NCBI RefSeq assembly: GCF_001263335.1
Contig: NZ_LGVW01000012.1
Coordinates: forward strand, 62,001-126,000
From: Dichelobacter nodosus
Lineage (GTDB): Bacteria > Pseudomonadota > Gammaproteobacteria > Cardiobacteriales > Cardiobacteriaceae
Direction of reading: 5' to 3'
Length of the DNA: 64,000 bases
Part shown: positions 1 to 64,000 of the stretch, one piece after another
Layout: each line of letters starts with the position of its first letter
Numbering within the stretch: position 1 is the first letter of the stretch
Made by a program: the position numbers and the translations under genes
The notes under the pieces: generated by a model
The model's database searches: none
What the model saw: the letters and a program-made list of their open reading frames with translations, nothing else
What the model was told of the DNA's origin: nothing

Positions 1-1446
1 ACCGCACGCAATCCGTTTGGTTCAATTGGCGGTATTTTGGAACATTGTTTTGATGAAACTTATATCCGCAAATTAGTCGCTGAAAAAAATGCCGAAAAAG
101 CCAAAGCAAAACGTCCGATTCGTTTGGCAGTCATTCAATTAGGAACTTACGACGGTACTATTTATAACGCACGCTATGTAATTGATAAAATTGGTCATTT
201 ATGTGACTACATTTTATTTGACTCTGCTTGGGTGGGTTATGAACAATTCATTCCGATGATGAAGGATTGCAGCCCGTTATTATTAGAACTTGGACCCGAT
301 GATCCTGGTGTTTTGGTAACACAATCTGTGCACAAACAACAAGCTGGTTTTTCTCAAGCCTCTCAAGTACACAAAAAAGACGCCCACATCAAAGGACAAG
401 ATCGTTATGTTAATCATAAACGTTTGAATAACGCATTTATGATGCATGCTTCAACTTCTCCTTTCTATCCGATTTTTGCTTCTCTCGACGTAAACGCAAA
501 AATGCATGAAGGCGGCGCCGGACTTGAAATTTGGAAAGATTGCGTAGAAGTGACCATTGAAGCTCGGAAAGCAATTTTAAAGAATTGTAAATACATTCGA
601 CCAATGGTTCCGCCCGTTGTTAACGGTAAAAAATGGGAAGATGGCGATACCGCGAAAATGGCGCAAGATATTTCTTACTTTGCCTTTGAGCCGGGCGCCA
701 ATTGGCACTCTTTCGAAGGGTACGGAAAAGGTCAATACTTCATCGATCCCTGCAAATTCTTGTTAACAACACCGGGTATTAACGTTGAAACTGGAAAATA
801 TGAAGATTTCGGTATCCACGCAAATATTTTAGCCAACTATTTACGTGAAAACGGCATTGTTCCAGAAAAATGCGACTTAAATACCATTTTATTCCTGATG
901 ACGCCGGCAGAAACCAAAACCAAGATGGACGATTTAGTTGCTCAATTAATCCGCTTTGAACAATTAATTGAAGCAAATGTGCCAATGCAAGACGTATTGC
1001 CAAGCATTTATTATGCCAATATTGAAAAATATAAAGGCTACCGTATTCGTCAACTTTGCCAAGAAATGCATGATTTCTACAAAGAAAGAAAAGTCAGCGA
1101 ATTGCAAAAACGTTTGTTCTTGAAAGACTATTTACCAGAATACGTCATGACTCCTCAGGAAGCGAACTTTGCTTTTGTACGCGGTGAAGGCGAATTGGTC
1201 GCATTAAGTGATGCGGTAGGACGTATGGCTCTAGAAGGTTCTTTACCTTATCCACCGGGTGTTATTTGTGTACAACCTGGCGAAAGATGGTCTGAAACCG
1301 CGCAAAAATACTTCTTAGCACTTGAAGAAGGTATTAATAAATTGCCTGGTTTTGCGCCAGAAATTCAAGGCGTCTATCTTGTTACTCAAGAAGATGGAAC
1401 GAAAAAAGCATACGGCTATGTTTTAAAATCTGAATTAGATAAATAA
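1..1446 (+). CDS. speF: Ornithine decarboxylase, inducible type (5' end outside window)
   Basis: PLP-dependent decarboxylase converting ornithine to putrescine and CO2, consuming a proton (cytoplasmic acid response, polyamine supply). The reading frame is open from base 1, so the N-terminal part (response-regulator-like wing domain and start of the PLP domain) is missing. About 481 residues are seen, against roughly 730 in the family. The PLP-binding lysine lies in the S-x-H-K-Q-Q-A-G-F motif, with its codon at 334-336. The C-terminal small domain is complete to the TAA. Arginine and lysine decarboxylases share the fold; ornithine specificity is inferred from the adjacent potE, 73 bp downstream and probably co-transcribed. 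Confidence 0.93.
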   Translation, partial: TARNPFGSIGGILEHCFDETYIRKLVAEKNAEKAKAKRPIRLAVIQLGTYDGTIYNARYVIDKIGHLCDYILFDSAWVGYEQFIPMMKDCSPLLLELGPDDPGVLVTQSVHKQQAGFSQASQVHKKDAHIKGQDRYVNHKRLNNAFMMHASTSPFYPIFASLDVNAKMHEGGAGLEIWKDCVEVTIEARKAILKNCKYIRPMVPPVVNGKKWEDGDTAKMAQDISYFAFEPGANWHSFEGYGKGQYFIDPCKFLLTTPGINVETGKYEDFGIHANILANYLRENGIVPEKCDLNTILFLMTPAETKTKMDDLVAQLIRFEQLIEANVPMQDVLPSIYYANIEKYKGYRIRQLCQEMHDFYKERKVSELQKRLFLKDYLPEYVMTPQEANFAFVRGEGELVALSDAVGRMALEGSLPYPPGVICVQPGERWSETAQKYFLALEEGINKLPGFAPEIQGVYLVTQEDGTKKAYGYVLKSELDK

Positions 1447-1519
1447 CTTTCTATATGCTCGTAAATAGGCAAGTGTAAGGCATTATGCTTGCCTATCTAG
1501 TTTAAGGAGAATACTCAAA

Positions 1520-2839
1520 ATGAGCAGCAGCACAAATAAAATGAGTGTGTTACAGTTAACGATCTTAACTGCCGTTAACATGATGGGTTCTGGAATTATT
1601 ATGCTTCCTACAAAATTGGCAGAAGTCGGATCGCTTTCAATTGTATCTTGGTTAATCACTGCCCTTGGTTCTATGGCACTGGCTTATGCTTTTGCTAAAT
1701 GTGGTATGTATAGCCGAAAAGGTGGTGGTATGGGCGGTTTTGCCGAATATTCATTCGGTAAAGCGGGCAACTTTATGGCGAACTATACCTATGGCGTTTC
1801 TTTATTGATTGCTAATATCGCTATTGCTATTTCAGCAGTCGGCTATGGCGCTGCTTTCTTAAATGCACAATTAACGCCAGTTAGCACTGCCCTTTTCACA
1901 ATTGCTGTTTTATGGATTGCAACGGTATTGAATTTTGGTGGAGCAAAATTAACAGGTCGTATATCTAGCTTTACCGTATGGGGTGTTATTGCGCCTGTAA
2001 TTGTTATTTCTACTGCCGGTTGGTATTTCTTCTCTGGTGATTTGTACACTCAAAACTGGAATATTCATAATTTGCCTTTTGGTGAAGCTGCAACCAGTTC
2101 TATTGCCATGACTTTGTGGGCATTTTTAGGTCTTGAATCAGCTTGTGCCAATGCGGACGCTGTTGAAAATCCTGAAAAAAATGTACCGATAGCGGTACTT
2201 GGTGGAACATTAGGTGTTGCTGCCATTTATATCGTATCAACTAATATCATGTTTGGTATTGTTCCTGCAGCTAATTTGGCAGAGAGCTCTGCGCCCTTTG
2301 GTATGGTCTTTTCCTCAATGTTTAACCCTTCTATCGGTAAACTTGTGATGGGATTGATGGTGTTATCATGCTTTGGTTCTCTTTTGGGTTGGCAATTTAC
2401 TATCGCTAACGTTTTCAAAGGATCCTCCGACGAAGGTTATTTCCCAGCTATATTTAGTAAAGTTACTGCAAAAAATGCCCCAGTAGTTGGAATGATTGTA
2501 ATTACTGCTACTCAATCATTGATGAGTTTGATGACAATTAGTCCAACCTTGAGTAAGCAATTTGAAGCTTTGGTTAATTTGGCAGTAGTTACAAATATTA
2601 TTCCTTATTTGTTATCAATGGGCGCCGCAATCGTTATTTTGAAAGCTGCACAACGTGGTGGTAAAGAATTAACTATTACAACGATATTAGCTACTGTTGG
2701 TTCAATTTACAGCTTGTATGCCTTATATGCTTCTGGTTTCGAAGCAATGACCTATGGTTCTATTGTGACTTTTGCCGGTTGGACTTTATACGGATTTATT
2801 TCCGATAAATTTGACTTAGCAAGCAATAAAAAACCATAA
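1520..2839 (+). CDS. potE: Putrescine-ornithine antiporter
   Basis: Inner-membrane APC-family antiporter exchanging cytoplasmic putrescine for external ornithine, the partner of SpeF. The 439 residues contain about 12 hydrophobic segments, and the N-terminus carries the APC signature (N-M-M-G-S-G-I-I-M-L-P, about residues 15-25). A good ribosome site (AAGGAG, about 1504) precedes the ATG. Length and the speF-potE order match the family closely. The operon ends at the hairpin at 2891-2925. Confidence 0.93.
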   Translation: MSSSTNKMSVLQLTILTAVNMMGSGIIMLPTKLAEVGSLSIVSWLITALGSMALAYAFAKCGMYSRKGGGMGGFAEYSFGKAGNFMANYTYGVSLLIANIAIAISAVGYGAAFLNAQLTPVSTALFTIAVLWIATVLNFGGAKLTGRISSFTVWGVIAPVIVISTAGWYFFSGDLYTQNWNIHNLPFGEAATSSIAMTLWAFLGLESACANADAVENPEKNVPIAVLGGTLGVAAIYIVSTNIMFGIVPAANLAESSAPFGMVFSSMFNPSIGKLVMGLMVLSCFGSLLGWQFTIANVFKGSSDEGYFPAIFSKVTAKNAPVVGMIVITATQSLMSLMTISPTLSKQFEALVNLAVVTNIIPYLLSMGAAIVILKAAQRGGKELTITTILATVGSIYSLYALYASGFEAMTYGSIVTFAGWTLYGFISDKFDLASNKKP

Positions 2840-2890
2840 ATGACAGTAAATCGTATTTGGTTTCTTTTGTAGCAGTTACTTTGCTATATA

Positions 2891-2925
2891 AAAAGGCTCT
2901 ATCCTATGATAGAGCCTTTTTTAGG
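2891..2925 (+). terminator. Intrinsic terminator after potE
   Basis: A 13-bp perfect stem (arms 2891-2903 and 2908-2920) with loop CTAT, followed by a T run. It is about 50 bp after the potE stop and ends the speF-potE transcript. Confidence 0.85.
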
Positions 2926-3065
2926 GGAAATACTTTTAAAACCGAAAAACCGCATTTTTACGGTATTTTTAATGTCTGTCGGTCGGGTAAAGAAATACTC
3001 TGAAACGAGTTTGAAAATGCTTGAGATAATTTAAATGCATGAAGCATTTAAAAGATACAAAAAAA

Positions 3066-3142
3066 TGGCCCGCCCGAAGGGATTTGAACCCCTGACCTCA
3101 GCCTCCGGAGGGCTGCGCTCTATCCATCTGAGCTACGGGCGG
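3066..3142 (-). tRNA. tRNA-Arg (anticodon CCG)
   Basis: 77 nt including encoded CCA. The cloverleaf reads on the minus strand: acceptor CCGCCCG/CGGGCGG, discriminator G, anticodon stem CAGCC/GGCTG with loop CTCCGGA. It decodes CGG. A sigma70 promoter lies directly upstream (3153-3181). Confidence 0.96.
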
Positions 3143-3152
3143 AAAGAAGCAA

Positions 3153-3181
3153 ATTATACGCGATAAGAAGAAAAACTACAA
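3153..3181 (-). promoter_or_regulatory. Sigma70 promoter of tRNA-Arg(CCG)
   Basis: On the minus strand, -35 TTGTAG (3176-3181), 17-nt spacer, perfect -10 TATAAT (3153-3158), 10 nt before the mature tRNA 5' end. Confidence 0.8.
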
Positions 3182-3304
3182 TTCTTATTGTCTTAAAATG
3201 AAATATGCACACGGATAAAAAATCATAAAACCACAACGATGAAATATCCATTGGGCGATAGGCTAACCTATAATGTCCGCTTCTTTTATCATAAAAATCA
3301 GATT

Positions 3305-4333
3305 ATGAGCGTAGATATCAACATTTTAGCAATCGAATCCTCATGCGATGAAAGCGGCGTAGCGATTTATAATCCCGCGCGCGGCGTACTCGCCAATCAA
3401 GTATTTAGTCAGATTGATTTACACCGCGTCTTTGGCGGCGTCGTTCCAGAATTAGCTGCCCGCGATCATTTAAAACGTTTTCCCGTATTAATGAACCAAG
3501 CGTTAACGCAAGCAAAACTAAATCTATCCGCCATCGACGTCATCGCCTACACATCTGGCCCGGGTTTGCTCGGCGCTTTAATGACGGGCGCCACTTTTGC
3601 GCACAGCCTCGCCTTTGCCATTCGGCGTCCCGTGCTCAAAATTCACCACATGGAAGGACATCTACTTTCTCCATTTCTGGCGCCATTAAAACCTGAATTC
3701 CCTTTTATTGCCTTACTCGTCTCAGGCGGGCATACGCAATTGTTATCAGTAAAAGCCGTTGGAGATTATGAAATTTTGGGACAAACTTTAGACGATGCCG
3801 TTGGTGAAGCCTTTGATAAAATGGCAAAAATAATGGGACTTCCTTATCCTGGCGGTCCCGAATTAGCAGCGCTTGCAAAAAATGGTGATGAACAACGTTT
3901 TGTGATGCCGCGCCCCATGATTAACCGTCCCGATTTAGATTTTAGCTTTTCGGGACTCAAAACCCACGTCCGCTTATTAATTGCCGAACAAAATAACGAT
4001 CCTCAAACGCGCGCCGATATTGCAGCCAGTTTTCAAAAAACCGTGGTAGAAACATTGCTCATCAAATGCCGTCGTGCGTGGAAAAAAACGGGTTACCGTG
4101 ATTTAGTCGTCTCCGGCGGCGTATCCGCCAATCAAGCGTTGCGCGCCGCGTTACAAAAAAACGCCGATGAACACAAAAAACGCGTCTTTTTTCCGCCATT
4201 AACGCTTTGTGGTGATAACGCTTTGATGATCGCGCATGCCGCATCATTTCGTTTACAAGAGGCGCGGATAGATGATGACGTGATTGATGTGACCGCGCGC
4301 TGGGAACTGTCGCGTTTATCAACGCCGTTATAA
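3305..4333 (+). CDS. tsaD: tRNA N6-adenosine threonylcarbamoyltransferase
   Basis: Catalytic subunit that transfers the threonylcarbamoyl group to A37 of ANN-decoding tRNAs, working with TsaB/TsaE on the adenylate made by TsaC. The 342 residues show the ASKHA fold: E-S-S-C-D-E near the start, the metal-binding H-x-E-G-H motif (His115 and His119), and G-G-V-S-A-N and G-D-N-A near the end. The ATG at 3305 is chosen over an in-frame start at 3239 because homologues begin just before the I-L-A-I-E-S-S strand. Its stop overlaps the convergent relA stop by 6 bp. Confidence 0.96.
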   Translation: MSVDINILAIESSCDESGVAIYNPARGVLANQVFSQIDLHRVFGGVVPELAARDHLKRFPVLMNQALTQAKLNLSAIDVIAYTSGPGLLGALMTGATFAHSLAFAIRRPVLKIHHMEGHLLSPFLAPLKPEFPFIALLVSGGHTQLLSVKAVGDYEILGQTLDDAVGEAFDKMAKIMGLPYPGGPELAALAKNGDEQRFVMPRPMINRPDLDFSFSGLKTHVRLLIAEQNNDPQTRADIAASFQKTVVETLLIKCRRAWKKTGYRDLVVSGGVSANQALRAALQKNADEHKKRVFFPPLTLCGDNALMIAHAASFRLQEARIDDDVIDVTARWELSRLSTPL

Positions 4334-6472
4334 GCGCCGAACTTCTAAAACGCCTTTTACTTGGCTTAATCGATCCATAATCCGCGACAATTGCGCCATA
4401 TCCGCGATTTCAAGAGTAAATTTTCCTTCGAGTTGCTCGCGCACATTGTGTTCCATCGCAACGTGCAAAATGCCGATGTGATCATTGGAAAAAACCTGAC
4501 TCATATCGCGCAAAATATGGGGACGATCATCGGCGATAATGCCGAGATTGATCGAGAAAACGCCTTGATTTTCGCTGGTCCAATGAACAGCAATCATGCG
4601 ATCGGGGTGTTGTCTGCCTAAATGGCGCACATTAGCGCAATCGCTGCGGTGAATATTAATGCCGTGACCGCGGGTAATAAATCCCGTAACCGCGCACGGC
4701 GGAATCGGTTTGCAGCATGTAGCAAAATTGATCAAAACATCGCTGATGCCTTCCACTTCAATTTGCTGACTTTTCGGTCGGTTAACGGTTTTGATGGGAA
4801 TTTTTGCCAAACGCTCGTTAAGCGTTAATTTTTCGGGTTGTTGTCCGTGTTGCGCTAAAAACTCGTGCACCACCGCCAAAACGCCAATATCACCAAAACC
4901 AATGCCGGAAAGTAAATCATCTTCACCGTGCAAACCAAACGCGGCGGCAAGTTGCGCCAAATCGTTTTCATTGTGCTGGAGATTAAGACGTTTGAGTTCG
5001 CGCGTGAGCATTTCGCGTCCCAATTCAATGGCTTTTTCTCCGTGAAGTTTTTTGAAATAACTGCGCACTTTTGCTTTTGCCCGCGCACTTTGCAAATAAC
5101 CTAAATGTTCGGAAATCCAATCAAGGCTGGGTTTGGCTTCTTTTTGCGTGAGAATTTCAACGGTATCGCCATTTTTTAATGCCGTGGTTAACGGAACAAT
5201 GGCGCCGTTGATTTTAGCGCCGCGGCAACGGTGCCCAAGCTGCGTGTGAATGTGATACGCAAAATCAAGCGGCGTCGCGCCTTCGGGCAAATCAATCACC
5301 ATTCCTTCGGGAGAAACGGCATAAACGCGGTCACGAAATGCTTCATTACGAAACTGATCTAAAACCACATCGCCGCGACCAATATCGCCGGTACCGCTTA
5401 ATAAACGGCGTAACCATTCAATTTGCTCCTCAAATTGTCGGGAATGTCGCGCGCCTTTTTCTTTATATTTCCAATGCGCGGCAACGCCCAATTCGGCGTG
5501 CTCATGCATTGCCGTGGTGCGGATTTGTACTTCAATAATGCGGTTTTCAGGGCCAATCAGCGTGCAATGCAAAGATTGATAACCGTTAGCTTTGGGATTG
5601 GCAATATAATCATCAAATTCTTCTGGCTTTGGTTGCCACAGCGTATTTACCACGCTTAAAGCTTCATAACATTGCCGCTCGGTTTCTACTTCAATACGAA
5701 CCGCGCGGATATCATTCACTTGTTCAAAACGGAGATTTTTCCGTTTCATTTTCAAATAAATACTGTTGATATGCTTAATGCGTCCGTAAATATGCCTGAT
5801 GCGGACACCCGCATTTTTCAAAGCGTATTCCAAATAAGCAATCACGCGATGAATATAACGTTCGCGGTCAACGCGGCGCTCTTCCAAAGCGGCAACAATT
5901 TCTTGATAAATATCGGGCTCGAGAATGCGCAGCGCATTATCTTCCAATTCGGATTTTAATTGCGCAATACCTAAACGATTGGCAAGCGGCGCAAATAAAT
6001 CACGGGTTTGCAACGCAAGAATTTGTTGTTCTTGCGGCGGGTATTGATGCACCAAACGCATAATGACGACTTGCAGCGCCAATTTTAAAATCACCGCGCG
6101 CATATCGCTTGCCATTGCCAGCAGCATTTTGCGCAATTGTTCAATATCGCTGTTGTCGCGTTCGTGCAGGCGGTCAATTAAACTTAAACTGTCCAATCCT
6201 TGAAGCAGCGCCACCACATCATTGCCGCAATGTTGCGCAACAATATTTTTATCCAGTTCTTTTTCTTGCCACGCCCAAACGAGTAATCCCGCCGAAACGA
6301 GCGTCGCATCACTTTTAATATCCACCAACAAGCGGCACAAAATTTCATTTCGTGCCTCAATGCCGGTTGATGTTGTGGTTGCTAAATCATAAGCGCGTTC
6401 AATAAGCCCGCGCATTTGGGTATCAGGATAAATGTCCTGACCGGGTAACCAATGTGCGCGGGAAGTGGTCAT
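4328..6472 (-). CDS. relA: GTP pyrophosphokinase ((p)ppGpp synthetase I)
   Basis: Ribosome-associated stringent-response synthetase. Domains in order: degenerate HD hydrolase (about 1-180), synthetase (about 215-345), TGS (about 385-445), helical region, zinc-finger-like C-C segment near residue 600, C-terminal ACT. The hydrolase HD motif is replaced (W-A-W at 65-67), and the synthetase carries E-F-D-D-Y (285-289), typical of monofunctional RelA, where SpoT has R-x-K-D. 714 residues is near the usual 740. The start overlaps the pepN stop (ATGA, 6469-6472), implying translational coupling. A separate SpoT hydrolase is expected elsewhere. Confidence 0.92.
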   Translation of the reverse strand: MTTSRAHWLPGQDIYPDTQMRGLIERAYDLATTTSTGIEARNEILCRLLVDIKSDATLVSAGLLVWAWQEKELDKNIVAQHCGNDVVALLQGLDSLSLIDRLHERDNSDIEQLRKMLLAMASDMRAVILKLALQVVIMRLVHQYPPQEQQILALQTRDLFAPLANRLGIAQLKSELEDNALRILEPDIYQEIVAALEERRVDRERYIHRVIAYLEYALKNAGVRIRHIYGRIKHINSIYLKMKRKNLRFEQVNDIRAVRIEVETERQCYEALSVVNTLWQPKPEEFDDYIANPKANGYQSLHCTLIGPENRIIEVQIRTTAMHEHAELGVAAHWKYKEKGARHSRQFEEQIEWLRRLLSGTGDIGRGDVVLDQFRNEAFRDRVYAVSPEGMVIDLPEGATPLDFAYHIHTQLGHRCRGAKINGAIVPLTTALKNGDTVEILTQKEAKPSLDWISEHLGYLQSARAKAKVRSYFKKLHGEKAIELGREMLTRELKRLNLQHNENDLAQLAAAFGLHGEDDLLSGIGFGDIGVLAVVHEFLAQHGQQPEKLTLNERLAKIPIKTVNRPKSQQIEVEGISDVLINFATCCKPIPPCAVTGFITRGHGINIHRSDCANVRHLGRQHPDRMIAVHWTSENQGVFSINLGIIADDRPHILRDMSQVFSNDHIGILHVAMEHNVREQLEGKFTLEIADMAQLSRIMDRLSQVKGVLEVRRL

Positions 6473-9114
6473 GATGTTAAACCAGCGCTCACGCGTTCGA
6501 TAATTTCGCGAGCATCAACGCTGATATCCTCCATTTCTAATAAAGAACTGAGTTCTTTGTGCGCTAATGCTTTTCGTTTTGCATCTAATTTGGTCACAAT
6601 TTCTAAACCGCGAATCATGCGCGCGGAAAGCTGCGGATTATCGCGAATAATGCGGCGGATTTGTTCGATCACAAAATGGTAACCAGAACCATCAGCGCGG
6701 TGGAACAATTTGGGATTAGATTGCATAAATGTGAAGACAAGGGCGCGGAAACGATTGGGATTGCGTATTTGGAATGCGGGCAATCGCGTTAACGCTTCAA
6801 TGCGTTCTAAAGCGCCGGCAATATTATCTTTGCTTTGCAACATAAACCATTTATCGATAACAAGCGGTTGATCGGCAAAACGTTGATAAAAGTCTTGCAA
6901 TGCTTCTTCGCGATAACGATCGGCATGCGCATTTAATGCTTCGAGCGCATTCATGCGATCCGTCATGCAATCGGCATTTTTATACAATTCCAAAAATAAT
7001 TTGCGGTTACTTTCATCGTCAAAAGTAGACATGATTTTCATCGCCAAACCATATAACGCGCGAATTCCGGCATCTTTAACGCTATATTTGGCTTGCGTTT
7101 CTGGTTTTCCGGCTTTTAAGAAATCAGACCAATTTCGGCGCATTTTTAAAGCAATGGTGCGAACGACACGATCGTAAGCGCTTAAAACGTTATCCATATT
7201 AATTGGCGCGGGCAAAGTCGGCAAGAATGAAGAAAGCGGCGGAACGGCGAGCAATAACGCTTTTTCGCTGTCGCTGATTTTTTTGTTTTTAAGTAAAAAC
7301 GCCATCAAATTGCTGACTTTTTCTGATAGATCTTTCAATGCGCGCGAATCTTTTAACGATAATTGGAACATACGATGCAATAAAGTTTGCACGGCTTCAT
7401 AACGCGCAAAACCATCTGGAGCAAATTGCGCCAAAGCAATCAATTCATCATCGCCATAATCATATTCGTAATAAATCGGCGCCGAAAAACCTTGCATTAA
7501 TACCGGAATTAAATCGGCATCGGCATGCGTAAACGTCCAACTACCGCGTTCTTTATCCAACAATAATAATTGGCTTTCGCTGCCGTCTTCAAAGCGATAC
7601 AAACGACCGTTTGGAGAAATTAACGAAAAACGAATCGGAATTACTAAAGGACGTTTGGGATTGACGGCAGAAATATTTTGATGCGCGGACAAAGTAAAAC
7701 TGCCTTCAGTTTTGTTATAACTGGCGGTGAATTTTACTTTCGGCGTGCCTGATGTGGTGTACCAATCAAAGAATTGTTTGGTAAATGGATAATCAGAAGC
7801 ATCTTCCATACATTGCGCAAAATCTTGAATGCAAACGGCTTGCCCGTCGTGGCGTTCAATATATAAAGCCATACCTTTTTGGAATTTTTCTTCGCCGATA
7901 ATCGTATGATACATACGGATTAATTCCGCGCCTTTTTCGTAGACGGTGCGCGTATAAAAGTTATCAATAGCGGCGTATTCTTGCGGTTGAACGGGGTGAC
8001 TCATCGGGCCGCCATCTTCAGCGAATTGTTCGCGGCGCAATAATTCCACATCTTCAATGCGTTTGATGGTGCGCTCGTTTAAATCCGAAGAAAATTCTTG
8101 ATCGCGGAATACGGTTAAACCTTCTTTCAGCGTTAATTGGAACCAATCGCGGCAGGTGATGCGGTTGCCCGTCCAATTATGGAAATATTCGTGACCAATG
8201 ACGCGTTGAATCGCGCGAAAATCGCTATCGGCGGCGGTTTCAGTATTCGCCAATACGAATTTGGTATTAAAAATATTGAGCGATTTATTTTCCATCGCGC
8301 CCATATTGAAATCGCTGATGGCAACTAAATTAAAGCGATCGAGATCGTAGGAAAGATTAAAGCGTGTTTCGTCCCAATTAAAAGCATCGATTAAAGATTG
8401 CAGCGCGTAATCGGTTTGATCGATAAATGCCGCTTCCGTGTAAATCCGCAATTCTACTTCTTTGCCTTTTGTGGTAGTAAAACGTTTGGCGTTTACTGCC
8501 AAATCGCCGGCGACCAATGCAAATAAATAACTGGGTTTGGGGTGCGGATCAAACCACGTTGCATAATGGCGCCCTTCATTAAGATCGCCTGATGCTTCTA
8601 AATTGCCGTTAGACAATAAAACGGGATTTGCTGTTTTATCGGCTTCGATGGAGACGCGATAAGTCGCTAACGCATCGGGGCGGTCGTAACCAAAAGAAAT
8701 GCGGCGAAAACCTTCGGCTTCGCATTGCGTGCAATAAATGCCGTTGGAACGATAAAGTCCGGATAATTGAAGATTATTGTCGGGATCGAGACGCACGGTT
8801 GTGGTCAACGTAAACTTATCGGGCACATCAAAAAGCGTCAACAAATCATTTTTATAACGATATTTGCCGGCGGGCAGCATTTTTCCATCGATGGCAATAT
8901 CGAGCAATTGCAAATCTTCACCATTGAGCACAACATTTTTTTCTTGCTCAATATCAAACCCGCGCTCGTCTTTTTTGGGTTGAGAGCGCGCGAATTCCTG
9001 ATTGTGCGTGACGATCACGGCGTCGGTTTGCAAATCAAACTTCATGTCGTGATGTTTTACGGTAAAAGCCAACGGTCGGTAATCATTCAAGCGTGTAATC
9101 GTTAAAGTACTCAT
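6469..9114 (-). CDS. pepN: Aminopeptidase N (M1 family)
   Basis: Cytoplasmic zinc metallo-aminopeptidase that removes N-terminal residues from peptides. The 881 residues contain the exopeptidase motif G-A-M-E-N (272-276), the zinc site H-E-Y-F-H (308-312) and the distal glutamate ligand E331, so catalysis should be intact. Length matches the roughly 870-residue enterobacterial enzyme. It lies immediately upstream of relA with a 4-bp stop/start overlap and probably forms an operon with it. maeB upstream is separated by 40 bp. Confidence 0.96.
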   Translation of the reverse strand: MSTLTITRLNDYRPLAFTVKHHDMKFDLQTDAVIVTHNQEFARSQPKKDERGFDIEQEKNVVLNGEDLQLLDIAIDGKMLPAGKYRYKNDLLTLFDVPDKFTLTTTVRLDPDNNLQLSGLYRSNGIYCTQCEAEGFRRISFGYDRPDALATYRVSIEADKTANPVLLSNGNLEASGDLNEGRHYATWFDPHPKPSYLFALVAGDLAVNAKRFTTTKGKEVELRIYTEAAFIDQTDYALQSLIDAFNWDETRFNLSYDLDRFNLVAISDFNMGAMENKSLNIFNTKFVLANTETAADSDFRAIQRVIGHEYFHNWTGNRITCRDWFQLTLKEGLTVFRDQEFSSDLNERTIKRIEDVELLRREQFAEDGGPMSHPVQPQEYAAIDNFYTRTVYEKGAELIRMYHTIIGEEKFQKGMALYIERHDGQAVCIQDFAQCMEDASDYPFTKQFFDWYTTSGTPKVKFTASYNKTEGSFTLSAHQNISAVNPKRPLVIPIRFSLISPNGRLYRFEDGSESQLLLLDKERGSWTFTHADADLIPVLMQGFSAPIYYEYDYGDDELIALAQFAPDGFARYEAVQTLLHRMFQLSLKDSRALKDLSEKVSNLMAFLLKNKKISDSEKALLLAVPPLSSFLPTLPAPINMDNVLSAYDRVVRTIALKMRRNWSDFLKAGKPETQAKYSVKDAGIRALYGLAMKIMSTFDDESNRKLFLELYKNADCMTDRMNALEALNAHADRYREEALQDFYQRFADQPLVIDKWFMLQSKDNIAGALERIEALTRLPAFQIRNPNRFRALVFTFMQSNPKLFHRADGSGYHFVIEQIRRIIRDNPQLSARMIRGLEIVTKLDAKRKALAHKELSSLLEMEDISVDAREIIERVSAGLTS

Positions 9115-9154
9115 CGTGTTTATCCTAACTCTGTTGTTTTATTGCAAATATTGG

Positions 9155-11422
9155 TTAATCGTTATCCGTTTGCGCTGCTACCACGGCAATTGCTGCCATC
9201 GTAAATATTTGTCGCGCGGTGACTTCTTGATTCATTAATTGCGCAGGACGTTGTAATCCCAATAACATTGAACCCACTGCGGAACCGTTTGACCAAACTT
9301 TCATCACATGATAGGCAATATTAGCAGCATCAACATTAGGCATAATCAATAAATTAGCGGACGTATTTAAACCTTTTTCCGCGCCAGCGTGATGACGGAT
9401 TTCTGCTGACAGCGCCACATCGGCTTGCATTTCTCCAGCTATTTCTAAATTCGGCTGCATTTTTTGGATTGCAGCGAGCGCTTCTTGCATCACGCGGTGG
9501 CTTTCCAAATCAGGACATTCACCAAAATGAGAGCGCGAAAGTAACGCCGCGCGCGGGGTAATGCCTAATTGGCGCAACATTTTTTCTGCTAACAGCGTGA
9601 TATGCGTGATTTCTTGCGCGTTGGGTTGATGATGAATGTGCGTATCGGCGATAAAAACGCTTTCTTTAGGCAAAAGCAACATATCCAACGCCGCGGAAGT
9701 TTTCATGCCATCTTTTAGCGCCAAAATTAAATCGAGTTGTTGGCGATGATGATCATAATGACCATTTGTGCCGCAGATTAACGTGTCGGCGTGTCCTAAA
9801 TGAACGAGCAGCGCCGCCAAAACGGTAGCTTGCATTTCCGGTTGATTTTGTATTGCTTCTGGATCAATTCCGGCGTTTGCGCAAAGCGTTTGATAAGTTT
9901 GCCGACAATTTTTGTAATGCAAATCGGGCTCAATGATTTGAATATCGCGATCGCTATCAAGCGGCAAATGATATTCCTGCAAACGAGCAACAATCGCCGC
10001 ACGCCATCCAATTAAAATCGGCGTACAAATTTTTTCTTGCACACAATTTAATACTGCGCGCAAAGTTCGAAGATCTTCCCCTTCAGCAAAAACCACTTTT
10101 AACGGCTGTGCTTTAGCGCGCTCTAAAATCGGTTTCATTACCCGATAATGCGGATTAAACAGCGCTTTGAGTTGATCAATATAAGCATTCATATCCGCGA
10201 TGGGACGCCGCGCAACGCCGCTTTTCATCGCTGCTTGAGCAACGGCAACGGGAACGGTGGTAATCAGGCGCGCATCAAAAGGTTTGGGAATAATATATTC
10301 TTCTCCAAAAATCAGGCGTTGACCGTCGTAAGCGCTGATGACTTCTTCATCGGCGGGCAATTGCGCCAGCGTTGCTAATGCTTCAACGGCGGCTCTTTTC
10401 ATGGCTTCGTTGATGGTGGTCGCGCCTACGTCTAACGCACCGCGGAATAAATACGGAAAACACAAAACGTTATTGACTTGATTGGGATAATCAGAGCGTC
10501 CCGTTGCGATAATGGCATCATCGCGCACGGCTTTAATTTCTTCCGGCATGATTTCAGGCGTCGGATTCGCCAGCGCCAAAATCAACGGTTTTTCTGCCAT
10601 CGATTTTACCATTTCAGGAGAAACCAATCCCGCTTTGGAAACGCCTAAAAAAATGTCCGCGCCAACCATAGCATCAGCTAAAGTGCGCGCGCTGGTTTGG
10701 GCGGCATATTGCGCTTTGCGTTCATCGAGACCATCGCGTCCGGCATAAATAACGCCTTTGGAATCGCAGACGATAATGTGCTCTGCTTTAATGCCCACGG
10801 CAATAAACATGTCCACGCAAGAAAGTCCTGCCGCGCCGGCGCCGGAAACCACAACTTTAACGTCTGCACAATTTTTATTTTGAATTTTTAAAGCATTGAG
10901 CACGGCAGCCGCGGCAATAATCGCCGTTCCGTGTTGATCGTCATGAAAAACGGGGATATTCATGCGCGCTTGCAGTTTTTTCTCGATGGCAAAGCATTCC
11001 GGTGCTTTAATATCCTCTAAATTGATGCCGCCAAAAGTCGGTTCCATGCTGGCGACAATGTCAACAAATTTATCAATATCCGTTTCATTGATTTCAATAT
11101 CAAAAACGTTGATTCCGGCAAATTTTTTAAAGAGTACGCCTTTGCCTTCCATAACGGGTTTACCGGCAAGCGCGCCGATATTGCCCAGTCCTAAAACGGC
11201 GGTGCCATTGGAAATGACGGCAACTAAATTGGCGCGGGCGGTTAAAAAATCGGCTTGAAGCGCATCGTTTTGAATTTCTTCGCAGGCAAAGGCAACGCCC
11301 GGCGAATAAGCTAAAGACAAGTCATGCTGATTGGTGAGTGATTTGGTGGGAGTGACGGAAATTTTTCCAGCGGTTGGATAACGATGAAAATGAAGTGCCT
11401 CTTCTTTTAGCGAATGATTCAT
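9155..11422 (-). CDS. maeB: NADP-dependent malic enzyme with phosphotransacetylase-like domain
   Basis: Oxidative decarboxylation of malate to pyruvate with NADPH production. The 755 residues comprise an N-terminal malic enzyme part (about 1-430; S-L-A-Y-S-P-G-V, a G-L-G-N-I-G nucleotide loop, H-D-D-Q-H-G-T) and a C-terminal phosphate acetyltransferase-like part (about 435-755). In characterised hybrid malic enzymes the second part is regulatory, responding to acetyl-CoA, not catalytic. It is divergent from nagZ across 84 bp. Confidence 0.95.
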
Positions 11423-11506
11423 ACCTGACTGTCCCTATTAAGAAAAGACATAGTCTAGCAGAACGATAAAAATGATAAAATTGCCCCATTTTTAGGGAGC
11501 GGTGAG

Positions 11507-12511
11507 ATGTCTCTTTTTATCGGTATCGAACAGACGAAATTATGCCGCGCGGATAAGCGGCGTTTGCAGTCGCCTTTATGTTCTGGCGTGGTTTTATTCA
11601 GTCGCAATTATCAAAATCCCGAGCAATTACGCGCTTTAATCCAAGAAATTCGACAATTGCGCCCGCAAATTCTTATCGGCGTGGATCATGAAGGCGGACG
11701 CGTGCAGCGTTTTCGAGAAGGTTTTACGCTGTTGCCCGCCGCCGCGCAGATCGGGCGGATTTTTGATCAAGATCCTGTGATCAGTTGGTCTGTAGCACAA
11801 GCGTGCGGCGTGATTTTGGCTTATGAATTGCGCGCGCAATCCATTGATTTTTCTTTTGCGCCAGTATTGGATTTATACGATCCAAAATCAACGGTGATTG
11901 GCGATCGAGCGTTTCATGAAAATCCGGCAATCGTTTCCGTTTTATCTTGCAGCATGCGGCGCGGCATGAAAACAGTTGGCATGGCAGCGGTTGGCAAACA
12001 TTTTCCAGGGCACGGGCGCGTCAGTGGAGATTCTCATCACGAGCTACCAATCGATACGCGCAGCGATGCAGAGCGCCGCGCGGATCTAGTTCCATTTATT
12101 TTTAATGTACAGCAGGATATTGAAGCTTTGATGATGGCGCATATTTTAATGCCGGACGATACGCTGCCCGCGAGTTTTTCCGCAAAAATAATTCAAGAAT
12201 TACGCGATTGGGGATTTAAAGGCGCGGTGGTGAGTGATGATTTGGATATGGCAGCTGCGAAACAATTTGCAACGCCGACGCAATGCGTGCAAGCCGTACT
12301 TGATGCTGGCGCTGACGCAGCAATGATTTGTAATCATTTTGCTGATATGGATCGCGTGATTGATGAAGGCGTCACGGTTCGCGATAGTGCGGCATCACAA
12401 AAACGTTTGGCGCTTTTGCGCGGCGCAGAATATGATGATTTTGTTGCTGAGCAAGCGTATCAAAAGGCGCAAGCGACATTAACAAAGTACCGCTCTTGGT
12501 TTGTGGCATAA
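11507..12511 (+). CDS. nagZ: Beta-N-acetylglucosaminidase, peptidoglycan recycling
   Basis: Cytoplasmic glycoside hydrolase family 3 enzyme that removes GlcNAc from anhydromuropeptides during cell-wall recycling. The 334 residues carry K-H-F-P-G-H-G (164-170), the flexible-loop D-S-H dyad (175-177) and the V-V-S-D-D-L motif with nucleophile D244. It is first in a rightward cluster with a DsrE-like gene and hpt; a nagZ-hpt neighbourhood also occurs in pseudomonads. Confidence 0.95.
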   Translation: MSLFIGIEQTKLCRADKRRLQSPLCSGVVLFSRNYQNPEQLRALIQEIRQLRPQILIGVDHEGGRVQRFREGFTLLPAAAQIGRIFDQDPVISWSVAQACGVILAYELRAQSIDFSFAPVLDLYDPKSTVIGDRAFHENPAIVSVLSCSMRRGMKTVGMAAVGKHFPGHGRVSGDSHHELPIDTRSDAERRADLVPFIFNVQQDIEALMMAHILMPDDTLPASFSAKIIQELRDWGFKGAVVSDDLDMAAAKQFATPTQCVQAVLDAGADAAMICNHFADMDRVIDEGVTVRDSAASQKRLALLRGAEYDDFVAEQAYQKAQATLTKYRSWFVA

Positions 12512-12542
12512 TAATCGCCCGTCATCACAATTACGTTCTTTT

Positions 12543-12911
12543 ATGGCTGAAAAACTCGTTATCATCATCTTAAATAGTTCGCCGGATCAAAGCAGTGAAT
12601 TAGTTGAACCGATTTATCACGCAACGATTGCCGCTTCTATGGAATATCAAGTGGAAGTGATTTTTGCTGGTCGCGCGGGCGAGTTAGCCATTCGCGGCAT
12701 CGCCAATAAAATCCATTCTCAACGAAAAGCCGATGAAACCATCTACGATCTCATTAAAGAAGCTTATCAAAGCGGCGTGGTTTTTAAAGCCAGTAAATTT
12801 GTGGTGCAAAAATGGGGTGATAACGTCATCGCAGAAGTCAGCGAAGTAGTCAGCGGTGGCTATATTATTGGCGAAATCATGAATCATAATGTAACGACTT
12901 TAACCTATTAA
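12543..12911 (+). CDS. DsrE/DsrF-like small protein
   Basis: 122 residues with the alternating beta-alpha pattern of the DsrE/peroxiredoxin-like fold. It has no cysteine at all, so a TusD-like persulfide-relay role is unlikely. The ATG at 12543 is preferred because upstream in-frame starts overlap nagZ. The ribosome site is weak. It sits 31 bp after nagZ and 2 bp before hpt, so it is probably in the same transcript. Function unknown; the family assignment rests on overall pattern only. Confidence 0.7.
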   Translation: MAEKLVIIILNSSPDQSSELVEPIYHATIAASMEYQVEVIFAGRAGELAIRGIANKIHSQRKADETIYDLIKEAYQSGVVFKASKFVVQKWGDNVIAEVSEVVSGGYIIGEIMNHNVTTLTY

Positions 12912-12913
12912 TC

Positions 12914-13477
12914 ATGAACACATTAACGCAACAAGATTTAGAACGCGTTCTCAAGCATTCGCAATGTTTGATTACGGCAGAAGAAATTAATGCCGCTTAC
13001 GATAAATTAGCCGCGCAGCTCAACGCGCATTATTCGGGGCTTAATCCTTTGATTATCGTCGTGATGAACGGCGGACTCATTCCCGCGGGGCAATTGTTAA
13101 CGCGGTTAACTTTTTTTCATCGCATGGATTATGTCCACGCCAGCCGCTATCAAAATAATCAAGGCGGGATCATTGAATGGAAAGCGCGCCCGAAGCAATC
13201 GCTTGAAAATGAACACGTTTTATTGATTGATGATATTTTTGATGAAGGTATTACGTTAAAAGCCATTGCTGATGAATTGCGGCGCCAGCATTTAAAAAGC
13301 CTGCGTTGTTGCGTATTAATCGATAAAAAACACGATCGAAAAGTGAAAGATTTTGCCGTCGATTTTATCGGCACGCAGGTTGCCGATCGTTATATTTACG
13401 GCTGCGGTATGGATTATCACGGTTATTTGCGTCATTTAACAGGCATTTATGCTTTATCTGAAGATGATGAAATTTAA
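12914..13477 (+). CDS. hpt: Hypoxanthine-guanine phosphoribosyltransferase
   Basis: Purine salvage: joins hypoxanthine or guanine to PRPP to give IMP or GMP. The 187 residues contain the type I PRPP-binding loop V-L-L-I-D-D-I-F-D-E-G-I-T (102-114) and an early M-N-G-G flexible-loop region (51-54). It follows the DsrE-like gene by 2 bp. Its 3' end overlaps the next gene's start, so the cluster is translationally coupled. Confidence 0.9.
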   Translation: MNTLTQQDLERVLKHSQCLITAEEINAAYDKLAAQLNAHYSGLNPLIIVVMNGGLIPAGQLLTRLTFFHRMDYVHASRYQNNQGGIIEWKARPKQSLENEHVLLIDDIFDEGITLKAIADELRRQHLKSLRCCVLIDKKHDRKVKDFAVDFIGTQVADRYIYGCGMDYHGYLRHLTGIYALSEDDEI

Positions 13478-13808
13478 ATTATGCTTTTTAATAACGCTGG
13501 CAGGTTGCGTGCAAAGCGACAGCATCAGTCATTTTCAAACGCGTTCTACATTGCGTTATTTAGGTGACGGTTTTCAAAGCGAACAAAGCGGTTATCAATA
13601 TCAAACGGGCGCCGCGCCGTTGGGTTTTCAAGCGGTGGTGCGCGGCGACAATATGGCGCTGGAAATTGAACAACCCGCCTTTATTGAACGCGGACAATAT
13701 CGCCCTGATATGTGTTTGGAACCGTTTTTTTATCGCGGGCGGCAATATTATCGGCAAGTTTCTTGCCATCATTACGAGCCGCGAAGTGGTATTCGTATTA
13801 CCCGTTAA
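13464..13808 (+). CDS. Small predicted lipoprotein, unknown function
   Basis: 114 residues with a short signal sequence and a lipobox L-A-G-C (Cys15), so probably a lipid-anchored envelope protein. Two further cysteines (in D-M-C-L and V-S-C-H) could form a disulfide. The rest is polar, aromatic-rich and beta-like. I do not recognise the family. It starts inside the end of hpt (ATGATG at 13464-13469, 14-bp overlap). A Slam gene starts 182 bp downstream, but this protein looks small for a known Slam client. Confidence 0.72.
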   Translation: MMKFKLCFLITLAGCVQSDSISHFQTRSTLRYLGDGFQSEQSGYQYQTGAAPLGFQAVVRGDNMALEIEQPAFIERGQYRPDMCLEPFFYRGRQYYRQVSCHHYEPRSGIRITR

Positions 13809-13990
13809 CAACGATTTATCGCGCAAATTGTTTGCCGTCTTTTTGATACCGCTCATATTTTTTTTAATATTACGCCACGAAAATAACGCACCTTTGTGGT
13901 AGTAAGCAAGATTATGAGTGTGTTATATTTCCCCGCTTAACTTTTCAGCCTCTCAAGACCATCTTTTATGATGTAACGCAAGGAAAAAAA

Positions 13991-15442
13991 ATGAATTTAT
14001 TGTCAAAAATGGTGATCAGTCCGGCATTATTGATCGCGTTTCATGCATTTTCAGCGGATATGACGATTAAACCGCCCGTTAGCGATAAACATAACGTCGT
14101 CGTTCCCGATCAACAAGTAAAATTGCCTACGGCTGCTCCTTTATCCGATGCCGAATTGGAAAAATTGCCTGCCGCTTATTGGCGGGAAAATCCGAGCGCA
14201 TTGGAAAGCGTTTTGTCGAAATACGTGGTTATGGGAGATGCCGAAGGTTTAAAGAAATATTTGCCGTATTACCGCGATGTGCCCAATCGCGATCCTTCTT
14301 TGATTGAATGGGGCGATGCCATTATTGCCGCGCGCGCCGGCGATTTTAAAACTGCTATTCGTTTATACCGCAAAATCAATTCATTATTGCCAAACGTCAC
14401 GCTGGTGCGTTTTCAATTAGCAATGGCGTTATATGCCGATAAACAATACGTTGCCGCCGAACACGAATTGGAAAAATTGCGCGCCGAACAATTGCCCGAG
14501 CAATACGCGCAAGCTGTTGATCATGTTTTAAAAATGATTCACCGGCAGGAACAATGGGATTTTTATGCATCAGCGACTTATTCTTATGATAAAAACGTCA
14601 ACGAAGCGCCGCCGGTCGGCACAAAAATGGTTTTTCCTAACGGCAGCTCCATTACCAGTCAACAAGAACCGCGCAGCGCCAACGGCGTTGAATTTGATTT
14701 TTCTGCCGATAAACGCTGGAATTTGCGCGGTAATTATTTTGCGGCATTGCATTTGAGCACTTTTGGCAAATTGTATTGGGACGAAAAAACCTCTAACGAT
14801 TTAAGCAGCCGCATCGGAATCGGCGGCGGTTATAGCAACGCGGTAACCGAAATTGAATTATCGCCGTTTTTCTCGCATCGTTGGTACGTCAACCGCAACG
14901 ATAACAACAGCAATTTTGATCACTACAATACGGGTTACGGCTTGCGTTTGAGCGGCTCGCAATGGTTATCAACAAAATTTAAATATCAAGGCGCGTTGGA
15001 ATGGACTCAAAATCGTTACCGCAGCGATTATCGTCATTTAAACGGCAATGATTATTTGATGTCGCACACGTTAATGTATTTGCCCGCTGCGCGCTATTAT
15101 TGGTTCGGCGGCATCGATTACAGCATTCGCGATGTCGAATCAAAAACCAACTCTTATGACCGCTGGGGCGCACGTTTGGGCTGGGGACAAGAATGGGGCA
15201 AAGGTTTTGCAACGCGCACCACAATCGGCTACGGCAGAAAAACCTTTGATGACGTGGATTTCTTTAATATCAAACAAAAAAATAACGAATACAGCGCCTC
15301 TGTTAGCCTGTGGAATCGTAATTTTTATTTCGGCGGTATCACGCCGCGCTTGACGTGGTCTTATCGCAAAGTTGACGGCAATCACCCGTTTTATAATTAC
15401 GATAAACAAAACGTGGTTGTGGAATTTTCTAAAACGTTTTAA
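13991..15442 (+). CDS. Surface lipoprotein assembly modifier (Slam/DUF560 family)
   Basis: Outer-membrane protein that moves client lipoproteins from the periplasm to the cell surface. The 483 residues show a signal peptide (about 1-22), a helical TPR-like periplasmic domain (about 60-190) and a C-terminal beta-barrel (about 190-483). A Slam hallmark is N-V-N-E-A-P after the first barrel strand; the protein ends in the outer-membrane signature S-K-T-F. AAGGA precedes the ATG. The only lipoprotein gene close by is the small one upstream. Transcription stops at the 15471 hairpin. Confidence 0.88.
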   Translation: MNLLSKMVISPALLIAFHAFSADMTIKPPVSDKHNVVVPDQQVKLPTAAPLSDAELEKLPAAYWRENPSALESVLSKYVVMGDAEGLKKYLPYYRDVPNRDPSLIEWGDAIIAARAGDFKTAIRLYRKINSLLPNVTLVRFQLAMALYADKQYVAAEHELEKLRAEQLPEQYAQAVDHVLKMIHRQEQWDFYASATYSYDKNVNEAPPVGTKMVFPNGSSITSQQEPRSANGVEFDFSADKRWNLRGNYFAALHLSTFGKLYWDEKTSNDLSSRIGIGGGYSNAVTEIELSPFFSHRWYVNRNDNNSNFDHYNTGYGLRLSGSQWLSTKFKYQGALEWTQNRYRSDYRHLNGNDYLMSHTLMYLPAARYYWFGGIDYSIRDVESKTNSYDRWGARLGWGQEWGKGFATRTTIGYGRKTFDDVDFFNIKQKNNEYSASVSLWNRNFYFGGITPRLTWSYRKVDGNHPFYNYDKQNVVVEFSKTF

Positions 15443-15470
15443 ACGCGTGGATTATTTCGGTGCTAAAAGA

Positions 15471-15493
15471 AAAGGCGCGATTTTCGCGCCTTT
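15471..15493. terminator. Bidirectional terminator between slam and queA
   Basis: A 10-bp perfect stem AAAGGCGCGA/TCGCGCCTTT (15471-15480 and 15484-15493) with a 3-nt loop and A/T-rich flanks on both sides. It lies between the convergent slam and queA genes. Confidence 0.8.
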
Positions 15494-15495
15494 AT

Positions 15496-16560
15496 TTACA
15501 AAAGTGTTTCCAGAGCGGGCAAACGATGCGGTAAAAACATCGCGTCGCCGTAACTAAAAAAGCGGTATTGTTCGGTAATCGCATGTTGATAAATACGGCG
15601 AATATTGTTTACGCCGGCAAATGCGCTGACCAACATCAAAAGCGTTGATTCCGGCAAATGGAAATTCGTAAATAAGGCATCAACTACTTGAAATTCATAA
15701 CCCGGCGTAATAAATAAATCGGTATCACCTTGAAAAACGCCCACTTTTCCCGAACCAATCGCCGCGCTTTCTAATGCGCGCAACGCCGTGGTGCCAATAG
15801 CGATGACGCGTCCATTTTGCGCGCGGCAGGCGGCAACGGCATCAACGACTTCTTGAGAAAGCGAAAACCATTCTTGATGCATTACGTGTTCATTTAAATT
15901 TTCCACGCGCACCGGTTGAAAAGTACCCGCGCCAACATGCAATGTAATTGCCGCTCTTTTAACGCCTTTTGCGGCAATGCGTTCCAACAATTTTTGATCA
16001 AAATGCAATCCCGCGGTGGGCGCAGCAACGGCACCGGCAATTTGTGCGTAAACCGTTTGATAACGTTCGCTATCTAACGCTTCAGCATCGCGCGCCAAAT
16101 AAGGCGGAATAGGCATTTTTCCTTGTTGCGCCATTAATTTTGTCCACGGCATTTCGGAAAAAACGGTATAAATTCCGTCTTTTTTGTCTTCAATCGTCAC
16201 TTTTTGCGCGCCGATAACAATTTGACTGCCCAAAAGCGGCGCTTTTGAAGCGCGGATATGCGCTTTAACGCGTTGTTCGGAAAGCAGGCGTTCAATAAAT
16301 ACTTCAACTTTGCCGCCGCTGATTTTGTGTCCAAACATGCGCGCGGGAACCACACGTGTATTATTGATCACCAATAAATCTTCTGGTTTCAAAAAGTCAA
16401 TAAAATCAATCATCTGTTTATTGGAAATGTGTACTTTTTGCGCAGATTCCACCGCCGCAACCAATAAACGACTATCCGAGCGATTTTGCAGCGGATAACG
16501 TGCGATTAAATGTTCGGGTAATTCATAAAAAAAATCGGATTTTTTTAAAGTGTGCTGCAT
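15496..16560 (-). CDS. queA: S-adenosylmethionine:tRNA ribosyltransferase-isomerase
   Basis: Transfers and isomerises the ribosyl group of SAM to preQ1-tRNA, giving epoxyqueuosine at position 34. 354 residues, full length, with the N-terminal Y-E-L-P start and a V-A-A-P-T-A-G-L-H-F segment. The ATG at 16560 is chosen because AGGAG sits just upstream and the start overlaps the truB stop (TGATG). queA usually neighbours tgt-yajC-secDF; here it ends the nusA-infB operon and no tgt is in the window. Confidence 0.95.
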   Translation of the reverse strand: MQHTLKKSDFFYELPEHLIARYPLQNRSDSRLLVAAVESAQKVHISNKQMIDFIDFLKPEDLLVINNTRVVPARMFGHKISGGKVEVFIERLLSEQRVKAHIRASKAPLLGSQIVIGAQKVTIEDKKDGIYTVFSEMPWTKLMAQQGKMPIPPYLARDAEALDSERYQTVYAQIAGAVAAPTAGLHFDQKLLERIAAKGVKRAAITLHVGAGTFQPVRVENLNEHVMHQEWFSLSQEVVDAVAACRAQNGRVIAIGTTALRALESAAIGSGKVGVFQGDTDLFITPGYEFQVVDALFTNFHLPESTLLMLVSAFAGVNNIRRIYQHAITEQYRFFSYGDAMFLPHRLPALETLL

Positions 16561-17459
16561 CAAAAAACTCCTGATGCTTCTGTCGATAATAAACGTTTGG
16601 GATATAAACGCCCGTCGCGCGCTTTGCCGATTCCCAAAAAATGCCCGTCAGCAGATAATTGATATAAACCATTTGTTGCGGTGATGGCAATATCGTTGCC
16701 GTGGCAAATAAAACGAATTTTGTCTTCAGGAATAGCAAGCGGCGGAATATTTTTTAAAGCGTATTCAATCGGCAATAACAACGCATCGCGTTCCGAAAGC
16801 GATAAAGTTTCCAATGTGGATAAATCATGAGCCTGATTTAAAACAAAATGCCCCGATGCTTCGCGGATTAACGTTTCTGCGTGCGCGGCGCTATTTAAAA
16901 ATCGCCCCAAATCGCGCGCAAATGCACGGATATAACTGCCTTTAGAGCAACGAATGCGCAGTTGCGCGTAATCTTTATTCACCGCGATGACGCTGCACGA
17001 TGCAATATGAATAATCCGCGGCGCTATTTCGGGAATAATGCCTTCGCGGGCGAGTTCATAAGCGCGTTTACCATTGATTTTTAAAGCGGAAAAAATCGGC
17101 GGCGTCTGTTGATAATCGCCTTGAAAATGCGCGAGCACGGATTGCCAATCCAGATTGAGCAAATCCGGTGGCGGCAATGTGTTTAACGTTTCGCCGTTGC
17201 AATCATCGGTAGTGGTTTCGCGACCAAAACGAATGCCTACAAGATATTGTTTGTCGGCGCCGAGCATATATTGGCTAAATTTTGTCGCTTCCCCCAAAAA
17301 AAGCGGCAATAACCCTGAAGCAAACGGATCGAGCGTGCCGCCGTGACCGGCTTTTTTCGCTTGAAACAGCGCCCGCGCTTTTTGTAATGCGCTGTTGCTG
17401 CTGATGCCGCGGGGTTTGTTTAATAACAAAATGCCGTTGATATCGCGTTTCAAAATCAA
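16560..17459 (-). CDS. truB: tRNA pseudouridine(55) synthase
   Basis: Makes pseudouridine 55 in the T-loop of tRNAs. The 299 residues carry the catalytic motif G-G-T-L-D-P-F-A-S-G-L (Asp44) and an N-terminal N-K-P-R-G-I-S-S. The start overlaps the rbfA stop by 4 bp (ATGA) and the stop overlaps the queA start, so it is tightly coupled within the operon. Confidence 0.96.
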   Translation of the reverse strand: MILKRDINGILLLNKPRGISSNSALQKARALFQAKKAGHGGTLDPFASGLLPLFLGEATKFSQYMLGADKQYLVGIRFGRETTTDDCNGETLNTLPPPDLLNLDWQSVLAHFQGDYQQTPPIFSALKINGKRAYELAREGIIPEIAPRIIHIASCSVIAVNKDYAQLRIRCSKGSYIRAFARDLGRFLNSAAHAETLIREASGHFVLNQAHDLSTLETLSLSERDALLLPIEYALKNIPPLAIPEDKIRFICHGNDIAITATNGLYQLSADGHFLGIGKARDGRLYPKRLLSTEASGVF

Positions 17460-17824
17460 TCCTTATGTTCCGAATCTTTAACCAAATGCGTTAACAGCTG
17501 CTCCATTCTCGCGCCGTATTCCACGGATTGATCGTAATAAAACTGCAATTCCGGCACTTTGCGGATCGATAAATTTTTGGCTAAATAATGGCGAAACTGC
17601 CCAGCTTTGGCATTGAGTTCGGCGACTAATTCTGAGCGTTCTTCTTCATTATCAAGCACATGCGTTACATAAACTTTGGCAAACGATAAATCGCGCGTTA
17701 AATGAACCGCGGTAAAAGAAAGCAAAGACGCGTGCGGGTGATGCACAATATCGACCAATGCTTGGGCTAAATCGCGGCGCATTTGTTCGCCAATGCGTCG
17801 CGTCCGATCAACTCCGTGTGCCAT
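17456..17824 (-). CDS. rbfA: 30S ribosome-binding factor A
   Basis: Late 30S maturation factor with a single KH-type domain. The 122 residues begin with R-T-R-R-I-G-E-Q-M-R-R and contain the S-F-A-K-V-Y-V strand. The start shares one base with the infB stop (TAATG) and the end overlaps truB by 4 bp. Confidence 0.95.
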   Translation of the reverse strand: MAHGVDRTRRIGEQMRRDLAQALVDIVHHPHASLLSFTAVHLTRDLSFAKVYVTHVLDNEEERSELVAELNAKAGQFRHYLAKNLSIRKVPELQFYYDQSVEYGARMEQLLTHLVKDSEHKD

Positions 17825-20463
17825 TATAATTTCCTTTCAATTTCAACGCGTTCATAACATTCGATTTGATCACCGACGCGAACATCGTTGTAATTTTTAA
17901 CGCCCAAACCGCATTCTGTGCCGGCGCGAACTTCGTTGACGTCATCTTTAAAGCGGCGCAGCGATTCCAATTCCCCTTCATAAATAACGACATTATTACG
18001 TAATACGCGAATTGGGTTATGGCGCTTGAGTAAACCGTCTTCAACAATGCAGCCGGCAACCGCGCCGAATTTTGAGGAACGGAAAACATCGCGCACTTCT
18101 GCCAAACCAATAATTTCTTCGCGAATTTCGGGCGACAATAATCCTTGCATTGCTGCTTTTACGTCGTCAATAGCTTGATAAATAATGCTGTAATAACGCA
18201 AATCGCCGCCTTCTTCTTCGATGAGTTTTTTGGCGTTAGCTTCGGCGCGCACGTTAAAAGCAATAATGGTTGCCGATGAAGCCAGTGCGAGTTGGACGTC
18301 AGATTCCGTAATACCGCCGATTCCAGTTGCAATAATATTGACGGCAACTTCATCAGTGGATAATTCGCGCAATGAATCCGCCAGCGCTTCAACCGATCCT
18401 TGAACGTCTGCTTTAATCATCAAGCTGACTTTGCTGATTTCGCCGTCGGCATTATTAAATAAGTTTTCCAACTTGGTTTTTTGTTGCCGCGCGATGCGGA
18501 TTTCTTTGAATTTTCCTTGTCGGAAGTTGGCAATTTCGCGCGCTTTACGTTCATTTTCCACGATGATGACATCATCGCCTGCGTTCGGCGTACCGGATAA
18601 ACCTAAAATTTCAACCGGCGTTGAAGGACCTGCTTCTTCAAGTTCTTTACCTTTTTCGTCCAACATCGCGCGAATGCGACCGTATTCCATGCCGGCTAAC
18701 ATCACATTGCCTTTTTTCATCACGCCGGATTGTACGAGCACTGTTGCCACGCTGCCGCGCCCGCGATCCAAACGCGATTCAACGACTACGCCTTTGCCCA
18801 CGCCAGATGATGGCGCCGTCAATTCCAACATTTCCGCTTGAATGAGTATTTTTTCAAGCAAATCATCAATACCCATGCCGCTTTTGGCAGAAACATAAGC
18901 AAATAAATGTTCGCCGCCCCATTCTTCGGAAATAACGCCTTCCTGCGATAATTCGGATTTCACGCGTTCCGGATCGGCTTCGGGTTTATCCATTTTATTA
19001 ACGGCAACAATCAGCGGCACATTGGCAGCTTTAGCATGTTGAATGGCTTCTTTGGTTTGCGGCATCACGCCGTCATCGGCAGCCACCACCAAAACCACAA
19101 TATCGGTGACGTTGGCGCCGCGCGCGCGCATGGCGGTAAATGCCGCGTGTCCCGGTGTATCTAAAAACGTGATTACGCCGCGTTCGGTTGTAACGCGATA
19201 AGCGCCGATATGTTGCGTAATGCCGCCGGCTTCACCAGAAACAACGCGCGTGTGGCGAATATAGTCCAGCAAAGAAGTTTTACCGTGGTCAACGTGTCCC
19301 ATAATCGTAACCACCGGCGCGCGCACCACAACGTCCATTTTATTTTCAGAAGCTTGCGCCATCACTTGCTCTTCCAGTTCGTTTTCTTTCAATAAAACGT
19401 AACGATGCCCCATTTCATCGGCAATCAGCGCGGCGGTTTCTTGGTCGAGCAATTGATTAATTGTCACCATAGAACCCAGTTTCATCATGGTTTTAATCAG
19501 TTCGCTGGCTTTAACGCTCATTTTTTGCGCTAAATCGCCCACGGTAATGGTTTCAGGAATGCGCACTTCGCGACTAATCGGCGCCACTGGTTTTTCAAAT
19601 TTGCCTTTTTTATTGTCATTATTGCGCCGGCGAGTGTTATTTCGCGCATTATTGCGCCGTTCGCCGCTGCGCTCGTCATCACCATTTTTCACGGCGCGTT
19701 TGCCGCTGCGGTCGTTTTTGCTGCCAAAATTGCGATCTTTACTTTGAATATGGAAACGGGTTTCAGCTTCTTCTTCATAACTTTCCCGCAATTCCACATC
19801 GCGAATGGCTTCTTGGCGTTTGCGTTCTAATTCGGCTTTTTCTTGCGCTAATCTTTTTTCGCGTTCTTGTTGTTTGCGCAATTCTTTTTCGGCGTTTAGT
19901 TTGGCTTCTTCGGCTTCTTTTTCTTGACGGATGCGCTCTTGCTCTTGCATTTGCGCTTGTAATGCCGCTTCCATTTGCAAACGTTCTTCTTCGGCGCGAA
20001 TGGCTTCGGCTTCTTTTTGTTCACGTTTTGCTTTGCGCGCTTCTTCTTGCTGTTGACGTTTTTCTTCCGCCGCTAAAGCTTCTTGATATTCGCGTTCTTC
20101 ATTTTCGCGTTGCGCGTTGCCTTGTTCGAGACGTTTTTTTTCGGCTAATTGTTGCGCTAATTCTCGCGGCGAAATTTTTTTCTCGCTGGATTGCGATTTG
20201 CGGGCATCGGTTTTCCGTCTGTTTGTCGTTTTTTTAGCGCCTGTTTTGCTATTTTTATCCGATTTATTATCGGATTTCGCCGCATTTTTTTCTGTGGCGG
20301 ATTGTTTTTTGCGTTGCTTCATATGCCCTGCGATGGCAACTTTTTGTTCTGGGGATAAAACATCGTTTTCTACATCGTGAATCATAATCCCTGCTTCACT
20401 GATAACGTCTAATAAACGATTTATGGAAATTCTTAATTGTTTTGCTAATTCTGCTACAGTCAT
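17824..20463 (-). CDS. infB: Translation initiation factor IF-2
   Basis: GTPase that brings initiator tRNA to the 30S subunit. 879 residues: IF2 N-terminal domain (about 1-50), a long Lys/Glu/Gln/Arg coiled linker (about 50-300), a second IF2_N module (about 305-355), then the G domain with G-H-V-D-H-G-K-T (389-396), D-T-P-G-H and N-K-M-D, and domains II-IV. The ATG at 20463 is chosen because GGAGAG precedes it and M-T-V-A-E-L-A is the usual IF2 N-terminus. Confidence 0.96.
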
Positions 20464-20483
20464 TTTTTTCTCTCCGCTTAAGC

Positions 20484-21971
20484 TTAACGAAACCACGGTT
20501 CTCTGGCTTTTAAAATTAAGGCAGCGGCTTCATTTTGCGTGGTATTGCCAATAGTGATCAGTTCTTCGACTGATAATTCTGCCAAATCTTCTTGGGTATG
20601 AATGCCTGCTGCCTGCAATTTAGCCGCTAAAACGCTGTCAACGCCTTCCATAACGCTCACAGATGTTTGCATTTCTTCTTCCGGCGTATCTTCTTCTTTA
20701 AACGCTTCTACCATGACATAGTTGGCGGCGCGCTCGAGTAAATCGTCAACGAGTTCCGCATCAAAAGCATCAATGGTTAATAATTCGTCGCGACCGGTAT
20801 AAGCAACGGCTTCTGGCGTGGTGATGCCGTGCGCGATTAATTGCGTTGCCACGGTTTCGTCAACGTCTAAAATCGTGCTTAATGATTGTTCTTGTGCGGA
20901 TTGGGTGGCTTGAATTTTTTCGGCAAATTCGCTTTCTGATAATACGTTAATCGTCCAGCCGGTCAATTCGCTTGCTAAACGCACGTTTTGTCCACCGCGT
21001 CCAACGGCTTGCGGCAATTTTTCTTCAGGAACGGCAATATCAATTGTTTTTGTTGCTTCATTTACACAGGTATCACTAATCACCGCCGGCGCCATCGCTT
21101 TGCGTACATAAGTTTCCGCATCATCGTCCCAAAGCACGATATCGATGCGTTCACCGGCAAGTTCATTAACAACGCCTTGCACGCGTGAGCCGCGAATGCC
21201 TACGCAAGCGCCAACGGGATCGATGCGCGGATCGAATGTCCGCACGGAAATTTTAGCGCGCAGCCCCGGATCGCGCGCCGCGCCCATGATTTCAATCATG
21301 CCGGAACTGATTTCGGGCACTTCTTTTTGAAATAATTGAATGAGCAATTCCGGCGCAATGCGGCTGATTTGCAATTGCGGCCCGCGGAGTTCGCGATTGA
21401 CTTTTTCCAAATAACCTAAAATGCGATCGCCGCTGCGGAGCGGTTCGCGCGGGATCATATCGTTGCGCAAAATCGTGCCTTCAACGCCGCCTAAATCAAC
21501 AATAGCGTTGCCGCGCTCGTGTCGGCGAACGATGCCGTGAACGAGTGTTCCTTCTTGTTCGATGAATTGTTGATAAATTTTTTCGCGTTCAGCTTCGCGT
21601 AGTTTTTGAATGATGATTTGTTTTGCCATTTGAGCGCTGATGCGTCCAAACGGTTCGTTTTCTATTTTTTCTTCATAAATATCACCGGCAACTAAATCTG
21701 CGTCGGGGAAATCAATGTGGGCGACGGTTTCGCGGATTTCAATATCCGTATTTTCTAAGATGGCATCGTCATCAACGATTTTCCAAACGCGGAAGGTTTC
21801 GTATTCGCCGCTTTTTCTATCGATGCTGACGCGTGTTTCAATTTCTTTATCGCCGTGACGTTTGCGCGTTGCTGCTGCCAGCGCGGCTTCGAGTGCTTCA
21901 AAAATGACGTTGCGATCAACGTCTTTTTCATTGGCAACCGCTTCAACAATTGCCAATAATTCCTTTGACAT
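20484..21971 (-). CDS. nusA: Transcription termination/antitermination factor NusA
   Basis: RNA polymerase-binding elongation factor. 495 residues: N-terminal RNAP-binding domain, S1, two KH domains (G-R-G-G-Q-N-V-R near residue 320), then two C-terminal acidic repeats (about 360-420 and 435-495), the two-repeat arrangement of gammaproteobacterial NusA. It lies 18 bp after rimP and 20 bp before infB. The terminator ahead of rimP is a plausible site of NusA autoregulation (inference). Confidence 0.96.
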
Positions 21972-21989
21972 AGTGAATCCTTTTATCTG

Positions 21990-22457
21990 TTAAAACTGGG
22001 GCACAATGCGTGCTTTATCAATTTGGGTAAAGGGTAGATGAACTTCTGCGGCGCCGTCGGCGAGCGTTAAGGAAATGGTTTCTTTATCGTGATCAACGGC
22101 AGTCATGATGCCTTGAAATTTTCTTTTTCCTTCAAATGGAAAACGCAAGCGGCAGTGAACGGTGGCGCCGATAAATTGTTCGCATTGAGCAAGCGTAAAA
22201 AGAATGCGGTCAAGCCCTGGTGATGAGACTTCGAGGGTGTAATTGGTGGTGATGGGTTGTTCAACGTCGAGAATGGGATTGAGTTGTTCGGTGATGGTGA
22301 CGATATCATCAATGCCGATTCCGCCTTCTTGCGTATCAACGTAAATGCGCAAAATGGAATTCATAGAATTATAGTGGTATTCAAGCCCCCACCAAATAAA
22401 TCCCATGGATTCAACGATGGGACGCAGCAATTCTGTAACGACTTGCTCTTGTGACAT
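21990..22457 (-). CDS. rimP: Ribosome maturation factor RimP
   Basis: Needed for 30S subunit assembly. 155 residues with the G-x-x-R-x-L core (S-P-G-L-D-R-I-L). The ATG at 22457 is chosen over a further-upstream start because it has a strong GGAGG ribosome site. It is the first protein gene of the rimP-nusA-infB-rbfA-truB-queA operon, behind the initiator tRNA and a terminator-like hairpin. Confidence 0.94.
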   Translation of the reverse strand: MSQEQVVTELLRPIVESMGFIWWGLEYHYNSMNSILRIYVDTQEGGIGIDDIVTITEQLNPILDVEQPITTNYTLEVSSPGLDRILFTLAQCEQFIGATVHCRLRFPFEGKRKFQGIMTAVDHDKETISLTLADGAAEVHLPFTQIDKARIVPQF

Positions 22458-22482
22458 GTGGTTCCTCCAGAGAGTAGGCAAC

Positions 22483-22510
22483 AAAAAAGCCCTTTGAAAA
22501 AGGGCTTTTT
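22483..22510 (-). terminator. Terminator/attenuator between initiator tRNA and rimP
   Basis: On the minus strand a 12-bp perfect stem (arms 22499-22510 and 22484-22495) with a 3-nt loop runs into T-rich sequence. It lies after the tRNA 3' end and about 26 bp before the rimP start. It probably ends most tRNA transcripts, and read-through would supply the rimP-nusA operon. Confidence 0.82.
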
Positions 22511-22522
22511 ATAAAAATTCTT

Positions 22523-22599
<77 letters not shown>

Positions 22600-22615
22600 A
22601 CTGATTGAAGGGCGT

Positions 22616-22643
22616 ATTATACTCTTTAAAATCTTTTGCGCAA
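22616..22643 (-). promoter_or_regulatory. Sigma70 promoter of the tRNA-fMet/rimP-nusA operon
   Basis: On the minus strand -35 TTGCGC (22638-22643), 16-nt spacer, perfect -10 TATAAT (22616-22621). A GC-rich discriminator (ACGCCC) follows, typical of stringently controlled stable-RNA promoters. Confidence 0.82.
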
Positions 22644-22717
22644 GTAAATTAAAAAAATGAGCAGTTTTAATAGCGATTGTTGTTTAGTGTTATTTTTACC
22701 ATCAAAATGCGTTTTAT

Positions 22718-22965
22718 GAAAAATAATCAATATTATTCCATAATTTTATATTTGCTGGGTTTTGTTTTAAAAAGATATAAAGATAAAAAATTACTCATTC
22801 ATATTTCTAAATGATCCAAAGAATCCATAAACATTGTGATTGCCGTTAAAAAAGATAATACGGCATTGCTCGAAAAAATTAATCGCAGCATTGAGCATTT
22901 AAATGCAAACTCAATGAATTACATAAAAAATGGTAAAAAGAAAAATAATTTATTTATCATTCAAT
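22718..22965 (+). pseudogene. Decayed 3' remnant of an amino-acid-binding protein gene
   Basis: The translated frame from about 22755 reads L-G-F-V-L-K-R-Y-K-D-K-K, then (after one in-frame TGA) I-A-V-K-K-D-N-T-A-L-L-E-K-I-N-R-S-I-E-H-L. This aligns without indels to the C-terminal third of the two intact binding proteins just downstream (for example the stretch at 23760-23930). Weaker DNA similarity extends back to about 22718. No start, signal peptide or first two thirds remain. The rest of 22644-23219 is AT-rich, with no gene that I can see. Confidence 0.75.
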
Positions 22966-23219
22966 AATTACTCCGATGAATATTAGTAAATTTTATTTAT
23001 TATTTCGGCAATATTGATTGAATTATTTTTAATAAAATATAATAAACCATGATTTATTTTAAATGCTCTTAAAAACGATAATTTACGCCGCAATTCGCTA
23101 TCGTGTCTTTTTTTTAATGGAAATCTCTCTATTTTTACACTAAATTAATATTCGGTTAACTACTTAAGTTTACCGTTTAGATAGTAAATAAAATTTAAAA
23201 AACCACTTATGGAGATATC

Positions 23220-23960
23220 ATGAAAAAATTATTATTGGCAGCATTATTGTCATGTAGTTTGCCCTGTTTGGCAGCGGATAAATATCGCGTTGCTAGTCAT
23301 CCGACTTTCGCACCGTATGAGTTTTTAGACGGAAACGGCATCATCACCGGATATGACGTTGATCTCATTCAAGAAATTGCCAAAGATCAAGGCTTTGAAG
23401 TTGAAATTCATAATGATAAATGGGAAGAACTGCTTGATAAATTAAATGATGGCAAACGCGATATGATCGTTTCTTCCTTGATGGATACTGAAGAACGGCG
23501 CCAATTGGCTGATTTGAGTAAGCCTTATTCTGAATATGAACAATTTACCGTGTTTTATAAAAGACCCGATCTGTCAATCAATTCTTTATCCGATTTGTCC
23601 GGTTTAAATGCTGGTGCGGAAAAAGGTACGGCAAACGTTGAACGGCTGAAACAAGCTGGCGCAAATGTTACTGAATTGGATAGTAATTTTGAAGGACTTA
23701 AAGCCATTATTCGGGGTTCTATTGATGCTTACTATTGCGATGAAGCATCGATGGCTTATATTTTGAGAGGATATAAAGATAAAAAATTGCCGATTCGCAC
23801 TTTTAGATTGCCGAAAGAACCGGGAAAAACCGTTATCGCGGTTAAAAAAGGCAACGCGGAATTGCTCGAAAAAATCAACCGTGGCATCGATAATTTGCGC
23901 GCAAATGGAAAACTCGATGAGCTTCGTAAAAAATGGTTGGAAATGGAATCCGCTAATTAA
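23220..23960 (+). CDS. Periplasmic amino-acid-binding protein (SBP family 3), copy 1
   Basis: Solute receptor of a polar amino acid ABC importer. 246 residues: signal peptide (about 1-19, cleavage after C-L-A), then a two-lobe SBP_bac_3 domain with F-A-P-Y-E-F-L, a G-Y-D-V-D-L motif and a C-terminal L-D-E-L-R-K-K-W helix. GGAG precedes the ATG. No permease or ATPase gene lies nearby, so it must borrow a transporter encoded elsewhere or act as a stand-alone receptor. Closely related to the next gene; ligand unknown. Confidence 0.88.
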   Translation: MKKLLLAALLSCSLPCLAADKYRVASHPTFAPYEFLDGNGIITGYDVDLIQEIAKDQGFEVEIHNDKWEELLDKLNDGKRDMIVSSLMDTEERRQLADLSKPYSEYEQFTVFYKRPDLSINSLSDLSGLNAGAEKGTANVERLKQAGANVTELDSNFEGLKAIIRGSIDAYYCDEASMAYILRGYKDKKLPIRTFRLPKEPGKTVIAVKKGNAELLEKINRGIDNLRANGKLDELRKKWLEMESAN

Positions 23961-23992
23961 TCCGCTTACCTGTTGATTTCATTTTAAAAATA

Positions 23993-24036
23993 TTCGCCGG
24001 CGTCACCATAAAACAAGCTTTGTTGACGCTGGCGAA
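23993..24036 (+). repeat. Inverted repeat between the tandem binding-protein genes
   Basis: 13-nt arms (23993-24005 and 24024-24036) pair with one mismatch around an 18-nt loop. No T run follows, so it is less likely an intrinsic terminator than an RNA stability or processing hairpin. Confidence 0.55.
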
Positions 24037-24145
24037 GTCTTCTTTGGGAAAATCTCATCGTTCCTTAAAAAATTAATCATTTTTTATTATTTCGTTATGC
24101 GTTTACACTTGCGACCCTTTGTGTAAAATTTCCCGAGGAAAGAAG

Positions 24146-24874
24146 ATGAAAAAATTATTACTGACTGCATTGTTATCGTGCAGTTTGCCGTGTTTTTCAG
24201 AAACTTATCAGGTTGGCACCTATCCTTTTTTTGCACCATTTGAATTTTTAGATGAAAACAGTGCAATGACCGGTTTTGATATTGAATTGATGCGAGAAAT
24301 TGCCAAAGATCAAGGGTTTGAAGTTAAATTTAACAGCGATCATTGGAAAGGCATTGTGGAACAATTAGCGGAAGGTAAACGCGATTTAGTAATTTCAACA
24401 TTAAGCGATTCGGAAAAACGCCGCCAATTTGCTGATTTTAGTAAACCTTATCTTGAATCCGATCGATTCATGCTCATTTATAAAAAAGCAAATCTTGCGG
24501 TGAAATCTCTAGAAGATTTGGTTAATGCGGGAGATTTAAAAATTGGCGCAGAAAGAGATACGGCCAGCGTTGATAAACTCAAGCAAGCCGGCGTGAAAAA
24601 TATCATTGAGCAAGCCAGCGATTTTGAGGGATTGAAAGCGGTTGTTCGTGGCGATATCGACATTTATTACAGTTACGAACCCTCGATGAGTTTTATTTTG
24701 AAACGGCATGAAAATTTGGCAATTTATAGCTCGAAATTACCAGAAGAACCCGGTAATACCATTATTGCGGTGAGAAAAGGAAATCCCGAATTATTGGCAA
24801 AAATTAATCGCGGCATTGATAATTTGCGCGCCAACGGAAAGCTCGATGAACTTCGTAAAAAATGGTTAAATTAA
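24146..24874 (+). CDS. Periplasmic amino-acid-binding protein (SBP family 3), copy 2
   Basis: 242 residues with the same architecture as copy 1: an almost identical signal peptide start (M-K-K-L-L-L), F-A-P-F-E-F-L, G-F-D-I-E-L, and the same last 25 or so residues. The middle differs more, suggesting divergent ligand preference. The ATG at 24146 is chosen because it starts the signal peptide and follows AGGAAAG; an upstream in-frame start at 24119 would add nine residues. Tandem duplicate of the 23220 gene. Confidence 0.88.
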   Translation: MKKLLLTALLSCSLPCFSETYQVGTYPFFAPFEFLDENSAMTGFDIELMREIAKDQGFEVKFNSDHWKGIVEQLAEGKRDLVISTLSDSEKRRQFADFSKPYLESDRFMLIYKKANLAVKSLEDLVNAGDLKIGAERDTASVDKLKQAGVKNIIEQASDFEGLKAVVRGDIDIYYSYEPSMSFILKRHENLAIYSSKLPEEPGNTIIAVRKGNPELLAKINRGIDNLRANGKLDELRKKWLN

Positions 24875-24902
24875 TGCGTTATTAAACGCATTCTTCATTG
24901 AT

Positions 24903-24967
24903 GCTCCAATAATAGAGATCGAATTAGAATTATTTTTTGATCAATACTATTGGAGCTGTTTTTTTTG
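24903..24967 (+). terminator. Possible terminator after binding protein copy 2
   Basis: 9-bp perfect arms GCTCCAATA/TATTGGAGC (24903-24911, 24948-24956) with a long 36-nt loop, followed by TGTTTTTTTTG. The T run is good but the loop is large. The rest of 24968-25119 shows no gene. Confidence 0.5.
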
Positions 24968-25119
24968 TATATAAAAAATTAATACGGCGATAATAAATTT
25001 AATATTCATCAGCGCAATCGGCAGTTATTTTTTATTTTATTGTGAAATCTAATGATTAAAAAATGGCTTTTTATGATGCGGCGCGTTTAAACTTTATTCT
25101 AAATAAATAACTGGGGAAC

Positions 25120-25794
25120 ATGATGACGCCATTATTAATTCGCCCGATTAAAAATCTTTTTCGCCTATTAGCGTTATTTTTGCTTCTGATTCTGATGACG
25201 ATTTTGGGCGTTTATTTGTGGATTGAACACACAAGCCGTCCCTATCTTTATGATGACATTAACCGCGTTCCTTCCTGCGAAATCGCGCTGGTTTTGGGAA
25301 CGGCAAAATATTTAACTGACGGTCGTCATAATGCTTTTTACGATGCGCGCATTGAAGCCGCCGCGCAACTTTATCACGCCGGAAAAGCGCGCTATTTTAT
25401 CGTCAGCGGCGCCAATCCAAGCCGTTATTACAACGAACCTGAACAAATGCGGCTCGATTTACTCGCCGCTGGTATTCCGCCGGCGCATATTCAAGCTGAT
25501 TACGCTGGTTTTCGTACTTTAGACAGCATTTTGCGCATGAAAAAAGTTTTTCAAAATCAACGTTATCTGATTATTTCACAACCTTTTCACAACGCCCGCG
25601 CGGTTTTTATTGCGCGCTGGCATCATCACGACGCCATCGCTTTTAATGCGCGCGATCCGGTCGCTTTTCAAAATAGTATGAAAACGCGCATTAGAGAATT
25701 ATTTGCCCGTATTAAAGCCGTATTAGATTTATTAATACATAAACAAGCCAAATTTTATGGCGATACAATTGCCTTTCCTCAAAAAGACTCGTGA
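25120..25794 (+). CDS. sanA: SanA/YdcF-like DUF218 membrane protein
   Basis: 224 residues: one N-terminal membrane segment (about 14-36) then a periplasmic DUF218 domain with V-L-G-T-A-K, V-S-G-A-N and S-Q-P-F-H-N-A-R-A. E. coli SanA affects envelope barrier function (vancomycin sensitivity at high temperature); its biochemical role is not established. ATG codons at 25120 and 25123 are both possible. Confidence 0.82.
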   Translation: MMTPLLIRPIKNLFRLLALFLLLILMTILGVYLWIEHTSRPYLYDDINRVPSCEIALVLGTAKYLTDGRHNAFYDARIEAAAQLYHAGKARYFIVSGANPSRYYNEPEQMRLDLLAAGIPPAHIQADYAGFRTLDSILRMKKVFQNQRYLIISQPFHNARAVFIARWHHHDAIAFNARDPVAFQNSMKTRIRELFARIKAVLDLLIHKQAKFYGDTIAFPQKDS

Positions 25795-25881
25795 AACCAA
25801 GCGCTGAATTGAAGCGCGCACTTATCCTGCCTACAATAATGCTTTAATTGAGCCGTTAAAACGCCAAAAAAGGATTATTTT

Positions 25882-26697
25882 ATGTTTAATTTAGATGAAC
25901 AAACGGCACGCGATGCCCGTTTATTTATTAACCAACCCGTGATCGCATTAGCTGTTATTAAAACTTCCGATGCATGGGTTTTTCAAGAACCCGATCCCAA
26001 AAGTCCGCGTTTAACACAAATGCTTTATGGCGAAAATGTCACCATTCACGGGCAAAAAGATGTTTTTTACTGGGTACAAAGTCAAAGTGATTTATATTGC
26101 GGTTGGATACACGGCGCGGCATTAAGACAAGTGCCTCAATTTGAAACCAAAACTCATTGCACGCGTTTTACGGCACCGATTACCAAAGAAGCGGATTTAA
26201 AAAGTTCCTTAATTGGTTTTTTGCCGCCTGCTGCCACATTCAATATCAGCGAAACCCAAGGCGACTATGTAAAATTAGCGGAATGGGGCTGGATTCACCG
26301 CGCACATGCTTTTGAACTTAGTGAACCGCTTGATTTATTAACCGTTGCCCGCGAACAATTGGGACGCAGTTATCTTTGGGGCGGACGCGGCACCTCTGGC
26401 GTGGATTGTTCGGGATTAGTGCAAATGATTTACCGTTTTTCGGGGCGCCTCATTCCGCGAGACAGCGATTTGCAACACAAATACATGGCGCAAAATCATC
26501 AATCAGTCAATGCAAAAGAAATGTCCGCCGGTGATTTAATTTTTATTCCCAATCATGTGATGTTATACAGCGGTAATAAGAACGTTATTCATGCCAGCGG
26601 TCATCATATGCGCGTCGTGGAAGAGCCTTTGATGAGCGCGCTTGCCCACAGCGATATTGCTAAAGAACGCCTCATTATTAAAGCTTATCATTGGTAA
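25882..26697 (+). CDS. NlpC/P60 peptidase with SH3 domains (YkfC-like)
   Basis: 271 residues: two SH3b-like modules (about 20-85 and 90-145) followed by an NlpC/P60 domain (about 150-271) with catalytic Cys176 in D-C-S-G-L, His225 and His237. The architecture matches gamma-D-glutamyl-diamino-acid endopeptidases that trim cell-wall peptides during recycling. There is no signal peptide, so a cytoplasmic recycling role, alongside NagZ, is more likely than wall hydrolysis. AAGGA precedes the ATG. Confidence 0.82.
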   Translation: MFNLDEQTARDARLFINQPVIALAVIKTSDAWVFQEPDPKSPRLTQMLYGENVTIHGQKDVFYWVQSQSDLYCGWIHGAALRQVPQFETKTHCTRFTAPITKEADLKSSLIGFLPPAATFNISETQGDYVKLAEWGWIHRAHAFELSEPLDLLTVAREQLGRSYLWGGRGTSGVDCSGLVQMIYRFSGRLIPRDSDLQHKYMAQNHQSVNAKEMSAGDLIFIPNHVMLYSGNKNVIHASGHHMRVVEEPLMSALAHSDIAKERLIIKAYHW

Positions 26698-26712
26698 CTT
26701 TGGGACAGAAAA

Positions 26713-26731
26713 CCGCGCCGCGCGGATTTTA
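26713..26731 (+). terminator. Possible terminator after the NlpC/P60 gene
   Basis: Short GC stem CCGCG/CGCGG (26713-26717, 26721-26725) followed by ATTTTAT. Weak T run. Confidence 0.35.
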
Positions 26732-26762
26732 TGATTGCGGCACAGTTTTTTACCTTAATAAA

Positions 26763-27617
26763 CTAAATTTCTTTTTCGTTATTTTCTGCCGGCGCCTCAT
26801 CAAAACCAGAACGGATATTAACGCGCTCAATTGCGGCTAAAGGGCGCTCTTTATGATTGCGTGCGGTTAAAAGATTTTTATTCGGTACTTTTTCCTCAAT
26901 CGCTGATTCCGCAGTTTTTGAATCGGTAATTATCGGATTGATCGCAGGAATTTCGGCTTTGGGCGCGGCGGTACGATCAATTGCGGGATCGATGGGTGAA
27001 TCTGTTGGCTCAATAACGGGATTGACCGCAGGAATTTCAGCTTTGGGTTCTGCGGTGCGATCGATTGTTGGATCGACGGGTGAATCTGCTGACTCAATAA
27101 CGGGATTGACCGCAGGAATTTCAGCTTTGGGTTCAACGGTGCGATCGATTGTTGGATCGACGGGTGAATCTGCCGGCTCAATAACGGGATTGACCGCAGG
27201 AATTTCAGCTTTTGGTTCAACGGTACGGTCGATCGTCGGATCGGGTAATGAATTCGTTGTTACGGCGACGGCATTTGCAGGATTTTCTGGTTTGGCGGCA
27301 GCGTTATCCGTTTGGAAAAGTTGTGCCGTATTATTCTGTAATTGTTGGCAAAAATCGTGATACTGTCGCTCAAACATGGCAAAAAGTTGCGTATTTTCTT
27401 GCAAAATTTTTTCAGTTCGGGAAGAAACATTTACATCAAATTTTTGCGATAAATCATCTTTTTCTGGTGGCAACATCCAATCTTGAATTTTTTGTTCAAA
27501 AACCGGCGTTTTATAATGTTTTGGCGGTCGTCGCAAAAAATACCCAAATCCTGCGCCCAGCAAAAAACTAAAAACGCCCAGCAAAATGCTGTGCATCGTT
27601 AATAATGAATTCATCAT
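26763..27617 (-). CDS. YhcB/DUF1043-like membrane protein with 28-residue tandem repeats
   Basis: 284 residues from the ATG at 27617 (GGGAG six bases upstream). Segments: N-terminal membrane helix (about 8-28), a region like YhcB including F-E-R-Q-Y-H-D-F (82-89), then three full and one partial copy of a 28-residue acidic, proline-rich repeat (about 126-234), then a charged tail. E. coli YhcB (ZapG/LapD) links cell division and envelope growth. The repeats are not part of the usual family. An in-frame start at 27779 is rejected, as it crosses the secF terminator region. Confidence 0.72.
   Translation of the reverse strand: MMNSLLTMHSILLGVFSFLLGAGFGYFLRRPPKHYKTPVFEQKIQDWMLPPEKDDLSQKFDVNVSSRTEKILQENTQLFAMFERQYHDFCQQLQNNTAQLFQTDNAAAKPENPANAVAVTTNSLPDPTIDRTVEPKAEIPAVNPVIEPADSPVDPTIDRTVEPKAEIPAVNPVIESADSPVDPTIDRTAEPKAEIPAVNPVIEPTDSPIDPAIDRTAAPKAEIPAINPIITDSKTAESAIEEKVPNKNLLTARNHKERPLAAIERVNIRSGFDEAPAENNEKEI
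26930..27245 (-). repeat. 84-bp tandem coding repeats (three full, one partial)
   Basis: The GGATCG word recurs at 26986, 27070, 27154 and 27238, an exact 84-bp period (28 codons). The central copies are nearly identical and the outer copy near 26930-26985 is more diverged. The repeat encodes D-P-T-I-D-R-T and P-K-A-E-I-P-A-V-N-P-V-I-E segments in the YhcB-like gene. In-frame periodicity allows length change without frameshift. Confidence 0.92.
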
Positions 27618-27738
27618 CAAATGCTCCCGTGAAAAATAAGTTTGTAGTATAACAAAATGAGCGGTTTTAACGATGAAATTATCTGGTAATTTTTCACATA
27701 AAATCAGCAGGATAAATTTTAAACGCTTTGCGTGCGGC

Positions 27739-27766
27739 AATAAAAAACCAGTCCGAAGACTGGTTT
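27739..27766 (-). terminator. Strong terminator after secF
   Basis: On the minus strand a 9-bp perfect stem AAACCAGTC/GACTGGTTT closes a TTCG tetraloop (arms 27745-27753 and 27758-27766) and is followed by a T run. It is 16 bp beyond the secF stop. Confidence 0.88.
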
Positions 27767-27781
27767 CATGATGATGCATTT

Positions 27782-28702
27782 TTAGGGTAAATCGTCTAAC
27801 GGCGCTTTTTCTTTGGGCATCAAATCTCGCGGCGAAACGCCTAATTTGAGCGCGATGGCGCTGGCAACGAAAATGGAAGAATACGAACCAAAAACGATGC
27901 CGACCAACATCGCTGCGGAAAAGCCGAATAATGTGCTGCCGCCGAAAAATAGTAAAGAAATCACGGCTAAAGCGGTTGTTAACCCCGTAACAATAGTTCT
28001 TGCCATCGTTTGATTGATGGAAGCGTCAATGACTTCTTTGGCGGTTTTATGCGGTGTTTTTAAGAAATTTTCACGAATGCGGTCGTAAACTACCACAGTA
28101 TCGTTAACGGAATAACCTAAAACGGCAAGCAATGCCGCGAGCACCGTTAAATCCATCGTCCAACCGGCGAGCGAAAACATTGCTGCGGTTGCGATAACGT
28201 CGTGCAATTGCGAAAGCACCGCGCCAATGGCGAATTTCATCTCAAAACGAACTGCCAAATAAATCACCAAACCCACGCAGGATAACACCAGCGCCGTGAT
28301 GCCTTTTTCGATTAATTCGGATTTATATTGTCCGCCGATTTTGGATTGACCGTTGATTTTAACGTCCGGATAACGCGCTTTGATGGTGGTTACCACTTCT
28401 TGCATCAGATTATCGATGGAGCCGCGTCCATCATCGGCAAAACGAATTTGCACATCGCGCGCGCTGCCGTATTGCAAAACGGTTGCTTCCGGCAAAATTT
28501 GGTTAACGGTTTTGCGCACATCGGGAATATCAGCGGCTTCAGTATATTGCAATTCAATTGTGGCGCCGCCGGTAAAGTCCAAACCGAAATTAAAGCCCCG
28601 AAAAATCATCAATAAAAGGCATAGTACGGTCAAAATACCGGAAAGTATTAATGCGTGGCGGGCATAATTCATGTAATGAATATAAGGAATTTTTATTTGC
28701 AT
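27782..28702 (-). CDS. secF: Protein translocase subunit SecF
   Basis: Inner-membrane RND-type subunit that, with SecD, uses proton motive force to aid protein export at SecYEG. 306 residues with six predicted membrane helices, the G-L-D-F-T-G-G motif at the start of the periplasmic domain (about 35) and a V-L-G-Y-S-V-N-D-T-V-V-V-Y-D-R helix. It follows secD by 10 bp. Confidence 0.96.
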   Translation of the reverse strand: MQIKIPYIHYMNYARHALILSGILTVLCLLLMIFRGFNFGLDFTGGATIELQYTEAADIPDVRKTVNQILPEATVLQYGSARDVQIRFADDGRGSIDNLMQEVVTTIKARYPDVKINGQSKIGGQYKSELIEKGITALVLSCVGLVIYLAVRFEMKFAIGAVLSQLHDVIATAAMFSLAGWTMDLTVLAALLAVLGYSVNDTVVVYDRIRENFLKTPHKTAKEVIDASINQTMARTIVTGLTTALAVISLLFFGGSTLFGFSAAMLVGIVFGSYSSIFVASAIALKLGVSPRDLMPKEKAPLDDLP

Positions 28703-28712
28703 AATTTGATTC

Positions 28713-30578
28713 TCACAGTTTTATAGTCGGCTGCGCTTGTCTTAATAAAAAGAATTCTGTTAACGCACGGGTGACGTAAACCGCGGTAAACATTGAAGTC
28801 ATAATGCCCACGGATAAAGTCACCGCAAATCCTTTGATAGGGCCGGCGCCAAAAATAAACAATAAAACGCCGACGATTAAAGTGGTGATATTCGCATCAA
28901 CAATGGAAGACAATGCGCCGTTAAATCCCATGCGAATTGATTCTTTGATCGGACGATCGGCGGCAAGTTCTTCACGAATGCGCTCATAAATTAAAACGTT
29001 CGCATCAACTGCCATGCCCAGCGTCAACACGATCCCCGCGATTCCTGGTAATGTTAACGTTGCGCCTAATAAAGAAATGGAAGCAATCAATAAAATGAGG
29101 TTAAACGTCAACGCGATGACGGAATAAAATCCCAATTTATTGTAGTAAACCAACATAAACACGGCGATGGCAAATAATCCTAATAAAGAAGCATGCACGC
29201 CTTGATCGATATTTTGTTGACCTGCAGAAGGTCCGATGGTGCGTTCTTCAATGATGTAGACCGGCGCAATTAATGAACCCGCGCGCAGCGTCGCGGCTAA
29301 TTTTTGGGCGCGTTCAAAAGGCGTCACTCCCGTAATTTGGAAATTACTGGAAAACTGCCCTTGAATGGTGGCGGAATTGGCGACGGTTTCACGTTTTTCG
29401 ACATCGGTTTGCGTTTCACCGGCGGCATCGGTTTTTTCAACGGGTAAATATTCCACATACATGGTTGCCATGGGTTTTCCGATGTTATTACGCGTAATTT
29501 CCGACATGGTCGCGCCACCAGCCGAATCCAAAACAACGTTTACTTGCGGTTGTCCTTGACCATAAACCGCGCTCGCATCGATGATGTGGTCGCCGCTCAT
29601 CACTACGCGCCGTTTGAGTAAAATCGGGGTGCCGTCTTCAAAAAAGCCCAATTTATCGCCAAATGGTGGACGTTTTAAGCGCACGGCGTTTGCAATATCG
29701 GCGGGCGTTGCTTTGTCGTCTACCATATAAAATTCCAAAGTTGCGGTAGAACCTAAAATTTCTTTAGCTTTGCTGACGTCTTGAATTCCAGGCAATTGAA
29801 TTAAAATGCGGTCATTGCCAACGACTTGAACGGAAGGTTCGGCAACGCCCAAACTGTTAACGCGACTCGCCATGCGCATACGGTTTTGATCGGCAGCGCG
29901 GCGTTTAGCAGCATTGATGGCTTCTTCAGAATAAACAAAACGCAAACCAAATTGTCCATCGCGTTCGGCATCAAATTGTTGCACGCCTTTGGGCAACCGA
30001 GAATAAAGCGTTTCTAAAGCATTGGCGCGTTCTTCTTGGCTTTGAAACCAAACTAATGCGCCGCCATTATCCGCATTTTCCAAGCGAATATGCGGCAAAG
30101 ATTTTTCTTGCAACGTTGCTCTTAACGTATCGAGTAATTCTGCGGATCGGCGTTCCAATAATTCTTTGCTGTCCACTTGCAATAAAAAGGATACGCCACC
30201 GCGCAAATCCAAACCTAAATTAGCAGGATCCAGCCCGAGCGCTTGCATCCAGCGCGGTGTATTAGCGAGCAGGTTAACGCTGATTTCGGCATCGGGATAA
30301 TGTTTGGCAAGCACATCTTTAGCTTCAATTTGTTCATCGGTTTGCGCGAATAAAATATCGATATTTTCGGCGCTGCGGACGATATTTTTATAGGGAATTT
30401 TTTCTGCGGAAAGTAAAGAAGCGATGCGATCGACGGTATTTTGTTCTGCCGGCGTCGCGGTGAAACGCATTTGCACGGCAGGGCTTTTACCATACCAATT
30501 GGGCAGCGCAAAAAGTAGTCCCAGTAAAAGCACCATCACAATTAAGGCATACTTCCAAGGAGTAAATGGTTTAGGCAT
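28713..30578 (-). CDS. secD: Protein translocase subunit SecD
   Basis: Partner of SecF. 621 residues: first membrane helix (about 12-27), large periplasmic P1 region with G-L-D-L-R-G-G, then five membrane helices including G-M-A-V-D-A-N-V-L-I-Y-E-R. Usual length for gammaproteobacteria. It lies 67 bp after yajC, with a perfect inverted repeat in the gap. Confidence 0.96.
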   Translation of the reverse strand: MPKPFTPWKYALIVMVLLLGLLFALPNWYGKSPAVQMRFTATPAEQNTVDRIASLLSAEKIPYKNIVRSAENIDILFAQTDEQIEAKDVLAKHYPDAEISVNLLANTPRWMQALGLDPANLGLDLRGGVSFLLQVDSKELLERRSAELLDTLRATLQEKSLPHIRLENADNGGALVWFQSQEERANALETLYSRLPKGVQQFDAERDGQFGLRFVYSEEAINAAKRRAADQNRMRMASRVNSLGVAEPSVQVVGNDRILIQLPGIQDVSKAKEILGSTATLEFYMVDDKATPADIANAVRLKRPPFGDKLGFFEDGTPILLKRRVVMSGDHIIDASAVYGQGQPQVNVVLDSAGGATMSEITRNNIGKPMATMYVEYLPVEKTDAAGETQTDVEKRETVANSATIQGQFSSNFQITGVTPFERAQKLAATLRAGSLIAPVYIIEERTIGPSAGQQNIDQGVHASLLGLFAIAVFMLVYYNKLGFYSVIALTFNLILLIASISLLGATLTLPGIAGIVLTLGMAVDANVLIYERIREELAADRPIKESIRMGFNGALSSIVDANITTLIVGVLLFIFGAGPIKGFAVTLSVGIMTSMFTAVYVTRALTEFFLLRQAQPTIKL

Positions 30579-30607
30579 AACATATTCCTAAAAAACGATA
30601 AAAAGGA

Positions 30608-30634
30608 GACAATTCCAAGATTTTTGGAATTGTC
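30608..30634 (-). promoter_or_regulatory. Perfect hairpin between yajC and secD (possible attenuator)
   Basis: 11-bp perfect arms (30608-30618 and 30624-30634) with a 5-nt loop, followed on the minus strand by TCCTTTTTAT, which resembles a weak intrinsic terminator and overlaps the secD leader. It could reduce read-through from yajC into secDF or stabilise the yajC mRNA 3' end. Confidence 0.55.
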
Positions 30635-30645
30635 AGGCGTGCGGA

Positions 30646-31050
30646 TTATGAAATAATTTTTTCTTCTTTAGAATCTTTGGTTTCTTTAACTTCTTTTTCT
30701 TCAACCGCTGGTGACGTTAAATCGGCTTTTAAACTGCCTTTCGGTAAAGTTTGCACGATAAATCCTTTTTGCAACCGCACGATGATTCCTTTTGCAATTT
30801 CAATATCGATTGCTTGATCGTTGAAAGCGATGACTCTTCCCATCAATCCGCCATTAGTCATAACTTCGTCGCCTTTTTTAAGCGCTTCCAGCATGTTGCG
30901 GTGTTCTTTGGCGCGTTTTTGTTGAGGACGCAAAATTAAATACCAAATCACGGCAAACATAATGGCGATGAAAATAAATTGAACGCCGCTGCCGGAAGCA
31001 TTCGCTTGCGCGGGGGCTGATTGGGCATAAGCTTGAGAAATCAAAAACAT
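30646..31050 (-). CDS. yajC: Preprotein translocase accessory protein YajC
   Basis: Small inner-membrane component of the SecDF-YajC complex. 134 residues: one membrane helix (about 22-40) followed by the conserved L-R-P-Q-Q-K-R motif and a small soluble domain, ending in an acidic tail. First of the yajC-secD-secF set. tgt and queA, usually directly upstream, are not here. Confidence 0.94.
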   Translation of the reverse strand: MFLISQAYAQSAPAQANASGSGVQFIFIAIMFAVIWYLILRPQQKRAKEHRNMLEALKKGDEVMTNGGLMGRVIAFNDQAIDIEIAKGIIVRLQKGFIVQTLPKGSLKADLTSPAVEEKEVKETKDSKEEKIIS

Positions 31051-31230
31051 AAATACTCCTGTAATAACTCAATAATAAATTCTTACCGCTCAAAAATCGC
31101 TACAGCAAATTGCTGAAAAAAGCGATGATAAGCAATAAGAAAGAATATAAAAAGGCGGTAATTATAACGCATTCATGACCCATGATGGAGGCGGTTTACC
31201 GCAAATTCCAGCGTCCATAAACGCGTTTAT

Positions 31231-32139
31231 TTACTTTATTTTGGGATCATTTGCGCCGTTTGACGCATGATTTTTTTGCGCTCTGGGGTGTGCGCGGTCG
31301 TACACTTTCGATAATTGTTGAAAATCTAAAAAAGTATAAATTTGCGTGGTGGAAATGCGTTGATGCCCTAATAAATCTTGCACTGCGCGAATATCGCCGC
31401 AAGCTTGCAACATATGTCCGGCAAAACTATGGCGCAACATATGCGGCGTAATATGGCGATTGGGCAGGCGGCTTTGCGCGTAACGATGCAAAATATATTC
31501 CACCGACCGCGGGTGAATACGTCGCCCCTGATTAGATACAAACAACGCCTTTTCTTCGGGCGCCGCGATTTGCGCGCGGACGTTCAACCATTTTGATAAC
31601 GCCATTTTGGCATGCGTGCCGATAAAAATACGCCGTTGATAACCGCCTTTTCCCGTGATAATCAATTCATCGGGCAACCGCGCACAATCGCGCCAATTAA
31701 TCGCGATCAATTCGGCAAGACGCAAACCGGCAGAATAGGCTAATTCGAATAATGCATGATTACGCAACGTTAGCGGTTCTTCGCTGTTCGGCGGCGCCAG
31801 CAAAATCGTTATTTCATCGATTGATAGCGTTTTGGGTAGCGTTTTTTTGCGAATTTTAGGAATTTGCAACGCCATTGCCGGATTATCCAAACGTTGCCGC
31901 GTTTGTTTCAACCACGAAAAATAAGTGCGCAGCGCCGCACGGTGGCGGTTGAGTGTGATCGGCGCAATGCGTTTTCGGCGCTGATGATTAAGATAACTTT
32001 GCAAAGCATTCGCTTTTTGCTGTTCGAGTTCACCGTGAAAATATCGTTGCGCTTGATTGAGTGAATAACGGTAAGTCGTGCAGGTTTGTGGAGAAAGTCC
32101 GCGTTCGTATTGGAGCGCGTGTAAAAACGCTTCAATCAT
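31231..32139 (-). CDS. xerC: Tyrosine recombinase XerC
   Basis: Site-specific recombinase that, with XerD, resolves chromosome dimers at dif. 302 residues: N-terminal SAM-like core-binding domain (about 1-85) and catalytic domain with Arg140, Lys164, His233-x-x-Arg236, His259 and nucleophile Tyr268, all present. The ATG at 32139 is chosen because it overlaps the dapF stop (ATGA). The dapF-xerC order matches gammaproteobacteria, favouring XerC over XerD or an integrase. Confidence 0.93.
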
Positions 32140-32972
32140 AGAATTTGCCCGTGGTAAACCGCCGTGGCGCTGCCCGTCATAAAAAGCGGTTCTTTTTCTC
32201 CTGCCCAATCAATAATTAAGGAACCGCCACGCAAATCAACGTGCACCGTTTGCGCTAAATCACCACGCGCAATGCCGACGGAAACTGCCGCGCACGCGCC
32301 CGTTCCGCAAGCTAAAGTTTCGCCCACGCCGCGTTCAAAAACGCGCAGGCGAATATGTTCTCGATTAATGATTTGCATAAACCCCACGTTAACGCGTTGC
32401 GGAAATAATGGGTGTTGTTGCAATGCGCTGCCGATCGCAGTAACTGCTGCCGTTTCCACGTCATCAACGCATATCACCGCGTGCGGATTGCCCATTGAAA
32501 CAATGCCGCATTCAAAATGCCCTGCAGCCAGCGACAACGGTTGAGCCAGTGCGCTTGTTTGCAGCGTGGTAAAAGGTGAAAAATCGGGCACGCCCATTTG
32601 AACGCGAAACAGTTCACTCCCATTTTGAACGCCGCAATAATCAATGATGATGGTTCTTTTTTGTGTTTGCACCACGGCAGGACGCGTAAAATCAAATAAT
32701 CCGTTATCGCGAATATATTTCCCCAAACACCGCGCACCGTTGCCGCAATGTTCTACTTCGCTTCCGTCCGCGTTAAAGATACGGTAGGAAAAATCGGCAG
32801 CGCTGCTTTTGGGCGGTTCGAGCAACAAAAGTTGATCAAAACCAATGCCGCAATTGCGATGCGCCAGCGCGCTGATGTCATCTTTCGTCCAAGAAAAAGG
32901 CAGATGCAGGCAATTTAAAACAACGAAATCATTGCCCAAGCCGTGCATTTTGCTAAAAATTTTGGGTTGCAT
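32136..32972 (-). CDS. dapF: Diaminopimelate epimerase
   Basis: Converts LL- to meso-diaminopimelate for lysine and peptidoglycan synthesis, by a two-cysteine mechanism without cofactor. 278 residues with Cys76 (E-H-C-G-N-G-A-R) and Cys222 (L-A-C-G-T-G-A) in the expected places. Coupled to xerC by a 4-bp overlap; the lysozyme-inhibitor gene is 7 bp upstream, so the three may share a transcript. Confidence 0.96.
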
Positions 32973-32979
32973 GAATTAA

Positions 32980-33858
32980 TTATCGGCGGCAATCAGAAGC
33001 AAGCGGAATGCCGGTTTGTCCATCTTGACGAATCAGCGCGGCAACGTGGCGTTTGCTTTCGTGGGCAAAGAGTACGTATTGACCATTAGTATAAGCGGTA
33101 TAACCTTGACGGCTGTCGGCGGCGTTGAGCACTAAATTTTTACCTTGCAAGTCAACTTCCACCACATCATTGGGCATAAAATTAACCGTTAACGTACCGC
33201 TGCCATTAGCGCATACAAAAACATTATTATTGCTGCTTGTTTGTTGAGCGGGTTGCGCAGCCGGCATAACAGGAATAGGTTCTGCAGCAGGCGCTTCTTT
33301 CATCACGGTTACTTCGGGTTTTGCGGCAACAGGCGCTGGCATAACTGGCGCTGCTTGTGTTATCGGTTGCAGCGTTTGTGCGGAAGCGGAACCGCCGGAA
33401 ATCAAAGCAAATTTAACGTGATAGGGATAAGCTTTGCGGCTCGCAGGCAAATTGCGGCGGTTATTGACGATGCGCAATTCGTAATCACCGCTGACGGGAA
33501 GGACTTGATGATTGCCAAATTTCATGCCTAATTCTGGGCGAAAAATCGCAAATTCAAAAGCAGAAGAACCGCGATAATCGGTTACGCGGATCACATCGCC
33601 GGCGTTGCCCGAAAAACGGTAAACGTCCATGCCGAGCCCAACGATTTTTCCGCGCAATTGTGCGCTGCCGTCGGCATTTAAGGACATTGATTTAACTGCA
33701 ATACGATTGCGCATTGCGGCAGCGCGCGGTGTCATTAAAGCCGTATTTTCCGGCAATTCTTGTAATTCATTGGCATACTGCTGGGCGATTTCTTGAGCGA
33801 AAGTTGTCAGTGAAGTGCTCGCAAAGCCGAGTAGCATGACCATTGGTAATAAACGCAT
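32980..33858 (-). CDS. Predicted dual lysozyme inhibitor: PliG-like plus MliC-like domains
   Basis: 292 residues with a signal peptide (about 1-21, T-F-A cleavage). Residues about 66-152 resemble PliG, the periplasmic inhibitor of goose-type lysozyme (G-K-I-x-G, D-V-Y-R-F, G-D-V-I-R-V, P-V-S-G-D-Y-E-L-R-I). An Ala/Pro-rich linker (about 158-208) leads to an MliC/PliC-like domain (about 213-292) with paired Cys216 and Cys290, Y-T-N-G-Q-Y-V-L-F and a following lysine. Both assignments come from remembered family patterns; the conserved MliC serine is not clearly present. It may shield the wall from host lysozymes. No lipobox, so soluble periplasmic. Confidence 0.68.
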   Translation of the reverse strand: MRLLPMVMLLGFASTSLTTFAQEIAQQYANELQELPENTALMTPRAAAMRNRIAVKSMSLNADGSAQLRGKIVGLGMDVYRFSGNAGDVIRVTDYRGSSAFEFAIFRPELGMKFGNHQVLPVSGDYELRIVNNRRNLPASRKAYPYHVKFALISGGSASAQTLQPITQAAPVMPAPVAAKPEVTVMKEAPAAEPIPVMPAAQPAQQTSSNNNVFVCANGSGTLTVNFMPNDVVEVDLQGKNLVLNAADSRQGYTAYTNGQYVLFAHESKRHVAALIRQDGQTGIPLASDCRR

Positions 33859-33910
33859 TTTTATCTCCTTGTGTTAACTCATAATCAGCAGGCAGGTAAT
33901 ACCACCCGTT

Positions 33911-33939
33911 TTGAAAGAATCACTTTTTCAAAATAAAAT
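33911..33939 (+). promoter_or_regulatory. Candidate sigma70 promoter upstream of yigZ
   Basis: -35 TTGAAA (33911-33916), 17-nt spacer, -10 TAAAAT (33934-33939), about 105 bp before the yigZ start, at the head of the rightward yigZ-ABC-sohB genes. Confidence 0.5.
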
Positions 33940-34050
33940 TGTTGCCAAAAAGGGGCGCGGTAAGAAAGATGACAAACGGGATCCCTCGATCGATTTTACC
34001 GCCTACAATCAAAAGGTTTCAACCAGTAAGAAAAAAAGAGTTTTTAAATA

Positions 34051-34662
34051 ATGCCTGTTTATTGTCAGACGCTTGGCAAAGCGCAGCAGGGAGAATATCA
34101 AGAAAAAGGGAGCCGATTTATTGCTTACGCTTTTCCCTGCACGGATAGCGCGTTTTTTACCGCGTATTTAAATGATATTAAAGAACATCATCTCAAAGCG
34201 CGCCATCATTGTTATGCGTGGCGTTTGGGGGAATACGGTCAAGATTGGCGCGTCAACGATGATGGCGAGCCGTCGGGTTCTGCGGGTTTGCCGATTTATA
34301 ATCAAATGCTTTCTTATCAACTTTCTGATACGGGCGTTATCGTAGTGCGTTATTTTGGCGGAAAATTATTGGGCATTCCCGGATTGATTCGCGCTTATAA
34401 AACGGCAACGCAAAACGCGCTCGCAGCAGCCGAAATTATCGCCATCGTGCCCAAAATGCGCATCACCGTTAAACTCGAATACGCGCAAATTTATTTTCTC
34501 ATGCAAATTGTGGCGCAATTTTCGCTTACCATTTGCGAACAAACATTAGCGATGCATTGTCGTTATCAATTAGAACTCAATCGTGATGATTATGAAGCTG
34601 TTGCCGCTGCATTGAATGCCGCCGGCATCACAATCGCTACCAATGAAATAGAAACATCGTAA
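34051..34662 (+). CDS. yigZ: YigZ/IMPACT family protein
   Basis: 203 residues: N-terminal UPF0029/Impact domain (H-H-C-Y-A-W, N-D-D-G-E-P-S-G-S-A-G, V-V-R-Y-F-G-G-x-x-L-G) and a C-terminal DUF1949 domain. Length is typical. Biochemical role unsettled; eukaryotic IMPACT acts in translational control. Weak ribosome site. First gene of the rightward cluster ending with pepD. Confidence 0.9.
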   Translation: MPVYCQTLGKAQQGEYQEKGSRFIAYAFPCTDSAFFTAYLNDIKEHHLKARHHCYAWRLGEYGQDWRVNDDGEPSGSAGLPIYNQMLSYQLSDTGVIVVRYFGGKLLGIPGLIRAYKTATQNALAAAEIIAIVPKMRITVKLEYAQIYFLMQIVAQFSLTICEQTLAMHCRYQLELNRDDYEAVAAALNAAGITIATNEIETS

Positions 34663-34687
34663 AATAAATTTTTTTATGGAATCAATC

Positions 34688-35521
34688 ATGGACGAGCCCA
34701 TTATTGCTTTGTCAGCTTTGTCATACCATTTTGGTCGTCAGCAGATTTTTGATGAACTTTCTTTGCCGTTATACCGCGGAGAAATTGCGTTATTGTGCGG
34801 CGAAAACGGCATCGGAAAAACCACGCTGCTGCGTTTATTTGCCGGCGAATTAGCGTTACAAAAAGGAAAACGCCTTTCTGCGGCGCCGCTGCGCATTGCT
34901 TTTGTGCCCGAACACGCTACTTTTTATCCGCAGTGGACAGTTGCATTATTTCTTCACTGGTGGGCAGAAACTAACGGCGTTGCTCAAGAACACGCAGAAC
35001 GCGTGATTGCGCGTTGCGGTTTAAACGACATGAAAATGAAATATTGCCGGCAATTATCACGCGGTTATGAACAACGTTTAGCGCTGGCGCAAGCTTTATT
35101 AATCGTGCCGGACGTATTATTGCTTGATGAGCCGGCAAATGGTTTAGATAGCGCGCAACAACAAGTGTTACAACAGATTTTGCAGGAAACCGCGGCAGCT
35201 GGTGTTGCCATTTTGCTGACAAATCATCATATGAGCGCGGTGTTTCCTGTTGCCGATAAAGTGTGGCAGTTAAAAGAAGGACGTTGCCGCGAGATTGTTT
35301 TGCCGCCGCGCGGACTTTGGGCGCAGTGGCAATCGGAAGAACAGGCGGAAAAACAGTGTCAACATTATGCGGCGCTGTGGCGGAAAGAACGCTATTCTGT
35401 GCACGCTTTATCGTTTGCGCAATTATCGGCGGCAGAAGGTTTAGAAGCTTTGCAACCTGCCATACCTTCGGCGGTTATTAATCTTTTATTGGCGGAGGAA
35501 ACGCATGTATCACTGGCGTAG
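34688..35521 (+). CDS. ABC transporter ATP-binding protein
   Basis: 277 residues. Walker A G-E-N-G-I-G-K-T-T (38-46), variant signature L-S-R-G-Y-E-Q-R (123-130, R-G replacing G-G), Walker B V-L-L-L-D-E-P (143-149) and a switch histidine in T-N-H-H. The C-terminal 70 residues are extra and unlike a plain ATPase. The ATG at 34688 has GGAA eight bases upstream; an ATG at 34676 is possible. The end overlaps the permease start by 17 bp. Probably an ABC-2 type exporter; substrate unknown. Confidence 0.87.
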   Translation: MDEPIIALSALSYHFGRQQIFDELSLPLYRGEIALLCGENGIGKTTLLRLFAGELALQKGKRLSAAPLRIAFVPEHATFYPQWTVALFLHWWAETNGVAQEHAERVIARCGLNDMKMKYCRQLSRGYEQRLALAQALLIVPDVLLLDEPANGLDSAQQQVLQQILQETAAAGVAILLTNHHMSAVFPVADKVWQLKEGRCREIVLPPRGLWAQWQSEEQAEKQCQHYAALWRKERYSVHALSFAQLSAAEGLEALQPAIPSAVINLLLAEETHVSLA

Positions 35522-36248
35522 TTTGTGGCAAAAAGAATGGACACAGCTGCAATCACCGCTGTTTATCGTTTTATTAGTGCTTATTTGGTGGATTTGGGGC
35601 ATTTATTTTTTATCCGCCGTGCAGGAATATCAAACGTTATCGCCGCAATTGGCTTTATTATCAACGCCGCGCGGCGTCAGCGATATGTTATTGGTGCCGT
35701 TGAATCATTTATTGGGGTGGTTATTAGCGATATATATGGTTTTCGTGGTGGCAAAATCGTTGGGCGATGAATTTTTGTATCGCACGGTTGCTTTGTTTTA
35801 TCGGGATTTTTACCGTTGGTTAACCGTAAAATTAGCCGCGATTGCAACATTAACCGCGCTGGCGACGCTGCCGTTTTGGTGTGCGGTGATATGGTTGAGT
35901 ATGACGACGGATTTTGATGACGGCGTGGTGGCAGGCATTGCTTGCGGGCAAATTGTGTTATTGCTGTATGCTTTGGGTTTGGGTGCGGTGTTTACGATGT
36001 GGCTACGCCATACGTTAGCCGCTGCCGCATTTTTAGTTTTATGGTTGATTTTATTGTGGTTATTGCCGTCTTTGATTTCTGAACCGGCGTTTTTAGTTTT
36101 GCTGCTGCAGTGGTTATCACCTTTTGCGCACGTTGGATTATTGCATTCGGGGCAATTTAGTTTGCAAACGGCGGTTTTTGTGTTGTTGCACGGCGGTTAT
36201 TTTATTTCCTTACTTATTTTTTTACACGGGAAGTTGAGAGAATGTTAA
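35505..36248 (+). CDS. ABC-2 type transporter membrane protein
   Basis: 247 residues, strongly hydrophobic with about six membrane helices, rich in Trp and Leu, and no soluble domain: the pattern of a short ABC-2 permease. A strong GGAGG precedes the ATG. It overlaps the ATPase gene upstream (17 bp) and sohB downstream (7 bp), so all three are translationally coupled. Substrate unknown. Confidence 0.8.
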   Translation: MYHWRSLWQKEWTQLQSPLFIVLLVLIWWIWGIYFLSAVQEYQTLSPQLALLSTPRGVSDMLLVPLNHLLGWLLAIYMVFVVAKSLGDEFLYRTVALFYRDFYRWLTVKLAAIATLTALATLPFWCAVIWLSMTTDFDDGVVAGIACGQIVLLLYALGLGAVFTMWLRHTLAAAAFLVLWLILLWLLPSLISEPAFLVLLLQWLSPFAHVGLLHSGQFSLQTAVFVLLHGGYFISLLIFLHGKLREC

Positions 36249-37243
36249 CGGTTTTTTTTGCAGAATATGCTTTGTTTTTCGCAAAAATGGTGACGGTAGT
36301 TTTGGCAATTTTGGCAGTTATCGCAACAATTTCGCTGATGAAAAAAAGCAAAGATGATGAAGATAAACAATTAAAATTGACTTCATTAAATGATTATTAT
36401 CAATCCTTTGCCCGACAAATTGAGGACGAATTTTTAGATAAAAAAGCGCTCAAAGAAAAACATAAAGCAGAAAAAAAAGAAGCACAACAAAAAAACAGCG
36501 ATGAACGTCCGCGGTTATTCGTGATTGATTTTGATGGCGATGTAGAAGCCAGCGCGGTGGAAGATTTGCGCGATCAAATCAGCGCGATTTTGCAAGTCGC
36601 CGAGGAAGAAGATGAAGTGTTATTGCGTTTGGAAAGTGCCGGCGGTTATGTTTACGCTTATGGACTTGCCGCTTCGCAATTGGTGCGTTTGCGCGATAAA
36701 GCGGTGCGTTTGGTGATTGCTGTTGATAAAGTGGCTGCCAGCGGCGGTTATATGATGGCGTGTGTGGCAGATGAATTATTAGCGGCGCCGTTTGCGTTGG
36801 TCGGTTCGATTGGTGTGATTGGGGAATTGCCCAATTTTCATGATTTATTGCGCAAAAATGATATTCATTATGAACAACATACCGCGGGACAATATAAACG
36901 CACGTTAACGGTTTTTGGTCAAAATACGGAAGACGACCGCAAACAATTTCGCCATGAATTAGCTGAAACGCACGCTTTATTTAAGGCGCATATTCAAGCG
37001 ATGCGTCCCAATTTAGCGGTGGAAGAAGTGGCAACGGGCGAAACATGGTACGGCTCCCAAGCGTTGGCAAAAGGGCTTATTGATCGCGTGCAAACCAGTG
37101 ACGATTATGTGTTGTCGCATTTGGAAACGCATCAGATTTTATTGTTAGCAATGGAAGAGGAAGAATCTTTAATCAGTCAATTAAAATATCAATTTTTTGG
37201 TAAAATAAAACATACCGCGCCATTTAAAAGCCGGATATATTAG
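36242..37243 (+). CDS. sohB: SohB-type signal peptide peptidase family protease
   Basis: Membrane-anchored S49 serine protease. 333 residues: N-terminal membrane segment (about 10-31), a lysine/glutamate-rich linker (35-90), then the protease domain with the Ser167 (A-A-S-G-G-Y) and Lys219 (G-Q-Y-K-R) dyad. Full length for SohB. It starts inside the ABC permease gene (7-bp overlap). Confidence 0.92.
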   Translation: MLTVFFAEYALFFAKMVTVVLAILAVIATISLMKKSKDDEDKQLKLTSLNDYYQSFARQIEDEFLDKKALKEKHKAEKKEAQQKNSDERPRLFVIDFDGDVEASAVEDLRDQISAILQVAEEEDEVLLRLESAGGYVYAYGLAASQLVRLRDKAVRLVIAVDKVAASGGYMMACVADELLAAPFALVGSIGVIGELPNFHDLLRKNDIHYEQHTAGQYKRTLTVFGQNTEDDRKQFRHELAETHALFKAHIQAMRPNLAVEEVATGETWYGSQALAKGLIDRVQTSDDYVLSHLETHQILLLAMEEEESLISQLKYQFFGKIKHTAPFKSRIY

Positions 37244-37270
37244 AGTTATTCACTAAAAATAGGAGAAAAC

Positions 37271-38710
37271 ATGTCCATTAAAGAATTAAAACCAGAATTA
37301 TTGTGGAATTATTTCTATCAATTAACCCAAATTCCGCGTCCTTCTTATCATGAAGAACAAGTGCAACAATTCATTTTAGATGAAGCTAAAAAATTGGGTT
37401 TGTGGGCAGAACGCGATGCTGGAGGAAACGTTTTAGTGCGTAAACCAGCTTCCAAAGGAATGGAAAAAGCAAAAGGGGTGATTTTGCAAGGTCATTTGGA
37501 TATGGTTGCGCAAAAAAACCAAGATACTGAACACGATTTCTTAAAAGATCCCATTCAAGCTTATGTTGATGGCGAGTGGGTGCGCGCAAAAGGAACCACT
37601 TTAGGCGCGGATAACGGCATTGGTGCAGCGGCGGCATTAGCCGTTTTAGCCGATAAAACTTTAACGCACGGTCCGCTTGAAGCGTTGTTTACCGCAACTG
37701 AAGAAACGTCTATGGACGGCGCAAAAGCATTGAAACCCAATTGGATTCAAGGCGAAGTATTAGTTAATTTAGATAATGAAGTTTTAGGCGAAATTTGCAT
37801 TGGTTGCGCCGGCGGTGTTACAGCTACTTATTATTTGCCCGTTGCTTTTGAAGCCAATAAACGCAACGCTTTTGCTTTAAGTATTCGCGGATTAACCGGT
37901 GGTCACTCCGGTTTGGATATCATCAAACAACGCGGTAATGCTAATAAGATTATGACGCGTTTATTGCTGGCTTTAGGCGATAAAATCCGCGTGGCATCTT
38001 TCCAAGGGGGAACGTTGCATAACGCGATTCCGCGCGAAGCCGATGCGGTATTTGTAAGCGATGCTTCATTAGATGAATTAAAAGTCATTGTTGCGCAAGA
38101 AGAGGCGGTAATTCGTCGCGGATTGCCGGCTGAAGAAGTGAAAAGCTTGCAAATCACTTTAACCGCAGCAGATAAGAAACCAGAACAATGCTGGACAAAA
38201 GCGGCTCATGAAAATATTTTGCGCATTTTAAACCTTTGCCCAAGCGGCGTTGATCGCATGAGCGTTGTGGCACAAGGACTAGTTGAAACTTCTATAAACT
38301 TGGCGCGCGTTCAAGTAGAAAAAGATCAATTGGAAGTTTTATGTTTGATTCGTTCTTCTGACAACGAATGCCGCGATAATTTAGCCAATCGGGTGCGGGA
38401 TTTATTCCTGTTAGGCGGCGGCTCCAGCAAATTTGAAGACGAATATCCTGGCTGGCAACCGATCGCCGGCGCCGAAATTACCGATATTCTAGTGCGTGAA
38501 GGTGAAAAGATTTTTGGCAAAACACCGAAAGTAAACGTAATTCACGCAGGTTTGGAATGCGGCATCATGGGACAAAATTATCCCAACTGGCAAATGGCTT
38601 CCATTGGTCCGGATATTACTATGCCTCATTCTCCAGATGAACGCGTCCGCATTGAAAGTGTGGCAGTTTTCTGGAAATGGTTGCTTGCCGTGTTGGCGGA
38701 AATTAAATAA
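37271..38710 (+). CDS. pepD: Aminoacyl-histidine dipeptidase (M20)
   Basis: Cytoplasmic zinc dipeptidase cleaving Xaa-His and other dipeptides. 479 residues with His75 and Asp77 (Q-G-H-L-D-M), bridging Asp114 (G-A-D-N-G), catalytic/ligand Glu144-Glu145 and a late I-H-A-G-L-E-C-G motif. AGGAGA precedes the ATG. It follows sohB by 27 bp and its transcript ends at 38735. Confidence 0.95.
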   Translation: MSIKELKPELLWNYFYQLTQIPRPSYHEEQVQQFILDEAKKLGLWAERDAGGNVLVRKPASKGMEKAKGVILQGHLDMVAQKNQDTEHDFLKDPIQAYVDGEWVRAKGTTLGADNGIGAAAALAVLADKTLTHGPLEALFTATEETSMDGAKALKPNWIQGEVLVNLDNEVLGEICIGCAGGVTATYYLPVAFEANKRNAFALSIRGLTGGHSGLDIIKQRGNANKIMTRLLLALGDKIRVASFQGGTLHNAIPREADAVFVSDASLDELKVIVAQEEAVIRRGLPAEEVKSLQITLTAADKKPEQCWTKAAHENILRILNLCPSGVDRMSVVAQGLVETSINLARVQVEKDQLEVLCLIRSSDNECRDNLANRVRDLFLLGGGSSKFEDEYPGWQPIAGAEITDILVREGEKIFGKTPKVNVIHAGLECGIMGQNYPNWQMASIGPDITMPHSPDERVRIESVAVFWKWLLAVLAEIK

Positions 38711-38734
38711 TAACGACGCAATAATCATTGCAAC

Positions 38735-38763
38735 AGCTGGGAAGAAATTCCCAGCTTTTTTTA
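38735..38763 (+). terminator. Intrinsic terminator after pepD
   Basis: 9-bp perfect stem AGCTGGGAA/TTCCCAGCT with a GAAA loop, followed by a T run. Confidence 0.88.
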
Positions 38764-38809
38764 TGTTTTATAACAACTTTTATAACAACTATTTTCTGGA
38801 CGCGAACGA

Positions 38810-39766
38810 TTAAAATTGCATTTCTAACCGCAGCATAATGCCGATATTATGCTGATAATCTTGCTCTTTATTGTTGTAATACGTGAGCTCGGGTTGAATA
38901 AATAACCAATCACGCAATAAATTGCGGCGCATGCTGATAAAAGGTCCGTAACTATTGAGCGAAAACTGTTTATTTTTAATATTGCCGCCGGTATAAACGC
39001 CGTAGTGATACCACGAATTTTTACCGGTCAGATGTTTATACGATAAACGATTGCCCCACCCCCATTTTTCTTCGTCATCATCATGATGGTAATCGATATG
39101 GGTTTGATTACTGGCAATATTATTACCGCCTAATTGGTAATTAAAATCGAGATTGCCGCGGACATAATGTTGACTTTTTAAACCGTAGCGGTAAATGATT
39201 GCGTTATGATTTTGCAATCTATGGTATTGATTGTCTTTGCTTAATTCGGTTTTAACGTAAATATCGCCGCCGGAACGCATTCCCAAACTAAATTTACTAT
39301 CAAATGTATTTTGTCGCGCCGGCGACCATTGCAAAGCAACCGATGAATTAGTGCGTTTTGTATCTTGCATACTGAAATGCGATTTATGTTCTAAACCGCG
39401 CGATTCTGACATTAATTCCGCCGCATCTTTAAATTCGTGATCCATGGTTTCATCGCCGAAAACCACGCTGATTTTATCTTGCAGCGCCGGCAAACGAAGA
39501 CTGCCGCGTATTCTTGGGCGCAGGGAATAACCTTCATAATGATTCCAGCGTTGATCAATCATCACCCGCAAACCTGCTTTTGCGGGGTTTTGTTCGTCGT
39601 TTTCTCCAAACCAACTGTTGATATTGTTTGCCATTTGCTGCAAAGAAGATTGAACTTGTTGATGTTGTTCATCAACCCAATTATCCGATGTTTGAGCAAA
39701 ACCATCAGAAAAAACAATGAAATAATGAATAACGATTAATAGCGGTAAACGATAAGTAAGCATCAA
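38810..39766 (-). CDS. Predicted outer-membrane beta-barrel protein, unknown function
   Basis: 318 residues: signal peptide (about 1-25, G-F-A-Q), a short helical stretch with Q-Q-M-A-N-N-I-N-S-W, then alternating amphipathic strands to a terminal M-Q-F, the phenylalanine end typical of BAM-inserted barrels. I do not recognise a named family. It lies 6 bp after the end of the upstream UPF0126 gene and may share its transcript. Confidence 0.72.
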   Translation of the reverse strand: MMLTYRLPLLIVIHYFIVFSDGFAQTSDNWVDEQHQQVQSSLQQMANNINSWFGENDEQNPAKAGLRVMIDQRWNHYEGYSLRPRIRGSLRLPALQDKISVVFGDETMDHEFKDAAELMSESRGLEHKSHFSMQDTKRTNSSVALQWSPARQNTFDSKFSLGMRSGGDIYVKTELSKDNQYHRLQNHNAIIYRYGLKSQHYVRGNLDFNYQLGGNNIASNQTHIDYHHDDDEEKWGWGNRLSYKHLTGKNSWYHYGVYTGGNIKNKQFSLNSYGPFISMRRNLLRDWLFIQPELTYYNNKEQDYQHNIGIMLRLEMQF

Positions 39767-39772
39767 TAAGCC

Positions 39773-40420
39773 TTAGTTTTTGTTGGGATCTTGTGGTGTT
39801 TTAGCGGGTAAAGTAATGCTGGGCAGATTCCAGCGTTGATAAACAGAAAACATGCGGAAAGAAAAAATAAATAACATCGTGCTTAAATGATTAATCCACA
39901 AAGAAATATTGATTTTTTGCAACAGTAAAAACCAAATTCCGCCAGAAATCGCTGCCACGATATAAATTTCTTGACGCAAGACCAAAGGCAATTGTCGGCA
40001 AATAATATCGCGGATAATTCCGCCCATCACCGCCGTAATCACGCCCATCAAAACCACAATCGGCGCGCTAAATCCTTTGGATAAAGCCGCTTGAAAACCG
40101 ATGACGGAAAAAGCTGCTAACCCAACGGCATCAAACCAGCGCAACGGTTTATCCAATCGTTCAACGGCGTGATAAAAAATTTGCACTAATAAGGCAACCG
40201 CCGTGATTAAACACAGATAATTGAGGTCTTTTAACCAGAAAATCGGGTGACGATTGATCAATAAATCGCGGACGGTACCGCCGCCGATCGCACCAATGGC
40301 TCCGATCATCACGGCGCCCGTAAAATCAAAACCCACGCGTTTTGCCAATACTGATGCCGCCGCCGCACAGCCGGCGCAACCGATCAAGTCCAAAATATAA
40401 ATCACTATATCTGTATTCAT
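39773..40420 (-). CDS. TRIC/UPF0126 family membrane protein (YicG-like)
   Basis: 215 residues with about seven membrane helices in two repeated halves, each with a glycine-rich G-G-x-x-R-D-x-x motif (G-G-T-V-R-D-L-L and G-G-I-I-R-D-I-I), the hallmark of UPF0126/TRIC-type channels. Prokaryotic relatives act as monovalent cation channels in structural studies; the role here is unknown. Confidence 0.88.
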   Translation of the reverse strand: MNTDIVIYILDLIGCAGCAAAASVLAKRVGFDFTGAVMIGAIGAIGGGTVRDLLINRHPIFWLKDLNYLCLITAVALLVQIFYHAVERLDKPLRWFDAVGLAAFSVIGFQAALSKGFSAPIVVLMGVITAVMGGIIRDIICRQLPLVLRQEIYIVAAISGGIWFLLLQKINISLWINHLSTMLFIFSFRMFSVYQRWNLPSITLPAKTPQDPNKN

Positions 40421-40433
40421 TTTATCTCCTGTG

Positions 40434-40459
40434 CATAAAAAAACGCCTGCAATAGGCGT
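40434..40459 (-). terminator. Terminator after the J-like/pilin-like gene
   Basis: On the minus strand 6-bp stem ACGCCT/AGGCGT (40443-40448, 40454-40459) with a 5-nt loop, followed by a run of T. It separates the 40481 gene from the UPF0126 gene. Confidence 0.75.
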
Positions 40460-40480
40460 GAAAGAGAAGAAATTATGATA

Positions 40481-41221
40481 TCAAAAACATTGGACTGGAC
40501 GTAAATCCTCTGGAAAACCAGAACTGACGCGACACTGCCAAATCAAACCCACATTTTGTTTAAAAAAGTTATACATTTCCATCTTTCTGCCGGCTAAATC
40601 GGGAATGGCATTTGAAGTAAACGTCAACAAAATGGTTTCCTGTGGCGTGATGGTGATTTGATAAAATTCTGAAGTCGGAAAAGTTAAATCAATGGGGAAC
40701 ACTTTCGTGCGTTTGATTTCTTCCATTACTTTATCTTTTGCGCTCACCAAAGCGCTGGCGGCAGTTTTGGATTGATTCGTGCCTAAATAATAGCGTTTTA
40801 CAATAGGATAGGCATAACCCCCGATAACGGAAAAAGCAATTAGAGCCGCAATAATTAATACTCCGCCCATGCCCAACCCTTTCGTAGGCGCTTTAACCAA
40901 CGGTTTTCGTACTTTTTTGCCGTTATGTAAAGAACCGTATAATTCGGCGGGATTAAATGCCGGCTGCAAATCTTTTAATTTTTCTTCCGCAGTTAAAAAA
41001 TCGCTGTGTCCGCCGTCAAAAAACATGTCATCAATGCCCTGTTTTTTCGCGGGCTGCTGCGCTTCGATATCCGCTAATAAAGTTTTTTCAATATTATTTA
41101 ATGTTGCCGCATATTCGCCGCTGGTGTCGCGTTTACGCAAACGCTCAATCGCCGCGCGGATTTCCTTTTCGCTGGCGCCGGGGCTGATTCGTAACATTTT
41201 GTAATAGCTGATTGTATCCAT
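40481..41221 (-). CDS. Membrane protein with J-domain-like N-terminus and type IV pilin-like C-terminus
   Basis: 246 residues. Residues 4-55 resemble a J domain (S-Y-Y-K-M-L-x-I-S-P-G-A-S-E-K-E-I) but lack the HPD motif needed to stimulate DnaK. One membrane helix spans about 119-138. The sequence after it mimics a pilin: hydrophobic helix, then A-Y-P-I-V-K-R-Y, A-K-D-K-V, F-P, and a final disulfide-type pair Cys230 and Cys245 in L-I-W-Q-C and P-V-Q-C-F. No prepilin Glu5 is seen. The J-like part would be cytoplasmic and the pilin-like part periplasmic. Not a named family that I know. Confidence 0.6.
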   Translation of the reverse strand: MDTISYYKMLRISPGASEKEIRAAIERLRKRDTSGEYAATLNNIEKTLLADIEAQQPAKKQGIDDMFFDGGHSDFLTAEEKLKDLQPAFNPAELYGSLHNGKKVRKPLVKAPTKGLGMGGVLIIAALIAFSVIGGYAYPIVKRYYLGTNQSKTAASALVSAKDKVMEEIKRTKVFPIDLTFPTSEFYQITITPQETILLTFTSNAIPDLAGRKMEMYNFFKQNVGLIWQCRVSSGFPEDLRPVQCF

Positions 41222-41449
41222 TGTGTTCTCTTTATGGTCAGTTCCTGCTGTTTATTATAGAGTTTGTTGCCAATCGCAACAATCATTAGGGCGAAATTTC
41301 CTCAATAATTGTATTGATTACAAGGCGATAAATGTTGACCGCACGGCAGAAAAATTATCGTTTTCGCGCACAACCGGCGCAAAATAGATATGAAAACGAT
41401 GGATTGTCGCGGTAGAATTTCCGCGCGATACAATTTAAGAGACTTTTTG

Positions 41450-44008
41450 ATGTTACGTTATTATTTAATCACCATTTTTTTCTGTTTTTTTTCTGTAAAC
41501 GCCTTCTGCACCGCCGATAAAACCGCGGATAAAACGATTCCCGATGCCGATAAAGCGGCATTAACCCAGTTGGCAGAAATTTTGGAAAATCCGGAGCAAC
41601 GCTCATTATTAATTAATCAATTACGCGCAATTGCTGAAAAAGATGCCGCAGATACGCATTCATCAGCGCAATCGGAAAAAACGGCAGAAAAAGAAGAACA
41701 AACCACCGCGCCCGCTGCGCAAAAAGTCGAACCCGATTTAAAAACCGTAGAAACCAACGCATTACAAGCCGTTGCTGATAATACGCGCGAAGTATTAACA
41801 GAAGCGGTTGATTTACCAAAACAAATCGCAGAAAAAAGCGCGGAAATCGTGGGGAAAGTCGGCGGCAGAATTGAACAATCTGCGCGTATTTTGATGACGG
41901 CACTGCGTGGCGATGATTATCGCTTGAAATGGTTTAATTGGCGCGGTTTTGGTAAAGCGGTGGCGCATTTGGGCATGATTATTGTGGCAACTTTGGCGCT
42001 TTATCAGGGATTACGGCGAGTCAGTGTGCCGCTTAAAAATCGTTTGCATTCGTGGGTGTTGGCGGCAACGCAGCAAAGAAGATTGCTTTATCAATTAGTT
42101 GCTATTTCTATTATGTGTATCGTCGATATGATTTTTATCGGCGTGACTTATTTCACGGCGCAATTTATCACTTTGCATATCGTCGGCGAAAATGGAAGTT
42201 TGAGTTTGCAATCGAATTTGTTTTTAACCGCATTTATGATTTTGGAATTGATTAAAGTCGGCGTGCGGACGGTTTTTTATGATCGTTATTCGGGATTGCG
42301 TTTATTGCGCTGCGATAACCGCACGGCGCATTATTGGTATCACTGGATCGGCAATATTATTAATTTGGTTGGCTACGGTTATATGGTCGCCATTCCTTTA
42401 ATTAATACGAATATCAGCAATTCTTTAGGGCAAGTCAGCATTACCGTTATCGCGCTTGCGGCGTTTATTTACGGCGTTTGCGGTGTGATGAAAAATCGTA
42501 CGCGTTTACAACGGCGGTTTTATGTAATGAGTCGAAAAACTAAATTTGGCGTCGGTAAAATTTTTCTGCGGTTAATGGCGGCTTTATGGCATTGGTTTGC
42601 TTTGGCGTATTTTATGATGCTGCTGGTGGTTACTTTGTTGCAGGCGGAGCAATCGTTACCGTTTGTATTACAAGGCACTTTACGCACGATTTTAAGCATT
42701 GGCGGCGGTTTATTAATTTCTATGTTGCTCACGCAATTAATCGGTCAACCCATTGAGTTATCGGAAGAATGGCAGCGTTATTTTCCGGGAATGGAAGCGC
42801 GTTTAAATGCTTATATTCTTTTATTTTTACGACTGATGAGAATGGCGTTACTCATTGCTGTTATTTTGTTGACTTTGTCGGCGTGGCATGTGATTTCTGT
42901 GCAACATTGGCTTGCTTCTAGCGAGGGGCAAAAAACGCTGAATACGTGGTTGGGCGCGGTGATGATTGCGGCGTTTATTATTTTTGTGTGGATGATTGTT
43001 GCTGCCATTATCGAGCATCGTTTAAGCGCGTATTCGAGTTATGGCGAGCCGAGTGCGCGCGCGAAAACGTTATTGTCGCTGATTAAAAATGCTTTGGCAG
43101 TGATTTTATTTATCATCGGTTTGATGTTGGTTTTATCGCAGATCGGGATCAATATTGGACCTTTAATTGCTGGGGCGGGTGTTGTTGGTTTGGCAGTGGG
43201 TTTTGGTGCGCAAACTTTGGTTAAAGATGTGATTACCGGTATTTTTATCCAAATTGAAAACGCGATGAATACGGGCGATTTTGTTACCGTTGCTGGCATT
43301 AGCGGCACGGCGGAACGGATTTCAATTCGTTCCGTTGGTTTGCGCGACGCTGAAGGAACGTATCACGTGATTCCCTTTTCCAGCGTGAGTACCGTTTCCA
43401 ATTATATGCGGGGTTTTGCTTATCATTGCGGGGAATATCGCATTGGTTATGCAGAAGATATTGATCAGGCTTATTTGCAATTAAAAGCGGCTTTTGATGA
43501 ATTGCGTCAGGGCGCTTACCGAAATAGTATTCTCGATGAACTCAATATTGCCGGCGTGGTGGAATTGGGTAATAGCGCGGTGGTGATTCGCGCCATTATT
43601 AAAACAACGCCCGGCGACCAATGGGCGGTGGGCAGGGCATACAATCGTTTGGTGAAAATTTATTTTGACCGCGCAGGTATTGAAATCCCTTATCCGCATC
43701 AAACGCTTTATTTGAATCAATTAAAAGAGCAATCATCGTTTAATACCGTATTTAAAACGACAAAACCGGCGCACAGCGATGTGAAAAATGTAAATCAAGG
43801 ATCGGTTGCCGAAAAATTAGAGGCAAAACCAGACGAATCTCCAGAAAAACAATTAATTCACGATTCTAAAGCGCAAGTTGCTAAAGAAAAAGCAGAGGAA
43901 ACGTCAGCGGTTAATGCATCGAATACTTTTTCCGAAAAACATGCGGTGCCGCGGGAAAGTGGTAAAAATCAAGATGAAAATCTTGACGAGAAGCATAAAA
44001 GCACATAG
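41450..44008 (+). CDS. Large MscS-family mechanosensitive channel
   Basis: 852 residues: signal peptide (about 1-20), a charged periplasmic stretch (about 25-150), many membrane helices (about 170-560), then the MscS core with the pore helix G-L-A-V-G-F-G-A-Q and the beta domain, and a hydrophilic Lys/Glu-rich tail. This resembles the large YbiO-like MscS members. It relieves hypo-osmotic pressure. The ATG at 41450 starts the signal peptide; an in-frame ATG at 41390 is less likely. The 3' end contains the promoter of the downstream tRNAs. Confidence 0.87.
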   Translation: MLRYYLITIFFCFFSVNAFCTADKTADKTIPDADKAALTQLAEILENPEQRSLLINQLRAIAEKDAADTHSSAQSEKTAEKEEQTTAPAAQKVEPDLKTVETNALQAVADNTREVLTEAVDLPKQIAEKSAEIVGKVGGRIEQSARILMTALRGDDYRLKWFNWRGFGKAVAHLGMIIVATLALYQGLRRVSVPLKNRLHSWVLAATQQRRLLYQLVAISIMCIVDMIFIGVTYFTAQFITLHIVGENGSLSLQSNLFLTAFMILELIKVGVRTVFYDRYSGLRLLRCDNRTAHYWYHWIGNIINLVGYGYMVAIPLINTNISNSLGQVSITVIALAAFIYGVCGVMKNRTRLQRRFYVMSRKTKFGVGKIFLRLMAALWHWFALAYFMMLLVVTLLQAEQSLPFVLQGTLRTILSIGGGLLISMLLTQLIGQPIELSEEWQRYFPGMEARLNAYILLFLRLMRMALLIAVILLTLSAWHVISVQHWLASSEGQKTLNTWLGAVMIAAFIIFVWMIVAAIIEHRLSAYSSYGEPSARAKTLLSLIKNALAVILFIIGLMLVLSQIGINIGPLIAGAGVVGLAVGFGAQTLVKDVITGIFIQIENAMNTGDFVTVAGISGTAERISIRSVGLRDAEGTYHVIPFSSVSTVSNYMRGFAYHCGEYRIGYAEDIDQAYLQLKAAFDELRQGAYRNSILDELNIAGVVELGNSAVVIRAIIKTTPGDQWAVGRAYNRLVKIYFDRAGIEIPYPHQTLYLNQLKEQSSFNTVFKTTKPAHSDVKNVNQGSVAEKLEAKPDESPEKQLIHDSKAQVAKEKAEETSAVNASNTFSEKHAVPRESGKNQDENLDEKHKST

Positions 44009-44011
44009 AAT
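43983..44011 (+). promoter_or_regulatory. Promoter of the tRNA-Pro/Arg/His cluster, inside the mscS 3' end
   Basis: -35 TTGACG (43983-43988), 17-nt spacer, -10 TAGAAT (44006-44011), then a GC-rich discriminator. The -10 includes the stop codon of the channel gene (TAG at 44006-44008). Confidence 0.8.
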
Positions 44012-44034
44012 GCGCGACCTCATGCTACGAGAAT

Positions 44035-44111
44035 CGGAGTATAGCGCAGGCTGGTAGCGCATTTGGTTTGGGACCAAAGGGTCGGGGGTTCGAATCCCTC
44101 TACTCCGACCA
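44035..44111 (+). tRNA. tRNA-Pro (anticodon TGG)
   Basis: 77 nt with CCA. Acceptor CGGAGTA/TACTCCG, anticodon loop TTTGGGA in stem TTTGG/CCAAA. First of three same-strand tRNAs. Confidence 0.96.
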
Positions 44112-44134
44112 GTTTTTTCGTTAGTCATCTTGAT

Positions 44135-44211
44135 GCGCCTGTAGCTCAACTGGATAGAGCAACGGCCTTCTAAGCCGTAGGTTGCAGGTTCGAGCCCTGT
44201 CGGGTGCGCCA
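44135..44211 (+). tRNA. tRNA-Arg (anticodon TCT)
   Basis: 77 nt with CCA. Acceptor GCGCCTG/CGGGTGC (two G-U pairs), anticodon stem ACGGC/GCCGT with loop CTTCTAA. It reads AGA. Second in the Pro-Arg-His cluster, with short spacers. Confidence 0.96.
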
Positions 44212-44235
44212 AATAGCCTTCGGGCTTAGAGTCAT

Positions 44236-44313
44236 GGTGGATGTAGTTCAGTTGGTTAGAATGCTGGATTGTGATTCCGGAGGTCGTGGGTTCGAATCCC
44301 ATCATCCACCCCA
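44236..44313 (+). tRNA. tRNA-His (anticodon GTG)
   Basis: 78 nt including the extra 5' G (-1) opposite C73, and CCA. Anticodon stem CTGGA/TCCGG with loop TTGTGAT. Last of the cluster; a terminator follows at 44333. Confidence 0.96.
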
Positions 44314-44332
44314 TCTTTTCTCTCCTTTTTTT

Positions 44333-44357
44333 ACTGCCGTTTAGGCAGTTTTTTTTT
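44333..44357 (+). terminator. Terminator of the Pro-Arg-His tRNA cluster
   Basis: 6-bp stem ACTGCC/GGCAGT with a 5-nt loop, then a long T run. Confidence 0.85.
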
Positions 44358-44735
44358 GCTTATAATGTTGGCAAATGTTCTATTTTTAACACCGAAACGC
44401 TTTAAAGAATCATAAAAAATATGAAAAGCGCGCAGATTTAAAAGTGCGTTTTAAGAAAGATGATGAATTAAGCAGCGATAAGAGCGCAAAAGATGCGGTT
44501 GTTTGCTGTTTTTGAATTTCTGAAAATGTTATTAATGGCGTGGCGTTGGCGTGTCACCGCGCGGTTGATTCGATGAAGATAATTATCGACTAAAACAAAG
44601 AACGCGCAACCAATAATGAACAAAACAAACAAAACACGTTATAACGAAAGAAAATACACTAAGAGACAAAGAGCAAATGGAGAAAAATATGCACGTTCTT
44701 TGCGATTTCGCTAAAAGACAATTTCAAAAATGAAA
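44358..44735. other. Intergenic stretch without recognised gene
   Basis: About 380 bp between the His and Leu tRNA genes. It is AT-rich with purine-rich runs, and the frames are short and broken. Two short translated stretches (around 44450-44515 and 44535-44592) look peptide-like but have no start or family resemblance. It could be a decayed gene. I see no RNA gene or repeat. Confidence 0.4.
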
Positions 44736-44822
44736 TGGTGCCTAAGAAGAGAGTCGAACTCTTATGGTGTCACCACCGGCGGATTTTGAATCCGCTGCGT
44801 CTACCAATTCCGCCACTCAGGC
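44736..44822 (-). tRNA. tRNA-Leu (anticodon CAA)
   Basis: 87 nt with a long variable arm and CCA. Acceptor GCCTGAG/CTTAGGC, anticodon stem GCGGA/TCCGC with loop TTCAAAA. It reads UUG. Opposite strand to its neighbours. Confidence 0.96.
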
Positions 44823-44823
44823 A

Positions 44824-44926
44824 ATCGAGAGAGCGCATTTTACATTTTTTTATCAGGATTGCAAGAATTGAATTCAAAAAAATGCGTTTGTTTTTGTTAA
44901 ATCCTGATAAAATGCGCCACCTCGAT
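44824..44926. repeat. Inverted duplication of the tRNA-Leu promoter region
   Basis: The left copy (44833-44840 plus 44851-44860) and right copy (44900-44917) are perfect reverse complements over 18 bases if a 10-nt insertion (44841-44850) in the left copy is skipped. Similarity extends through ATCGAG (44824-44829) and CTCGAT (44921-44926). The right copy gives a plus-strand TAAAAT at 44908 but no good -35 and no tRNA downstream within 175 bp. Confidence 0.7.
44837..44864 (-). promoter_or_regulatory. Promoter of tRNA-Leu(CAA)
   Basis: On the minus strand -35 TTGCAA (44859-44864), 16-nt spacer, -10 TAAAAT (44837-44842), then a GC-rich discriminator GCGCTC and the tRNA 15 nt beyond. Confidence 0.75.
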
Positions 44927-45064
44927 AGGATAAAAATGCATTTGTCATTATTTTTCTCAGAAAAATAGCTCATTTTGGGGAAATTTATTCCCGCATGATA
45001 TTTGTAAATAATCTATTAAAAACAATAAATTGCGTATTTAAAATAAAAAACTATCGCAGATAAC

Positions 45065-45093
45065 TTGACGAAGTTATCAAAATAGCGTTTAAT
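45065..45093 (+). promoter_or_regulatory. Promoter of tRNA-Phe (and probably rpmB-rpmG)
   Basis: -35 TTGACG (45065-45070), 17-nt spacer, -10 TTTAAT (45088-45093), GC-rich discriminator ACGCCGCC. The mature tRNA starts 13 nt later. Confidence 0.82.
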
Positions 45094-45105
45094 ACGCCGC
45101 CTTAC

Positions 45106-45181
<76 letters not shown>

Positions 45182-45205
45182 GTCAATTTTTTATTAGGGG
45201 TAGGT

Positions 45206-45442
45206 ATGTCACGCATTTGCCAAGTGACCGGTAAAAAGCCGATGGTCGGCAATACCGTTTCACATGCCAATAACAAAGGTAAACGTCGGTTTTTACCAAA
45301 TATTCAAGAACATCGTTTCTGGGTACAAAGTGAGAATCGTTTTATCACATTAAAAGTCTCTGCTCATGGTATGCGTATCATTGATAAGAAAGGCATTGAT
45401 GCCGTTCTCGCTCAAATGCGCGCCCGCGGTGAGAAAATTTAA
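45206..45442 (+). CDS. rpmB: 50S ribosomal protein L28
   Basis: 78 residues starting [10 protein letters not shown], the standard L28 N-terminus, with S-H-A-N-N-K and R-R-F-L-P-N. AGGGG precedes the ATG. Lacks a full set of zinc cysteines. It follows tRNA-Phe and precedes rpmG by 11 bp. Confidence 0.96.
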
Positions 45443-45453
45443 GGGGTGAACCA

Positions 45454-45624
45454 GTGGCTAAGAAGAGTGTTCGCGAATTGATCCGTTTAGTTTCTTCAGA
45501 AGGAACAGGGCATTTTTACACAACAACAAAAAATAAACGTAATACGCCTGAAAAAATGGAAGTTAAAAAGTTCGACCCAGTAGCGCGTAAGCACTGCATT
45601 TATAAAGAAGCAAAGATTAAATAG
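45454..45624 (+). CDS. rpmG: 50S ribosomal protein L33
   Basis: 56 residues from a GTG start with AAGGGG upstream. Starts [11 protein letters not shown] and contains Y-T-T-T-K-N-K and F-D-P-V-A-R-K-H. It has only one cysteine, so it is the zinc-free form. The rpmB-rpmG pair is typical of gammaproteobacteria. Confidence 0.95.
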
Positions 45625-45648
45625 TTTTTGTACATTATGAAGCTGATG

Positions 45649-45674
45649 AACCCGCGTTATGCGGGTTTGTTTTT
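45649..45674. terminator. Terminator between rpmG and the MFS gene
   Basis: 7-bp stem AACCCGC/GCGGGTT (45649-45655, 45661-45667) with a 5-nt loop, then TGTTTTTT. It sits between convergent genes and may serve both. Confidence 0.8.
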
Positions 45675-46888
45675 TATTGCGCGATCGCTTGAGGATTGGT
45701 TTTATAATATCGCCATAATGCCCATGCGCTCAAAGTACCAATAACGCCAAAAGATATCCACGGCAATGCAGGAATCGCGTGTTGATTGCCTAAATCGTAC
45801 AACCAACCGCCGACAAAATTCCCAATACCGCCCCCAATTCCCATACTAAAATTCGCAAAACCTACGTAAAGCCCCAGCGCTTTGGGGTGCGAAATATGCG
45901 CGATTAAAATATCAATCATCGGGCGGCTGATAAGATAACCCAATGTATAAATGCCGATCCAAAATAAAAAAACAGAAAAATGCTGCGCCGATCCCACAAA
46001 AACAGTGCCCAACGTCATAATCAAAGTGCCGGCAATAAGCAATTGATGCGTCATAAAATATTTTTGCAACCAACGCACCACAAAATATTGCAAAATCAAA
46101 GTGAGTAGTGAACTGAAGGTATACAACACACTTGCGCTTGCTTGACGACCGGTTAACTGTTCCGCAAATAGGGGAAAAGTAATATTAATTTGCATCACCA
46201 CAAACCAGTAACCGCACATTAAAGCAACAAATATTAAAAATGGGCGATTACTAAAAATGGCGCGAAACGGCGGAGAATCGGAAGTCGTATTGGGGCGGCG
46301 ATTAGGAAAATAACGTAATGCGACGTAAACGTTCATTAAAAAGAATAATCCGGAGACGATACCGACGGCGCGAAAACCAAAAAATAATAAAATAATCGCT
46401 AATAGCGGCCCGATAGTTGCTGCGGTACTTCCGATATAGTTAACCAGTAAATAAAATTGCCGGCGCTCTTCTGGGCGCGTCATATAAATGGTTGCGGCTT
46501 GGAAAGGGGCATCAAATAAAGCGCCGCCCAAACCTGCAAGCAATAAACCTAAATAAAACGTTGAAATTTCATCGGCAAAACCGAGAATAAAAAAGCCGAT
46601 CGCGCGGATAATCAATCCGGTGCACAACACCGGTTTTAAACCGTAGCGATCGGATAACATACCGCCAATAAATGTTAATCCTTGCTGGATAATTTGTCTG
46701 ACGGCTAACGCAAATCCCACTACCGCCGCCGAAAAGCCAACATTTGTAACAAAATGCACCGAAATCAGCGGCATCATTAAAGTGTAGCCGGTGACGGTAA
46801 TCATGTCGTAAATCAGCAGGGTAAATAGTTCTGGTCGCGAGCGATAAGAGAGGAAATCCGTTAAGGGAGTAAAGGAAAATTTTGCCAT
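45674..46888 (-). CDS. MFS transporter, MdtH-like
   Basis: 404 residues with about 12 membrane helices. The loop 2-3 motif reads G-G-M-L-S-D-R-Y-G-L-K-P, and an R-Q-I-I-Q-Q-G-L segment plus G-L-G-G-A-L-F-D-A-P resemble E. coli MdtH, a multidrug efflux protein. Substrate not deducible. It is 3 bp beyond the pth stop, in the position where ychF often follows pth. Confidence 0.85.
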   Translation of the reverse strand: MAKFSFTPLTDFLSYRSRPELFTLLIYDMITVTGYTLMMPLISVHFVTNVGFSAAVVGFALAVRQIIQQGLTFIGGMLSDRYGLKPVLCTGLIIRAIGFFILGFADEISTFYLGLLLAGLGGALFDAPFQAATIYMTRPEERRQFYLLVNYIGSTAATIGPLLAIILLFFGFRAVGIVSGLFFLMNVYVALRYFPNRRPNTTSDSPPFRAIFSNRPFLIFVALMCGYWFVVMQINITFPLFAEQLTGRQASASVLYTFSSLLTLILQYFVVRWLQKYFMTHQLLIAGTLIMTLGTVFVGSAQHFSVFLFWIGIYTLGYLISRPMIDILIAHISHPKALGLYVGFANFSMGIGGGIGNFVGGWLYDLGNQHAIPALPWISFGVIGTLSAWALWRYYKTNPQAIAQ

Positions 46889-46891
46889 GAG

Positions 46892-47461
46892 TTATAAGCT
46901 ATGTAGCCAATGCATTGCTTTTTCATCGCCTTCCGTGATAAGTTTTTCAATGGCTTTTTTGCCATATGATAGAGACTCATTGAGTCGCTCCATATGCGTT
47001 GCACTGGGTGCTTTTAAAACATAATCAATAACTTGTGTACTATTTTCAGGGCGTCCGATTCCAATACGTAAGCGATAAAAATCCTGACTAGCTAAAGCAG
47101 CGATAATATCGCGCAAACCATTGTGCCCACCGTGTCCGCCCGATTTTTTGAGCTTGATTTTACCTTCCGGCAAATCGAGTTCATCGTGAATAATTAATAT
47201 TTGTTGCGGTTCAATGTGATAAAACCGACAAACTGCGGCAAGTGATTTGCCGCTGGCGTTCATAAATGTTTGCGGTTTGAGGAGAAAAATTTTCTGCTGA
47301 TTGATTGCAATTTCGCCAAATTCTGCAAAGAATTTTTTTTCTGTCCGTAGTCGGCAGCTATAATCTTGTGCAGTTTGATCTAATAACCAAAAACCCGCAT
47401 TGTGACGGGTTTTTTGGTACTGTTCTCCGGGATTTCCCAGACCAACAATCAATTTGAGCAT
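46892..47461 (-). CDS. pth: Peptidyl-tRNA hydrolase
   Basis: Cleaves peptidyl-tRNAs dropped from ribosomes. 189 residues with G-L-G-N-P-G (N10), catalytic His20 in T-R-H-N-A-G-F, H-D-E-L-D-L-P and G-G-H-N-G-L. It follows rplY by 5 bp, a conserved rplY-pth pair. Confidence 0.96.
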   Translation of the reverse strand: MLKLIVGLGNPGEQYQKTRHNAGFWLLDQTAQDYSCRLRTEKKFFAEFGEIAINQQKIFLLKPQTFMNASGKSLAAVCRFYHIEPQQILIIHDELDLPEGKIKLKKSGGHGGHNGLRDIIAALASQDFYRLRIGIGRPENSTQVIDYVLKAPSATHMERLNESLSYGKKAIEKLITEGDEKAMHWLHSL

Positions 47462-47466
47462 GTGTT

Positions 47467-48144
47467 TTACTCTTGCTTGTCAGCGTCTTCTTCTTTATCG
47501 CCTTCTTCATCGGCAGCGGCGGTATCAGTATCTTCCATTTGTTCTTCACGTTGTGGATAACTGATTTGAACGACAACTGTGGCAGCGAATTCTTCGTCTT
47601 CCATATCGCCAACCAAGCGCACGCCTTCCGGCAATTTTAAATCTGCCAAAGTGATGATATCGCCGATATTGGCTTCTGATAAATCAACAGCAATATATTC
47701 AGGCAACAAGCTCGGACGGCAAATAACTTCTACCGTTGTCATATGACGAGACACAATTCCGCCGTCAGTTTTAATGCCTGGTGCGCGTTCTTCACCCACA
47801 AATTCCAAAAGCACGGTTGCTGTTATTTCTTGACCGCGAACAATGCGTTGGAAGTCAAAATGTTGGAATAATGGTTTGTAAATATGATGTTGAACATCAC
47901 GAACTAAAATTTCTTGATCTTCTTGTCCATCGATTTTTAAGTTGATGATTTGAGAGAAGAAACTATGATTTTTAGCGTTCTTTTTTAACTCATCTTGTTT
48001 GATAGCAATCGCTTGCGGTTCAGTATTTCCGCCATAAATGATTGCCGGAACCAATCCTTGACGACGCAGGCGGCGGCTCGCACCTTTCCCTTGCTCTTCG
48101 CGAACGACGGCATGTAATGTATAGCGATATTTTTGTTCAGCCAT
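47467..48144 (-). CDS. rplY: 50S ribosomal protein L25, long (Ctc) form
   Basis: 225 residues: N-terminal 5S rRNA-binding L25 domain (about 1-90, G-K-G-A-S-R-R-L-R), C-terminal Ctc/TL5 domain (about 95-190) and an acidic tail. The ATG at 48144 is chosen over an in-frame start four codons upstream because it gives the usual M-A-E-Q-K. A terminator lies between prs and this gene. Confidence 0.94.
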   Translation of the reverse strand: MAEQKYRYTLHAVVREEQGKGASRRLRRQGLVPAIIYGGNTEPQAIAIKQDELKKNAKNHSFFSQIINLKIDGQEDQEILVRDVQHHIYKPLFQHFDFQRIVRGQEITATVLLEFVGEERAPGIKTDGGIVSRHMTTVEVICRPSLLPEYIAVDLSEANIGDIITLADLKLPEGVRLVGDMEDEEFAATVVVQISYPQREEQMEDTDTAAADEEGDKEEDADKQE

Positions 48145-48160
48145 TTTATGCTCCAAAGTT

Positions 48161-48187
48161 TAAAAAAGGCACTTGCGACCAGTGCCT
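48161..48187 (-). terminator. Terminator between prs and rplY
   Basis: On the minus strand 7-bp stem AGGCACT/AGTGCCT (48167-48173, 48181-48187) with a 7-nt loop, then a T run; partial termination would still allow rplY expression. Confidence 0.75.
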
Positions 48188-48220
48188 AAAATATTATTCG
48201 TTGCGTCATTTACTGGAAAA

Positions 48221-49159
48221 TCAGTCAACAAATAATGATGAAATCGATTCTTCAACGTGAATGCGGCGAATACTTTCCGCAACCAATCCTGCAATGGAAA
48301 GTACGCGAATCTTCTCGCAGCTTTTTGCTTCTTCTCTTAGTGGAATGGAATCAGCAACCACCAATTCATCTAAACCAGAATTGGCAATATTAGCGAGTGC
48401 GTTACCGGATAAAACTGCGTGCGTGCAGTAAGCGGTAACATTTTTTGCGCCGCGTTCTTTTAATGCGCTTGCTGCGTTAGACAACGTTCCAGCGGTATCA
48501 ACGATATCGTCAACCAAAATACAACTGCATTCTGATACGTCGTCACCAATAATATTCATTACTTCCGATTCATTTGGGCGCGGGCGGCGTTTATCGATAA
48601 TAGCCAGTTTAGCGCCAACGCGTTTAGCAACCGCGCGCGCGCGAACCACTCCACCGATATCAGGAGAGACGATCACGGGTGATTTAATGTCTTTAGACAA
48701 AATATCATTTAAAACAATCGGCGTGGAGTAAATGTTGTCGACGGGGAAATCAAAAAAGCCCTGAATTTGGTCAGCGTGCAAATCTAAAGTCATCACGCGG
48801 TCAATGCCCACGCGCGCGATCATATTAGCAACAACTTTCGCAGAAATAGCGACACGAGCAGAACGTGGACGGCGATCTTGGCGTGAATAACCGTAGTAAG
48901 GCATAACTGCGGTAATGCGATTTGCTGAAGAACGGCGCAAAGCATCGCTAAGCAGCAAAAGTTCCATCAGGCAATCATTCGTCGGAAAGCAAGTGGGTTG
49001 AATAATAAAGACATCTTTTCCGCGGACATTTTCACGAATTTCGACTTGAATTTCTCCGTCAGAAAACTTGCTCACGGTAGCATTTCCCAGCGGCAGTCCT
49101 AGATGTTGAACGATTTGACGCGCCAGCTGCGGATTTGCATTTCCCGTGAAAACGGTCAT
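48221..49159 (-). CDS. prs: Ribose-phosphate pyrophosphokinase
   Basis: Makes PRPP from ribose 5-phosphate and ATP for purine, pyrimidine, histidine and NAD synthesis; PRPP is also used by hpt in this window. 312 residues with G-R-F/K-S-D-G-E, Y-S-R-Q-D-R and the PRPP loop [10 protein letters not shown]. The ATG at 49159 has AGAGG upstream and matches the family N-terminus better than a GTG at 49174. The gene lies 51 bp after tRNA-Gln and may be co-transcribed with it. Confidence 0.95.
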
Positions 49160-49210
49160 GCTACCTCTCGACACGTATTCACCTACATTAAAATTATAAA
49201 ATAGAAAAAA

Positions 49211-49285
49211 TGGCTGGGGTGGCAGGATTCGAACCTACGCATGTCGGGATCAAAACCCGATGCCTTACCACTTGGCGACACCCCA
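49211..49285 (-). tRNA. tRNA-Gln (anticodon TTG)
   Basis: 75 nt with CCA. Acceptor TGGGGTG/CACCCCA, discriminator G, anticodon stem TCGGG/CCCGA with loop TTTTGAT. Located between lolB and prs as in pseudomonads. Confidence 0.96.
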
Positions 49286-49333
49286 ATGAGATTAAAAATT
49301 TTTTTGTGCGTCTGAATGTTTCAGAAGTGCGTT

Positions 49334-49361
49334 ATTCTAAGCACAATTTTTTTAATTGCAA
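49334..49361 (-). promoter_or_regulatory. Promoter of tRNA-Gln/prs
   Basis: On the minus strand -35 TTGCAA (49356-49361), 16-nt spacer, -10 TAGAAT (49334-49339), with about 40 nt of leader before the mature tRNA. Confidence 0.7.
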
Positions 49362-49405
49362 GTTTTTTTGTATCAAAAAAGCGGTCATTATCGCGATCAA
49401 AAAAT

Positions 49406-49993
49406 TTATTTAATCGCATTAATATCTTGGATAAAAATTTTTATGAAATATTTTTCTTGTTTGAGGGTAATGTTTCGATAAAAACCATCATTTTGCCAAT
49501 CAGAAACGGTAATTTCCCAACCTTTTTCTTGAAATTTATCGGCGGGACGTAACACAAATAACCATTGTGGCAACGAATCAACGGGCAAATTAATTCCTAA
49601 ATGTTGTTGCATTTCTTCCGGGTGAAGTGTTGTGGTTTTTTTGCCGTCATTTACGATTAATTGATCATCTTTAATTTTGATCGTAAGCGCTGGTTGCCCG
49701 AGTGGATTGGATAAAGTTATTTCTTCATGATTTTTTCGATGTAACCAATCCAACGCGGCGCTGACGGCTTTTTGTTGACAGGAACGCGTTTTTTGCGCCG
49801 GACAATACGGATAACGCAATGCGATTTTGCCGTTTAACTGAAATGATTGTTTTAACCACGGTGACGGTGATTTTATTGGTGCGGTCGTTTTAGTAAACGG
49901 TTCGTGGCTGGGATTGGTGCTGCTGCAAGAATTTAGTCCACCGCAGAGCGTCAATATTAATGCTACCAATAAGGGAAATTTAGTTGAGTTCAA
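49406..49993 (-). CDS. lolB: Outer-membrane lipoprotein receptor LolB
   Basis: Accepts lipoproteins from LolA and inserts them in the outer membrane. 195 residues: signal sequence with lipobox L-N-S-C (Cys23), then a half-barrel-like domain with F-Q-L-N-G-K-I-A-L and L-S-N-P-L-G-Q. It overlaps the upstream TPR gene by 14 bp. Downstream, ispE, usually next to lolB, is absent. LolB also matters for delivering the lipoproteins that Slam exports. Confidence 0.85.
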   Translation of the reverse strand: MNSTKFPLLVALILTLCGGLNSCSSTNPSHEPFTKTTAPIKSPSPWLKQSFQLNGKIALRYPYCPAQKTRSCQQKAVSAALDWLHRKNHEEITLSNPLGQPALTIKIKDDQLIVNDGKKTTTLHPEEMQQHLGINLPVDSLPQWLFVLRPADKFQEKGWEITVSDWQNDGFYRNITLKQEKYFIKIFIQDINAIK

Positions 49994-51683
49994 AACGTTT
50001 TCCTATGTTAATTAAATCAAGATTATCGGGATTTGCTTTAAGTTTATAACCGTAAAACTCTTTAGCTAATTCTTTTTTGCCGTTAGCAACTAAAATTTCG
50101 ATGTAATGAAGCGCAATTTCATCGCGTGCTTGCGGCGTGTTAAAAGCAGAATAAGCGCGGCGCACCCAAATCAAAGCTTCTTCTTTTTTTCCTTGCGTAA
50201 ACAGCAACCAAGCATAACTATCTTGTATGGCAGGCGATTCTGGATAACGTTCCAGCGCTGATTTGATTAAATGCATGGCTTCTTCTTGGCGGTTAGTGTG
50301 TGTGAGCAATAAATAACCATAAGCGTTGATCACATCAATATCCGCGGGATCGGCTTTTAGAATTTTAATATAAACGGCTTCCGCCTCATTAAATTTTCCT
50401 ACTCTTTTTAAATATTCCGCCTGCGCGTATAACAAATCTATGCTTTCCGGAAATTGTGCCAACGCTTCTTTCAAAATGGTATCAGCGGTTTTATAGTCGC
50501 CGACTTTAATTAATTTATTGACTTCAAGAACATAAGAATCTAAAGCGTTTTCTGGAAAAGTTTTCCGAAAATCAACAAATGCCGCCAACGCTTTTTCTCG
50601 GTCAAACGGCGAAAAATAACTCGAAGCAATAAATTCACGAGATTGCATATACATGATTGCGTCCGGCGGAATTTTTCGCAAAAATTCGACTTTTTCATCT
50701 CGATTTCCCGATAATTCGGCAACGCGCGCCATATAATGAAAATAATCCTCGATATAGATTTCTTTGCGATCGAGTAGCGATTGATAAATTGCAGCCGCGT
50801 TATCCCGATCTTTATTATTGGCATATAACCAAGCGAGCAATAAATAAAGCGGTTTTTCTTTTTTCGTATCTAATTGCGCCCAACGTTGCGCCAATTCCAA
50901 CGCCTTTTCCCATTGAGAATGGGCAACCAGCAGATCGATTTCGGTAGAAATGAGATCAACATCATCAGGATAACGGGCGCGCAATCGTTCCATAATAACG
51001 AGCGCATCTTTTAATTGTCCCACCGATGAAAGCATTTCCGCCTGCATCACTTCCAGCTGCCGCCAGCGCGTATCCAAAGCTAATGCCGCATTAAACGCAT
51101 CAATAGCTTGCGTGACCAATCCTTGCTCTTTTGCAATCATACCGACGTAATAATGAAGATAAGGATTTTTGGGAAATCTTTCAGACATTTTCTTTAAAAA
51201 TGCCAGCCGGCTTTCATTATCAGGCAAAAATGATAATGATTGAATTAAATGCAAAACATTTTGCGGTCCGCCGTCTCTAATAAGCAGTTTTTCAGTTTCA
51301 TTTTCTGCTTGTTCTATTTTTTTATTAAAGATGAGCGCCTCGATTAAAGAAAAATGCGCGTCATCATCATTAGGAAATCGCTCCAACCATTCTCTGACGA
51401 TTTTTTCTGACAAATCATAGCGATAAGAAGCAAGCGTCAACGCATAATTATATTGGTACGCTTCATATTGTTTACTTTCTTCTGCTACTTTTTGCATATA
51501 ATGGATAGCGGTTGAATACTCTTTAGAAAGAGTAGTAAACCGTGCTACTAAAGTGTCATAAATCCATTGCGAAGAAGACTGCCATTGCGGTGATTTTTCC
51601 ACATTTTGCAGGGCAAACGCACTAATCGCCAAACATAATGTGCCAACAATGATCGTTTTTAGCAGCATAAAAAATTTAGTCAT
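49980..51683 (-). CDS. TPR-repeat periplasmic protein
   Basis: 567 residues: signal peptide (about 1-24), then about a dozen tetratricopeptide-like helical repeats throughout. A TPR protein between lolB and hemA is also found in Pseudomonas (PA4667-like), so this is probably its counterpart. No enzymatic motif. Likely an envelope assembly scaffold, function unproven. Overlaps lolB by 14 bp. Confidence 0.85.
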   Translation of the reverse strand: MTKFFMLLKTIIVGTLCLAISAFALQNVEKSPQWQSSSQWIYDTLVARFTTLSKEYSTAIHYMQKVAEESKQYEAYQYNYALTLASYRYDLSEKIVREWLERFPNDDDAHFSLIEALIFNKKIEQAENETEKLLIRDGGPQNVLHLIQSLSFLPDNESRLAFLKKMSERFPKNPYLHYYVGMIAKEQGLVTQAIDAFNAALALDTRWRQLEVMQAEMLSSVGQLKDALVIMERLRARYPDDVDLISTEIDLLVAHSQWEKALELAQRWAQLDTKKEKPLYLLLAWLYANNKDRDNAAAIYQSLLDRKEIYIEDYFHYMARVAELSGNRDEKVEFLRKIPPDAIMYMQSREFIASSYFSPFDREKALAAFVDFRKTFPENALDSYVLEVNKLIKVGDYKTADTILKEALAQFPESIDLLYAQAEYLKRVGKFNEAEAVYIKILKADPADIDVINAYGYLLLTHTNRQEEAMHLIKSALERYPESPAIQDSYAWLLFTQGKKEEALIWVRRAYSAFNTPQARDEIALHYIEILVANGKKELAKEFYGYKLKANPDNLDLINIGKRFELN

Positions 51684-51735
51684 TGATACCGTCTCGGTGA
51701 AAATGGGTTCTAATAGATTAAATTAACTCGTTATC

Positions 51736-53028
51736 ATGAGCAATTTTGTTTCCAAATCATCACATTCTCACGTGCATAATACAATTTACGTTTTAGGTTT
51801 TCGCCATCAAACCACGCCCGCATCGGTGCGGGAAAAATTGGCGTTTTCTCCCGAAAAAATCCTGAATACATTGCCCTTTTTGCAGGCGCAATGCGCTGGC
51901 GCCGAAATTCTTTTACTTTCTACGTGCAACCGTAGCGAATGGTATTTTGCGAGTAACACGCCGCCGCGTTTAGAAGAATGGCTTTATCAACATACCGCCA
52001 TCAGCAGCGAAGAACTCAAACGCCACCTTTTTATCTACACCGATCGGGAAGCTGTTCAACATTTATACCGCGTCGCTTGCGGACTCGATTCATTAATTTT
52101 GGGTGAACCGCAAATTTTGGGACAACTCAAAGCCGCCTACCGATTAGCAAAAAAGGCGGGCAGCATCGGCAGTTGGTTAGAACGTTTATTTCAACACAGT
52201 TTCGCGTTGGCGAAACACGTTCGCCATCAAACTGATATCGGTAAAAACCCCGTTTCTGTTGCATACGCCGGCGTGCAACTAACCCATCAATTTTTTGATG
52301 ACTACAGCAAACGCACGGCAATTATCGTGGGCGCGGGGGAAACGGCGCAATTAGTCGCGCGTTATCTACATGATTTAAAAATAAAACGTTTGATTATTGC
52401 CAACCGCACCTTAAATCGTGCGCAACAATTGGCGGAAAGCGTGGGCGGTTATGCGCTTTCTTTGCCGCAACTTGCCGATCATTTGCATGAAGCCGATATG
52501 ATTTTTGGTTGCGCGCGCGCTGATGTATTCCTCGTTACGCAAAATATGGCAATTACGGCACTGCAGCGGCGGCAAAACACGCTTCAGGTTTATATCGATT
52601 TGGGCATACCGCATAATTTCGATCGCAATATCGACAATAAAGAAAACGCCTTCCTCTACGATATGGATAATCTGGCGCAACTAATTGATAAAAATCGTGA
52701 AACGCGGCAAAAAGCAGCGGCAGAAGCAGAAACATTTATCCGTTTATACAGCAATGATTTTTTGAATTGGACGCAAGAAAAACCGCAGCAGCACATGATT
52801 CGCCACATTCGCGCTGATGCCCATAATATCCGGCAAAAATTATTAATAATGGCATATCGCCAACTCGCTCAAGGCGCCGATCCGGAAAAAGTATTAGCGG
52901 AAATGAGTTATAAATTAACGAATAAATTGCTCCATCAACCCTGCGCGTTGATTCACGCCATTCCGCCCGATCATAAAGATTGGCTTGCCGTTGTTGCCGA
53001 TACGTTTAACGCCGAATTGCCTAAATAA
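51736..53028 (+). CDS. hemA: Glutamyl-tRNA reductase
   Basis: First step of C5 tetrapyrrole synthesis: reduces Glu-tRNA to glutamate-1-semialdehyde. 430 residues with the catalytic Cys64 in S-T-C-N-R-S-E, the G-E-P-Q-I-L-G-Q motif and an NADPH-binding V-G-A-G-E-T. About ten residues longer at the N-terminus than E. coli, with a weak ribosome site; a later start is possible but no good one is seen. Head of hemA-prfA-prmC. Confidence 0.95.
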   Translation: MSNFVSKSSHSHVHNTIYVLGFRHQTTPASVREKLAFSPEKILNTLPFLQAQCAGAEILLLSTCNRSEWYFASNTPPRLEEWLYQHTAISSEELKRHLFIYTDREAVQHLYRVACGLDSLILGEPQILGQLKAAYRLAKKAGSIGSWLERLFQHSFALAKHVRHQTDIGKNPVSVAYAGVQLTHQFFDDYSKRTAIIVGAGETAQLVARYLHDLKIKRLIIANRTLNRAQQLAESVGGYALSLPQLADHLHEADMIFGCARADVFLVTQNMAITALQRRQNTLQVYIDLGIPHNFDRNIDNKENAFLYDMDNLAQLIDKNRETRQKAAAEAETFIRLYSNDFLNWTQEKPQQHMIRHIRADAHNIRQKLLIMAYRQLAQGADPEKVLAEMSYKLTNKLLHQPCALIHAIPPDHKDWLAVVADTFNAELPK

Positions 53029-53184
53029 TCCGTTGTTTTAGAAAATGCGGCGAGATTTTGTGATAGCATTTTTGCCGATTTACGTTACCGCATTTTGCGC
53101 AAAAAAAGCCGCGTTTGTCGTCTTCATCGGCAAACGTATTCTCGCCGCTTTTGAAATTACGATACCAATTTTGAGAACCTTTTT

Positions 53185-54282
53185 ATGAGTATATTAACCG
53201 CTTCTATTAAAGAAAAATTAATTACAATTTGTGAACGATATGAAGAACTTAATGCTTTATTAGCCGACCCGAGCGTTGCCGCCGATCCGGATTTACTCCG
53301 CCGCTACGGACAAGAACACGCGCAACTGGCGCCCATCGTTGAAATCTTCCAAGAAATAGAACATTTACAACAAGAAGCCAACGATTTAAAAGAACTGGAA
53401 GATGATGCCGAAATGGCGGAATACGTTGCCGCCGAACAAAGCGAAAATCTTAAAAAAACAGAAGAGTGTGAACAAAAACTCGCGCGTTTAATGATTCCGC
53501 AAGATCCGTTAGACGAAGCCAATATTTTCTTAGAAATTCGCGCGGGAACCGGCGGCGATGAAGCGGCAATTTTTGCCGGCGATTTAATGCGTATGTATGC
53601 GCGGTTTGCTGAAAATCGCGGTTGGCAGATTTCCGTTTTATCAGAAAATGCCGGCGAATTTGGCGGTTATCGTGAAATTATTTGCCGCGTCAGCGGTCAG
53701 CGTGTTTATTCCACTTTAAAATTTGAATCCGGCGCGCATCGCGTGCAACGCGTTCCAGAAACCGAAGCCAGCGGACGCATTCATACTTCTGCGGCAACTG
53801 TTGCCGTTTTGCCGGAAAGTGATGAAATTGAAGATATTGAAATTAATCCCGCTGATTTGCGCGTGGATACTTTTCGCGCCAGCGGCGCCGGCGGTCAACA
53901 CGTTAATAAAACCGATTCAGCAATCAGAATTACGCATTTGCCCACGGGCATCGTTGTGGAATGTCAAGAAGAACGTTCACAACATAAAAACCGCGCAAAA
54001 GCCATGCGTTGGTTGTACGCCAAATTGATGGATCGCGAACGGCAAGCGGCAGAAAAAGAAATCGCCGCCGAACGTAAATCTTTGGTTGGCACCGGCGATC
54101 GCAGCGAAAGAATCCGTACTTATAATTATCCGCAGGGACGCGTGACCGATCACCGCATCAATTTAACGCTTTATGCGCTCGATGATGTTTTAAACGGGCA
54201 ACTGGATTTATTAGTCATTCCGTTGCAACAAGCTCAAGAAACCAATGATTTATTGGCATTGCAAGAATCGACGCTTTCATGA
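53185..54282 (+). CDS. prfA: Peptide chain release factor 1
   Basis: Terminates translation at UAA and UAG. 365 residues with the catalytic G-G-Q (236-238) and the codon-recognition P-x-T tripeptide (191-193, read as P-E-T), which separates RF1 from RF2. Overlaps prmC, its methyltransferase, by 4 bp. Confidence 0.96.
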
Positions 54283-55109
54283 ATTTATGGCAATGGCTGG
54301 AGTGCGCCGCCGCGCAATTGCCTGAAAAAGAAAGCGCTTTATTAGAAGCGCGTTTATTTGCCGAACGCGTATTAAACATTGCGCCCGTACGGCAGCGTTA
54401 CCGCAATCCGGAACTGACTGTGCCCCAAATCGCGCAATTAAACGCGTTATTATTGCGGCGCGCGCGCGGCGAACCGTTTGCGTACATATTGGGTAATCAA
54501 CCGTTTTATCATTTGGATCTCAAAGTATCGCCGGCGGTGCTGATTCCGCGTCCTGAAACCGAGCAGTTGGTTGATGCCGCGTTGGCAAAAATCCCGCCGC
54601 AAGATTGTTATCGCGTTATTGATTTGGGAACGGGTTCCGGCGCGATCGCTTTGGCAATTGCTGCCGAACGTCCGCATTGTCGGGTTTTGGCAGTGGATAA
54701 AAGTTGGGACGCGTTACGCGTGGCGCAGGAAAATGCGCGTCATTTGCAATTAGCTAATGTGCATTTTGTATTAAGCGATTGGTTAACGGCGATTGCTGAT
54801 GCGCGCGCCGATATGATCGTGAGTAATCCGCCCTATATTGACGCGCACGATGAACATTTAGCGGCGCTTGCTTATGAACCGCAAATGGCGCTGGTGAGTC
54901 CGGAACACGGTTATGCTGATTTGCTGCATTTAATTGCGCACGCTGGACGCTGTTTGCGTCCGAACGGTTGGTTATTGTTGGAACACGGCAATCAGCAGGC
55001 GCAAAAATTGCGCGCATTTGCCGCCGAACAATCCGGTTGGCAGCATATTCATTCATTGCGCGATTATGCCGGCTGGGAACGAATAACTTGCATGCAATGT
55101 TCCATGTGA
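54279..55109 (+). CDS. prmC: Release factor glutamine methyltransferase
   Basis: Methylates the GGQ glutamine of RF1/RF2 using SAM. 276 residues with an N-terminal helical domain, the SAM loop [10 protein letters not shown] and the catalytic N-P-P-Y motif (S-N-P-P-Y-I-D). Start overlaps the prfA stop (ATGA), the standard coupled pair. Confidence 0.95.
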
Positions 55110-55116
55110 AACCTTA

Positions 55117-56094
55117 TTATTTTTTCCAAACGCGTTGAATTAATTGCAAAATATTGCCGCGCATGATCAAATCAATATCGCTTTCGCGGTAATTAAGCTG
55201 CGCTAATGCTTCGGCGATGATCGGCAATCCTTTCGGGCTGACGTATTTCCCGCTTAATCCTTTTTTGGGCGCATAACCAGCGCGCGTTGGCCACCAATAA
55301 TTACGATCCACGTTTTCGGGAATATCGGGGCGCCCGTCGTCATAACAATAATCCAAACCGATAGCAGTATGTTCCACGCCAATTAAACCGGCAACATAAT
55401 CGATCAAAGGCACAAGCGACCGTGGATTTAATTGTTCATCGCCGATAAAACGTCCCACGCCGTTTAATGCCACTAATCCGCCCGTTTGCGCGACCGCTTG
55501 TAAAGTTGTATCGCTCACGTTTCGTTGATGATCGACTTTTGCCCGCGGATTGGCGTGACTATAAAGTACGGGACGATTTAAATCGCGGCTCAATGCGCAA
55601 ATATCCAAAGCGGTTTTTTCGGAATTATGGCTTAAATCCATCAAAATGCCGTGCGCATGAATCGCGCGAACGAATTGCTCGCCGGCAGCGGTTAATCCTT
55701 GTTCGCTTTCATCGTGCGCGCCGCCTGCCCATAAATTATTGCGGTTATACGCTAAATGAATTTGCCGCACGCCTAAATCGTGATACAACGCGATCATTTC
55801 CGTTGAACCCATCAACGGCAGCGCGCCTTCCAAATCAAAAGAAACGGCTAACTTTTGTTGCGCAAAAGCATCAACAATATCTTGATAACAATTTGCTTGC
55901 ACGAGCCAATCAGAAGCGGCAATTTGCGCGCGAAAACCGGCTAAAGTGGTCATAATTTGCGCGAGTGGATTCATATCCATGCCAACGTTAATCGATACAT
56001 AACGCACGCCGGCGTCATAATGCAGGCGTAATTGTGCAAAATCGGTGTCGCCGTGTAACGGAAGGCAACTGTGGCAATCGGCAAATAAGCGCAT
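55117..56094 (-). CDS. M19 (renal dipeptidase) family peptidase
   Basis: 325 residues with a TIM-barrel amidohydrolase pattern. Family metal ligands are seen at E89 (F-D-L-E-G), H156 (D-L-S-H), H180 (Y-S-H-A-N) and D248 (G-L-D-Y). The first H-x-D motif is H8-S-C10, so an expected aspartate is a cysteine. No signal peptide. The ATG at 56094 is chosen over an upstream start because M-R-L-F-A-D-C-H begins the first barrel strand. Likely a cytoplasmic dipeptidase. Confidence 0.83.
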   Translation of the reverse strand: MRLFADCHSCLPLHGDTDFAQLRLHYDAGVRYVSINVGMDMNPLAQIMTTLAGFRAQIAASDWLVQANCYQDIVDAFAQQKLAVSFDLEGALPLMGSTEMIALYHDLGVRQIHLAYNRNNLWAGGAHDESEQGLTAAGEQFVRAIHAHGILMDLSHNSEKTALDICALSRDLNRPVLYSHANPRAKVDHQRNVSDTTLQAVAQTGGLVALNGVGRFIGDEQLNPRSLVPLIDYVAGLIGVEHTAIGLDYCYDDGRPDIPENVDRNYWWPTRAGYAPKKGLSGKYVSPKGLPIIAEALAQLNYRESDIDLIMRGNILQLIQRVWKK

Positions 56095-56235
56095 GATGAT
56101 TCCTTTTTGAAAAAAATACGGATAACGGCAACGCCGCGGCAGAAAATGAGCGCGCAAGCAAGTAGCCATAGACCGCCAGAAGCGGCGCCGCTACAATAAT
56201 CAGCTGACAACAAAAAATCAAACAAAGGACTTGAA

Positions 56236-57030
56236 ATGGGTTTTTTAGCAGGTAAAAAAATAGTCATTACGGGTTTGGCGAGCAATTTATCCATTGCATA
56301 CGGCATCGCGCAGGCAATGCATCGAGAAGGCGCGGAACTGGCTTTTTCCTATCAAAATGAACGGTTAAAAGAACGCGTAGAAAAAATGGGCGCGGAATTT
56401 GGCGCCTCGATTTTTCTGCCGTTAGACGTGTGCAATGAAGAACAAGTCAGCGCCGCTTTTGCCACTTTAGAAAAACAATGGGGTTATTTAGATGGACTCG
56501 TTCACGCCATCGCGTTTGCGCCCAAAGAAGCCATTGAAGGACGTTTTTTAAACGGCGTCAGTCGCGAAAACTTTTTATTAAGCCACGAAATCAGCGCTTA
56601 TTCGTTTCCGCAATTGATGAAATACGCTTATCCTTTAATGAAAGAAAGAAATGCCGCGGCGCTGGCATTAACGTATTTAGGCGCGGTGCGCGCTATTCCC
56701 AACTACAATTTAATGGGATTGGCAAAAGCCAGTTTGGAAGCCTCCATTCGTTATTTAGCGGCAGATTTGGGACAAGATGGCATTCGCGTTAACGGCATTT
56801 CCGCCGGTCCCATTCGTACGCTGGCGGCGTCTGGCATTAAAGATTTTCGCAAAATGCTCAAAGGTTTTGAAAAAACGGCGCCGTTAAAACGTTGCGTAAC
56901 GATTGAAGAAGTGGGTAATACCGCGGCGTTTTTGTGTTCGGATTTAGCAAGCGGCATTACTGGAGAAATTACCTATGTAGATGCCGGCTTTAATATTTTT
57001 TCTTCCGTCACCAGCGGCGATGATGCCTAA
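56236..57030 (+). CDS. fabI: Enoyl-[acyl-carrier-protein] reductase (NADH)
   Basis: Last reductive step of fatty acid elongation; the target of triclosan. 264 residues of SDR type: [10 protein letters not shown] at the nucleotide site and the catalytic Y-x6-K in [17 protein letters not shown] precedes the ATG. Confidence 0.95.
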
Positions 57031-57052
57031 AATATTTTAATTAATCACGACG

Positions 57053-57078
57053 AAAGCGGGTTTTTGCCCGCTTTTTTA
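57053..57078. terminator. Terminator between fabI and the TSUP gene
   Basis: 8-bp stem AAAGCGGG/CCCGCTTT (57053-57060, 57067-57074) with a 6-nt loop and T run. It overlaps the stop of the convergent gene. Confidence 0.8.
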
Positions 57079-57885
57079 TGCGCTGGCAAAAACGCGTAAC
57101 AACATTTTGCCGGCAATAAATAGTAATAAAATCCCGAATCCTTTTTTCAACGCCGGCGACGATAAACGATGCGAAAGACGCACACCGATGGGCGCAAAAA
57201 TAACGGTAGTTAACGCCAAAATCGGCACCACCGGCAAATAAATAAAACCGAGCGAATGCGGCGGCAAATCGGGCACCGAAAATCCCGAAAAGGCGTAACC
57301 GACGGCGCCCGTAATCGCGATAATCCAGCCCAAAGCGGAAGAAGTGCCCACGGCGCGGTGAATATCAATATTGCAATACACTAAAAACGGCACCACCAAA
57401 GAACCGCCGCCAATACCCACCAAACTGGATAAAATTCCGAAAAAAGTACCAATCGCCCATAAAATATGATTTTTGGGCAATTGATGCGTGGCTTTGGGCG
57501 TAATATTGAGCAAACTGCGCACGGCAACAGTCGTGGCAAAAATCACGAAAATAATTTGTAACGCAAAATTAGGCACGTATTGCGCCACGACCGCGCCCAC
57601 AATCGCGCCCAAAACGAGCGCCGGCGCGAGCGCAAAAAAAGCCTGCCACGCCACGGATTTTTTACGATATTGCGCGTACGTACTGGAAAAAGAGGTAAAC
57701 ATCATCACTGCAAAAGAGCTGCCAATAGCGAGATGTTGCGCGTAACCATGGCTGGGAATATTTTGGCTATTCATAATGGTTAAAATCGCCGGCACTAAAA
57801 TCATGCCGCCGCCGATGCCAAATAATCCCGCTAATAATCCCGCGACCGCGCCGGCGCATATCATCATCAACATGATTATCCTCAC
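57076..57885 (-). CDS. TSUP (TauE/SafE) family membrane transporter
   Basis: 269 residues with about eight membrane helices and the family G-L-F-G-I-G-G-G and L-V-G-I-G-G-G-S repeats, one per half. Members export sulfite, sulfonates or other small organic anions; the substrate is not deducible. It starts 18 bp after the uvrA stop. Confidence 0.88.
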   Translation of the reverse strand: MRIIMLMMICAGAVAGLLAGLFGIGGGMILVPAILTIMNSQNIPSHGYAQHLAIGSSFAVMMFTSFSSTYAQYRKKSVAWQAFFALAPALVLGAIVGAVVAQYVPNFALQIIFVIFATTVAVRSLLNITPKATHQLPKNHILWAIGTFFGILSSLVGIGGGSLVVPFLVYCNIDIHRAVGTSSALGWIIAITGAVGYAFSGFSVPDLPPHSLGFIYLPVVPILALTTVIFAPIGVRLSHRLSSPALKKGFGILLLFIAGKMLLRVFASA

Positions 57886-57903
57886 TAAAAAATTGTTATT
57901 GCA

Positions 57904-60717
57904 TTATTTTGCTGACAATATTTTTGCCAGAAATTGTCCCGTATAACTGTTTGGATTTTGGGCAACCGTTTCCGGCGTTCCTTCGGCAATAATTCTGCCG
58001 CCGCCGCTGCCGCCTTCAGGCCCTAAATCAACAATCCAATCCGCGGTTTTAATTACATCTAAATTATGCTCGATAACCACAATCGTATTGCCGTTTGAAC
58101 GCAAGCGTTGTAAAACTATAAGTAATTGATTAACGTCATGAAAATGAAGTCCCGTGGTCGGTTCGTCCAAAATATAGAGCGTGCGACCGGTATCGCGTTT
58201 AGCGAGTTCGCGCGCAAGTTTAATGCGCTGCGCTTCGCCACCGGAAAGCGTTACGGCATTTTGTCCCAAACGCAAATAACTCAAACCCACATCGATTAAC
58301 GTTTGCAATTTTTGTTTGAGCACGGGAATGGCGTCGAAAAATGCTAATGCTTCCACCACCGTCATTTCTAAAACTTCGTGAATATTTTTACCTTTATACG
58401 TAATTTCCAGCGTTTCGCGGTTATAACGTTTTCCCCCGCACACATCGCAATGTACAAAAACATCAGGCAAAAAATGCATTTCAACTTTAATAACGCCATC
58501 GCCTTGGCACGATTCGCAACGTCCGCCTTTTAAATTAAAAGAAAACCGCCCAATCGAATAACCGCGCGCGCGGGCTTCCTGCGTGGCGGCAAACAACGTG
58601 CGAATCGGCGTAAAAATGCCAGTATACGTTGCCGGATTAGATCGCGGTGTGCGTCCAATCGGGCTTTGATCGATGGTGATAATTTTGTCAAACGCTTCCA
58701 AACCGCTGATGCTGTCAAACGGCGCCGGCACCTCGCGGCTGTGATGCAAATGCTGATGCACCGCACGGGAAAACGTATCATTAATTAAAGTCGATTTACC
58801 GCTGCCGGAAACGCCGGTGATACAAGTCAACAATCCCACCGGTATTGTTAAATCAACGTTTTGCAAATTATGACCGCGCGCGCCTTTGATGCACACGAGG
58901 CAGTTTTTATCGATGGCGACGCGTTTTTCAGGAACGGCAATACGTTTGCGTCCGGATAAATAATCTCCGGTTAGTGAAGCCGTAAAACGTTCAATTTGTT
59001 TGGGCGTGCCGCGCGCGACCACTGATCCGCCATAAACGCCCGCACCCGCGCCAATATCGACCACATAATCTGCCGCGCGAATGGCTTCTTCATCGTGTTC
59101 AACAACGATAACCGTATTGCCTAAATCGCGTAAATTTAATAAAGAACGCAATAAACGCGCATTATCGCGCTGATGGAGCCCGATGGAGGGCTCATCTAAA
59201 ACATACATCACGCCGACGAGTCCGGCGCCAATTTGTGACGCTAAACGAATGCGTTGCGCCTCGCCGCCGGATAACGTTTCCGCGCTGCGTGCCAAAGAAA
59301 GATAATTTAAACCCACATCAATTAAAAACTGGAGACGGTTTTTAATTTCTTGCACGATTTTGTCGGCAATTGCGGCGCGCGCGCCGTCTAGTTGTACGTT
59401 TTTAATCCAAAGATAGGCGTCAGCAATGGAAAGTTCGTTGATTGCCGGCAAATTTTTATCGGCAACGAAAACGTTGCGCGCGGCTTCATTGAGGCGGCTG
59501 CCCTGACAATGTGGACAAATTTCTTGCGTTAAAAACCGCTGCAACACTTCACGCACATTATCGAGATCGGTTTCATGATAACGGCGATTCATCGCGTTAA
59601 TAACGCCTTCCCACGTACTCAAACGCGTTTTTCCGCGCCCGTCTGGCATCGGAATTTTTTCCGCACCGCCGCCGTATAAAACGAGATTTTGCACGTTTTG
59701 TGGCAAATGCATAAAAGCCGTTTCTTCCGTATCAAAGTGATAATGCTGTGCCAGCGCCGAAATTTGTCGATAAAAAAAAGGTGTTTTGCGATCCCAACCG
59801 CGTACTGCGCCGGCGGCAAGCGAACGTTCGGGATACATCACCACTTTTTCCGGATCGATAAAAACGTGTACACCCAAACCATCGCAATGAGGGCAAGCGC
59901 CGTGCGGGCTATTAAAAGAAAACATGCGCGGCTCGAGTTCTTTTAACGACCAACCGCATTCTGGGCAGGCATATTGAGCCGAAAAAGTATGTTCAAACGT
60001 ATGATCCAGCGCGATCAGTTGCACGATCCCATCGCCTAATTGGAGCGCGGTTTCCAAAGATTCCGCTAAGCGTTGTTGATGTTCGCGGCGAATGGCAAAA
60101 CGATCGACAACCACGCCGATATGATGATTTTTTTTGCCATCGAGTTCGGGTAACGCGTCTAATTCATAAAGTTCATTATCGATGTATACGCGCACAAATC
60201 CTTGCTGCCGCAATTCATCGAATAATTCGGCGTGCGTTCCTTTGCGATCTTTCACCAACGGCGCCACCAACATCACTTTGCTTTCTGCAGGAAAAGTGAA
60301 AATCGTATCTACCATTTGCGAAATCGTTTGCGCATTGAGCGCGCTGCCGTGTTTGGGACAATTCGGAATGCCAACGCGCGCAAATAATAACCGTAAATAA
60401 TCGTGGATTTCGGTAATCGTGCCCACGGTGGAGCGCGGATTATGGTTGGTGGATTTTTGTTCGATCGAAATCGCCGGCGATAATCCTTCAATATGATCGA
60501 CTTCCGGCTTATCCATTACCGATAAAAATTGCCGCGCATACGCCGATAAACTTTCCACATAACGGCGTTGCCCTTCGGCGTAAATCGTATCAAAAGCCAA
60601 TGACGATTTGCCCGACCCCGATAAACCCGTGATGACGATCATTTTATTGCGCGGTAAATCAAGATCGATATTTTTCAGATTATGGGTGCGCGCCCCGCGA
60701 ATGATGATTTTTTCCAT
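57904..60717 (-). CDS. uvrA: Excinuclease ABC subunit A
   Basis: DNA damage-sensing ATPase of nucleotide excision repair, partner of UvrB. 937 residues with two ABC modules: Walker [10 protein letters not shown] near the start and G-V-S-G-S-G-K-S-T near 640, two L-S-G-G-E-A-Q signatures, and zinc-finger cysteines (C-P-E-C; C-E-S-C, C-D-V-C). Starts 6 bp after the purE stop, an unusual but clear continuation of the purK-purE transcript. Confidence 0.97.
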
Positions 60718-60723
60718 GATGGT

Positions 60724-61254
60724 TTAACGATTGCGCGGCGATGATGCGTAAGCGCAGGGATAATCCGCTTTTAAACGCGCGGCTTTTTCTAAAACGTCTG
60801 CCGTCATTTGATTTTGATAAGCGATCATGGCAGCTAACAAATGTTCATCGTGTGCGGCTAACATTCTTGCCGCCAATAAACCTGCATTTTTTGCCGCATT
60901 TAACGCTACCGTTGCCACGGGCACGCCGTTAGGCATTTGTAGCGTTGATAAAATCGAATCCCAGCCGTCAATGGAATTGCGCGACAAAATCGGCACGCCG
61001 ATAACGGGCAAAGGTGTGACCGCCGCTAACATACCCGCCAAATGCGCTGCGCCGCCGGCGCCGGCGATGATCACTTTTAAACCGCGTTCGGCAGCGGTTT
61101 TGCCGTAATCGAGTAAACGTTCGGGCGTGCGATGCGCGGAAACAATGGTTAATTCGTAATCAATATGGAATGTGGTGCAGATTTTTGCCGCATCAGCCAT
61201 GATTTTTAAATCGCTGTCGCTGCCCATCACAATGCCAACTAATGCTTGAGTCAT
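60724..61254 (-). CDS. purE: N5-carboxyaminoimidazole ribonucleotide mutase
   Basis: De novo purine synthesis: converts N5-CAIR to CAIR. 176 residues with M-G-S-D-S-D, S-A-H-R-T-P and A-G-G-A-A-H-L. Lies 3 bp after purK. Confidence 0.96.
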
Positions 61255-61257
61255 GAT

Positions 61258-62385
61258 TTATTCCTTTTCTGCAATAACATCGACAAATTTTTTAACGGCG
61301 ACCACTTTCTCATCAACGGCGGCGCTGTCTTTTGCCACGATGGTAACGTGTCCCATTTTGCGTCCGGCGCGCGTTTGCGTTTTGCCGTACCAATGCACAA
61401 AAACGTGTTCTAACGCTAAAAGTTCGTGCAAATGCGCCATTTTTGCGCGTCCACAATGATGTTCCGCGCCAACAATGTTAATCATCGCGGCGGGCGTATG
61501 TTGCGCAACCGATGCCAAAGGTTGTCCTGCCAGCAAACGCCATAATTGATCGAATTGTGAGTGATAACAGGCTTCAATAGTTAAATGACCGCTGTTGTGT
61601 ACGCGGCAGGCGGTTTCGTTGAGCCACACGGCGCCGTGTTTGGTGACAAACATTTCCACTGCATAAATGCCGCTGTGCGCAAAAGCATCGGCGAGCGTTA
61701 ACGCCAATCGTTCGGCTTCTTTTAATAAATGAGGCGCGATCATTGCTGGCATGCGTACTACGTCAACCAGATTTAATTGTGGATCAAAAACCATTTCTAC
61801 TGCCGGATAAGCTTTTGTGCTGCCTTTTTCATCGCGCAACACGATCACCGCAATTTCCTGCGCAATAGGACATAAAGCTTCAATCACTGAGGGAACGTCC
61901 CACAATTGAGCTAAATCTTCCTGCCGGCATATGATTTGCACGCCTTTGCCGTCGTAACCGCCGGTACGCGTTTTTTGCACAAAAGGAAGCGGAATGCGGT
62001 TTAAATCGATGTCTGTTTTACGTTCAATTAAATAAAAAGGCGCGGTCGGTAAATGATGGCGTTCGTAAAATTGTTTTTGTACGCCTTTATCTTGAATGAT
62101 GGCTAATATTTCCGGATCGGGCAGCACTTTTTTGCCCATCGCTTGCAAACGGCGTAAACCGGCGACGCTGACGTGTTCAATTTCAATGCCGATCACGTCG
62201 CAATCCGTACCAAAAGCGACCACCGTTTCTTCATCACGAAAATCACCTTGCACGAATTCATCGCATAAATGCGCACACGGCGCGTCCGCTTGGGGATCTA
62301 ACACTTTAATTGTAAATGGATAATTTGCCGCTGCTTGTAAAAACATGCGTCCTAATTGTCCGCCGCCCAGTAATCCTATTTTCAT
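61258..62385 (-). CDS. purK: N5-carboxyaminoimidazole ribonucleotide synthase
   Basis: ATP-grasp enzyme making N5-CAIR for PurE. 375 residues with G-G-G-Q-L-G-R-M-F at the N-terminus and K-T-R-T-G-G-Y-D-G-K-G in the ATP-grasp domain. The ATG at 62385 is chosen because M-K-I-G-L-L-G-G-G is the family start. Here purK precedes purE, the reverse of the common order. Confidence 0.95.
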   Translation of the reverse strand: MKIGLLGGGQLGRMFLQAAANYPFTIKVLDPQADAPCAHLCDEFVQGDFRDEETVVAFGTDCDVIGIEIEHVSVAGLRRLQAMGKKVLPDPEILAIIQDKGVQKQFYERHHLPTAPFYLIERKTDIDLNRIPLPFVQKTRTGGYDGKGVQIICRQEDLAQLWDVPSVIEALCPIAQEIAVIVLRDEKGSTKAYPAVEMVFDPQLNLVDVVRMPAMIAPHLLKEAERLALTLADAFAHSGIYAVEMFVTKHGAVWLNETACRVHNSGHLTIEACYHSQFDQLWRLLAGQPLASVAQHTPAAMINIVGAEHHCGRAKMAHLHELLALEHVFVHWYGKTQTRAGRKMGHVTIVAKDSAAVDEKVVAVKKFVDVIAEKE

Positions 62386-62516
62386 GAGGAAAATCCTTAA
62401 TAAATCGTATTCGGCGGCAATTTTATCAGACTGGAATCCAAAATCCGCACGCGGGCTTTTTTGAACGCTGAACGCGTCTATCGCTAAAATAACGGTTTTC
62501 TTAACCGGAGTAATCG

Positions 62517-62858
62517 ATGAACCGCGCAGCACTTGCTGAAATGCGTTTGACTTTGCAGGAGTTAGAACAGGCTTTAAAAACGATCGATTGGTGGCAAGAA
62601 AATCCGCCGCCAAAAGCGGCATTAGCCAGCGTGCAGCCGTTTTGCGTTGATACGTTAACGTTTACCGAATGGTTGCAATGGGTTTATATTCCCAAAATGT
62701 TGCAATTTATGGAAGTTTATCAAGCGTTGCCGGCGGCGAGCGGTTTATTGCCGATTGCTGAAGAAGCGTGGAAAGGCTGCGCTGAATCTACCGATGATTT
62801 ATATCGCATTGTGAAAAAACTTGATTTTTTGGTGCTTCATTTTCATCAAGTGCATTAA
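62517..62858 (+). CDS. yqcC: YqcC-like (DUF446) protein
   Basis: 113 residues, mainly helical, with F-C-V-D-T-L-x-F-x-E-W-L-Q-W-V-Y-I-P, the DUF446 hallmark. In enterobacteria it neighbours truC. Function unknown. CGGAG precedes the ATG; it is divergent from purK and overlaps the convergent DMT gene's stop by 4 bp. Confidence 0.88.
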   Translation: MNRAALAEMRLTLQELEQALKTIDWWQENPPPKAALASVQPFCVDTLTFTEWLQWVYIPKMLQFMEVYQALPAASGLLPIAEEAWKGCAESTDDLYRIVKKLDFLVLHFHQVH

Positions 62859-63733
62859 CTTTTTCTGCCCGAATAAGCCGTTAAAATTCCTGCAAATACG
62901 ATAATAATCATGCCGATGATTTTGGGCGCATTTAACGTTTCGCCGAAAAATTGCGCTGATAATAATGCCGAAAATGCCACCGTTAAATAAGACATGGCGG
63001 CAACGGTAAATTTAGGGCCGGCGGCGTAGGCACGCGTGAGCGCAAATTGTGCAATTAATGCCGAACCAGCAATGCCGGCAAGATAAGGCAAGGTAGATAA
63101 AGGCGGCAGATGCCAACCTTGTAGCGTGGCGCCGAGCGCGGCGCCAATCATGCTGACGAGAGAAAAATAAAACACGATCCGCCATGCCGGTTCATTAATT
63201 TCGGTCATTTGCCGCAATTGTAAATAAGCCCAACCTGCCAATAATGAACTGCCTAAAGCCGCGACAATCCCGATCGAGCTGCCATCAGCAAACGCCGGAC
63301 GCAATAATACGGCAACGCCCGCGCAGCCCAGTAATAAGGCAAAAATCGTTAAACGCGCAATGTGTTCGCCTAAAAAAATAAAGGATAACAATGCTAAAGA
63401 AAGCGATGAGGTGTAACTCAAAGTGGTTGCTGTTGCGAGCGGTAATTGTGCCACCGCATAAAAAAAGAGCATCATCGAAATGGTGCCGGAAAGACTGCGG
63501 CTTAAATGTTTACTAAGATAACGTGTGCGCAAATTTTGCCGACGAATTACCGCGGTTACGCTTAAAAAAATAACCGCTGGCATCGTGCGCCAAAAAATCA
63601 GTTCATTGGAATGAAAGGAAAAATGTTGGTAACAGGCTTTGATTAAAACGCCCATCAGCGCAAAATTAAGCGTTGACAACAAAGACCACGCAATACCGCG
63701 CCAATTAAAAGATTTTGAAACTGTATCGTGCAT
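62855..63733 (-). CDS. DMT-superfamily (EamA) permease
   Basis: 292 residues with about ten membrane helices in two EamA repeats. Similar to RhaT/YdcZ-type exporters of metabolites; substrate unknown. The ATG at 63733 avoids an implausible charged extension from a start at 63790. Confidence 0.85.
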   Translation of the reverse strand: MHDTVSKSFNWRGIAWSLLSTLNFALMGVLIKACYQHFSFHSNELIFWRTMPAVIFLSVTAVIRRQNLRTRYLSKHLSRSLSGTISMMLFFYAVAQLPLATATTLSYTSSLSLALLSFIFLGEHIARLTIFALLLGCAGVAVLLRPAFADGSSIGIVAALGSSLLAGWAYLQLRQMTEINEPAWRIVFYFSLVSMIGAALGATLQGWHLPPLSTLPYLAGIAGSALIAQFALTRAYAAGPKFTVAAMSYLTVAFSALLSAQFFGETLNAPKIIGMIIIVFAGILTAYSGRKS

Positions 63734-63914
63734 GAAAAAGTAACAATTTTTAGGTTGAGACGCCGCAGCCAATCGCGGATAATGCCGCAATTATACGCTT
63801 TTCAAACCATAGGACGGCAAAAGCCCAGAAAACTCAATGGTAAAGCGTAGATTTTTATGCGACGCGTTGAATGCGCGCATGAATGAGGTAGACAAAAATT
63901 TTAAGGAAAATCAG

Positions 63915-64000
63915 ATGAAAAAAATTGTTTTAACAGCAAGCATTGCAGCTTTCATGATTTCGGGTTGTGTTTCTAACGGTGGCGGTTTGAGCGCGAATCA
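63915..64000 (+). CDS. Lipoprotein, N-terminal part (gene runs off the window)
   Basis: The first 28 codons are visible: signal sequence and lipobox I-S-G-C (Cys18), then a glycine-rich stretch. AAGGA precedes the ATG. Family cannot be judged from this fragment; glycine-zipper and OmpA-like lipoproteins start similarly. Confidence 0.75.
   Translation, partial: MKKIVLTASIAAFMISGCVSNGGGLSAN

Follow-up and report, generated by a model that had tools for sequence, protein, structure and literature searches.

A Fusion of PliG-Fold and MliC/ACP-Fold Domains in Dichelobacter nodosus: A Probable Two-Headed Muramidase Inhibitor

Introduction

To our knowledge, lysozyme inhibitors have so far been known as families of separate proteins, each with a single fold. 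A gene of Dichelobacter nodosus, the agent of footrot in ruminants such as sheep, encodes a secreted product in which two inhibitor-like halves are joined by an Ala/Pro-rich linker, and this locus raises the question of what each half is and what their union does. A literature search found no published description of a PliG–MliC fusion. The gene lies in a window (the whole stretch of DNA analyzed) of 64,000 nucleotides with a G+C content of ~44%, in a genome of 1.45 Mb, both values being usual for this species. A preliminary description, made from the sequence alone, proposed that the protein pairs an inhibitor of g-type lysozyme with one of c-type lysozyme, blocks both classes in the host, and would suit a mucosal or skin colonist. 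The guess of a skin colonist proved right: both dn-acp primer sites published for D. nodosus (PMC6624275) are found in the genome as exact matches, 693 nt apart, so that dn-acp is present. A 16S primer for D. nodosus gave no match. Here, we analyze the two halves, their distribution in relatives, and the genomic surroundings, and we weigh the possible functions of the protein.

Gene and Protein Architecture

The features of the locus, together with related gene islands in other genomes, are collected in Table 1. An assembly artefact or frameshift was considered as the origin of the fusion and rejected, as the frame is single and intact and the architecture recurs in independent genomes. The signal peptide, read from the sequence, lacks a lipobox cysteine, and the protein should therefore be soluble in the periplasm or exported. 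It has only two cysteines, Cys216 and Cys290, predicted to form a disulphide between strands β1 and β8; an equivalent bond has been described (PMC5507604). A search of NCBIfam with the protein gave no useful match.

Table 1. Features of the fusion locus and MliC/ACP islands of Cardiobacteriaceae.
Feature	Position	Strand	Description
Two-domain protein gene	32980..33858	-	292 aa, ATG start, TAA stop, single intact frame
Signal peptide	33796..33858	-	Residues 1–21, read from sequence; probable cleavage after A21
Subfamily-specific extension	33700..33765	-	Residues 32–53; columns invariant across all seven members of the close subfamily
PliG-fold domain	33400..33705	-	Residues 52–153; profile and structural match to PliG
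Ala/Pro-rich linker	33238..33399	-	Residues 154–207; from sequence and model
MliC/ACP-fold domain	32983..33237	-	Residues 208–292, eight strands; Pfam, structural match, family profile
Cys216	33211..33213	-	First half of predicted β1–β8 disulphide; invariant in fusion relatives
Cys290	32989..32991	-	Second half of predicted β1–β8 disulphide; invariant in fusion relatives
dapF	32136..32972	-	Downstream of fusion gene, same strand, 7-nt gap
MliC/ACP islands	G001:C1:436726-437977		
	G003:C2:2582532-2584049		
	G006:C29:35324-36939		
	G007:C116:158-1347		

Structural comparisons used a template-free AF2 model, in which pLDDT is about 70–88 over most of the N half and about 65–76 in the C half; the linker is disordered, with values under 40 over most of its length. 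Sequence, profiles, and model agree with the signal peptide, two domains, Ala/Pro linker, and cysteine pair of the preliminary description. Its domain limits (66–152 and 213–292) were slightly narrow, the evidence supporting ~52–153 and ~208–292.

The N-Terminal Half Has the PliG Fold

Searching the PDB with the unmodified protein (phmmer) retrieved PliG from E. coli and Salmonella over residues 63–149 (E 0.0037–0.016). A profile built from the seven members of the close subfamily listed four PliG entries (6.6e-11, 7.0e-11, 1.4e-10, and 1.4e-4), with the next match at 0.16 and no PPC chain, while a broader one, made from 13 PliG-like domains, reached PliG at 1.8e-19 and collagenase PPC domains at only 0.35. 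Along the same lines, residues 52–153 of the model superimpose on PliG structures 4dy5, 4dxz, 4dy3, and 4dzg with Z scores of 13.2, 12.7, 12.6, and 12.2, respectively, whereas the nearest PPC domain reaches 9.2. The PliG identity given to this half in the preliminary description is thus borne out by both profile and predicted structure.

A generic PPC domain was also considered as the label for this half and rejected, PliG being better in both profile and fold, with the caveat that the PPC fold includes PliG as a branch. The Pfam PPC family (PF04151) has no match in the fusion protein up to E 10. E. coli PliG itself passes the cut-off of that family (42.6 vs 25.9 bits), which places PliG as a branch of the PPC fold, and the contrast between "generic PPC-like" and PliG is therefore one of degree rather than a clean alternative. 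Weaker resemblances of the modeled N half, with Z about 9, are to PPC domains that bind collagen and to a toxin domain that binds claudin.

The conserved core of the domain, LPxSGxYExR (L120–R129), is invariant or nearly so throughout the aligned PliG-like set. The inhibitory surface has fared differently. We take Y47, R115, and R119 of E. coli PliG, reportedly identified by Leysen et al. in 2012/2013, to be its critical residues, and the E. coli sequence agrees with this numbering. Their aligned equivalents here are L75, R134, and P138, i.e., one of the three residues is kept, and one loop is ~10 residues shorter than its E. coli counterpart. The N half also has an extension of its own (residues 32–53) with the pattern L..P..T..M...AA..R..I, common to all seven aligned members of the close subfamily and missing from E. 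coli PliG; the model predicts a helix at residues 44–51 within it. Given the single retained residue, the shorter loop, and the invariant extension, the N half may bind a muramidase different from that of PliG.

The C-Terminal Half Has the MliC/ACP Fold

The Pfam MliC family (PF09864) scores 20.3 bits (E 5.6e-4) against the isolated C half and 17.2 bits against the whole protein, both below its cut-off of 22, with the signal covering residues 214–253. The Pfam Nm-ACP family (PF24574) has no match in the D. nodosus fusion protein. Structurally, the C half of the model is closest to Neisseria ACP (Z 11.2 and 10.2), the best match being 5my7 (Nm-ACP; Z 11.2, rmsd 2.0 over 80 residues), followed by Salmonella PliC (10.1), Brucella PliC (9.9), E. 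coli YdhA/MliC and Brucella PhiA (both 9.6), and Pseudomonas aeruginosa MliC (9.2). The MliC/PliC identity proposed for this half was confirmed by structure (Z 9.2–10.1), with Pfam MliC just short of its cut-off.

By sequence, the C half is nearer to MliC: it scores 18.7 bits against a family MliC profile and 2.0 bits against a family ACP profile, the latter built with two short (mis-extracted) ACP rows included. Similarly, it falls beside canonical MliC domains in a C-domain tree that leaves aside three short extractions from one genome (G007), two of them ACP domains and the third an MliC domain, whereas the Cardiobacterium C domains group with ACP.

The lysozyme-binding motifs of MliC are SxSGAxY and YxxxTKG (PMC5507604), and both are lost in the C half, which has S249-R-Q-G-Y-T-A-Y and Y261-V-L-F-A-H-E instead. 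Their loss does not exclude activity, because Nm-ACP lacks both motifs yet inhibits human and hen lysozyme (PMC5507604).

Distribution and Origin of the Fusion

The order of PliG-like domain, linker, and ACP/MliC-like domain is also found in Cardiobacterium hominis, C. valvarum, and one saliva MAG, the Cardiobacterium proteins having a longer linker of similar type. The C domain of the C. hominis protein passes the Pfam cut-offs of both ACP (30.3 vs 27.5) and MliC (23 vs 22). In another genus from saliva, an open frame of 356–367 aa encodes a pair of PliG-like domains plus one ACP/MliC-like domain, and in an unrelated gammaproteobacterium (G309, locus L059; G309:C32:1494-2456) a PliG-like domain is fused to PliI (34.4 bits vs a cut-off of 27). 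The PliG-like domain stands alone in other relatives and is joined to NlpE in further ones. In a class-wide sample, 13 of 370 genomes, G309 among them, have PliG-like domains, several of them weak and PPC-like, and no MliC protein sampled across the class outside Cardiobacteriaceae carries a PliG domain. Scans of DNA for relatives with the bare protein gave no matches, the relatives being too diverged.

Two variants deserve separate mention. The proteins at L010 and L011 (G004 and G005) combine a PliG-like domain with an NlpE N-terminal domain (78.9 bits in G005) and have no evident lipobox; their PliG-like domain is nearer to E. coli PliG and keeps TRNDARK. At L019 and L020, both in saliva MAGs, a His/Gly-rich tail takes the place of the second domain after a single PliG-like domain, and this tail could possibly bind metal.

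The two halves have diverged to different degrees, D. nodosus and Cardiobacterium sharing 24–26% identity in the C half and 43–47% in the N half. An N-domain tree places the D. nodosus domain with PliG-only proteins. As the C-domain and N-domain trees both split D. nodosus from Cardiobacterium, separate origins of their fusions are suggested; an AU test does not reject a single clade of fusions (p 0.237).

Genomic Context

The preliminary description set the gene next to dapF, a wall-precursor gene. The adjacency is real, and the two genes are probably co-transcribed; dapF in turn overlaps xerC. Its functional weight did not survive comparison, since no close relative has it: dapF is absent from the loci compared in six relatives, and the sole shared neighbor is yigZ, in common with a roe-deer MAG. 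An explanation by dapF operon logic was rejected on this ground. E. coli pliG is under zinc (Zur) control (PMC4219657); an unscored reading by eye of the region upstream of the fusion gene saw no Zur-type palindrome.

Elsewhere in the D. nodosus genome, three lytic transglycosylase genes are followed by a gene for an MliC-family lipoprotein (L073, G000:C11:83500-89500, at 1371-5868), and slt is paired with an MliC-like lipoprotein gene at L050, L046, L043, L044, L053, and L099 as well. This slt-linked subtype of MliC has lost SASGxxY and TKG, shows conservation of an F-x-S/T-D/N-G stretch, and may act as a dedicated inhibitor or partner of Slt. Four Cardiobacteriaceae genomes have an MliC-family gene divergent to an ACP gene (mostly with tandem domains), forming a small lysozyme-inhibitor island (Table 1). 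D. nodosus has both an MliC-family gene and an ACP gene, which lie apart.

Comparison with Known Inhibitors

The N half shares with PliG (E. coli YcgK; 4dy3, 4g9s) the fold over 99 residues (Z 12.6), the signal peptide and periplasmic location, and the core, LPxSGxYELR in E. coli. It differs from E. coli PliG in sequence (25% identity), in the changed positions of Y47 and R119, in the shorter loop, and in having both an additional conserved N-terminal extension and a fused second domain. The C half has the eight-strand barrel and β1–β8 disulphide of MliC/PliC (E. coli YdhA, P. aeruginosa MliC, Salmonella PliC); unlike these, the fusion protein is non-lipidated, without SxSGAxY and YxxxTKG, and under the Pfam cut-off. 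Nm-ACP, its top structural match, is likewise non-lipidated and has an inhibitor fold without MliC motifs, although by sequence the C half is nearer to MliC than to ACP.

Within the same genome, Dn-ACP (DNO_0725) also has two inhibitor domains, but consists of the ACP domain twice, whereas the partners in the fusion protein come from two different families. Purified Dn-ACP inhibits hen lysozyme, at lower doses, and was put in the same class as Nm-ACP by its authors (PMC6624275). The PliG–PliI protein of G309 likewise combines a PliG-like domain with another inhibitor family, but its partner is an i-type inhibitor and its lineage is unrelated.

Possible Functions

We favor, as fairly probable, the reading that the fusion protein is a periplasmic two-headed muramidase inhibitor. 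Secreted by D. nodosus into the periplasm as a soluble protein, it would place each head in the substrate cleft of an enzyme that cuts peptidoglycan. The target of the C head would be c-type lysozyme, inhibited independently of the MliC motifs as by ACP proteins, and that of the N head a GH23-fold enzyme, either host g-type lysozyme or an Slt-type lytic transglycosylase of the cell itself; the Slt family and g-type lysozyme share the GH23 fold class. For both heads, solved inhibitor structures rank as top matches, before any other fold, and the recurrent joining of PliG-like to other inhibitor domains would fit a shared task. The conserved LPxSGxYExR core and the inhibition measured for Dn-ACP and Nm-ACP also speak for it. 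Counting against it, the known binding residues of MliC and PliG are largely lost, PliG-like domains without an inhibitor partner exist, alone or with NlpE, and the Pfam MliC score of the C half is sub-threshold. Inhibition of some muramidase by one head or both is, in our view, likely. Inhibition of both c- and g-type lysozymes of the host is less likely than not: the preliminary interpretation was sound on the two domain identities, but the MliC motifs are gone and one of the three critical PliG residues is kept.

The same lost residues could instead mark a decayed fusion in which one half, most likely the C half, is active and the other stabilizes or spaces it. The far greater divergence of the C half between D. 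nodosus and Cardiobacterium also speaks for decay, but the N half, as the better conserved part with its own invariant extension, argues for retained function, and we regard decay as unlikely. A role as an adhesin or surface binder, the N half attaching to host matrix like a PPC or collagen-binding domain and the C half acting as an ACP-type adhesin, would suit life on ruminant hoof skin and the resemblance of the N half to collagen-binding and claudin-binding domains; Neisseria ACP, moreover, was originally described as an adhesin (PMC5507604). This reading is improbable: PliG structures lie three Z units above PPC domains (12.2–13.2 vs 9.2), the close-subfamily profile matches PliG and no PPC chain, and the protein is without a surface anchor.

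A housekeeping role, in which the protein restrains the cell's own Slt lytic transglycosylases against autolysis and inhibition of host lysozyme is secondary or absent, has more in its favor and is still, in our judgment, rather unlikely. The D. nodosus genome has five SLT-domain matches, and a motif-less MliC-like lipoprotein gene lies directly after slt in D. nodosus, no more than 1.5 kb from it in five further Cardiobacteriaceae genomes, and about 1.5 kb from it in C. hominis. This conserved pairing ties a similar inhibitor fold to the cell's own transglycosylase and makes control of own enzymes a serious rival, although the gene concerned differs from the fusion gene, which itself is near no slt gene in relatives. 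Brucella PhiA, named a peptidoglycan hydrolase inhibitor (PMC12354254), is among the matches of the C half (Z 9.6). The position directly upstream of dapF would also suit a housekeeping role, but is not conserved, and related proteins have been measured as inhibitors of host-type lysozyme.

Going beyond the two-headed inhibitor itself, a tentative wider reading is that multi-specific lysozyme inhibitors arose through repeated, separate fusions of PliG-like domains and would hit two muramidase classes through contact residues that single-domain inhibitors do not use. The PliG-like domain would have been joined to MliC in Dichelobacter, to ACP in Cardiobacterium, to PliI in G309, and, as a tandem pair, to ACP in the saliva genus.

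Conclusions

The fusion architecture appears to be new, while the kinds of inhibitor that it joins are already known. It unites the folds of g-type and c-type inhibitors in one natural protein, which occurs both in a pathogen of animals and in bacteria of the human mouth and of endocarditis. Dn-ACP, whose fold is related, has already been put forward as a vaccine candidate against footrot, and a second two-domain protein in D. nodosus is therefore of practical interest. The fusion also makes it possible to test directly if multi-specific inhibitors exist in bacteria or if such folds serve mainly to govern the cell's own wall-cutting enzymes.
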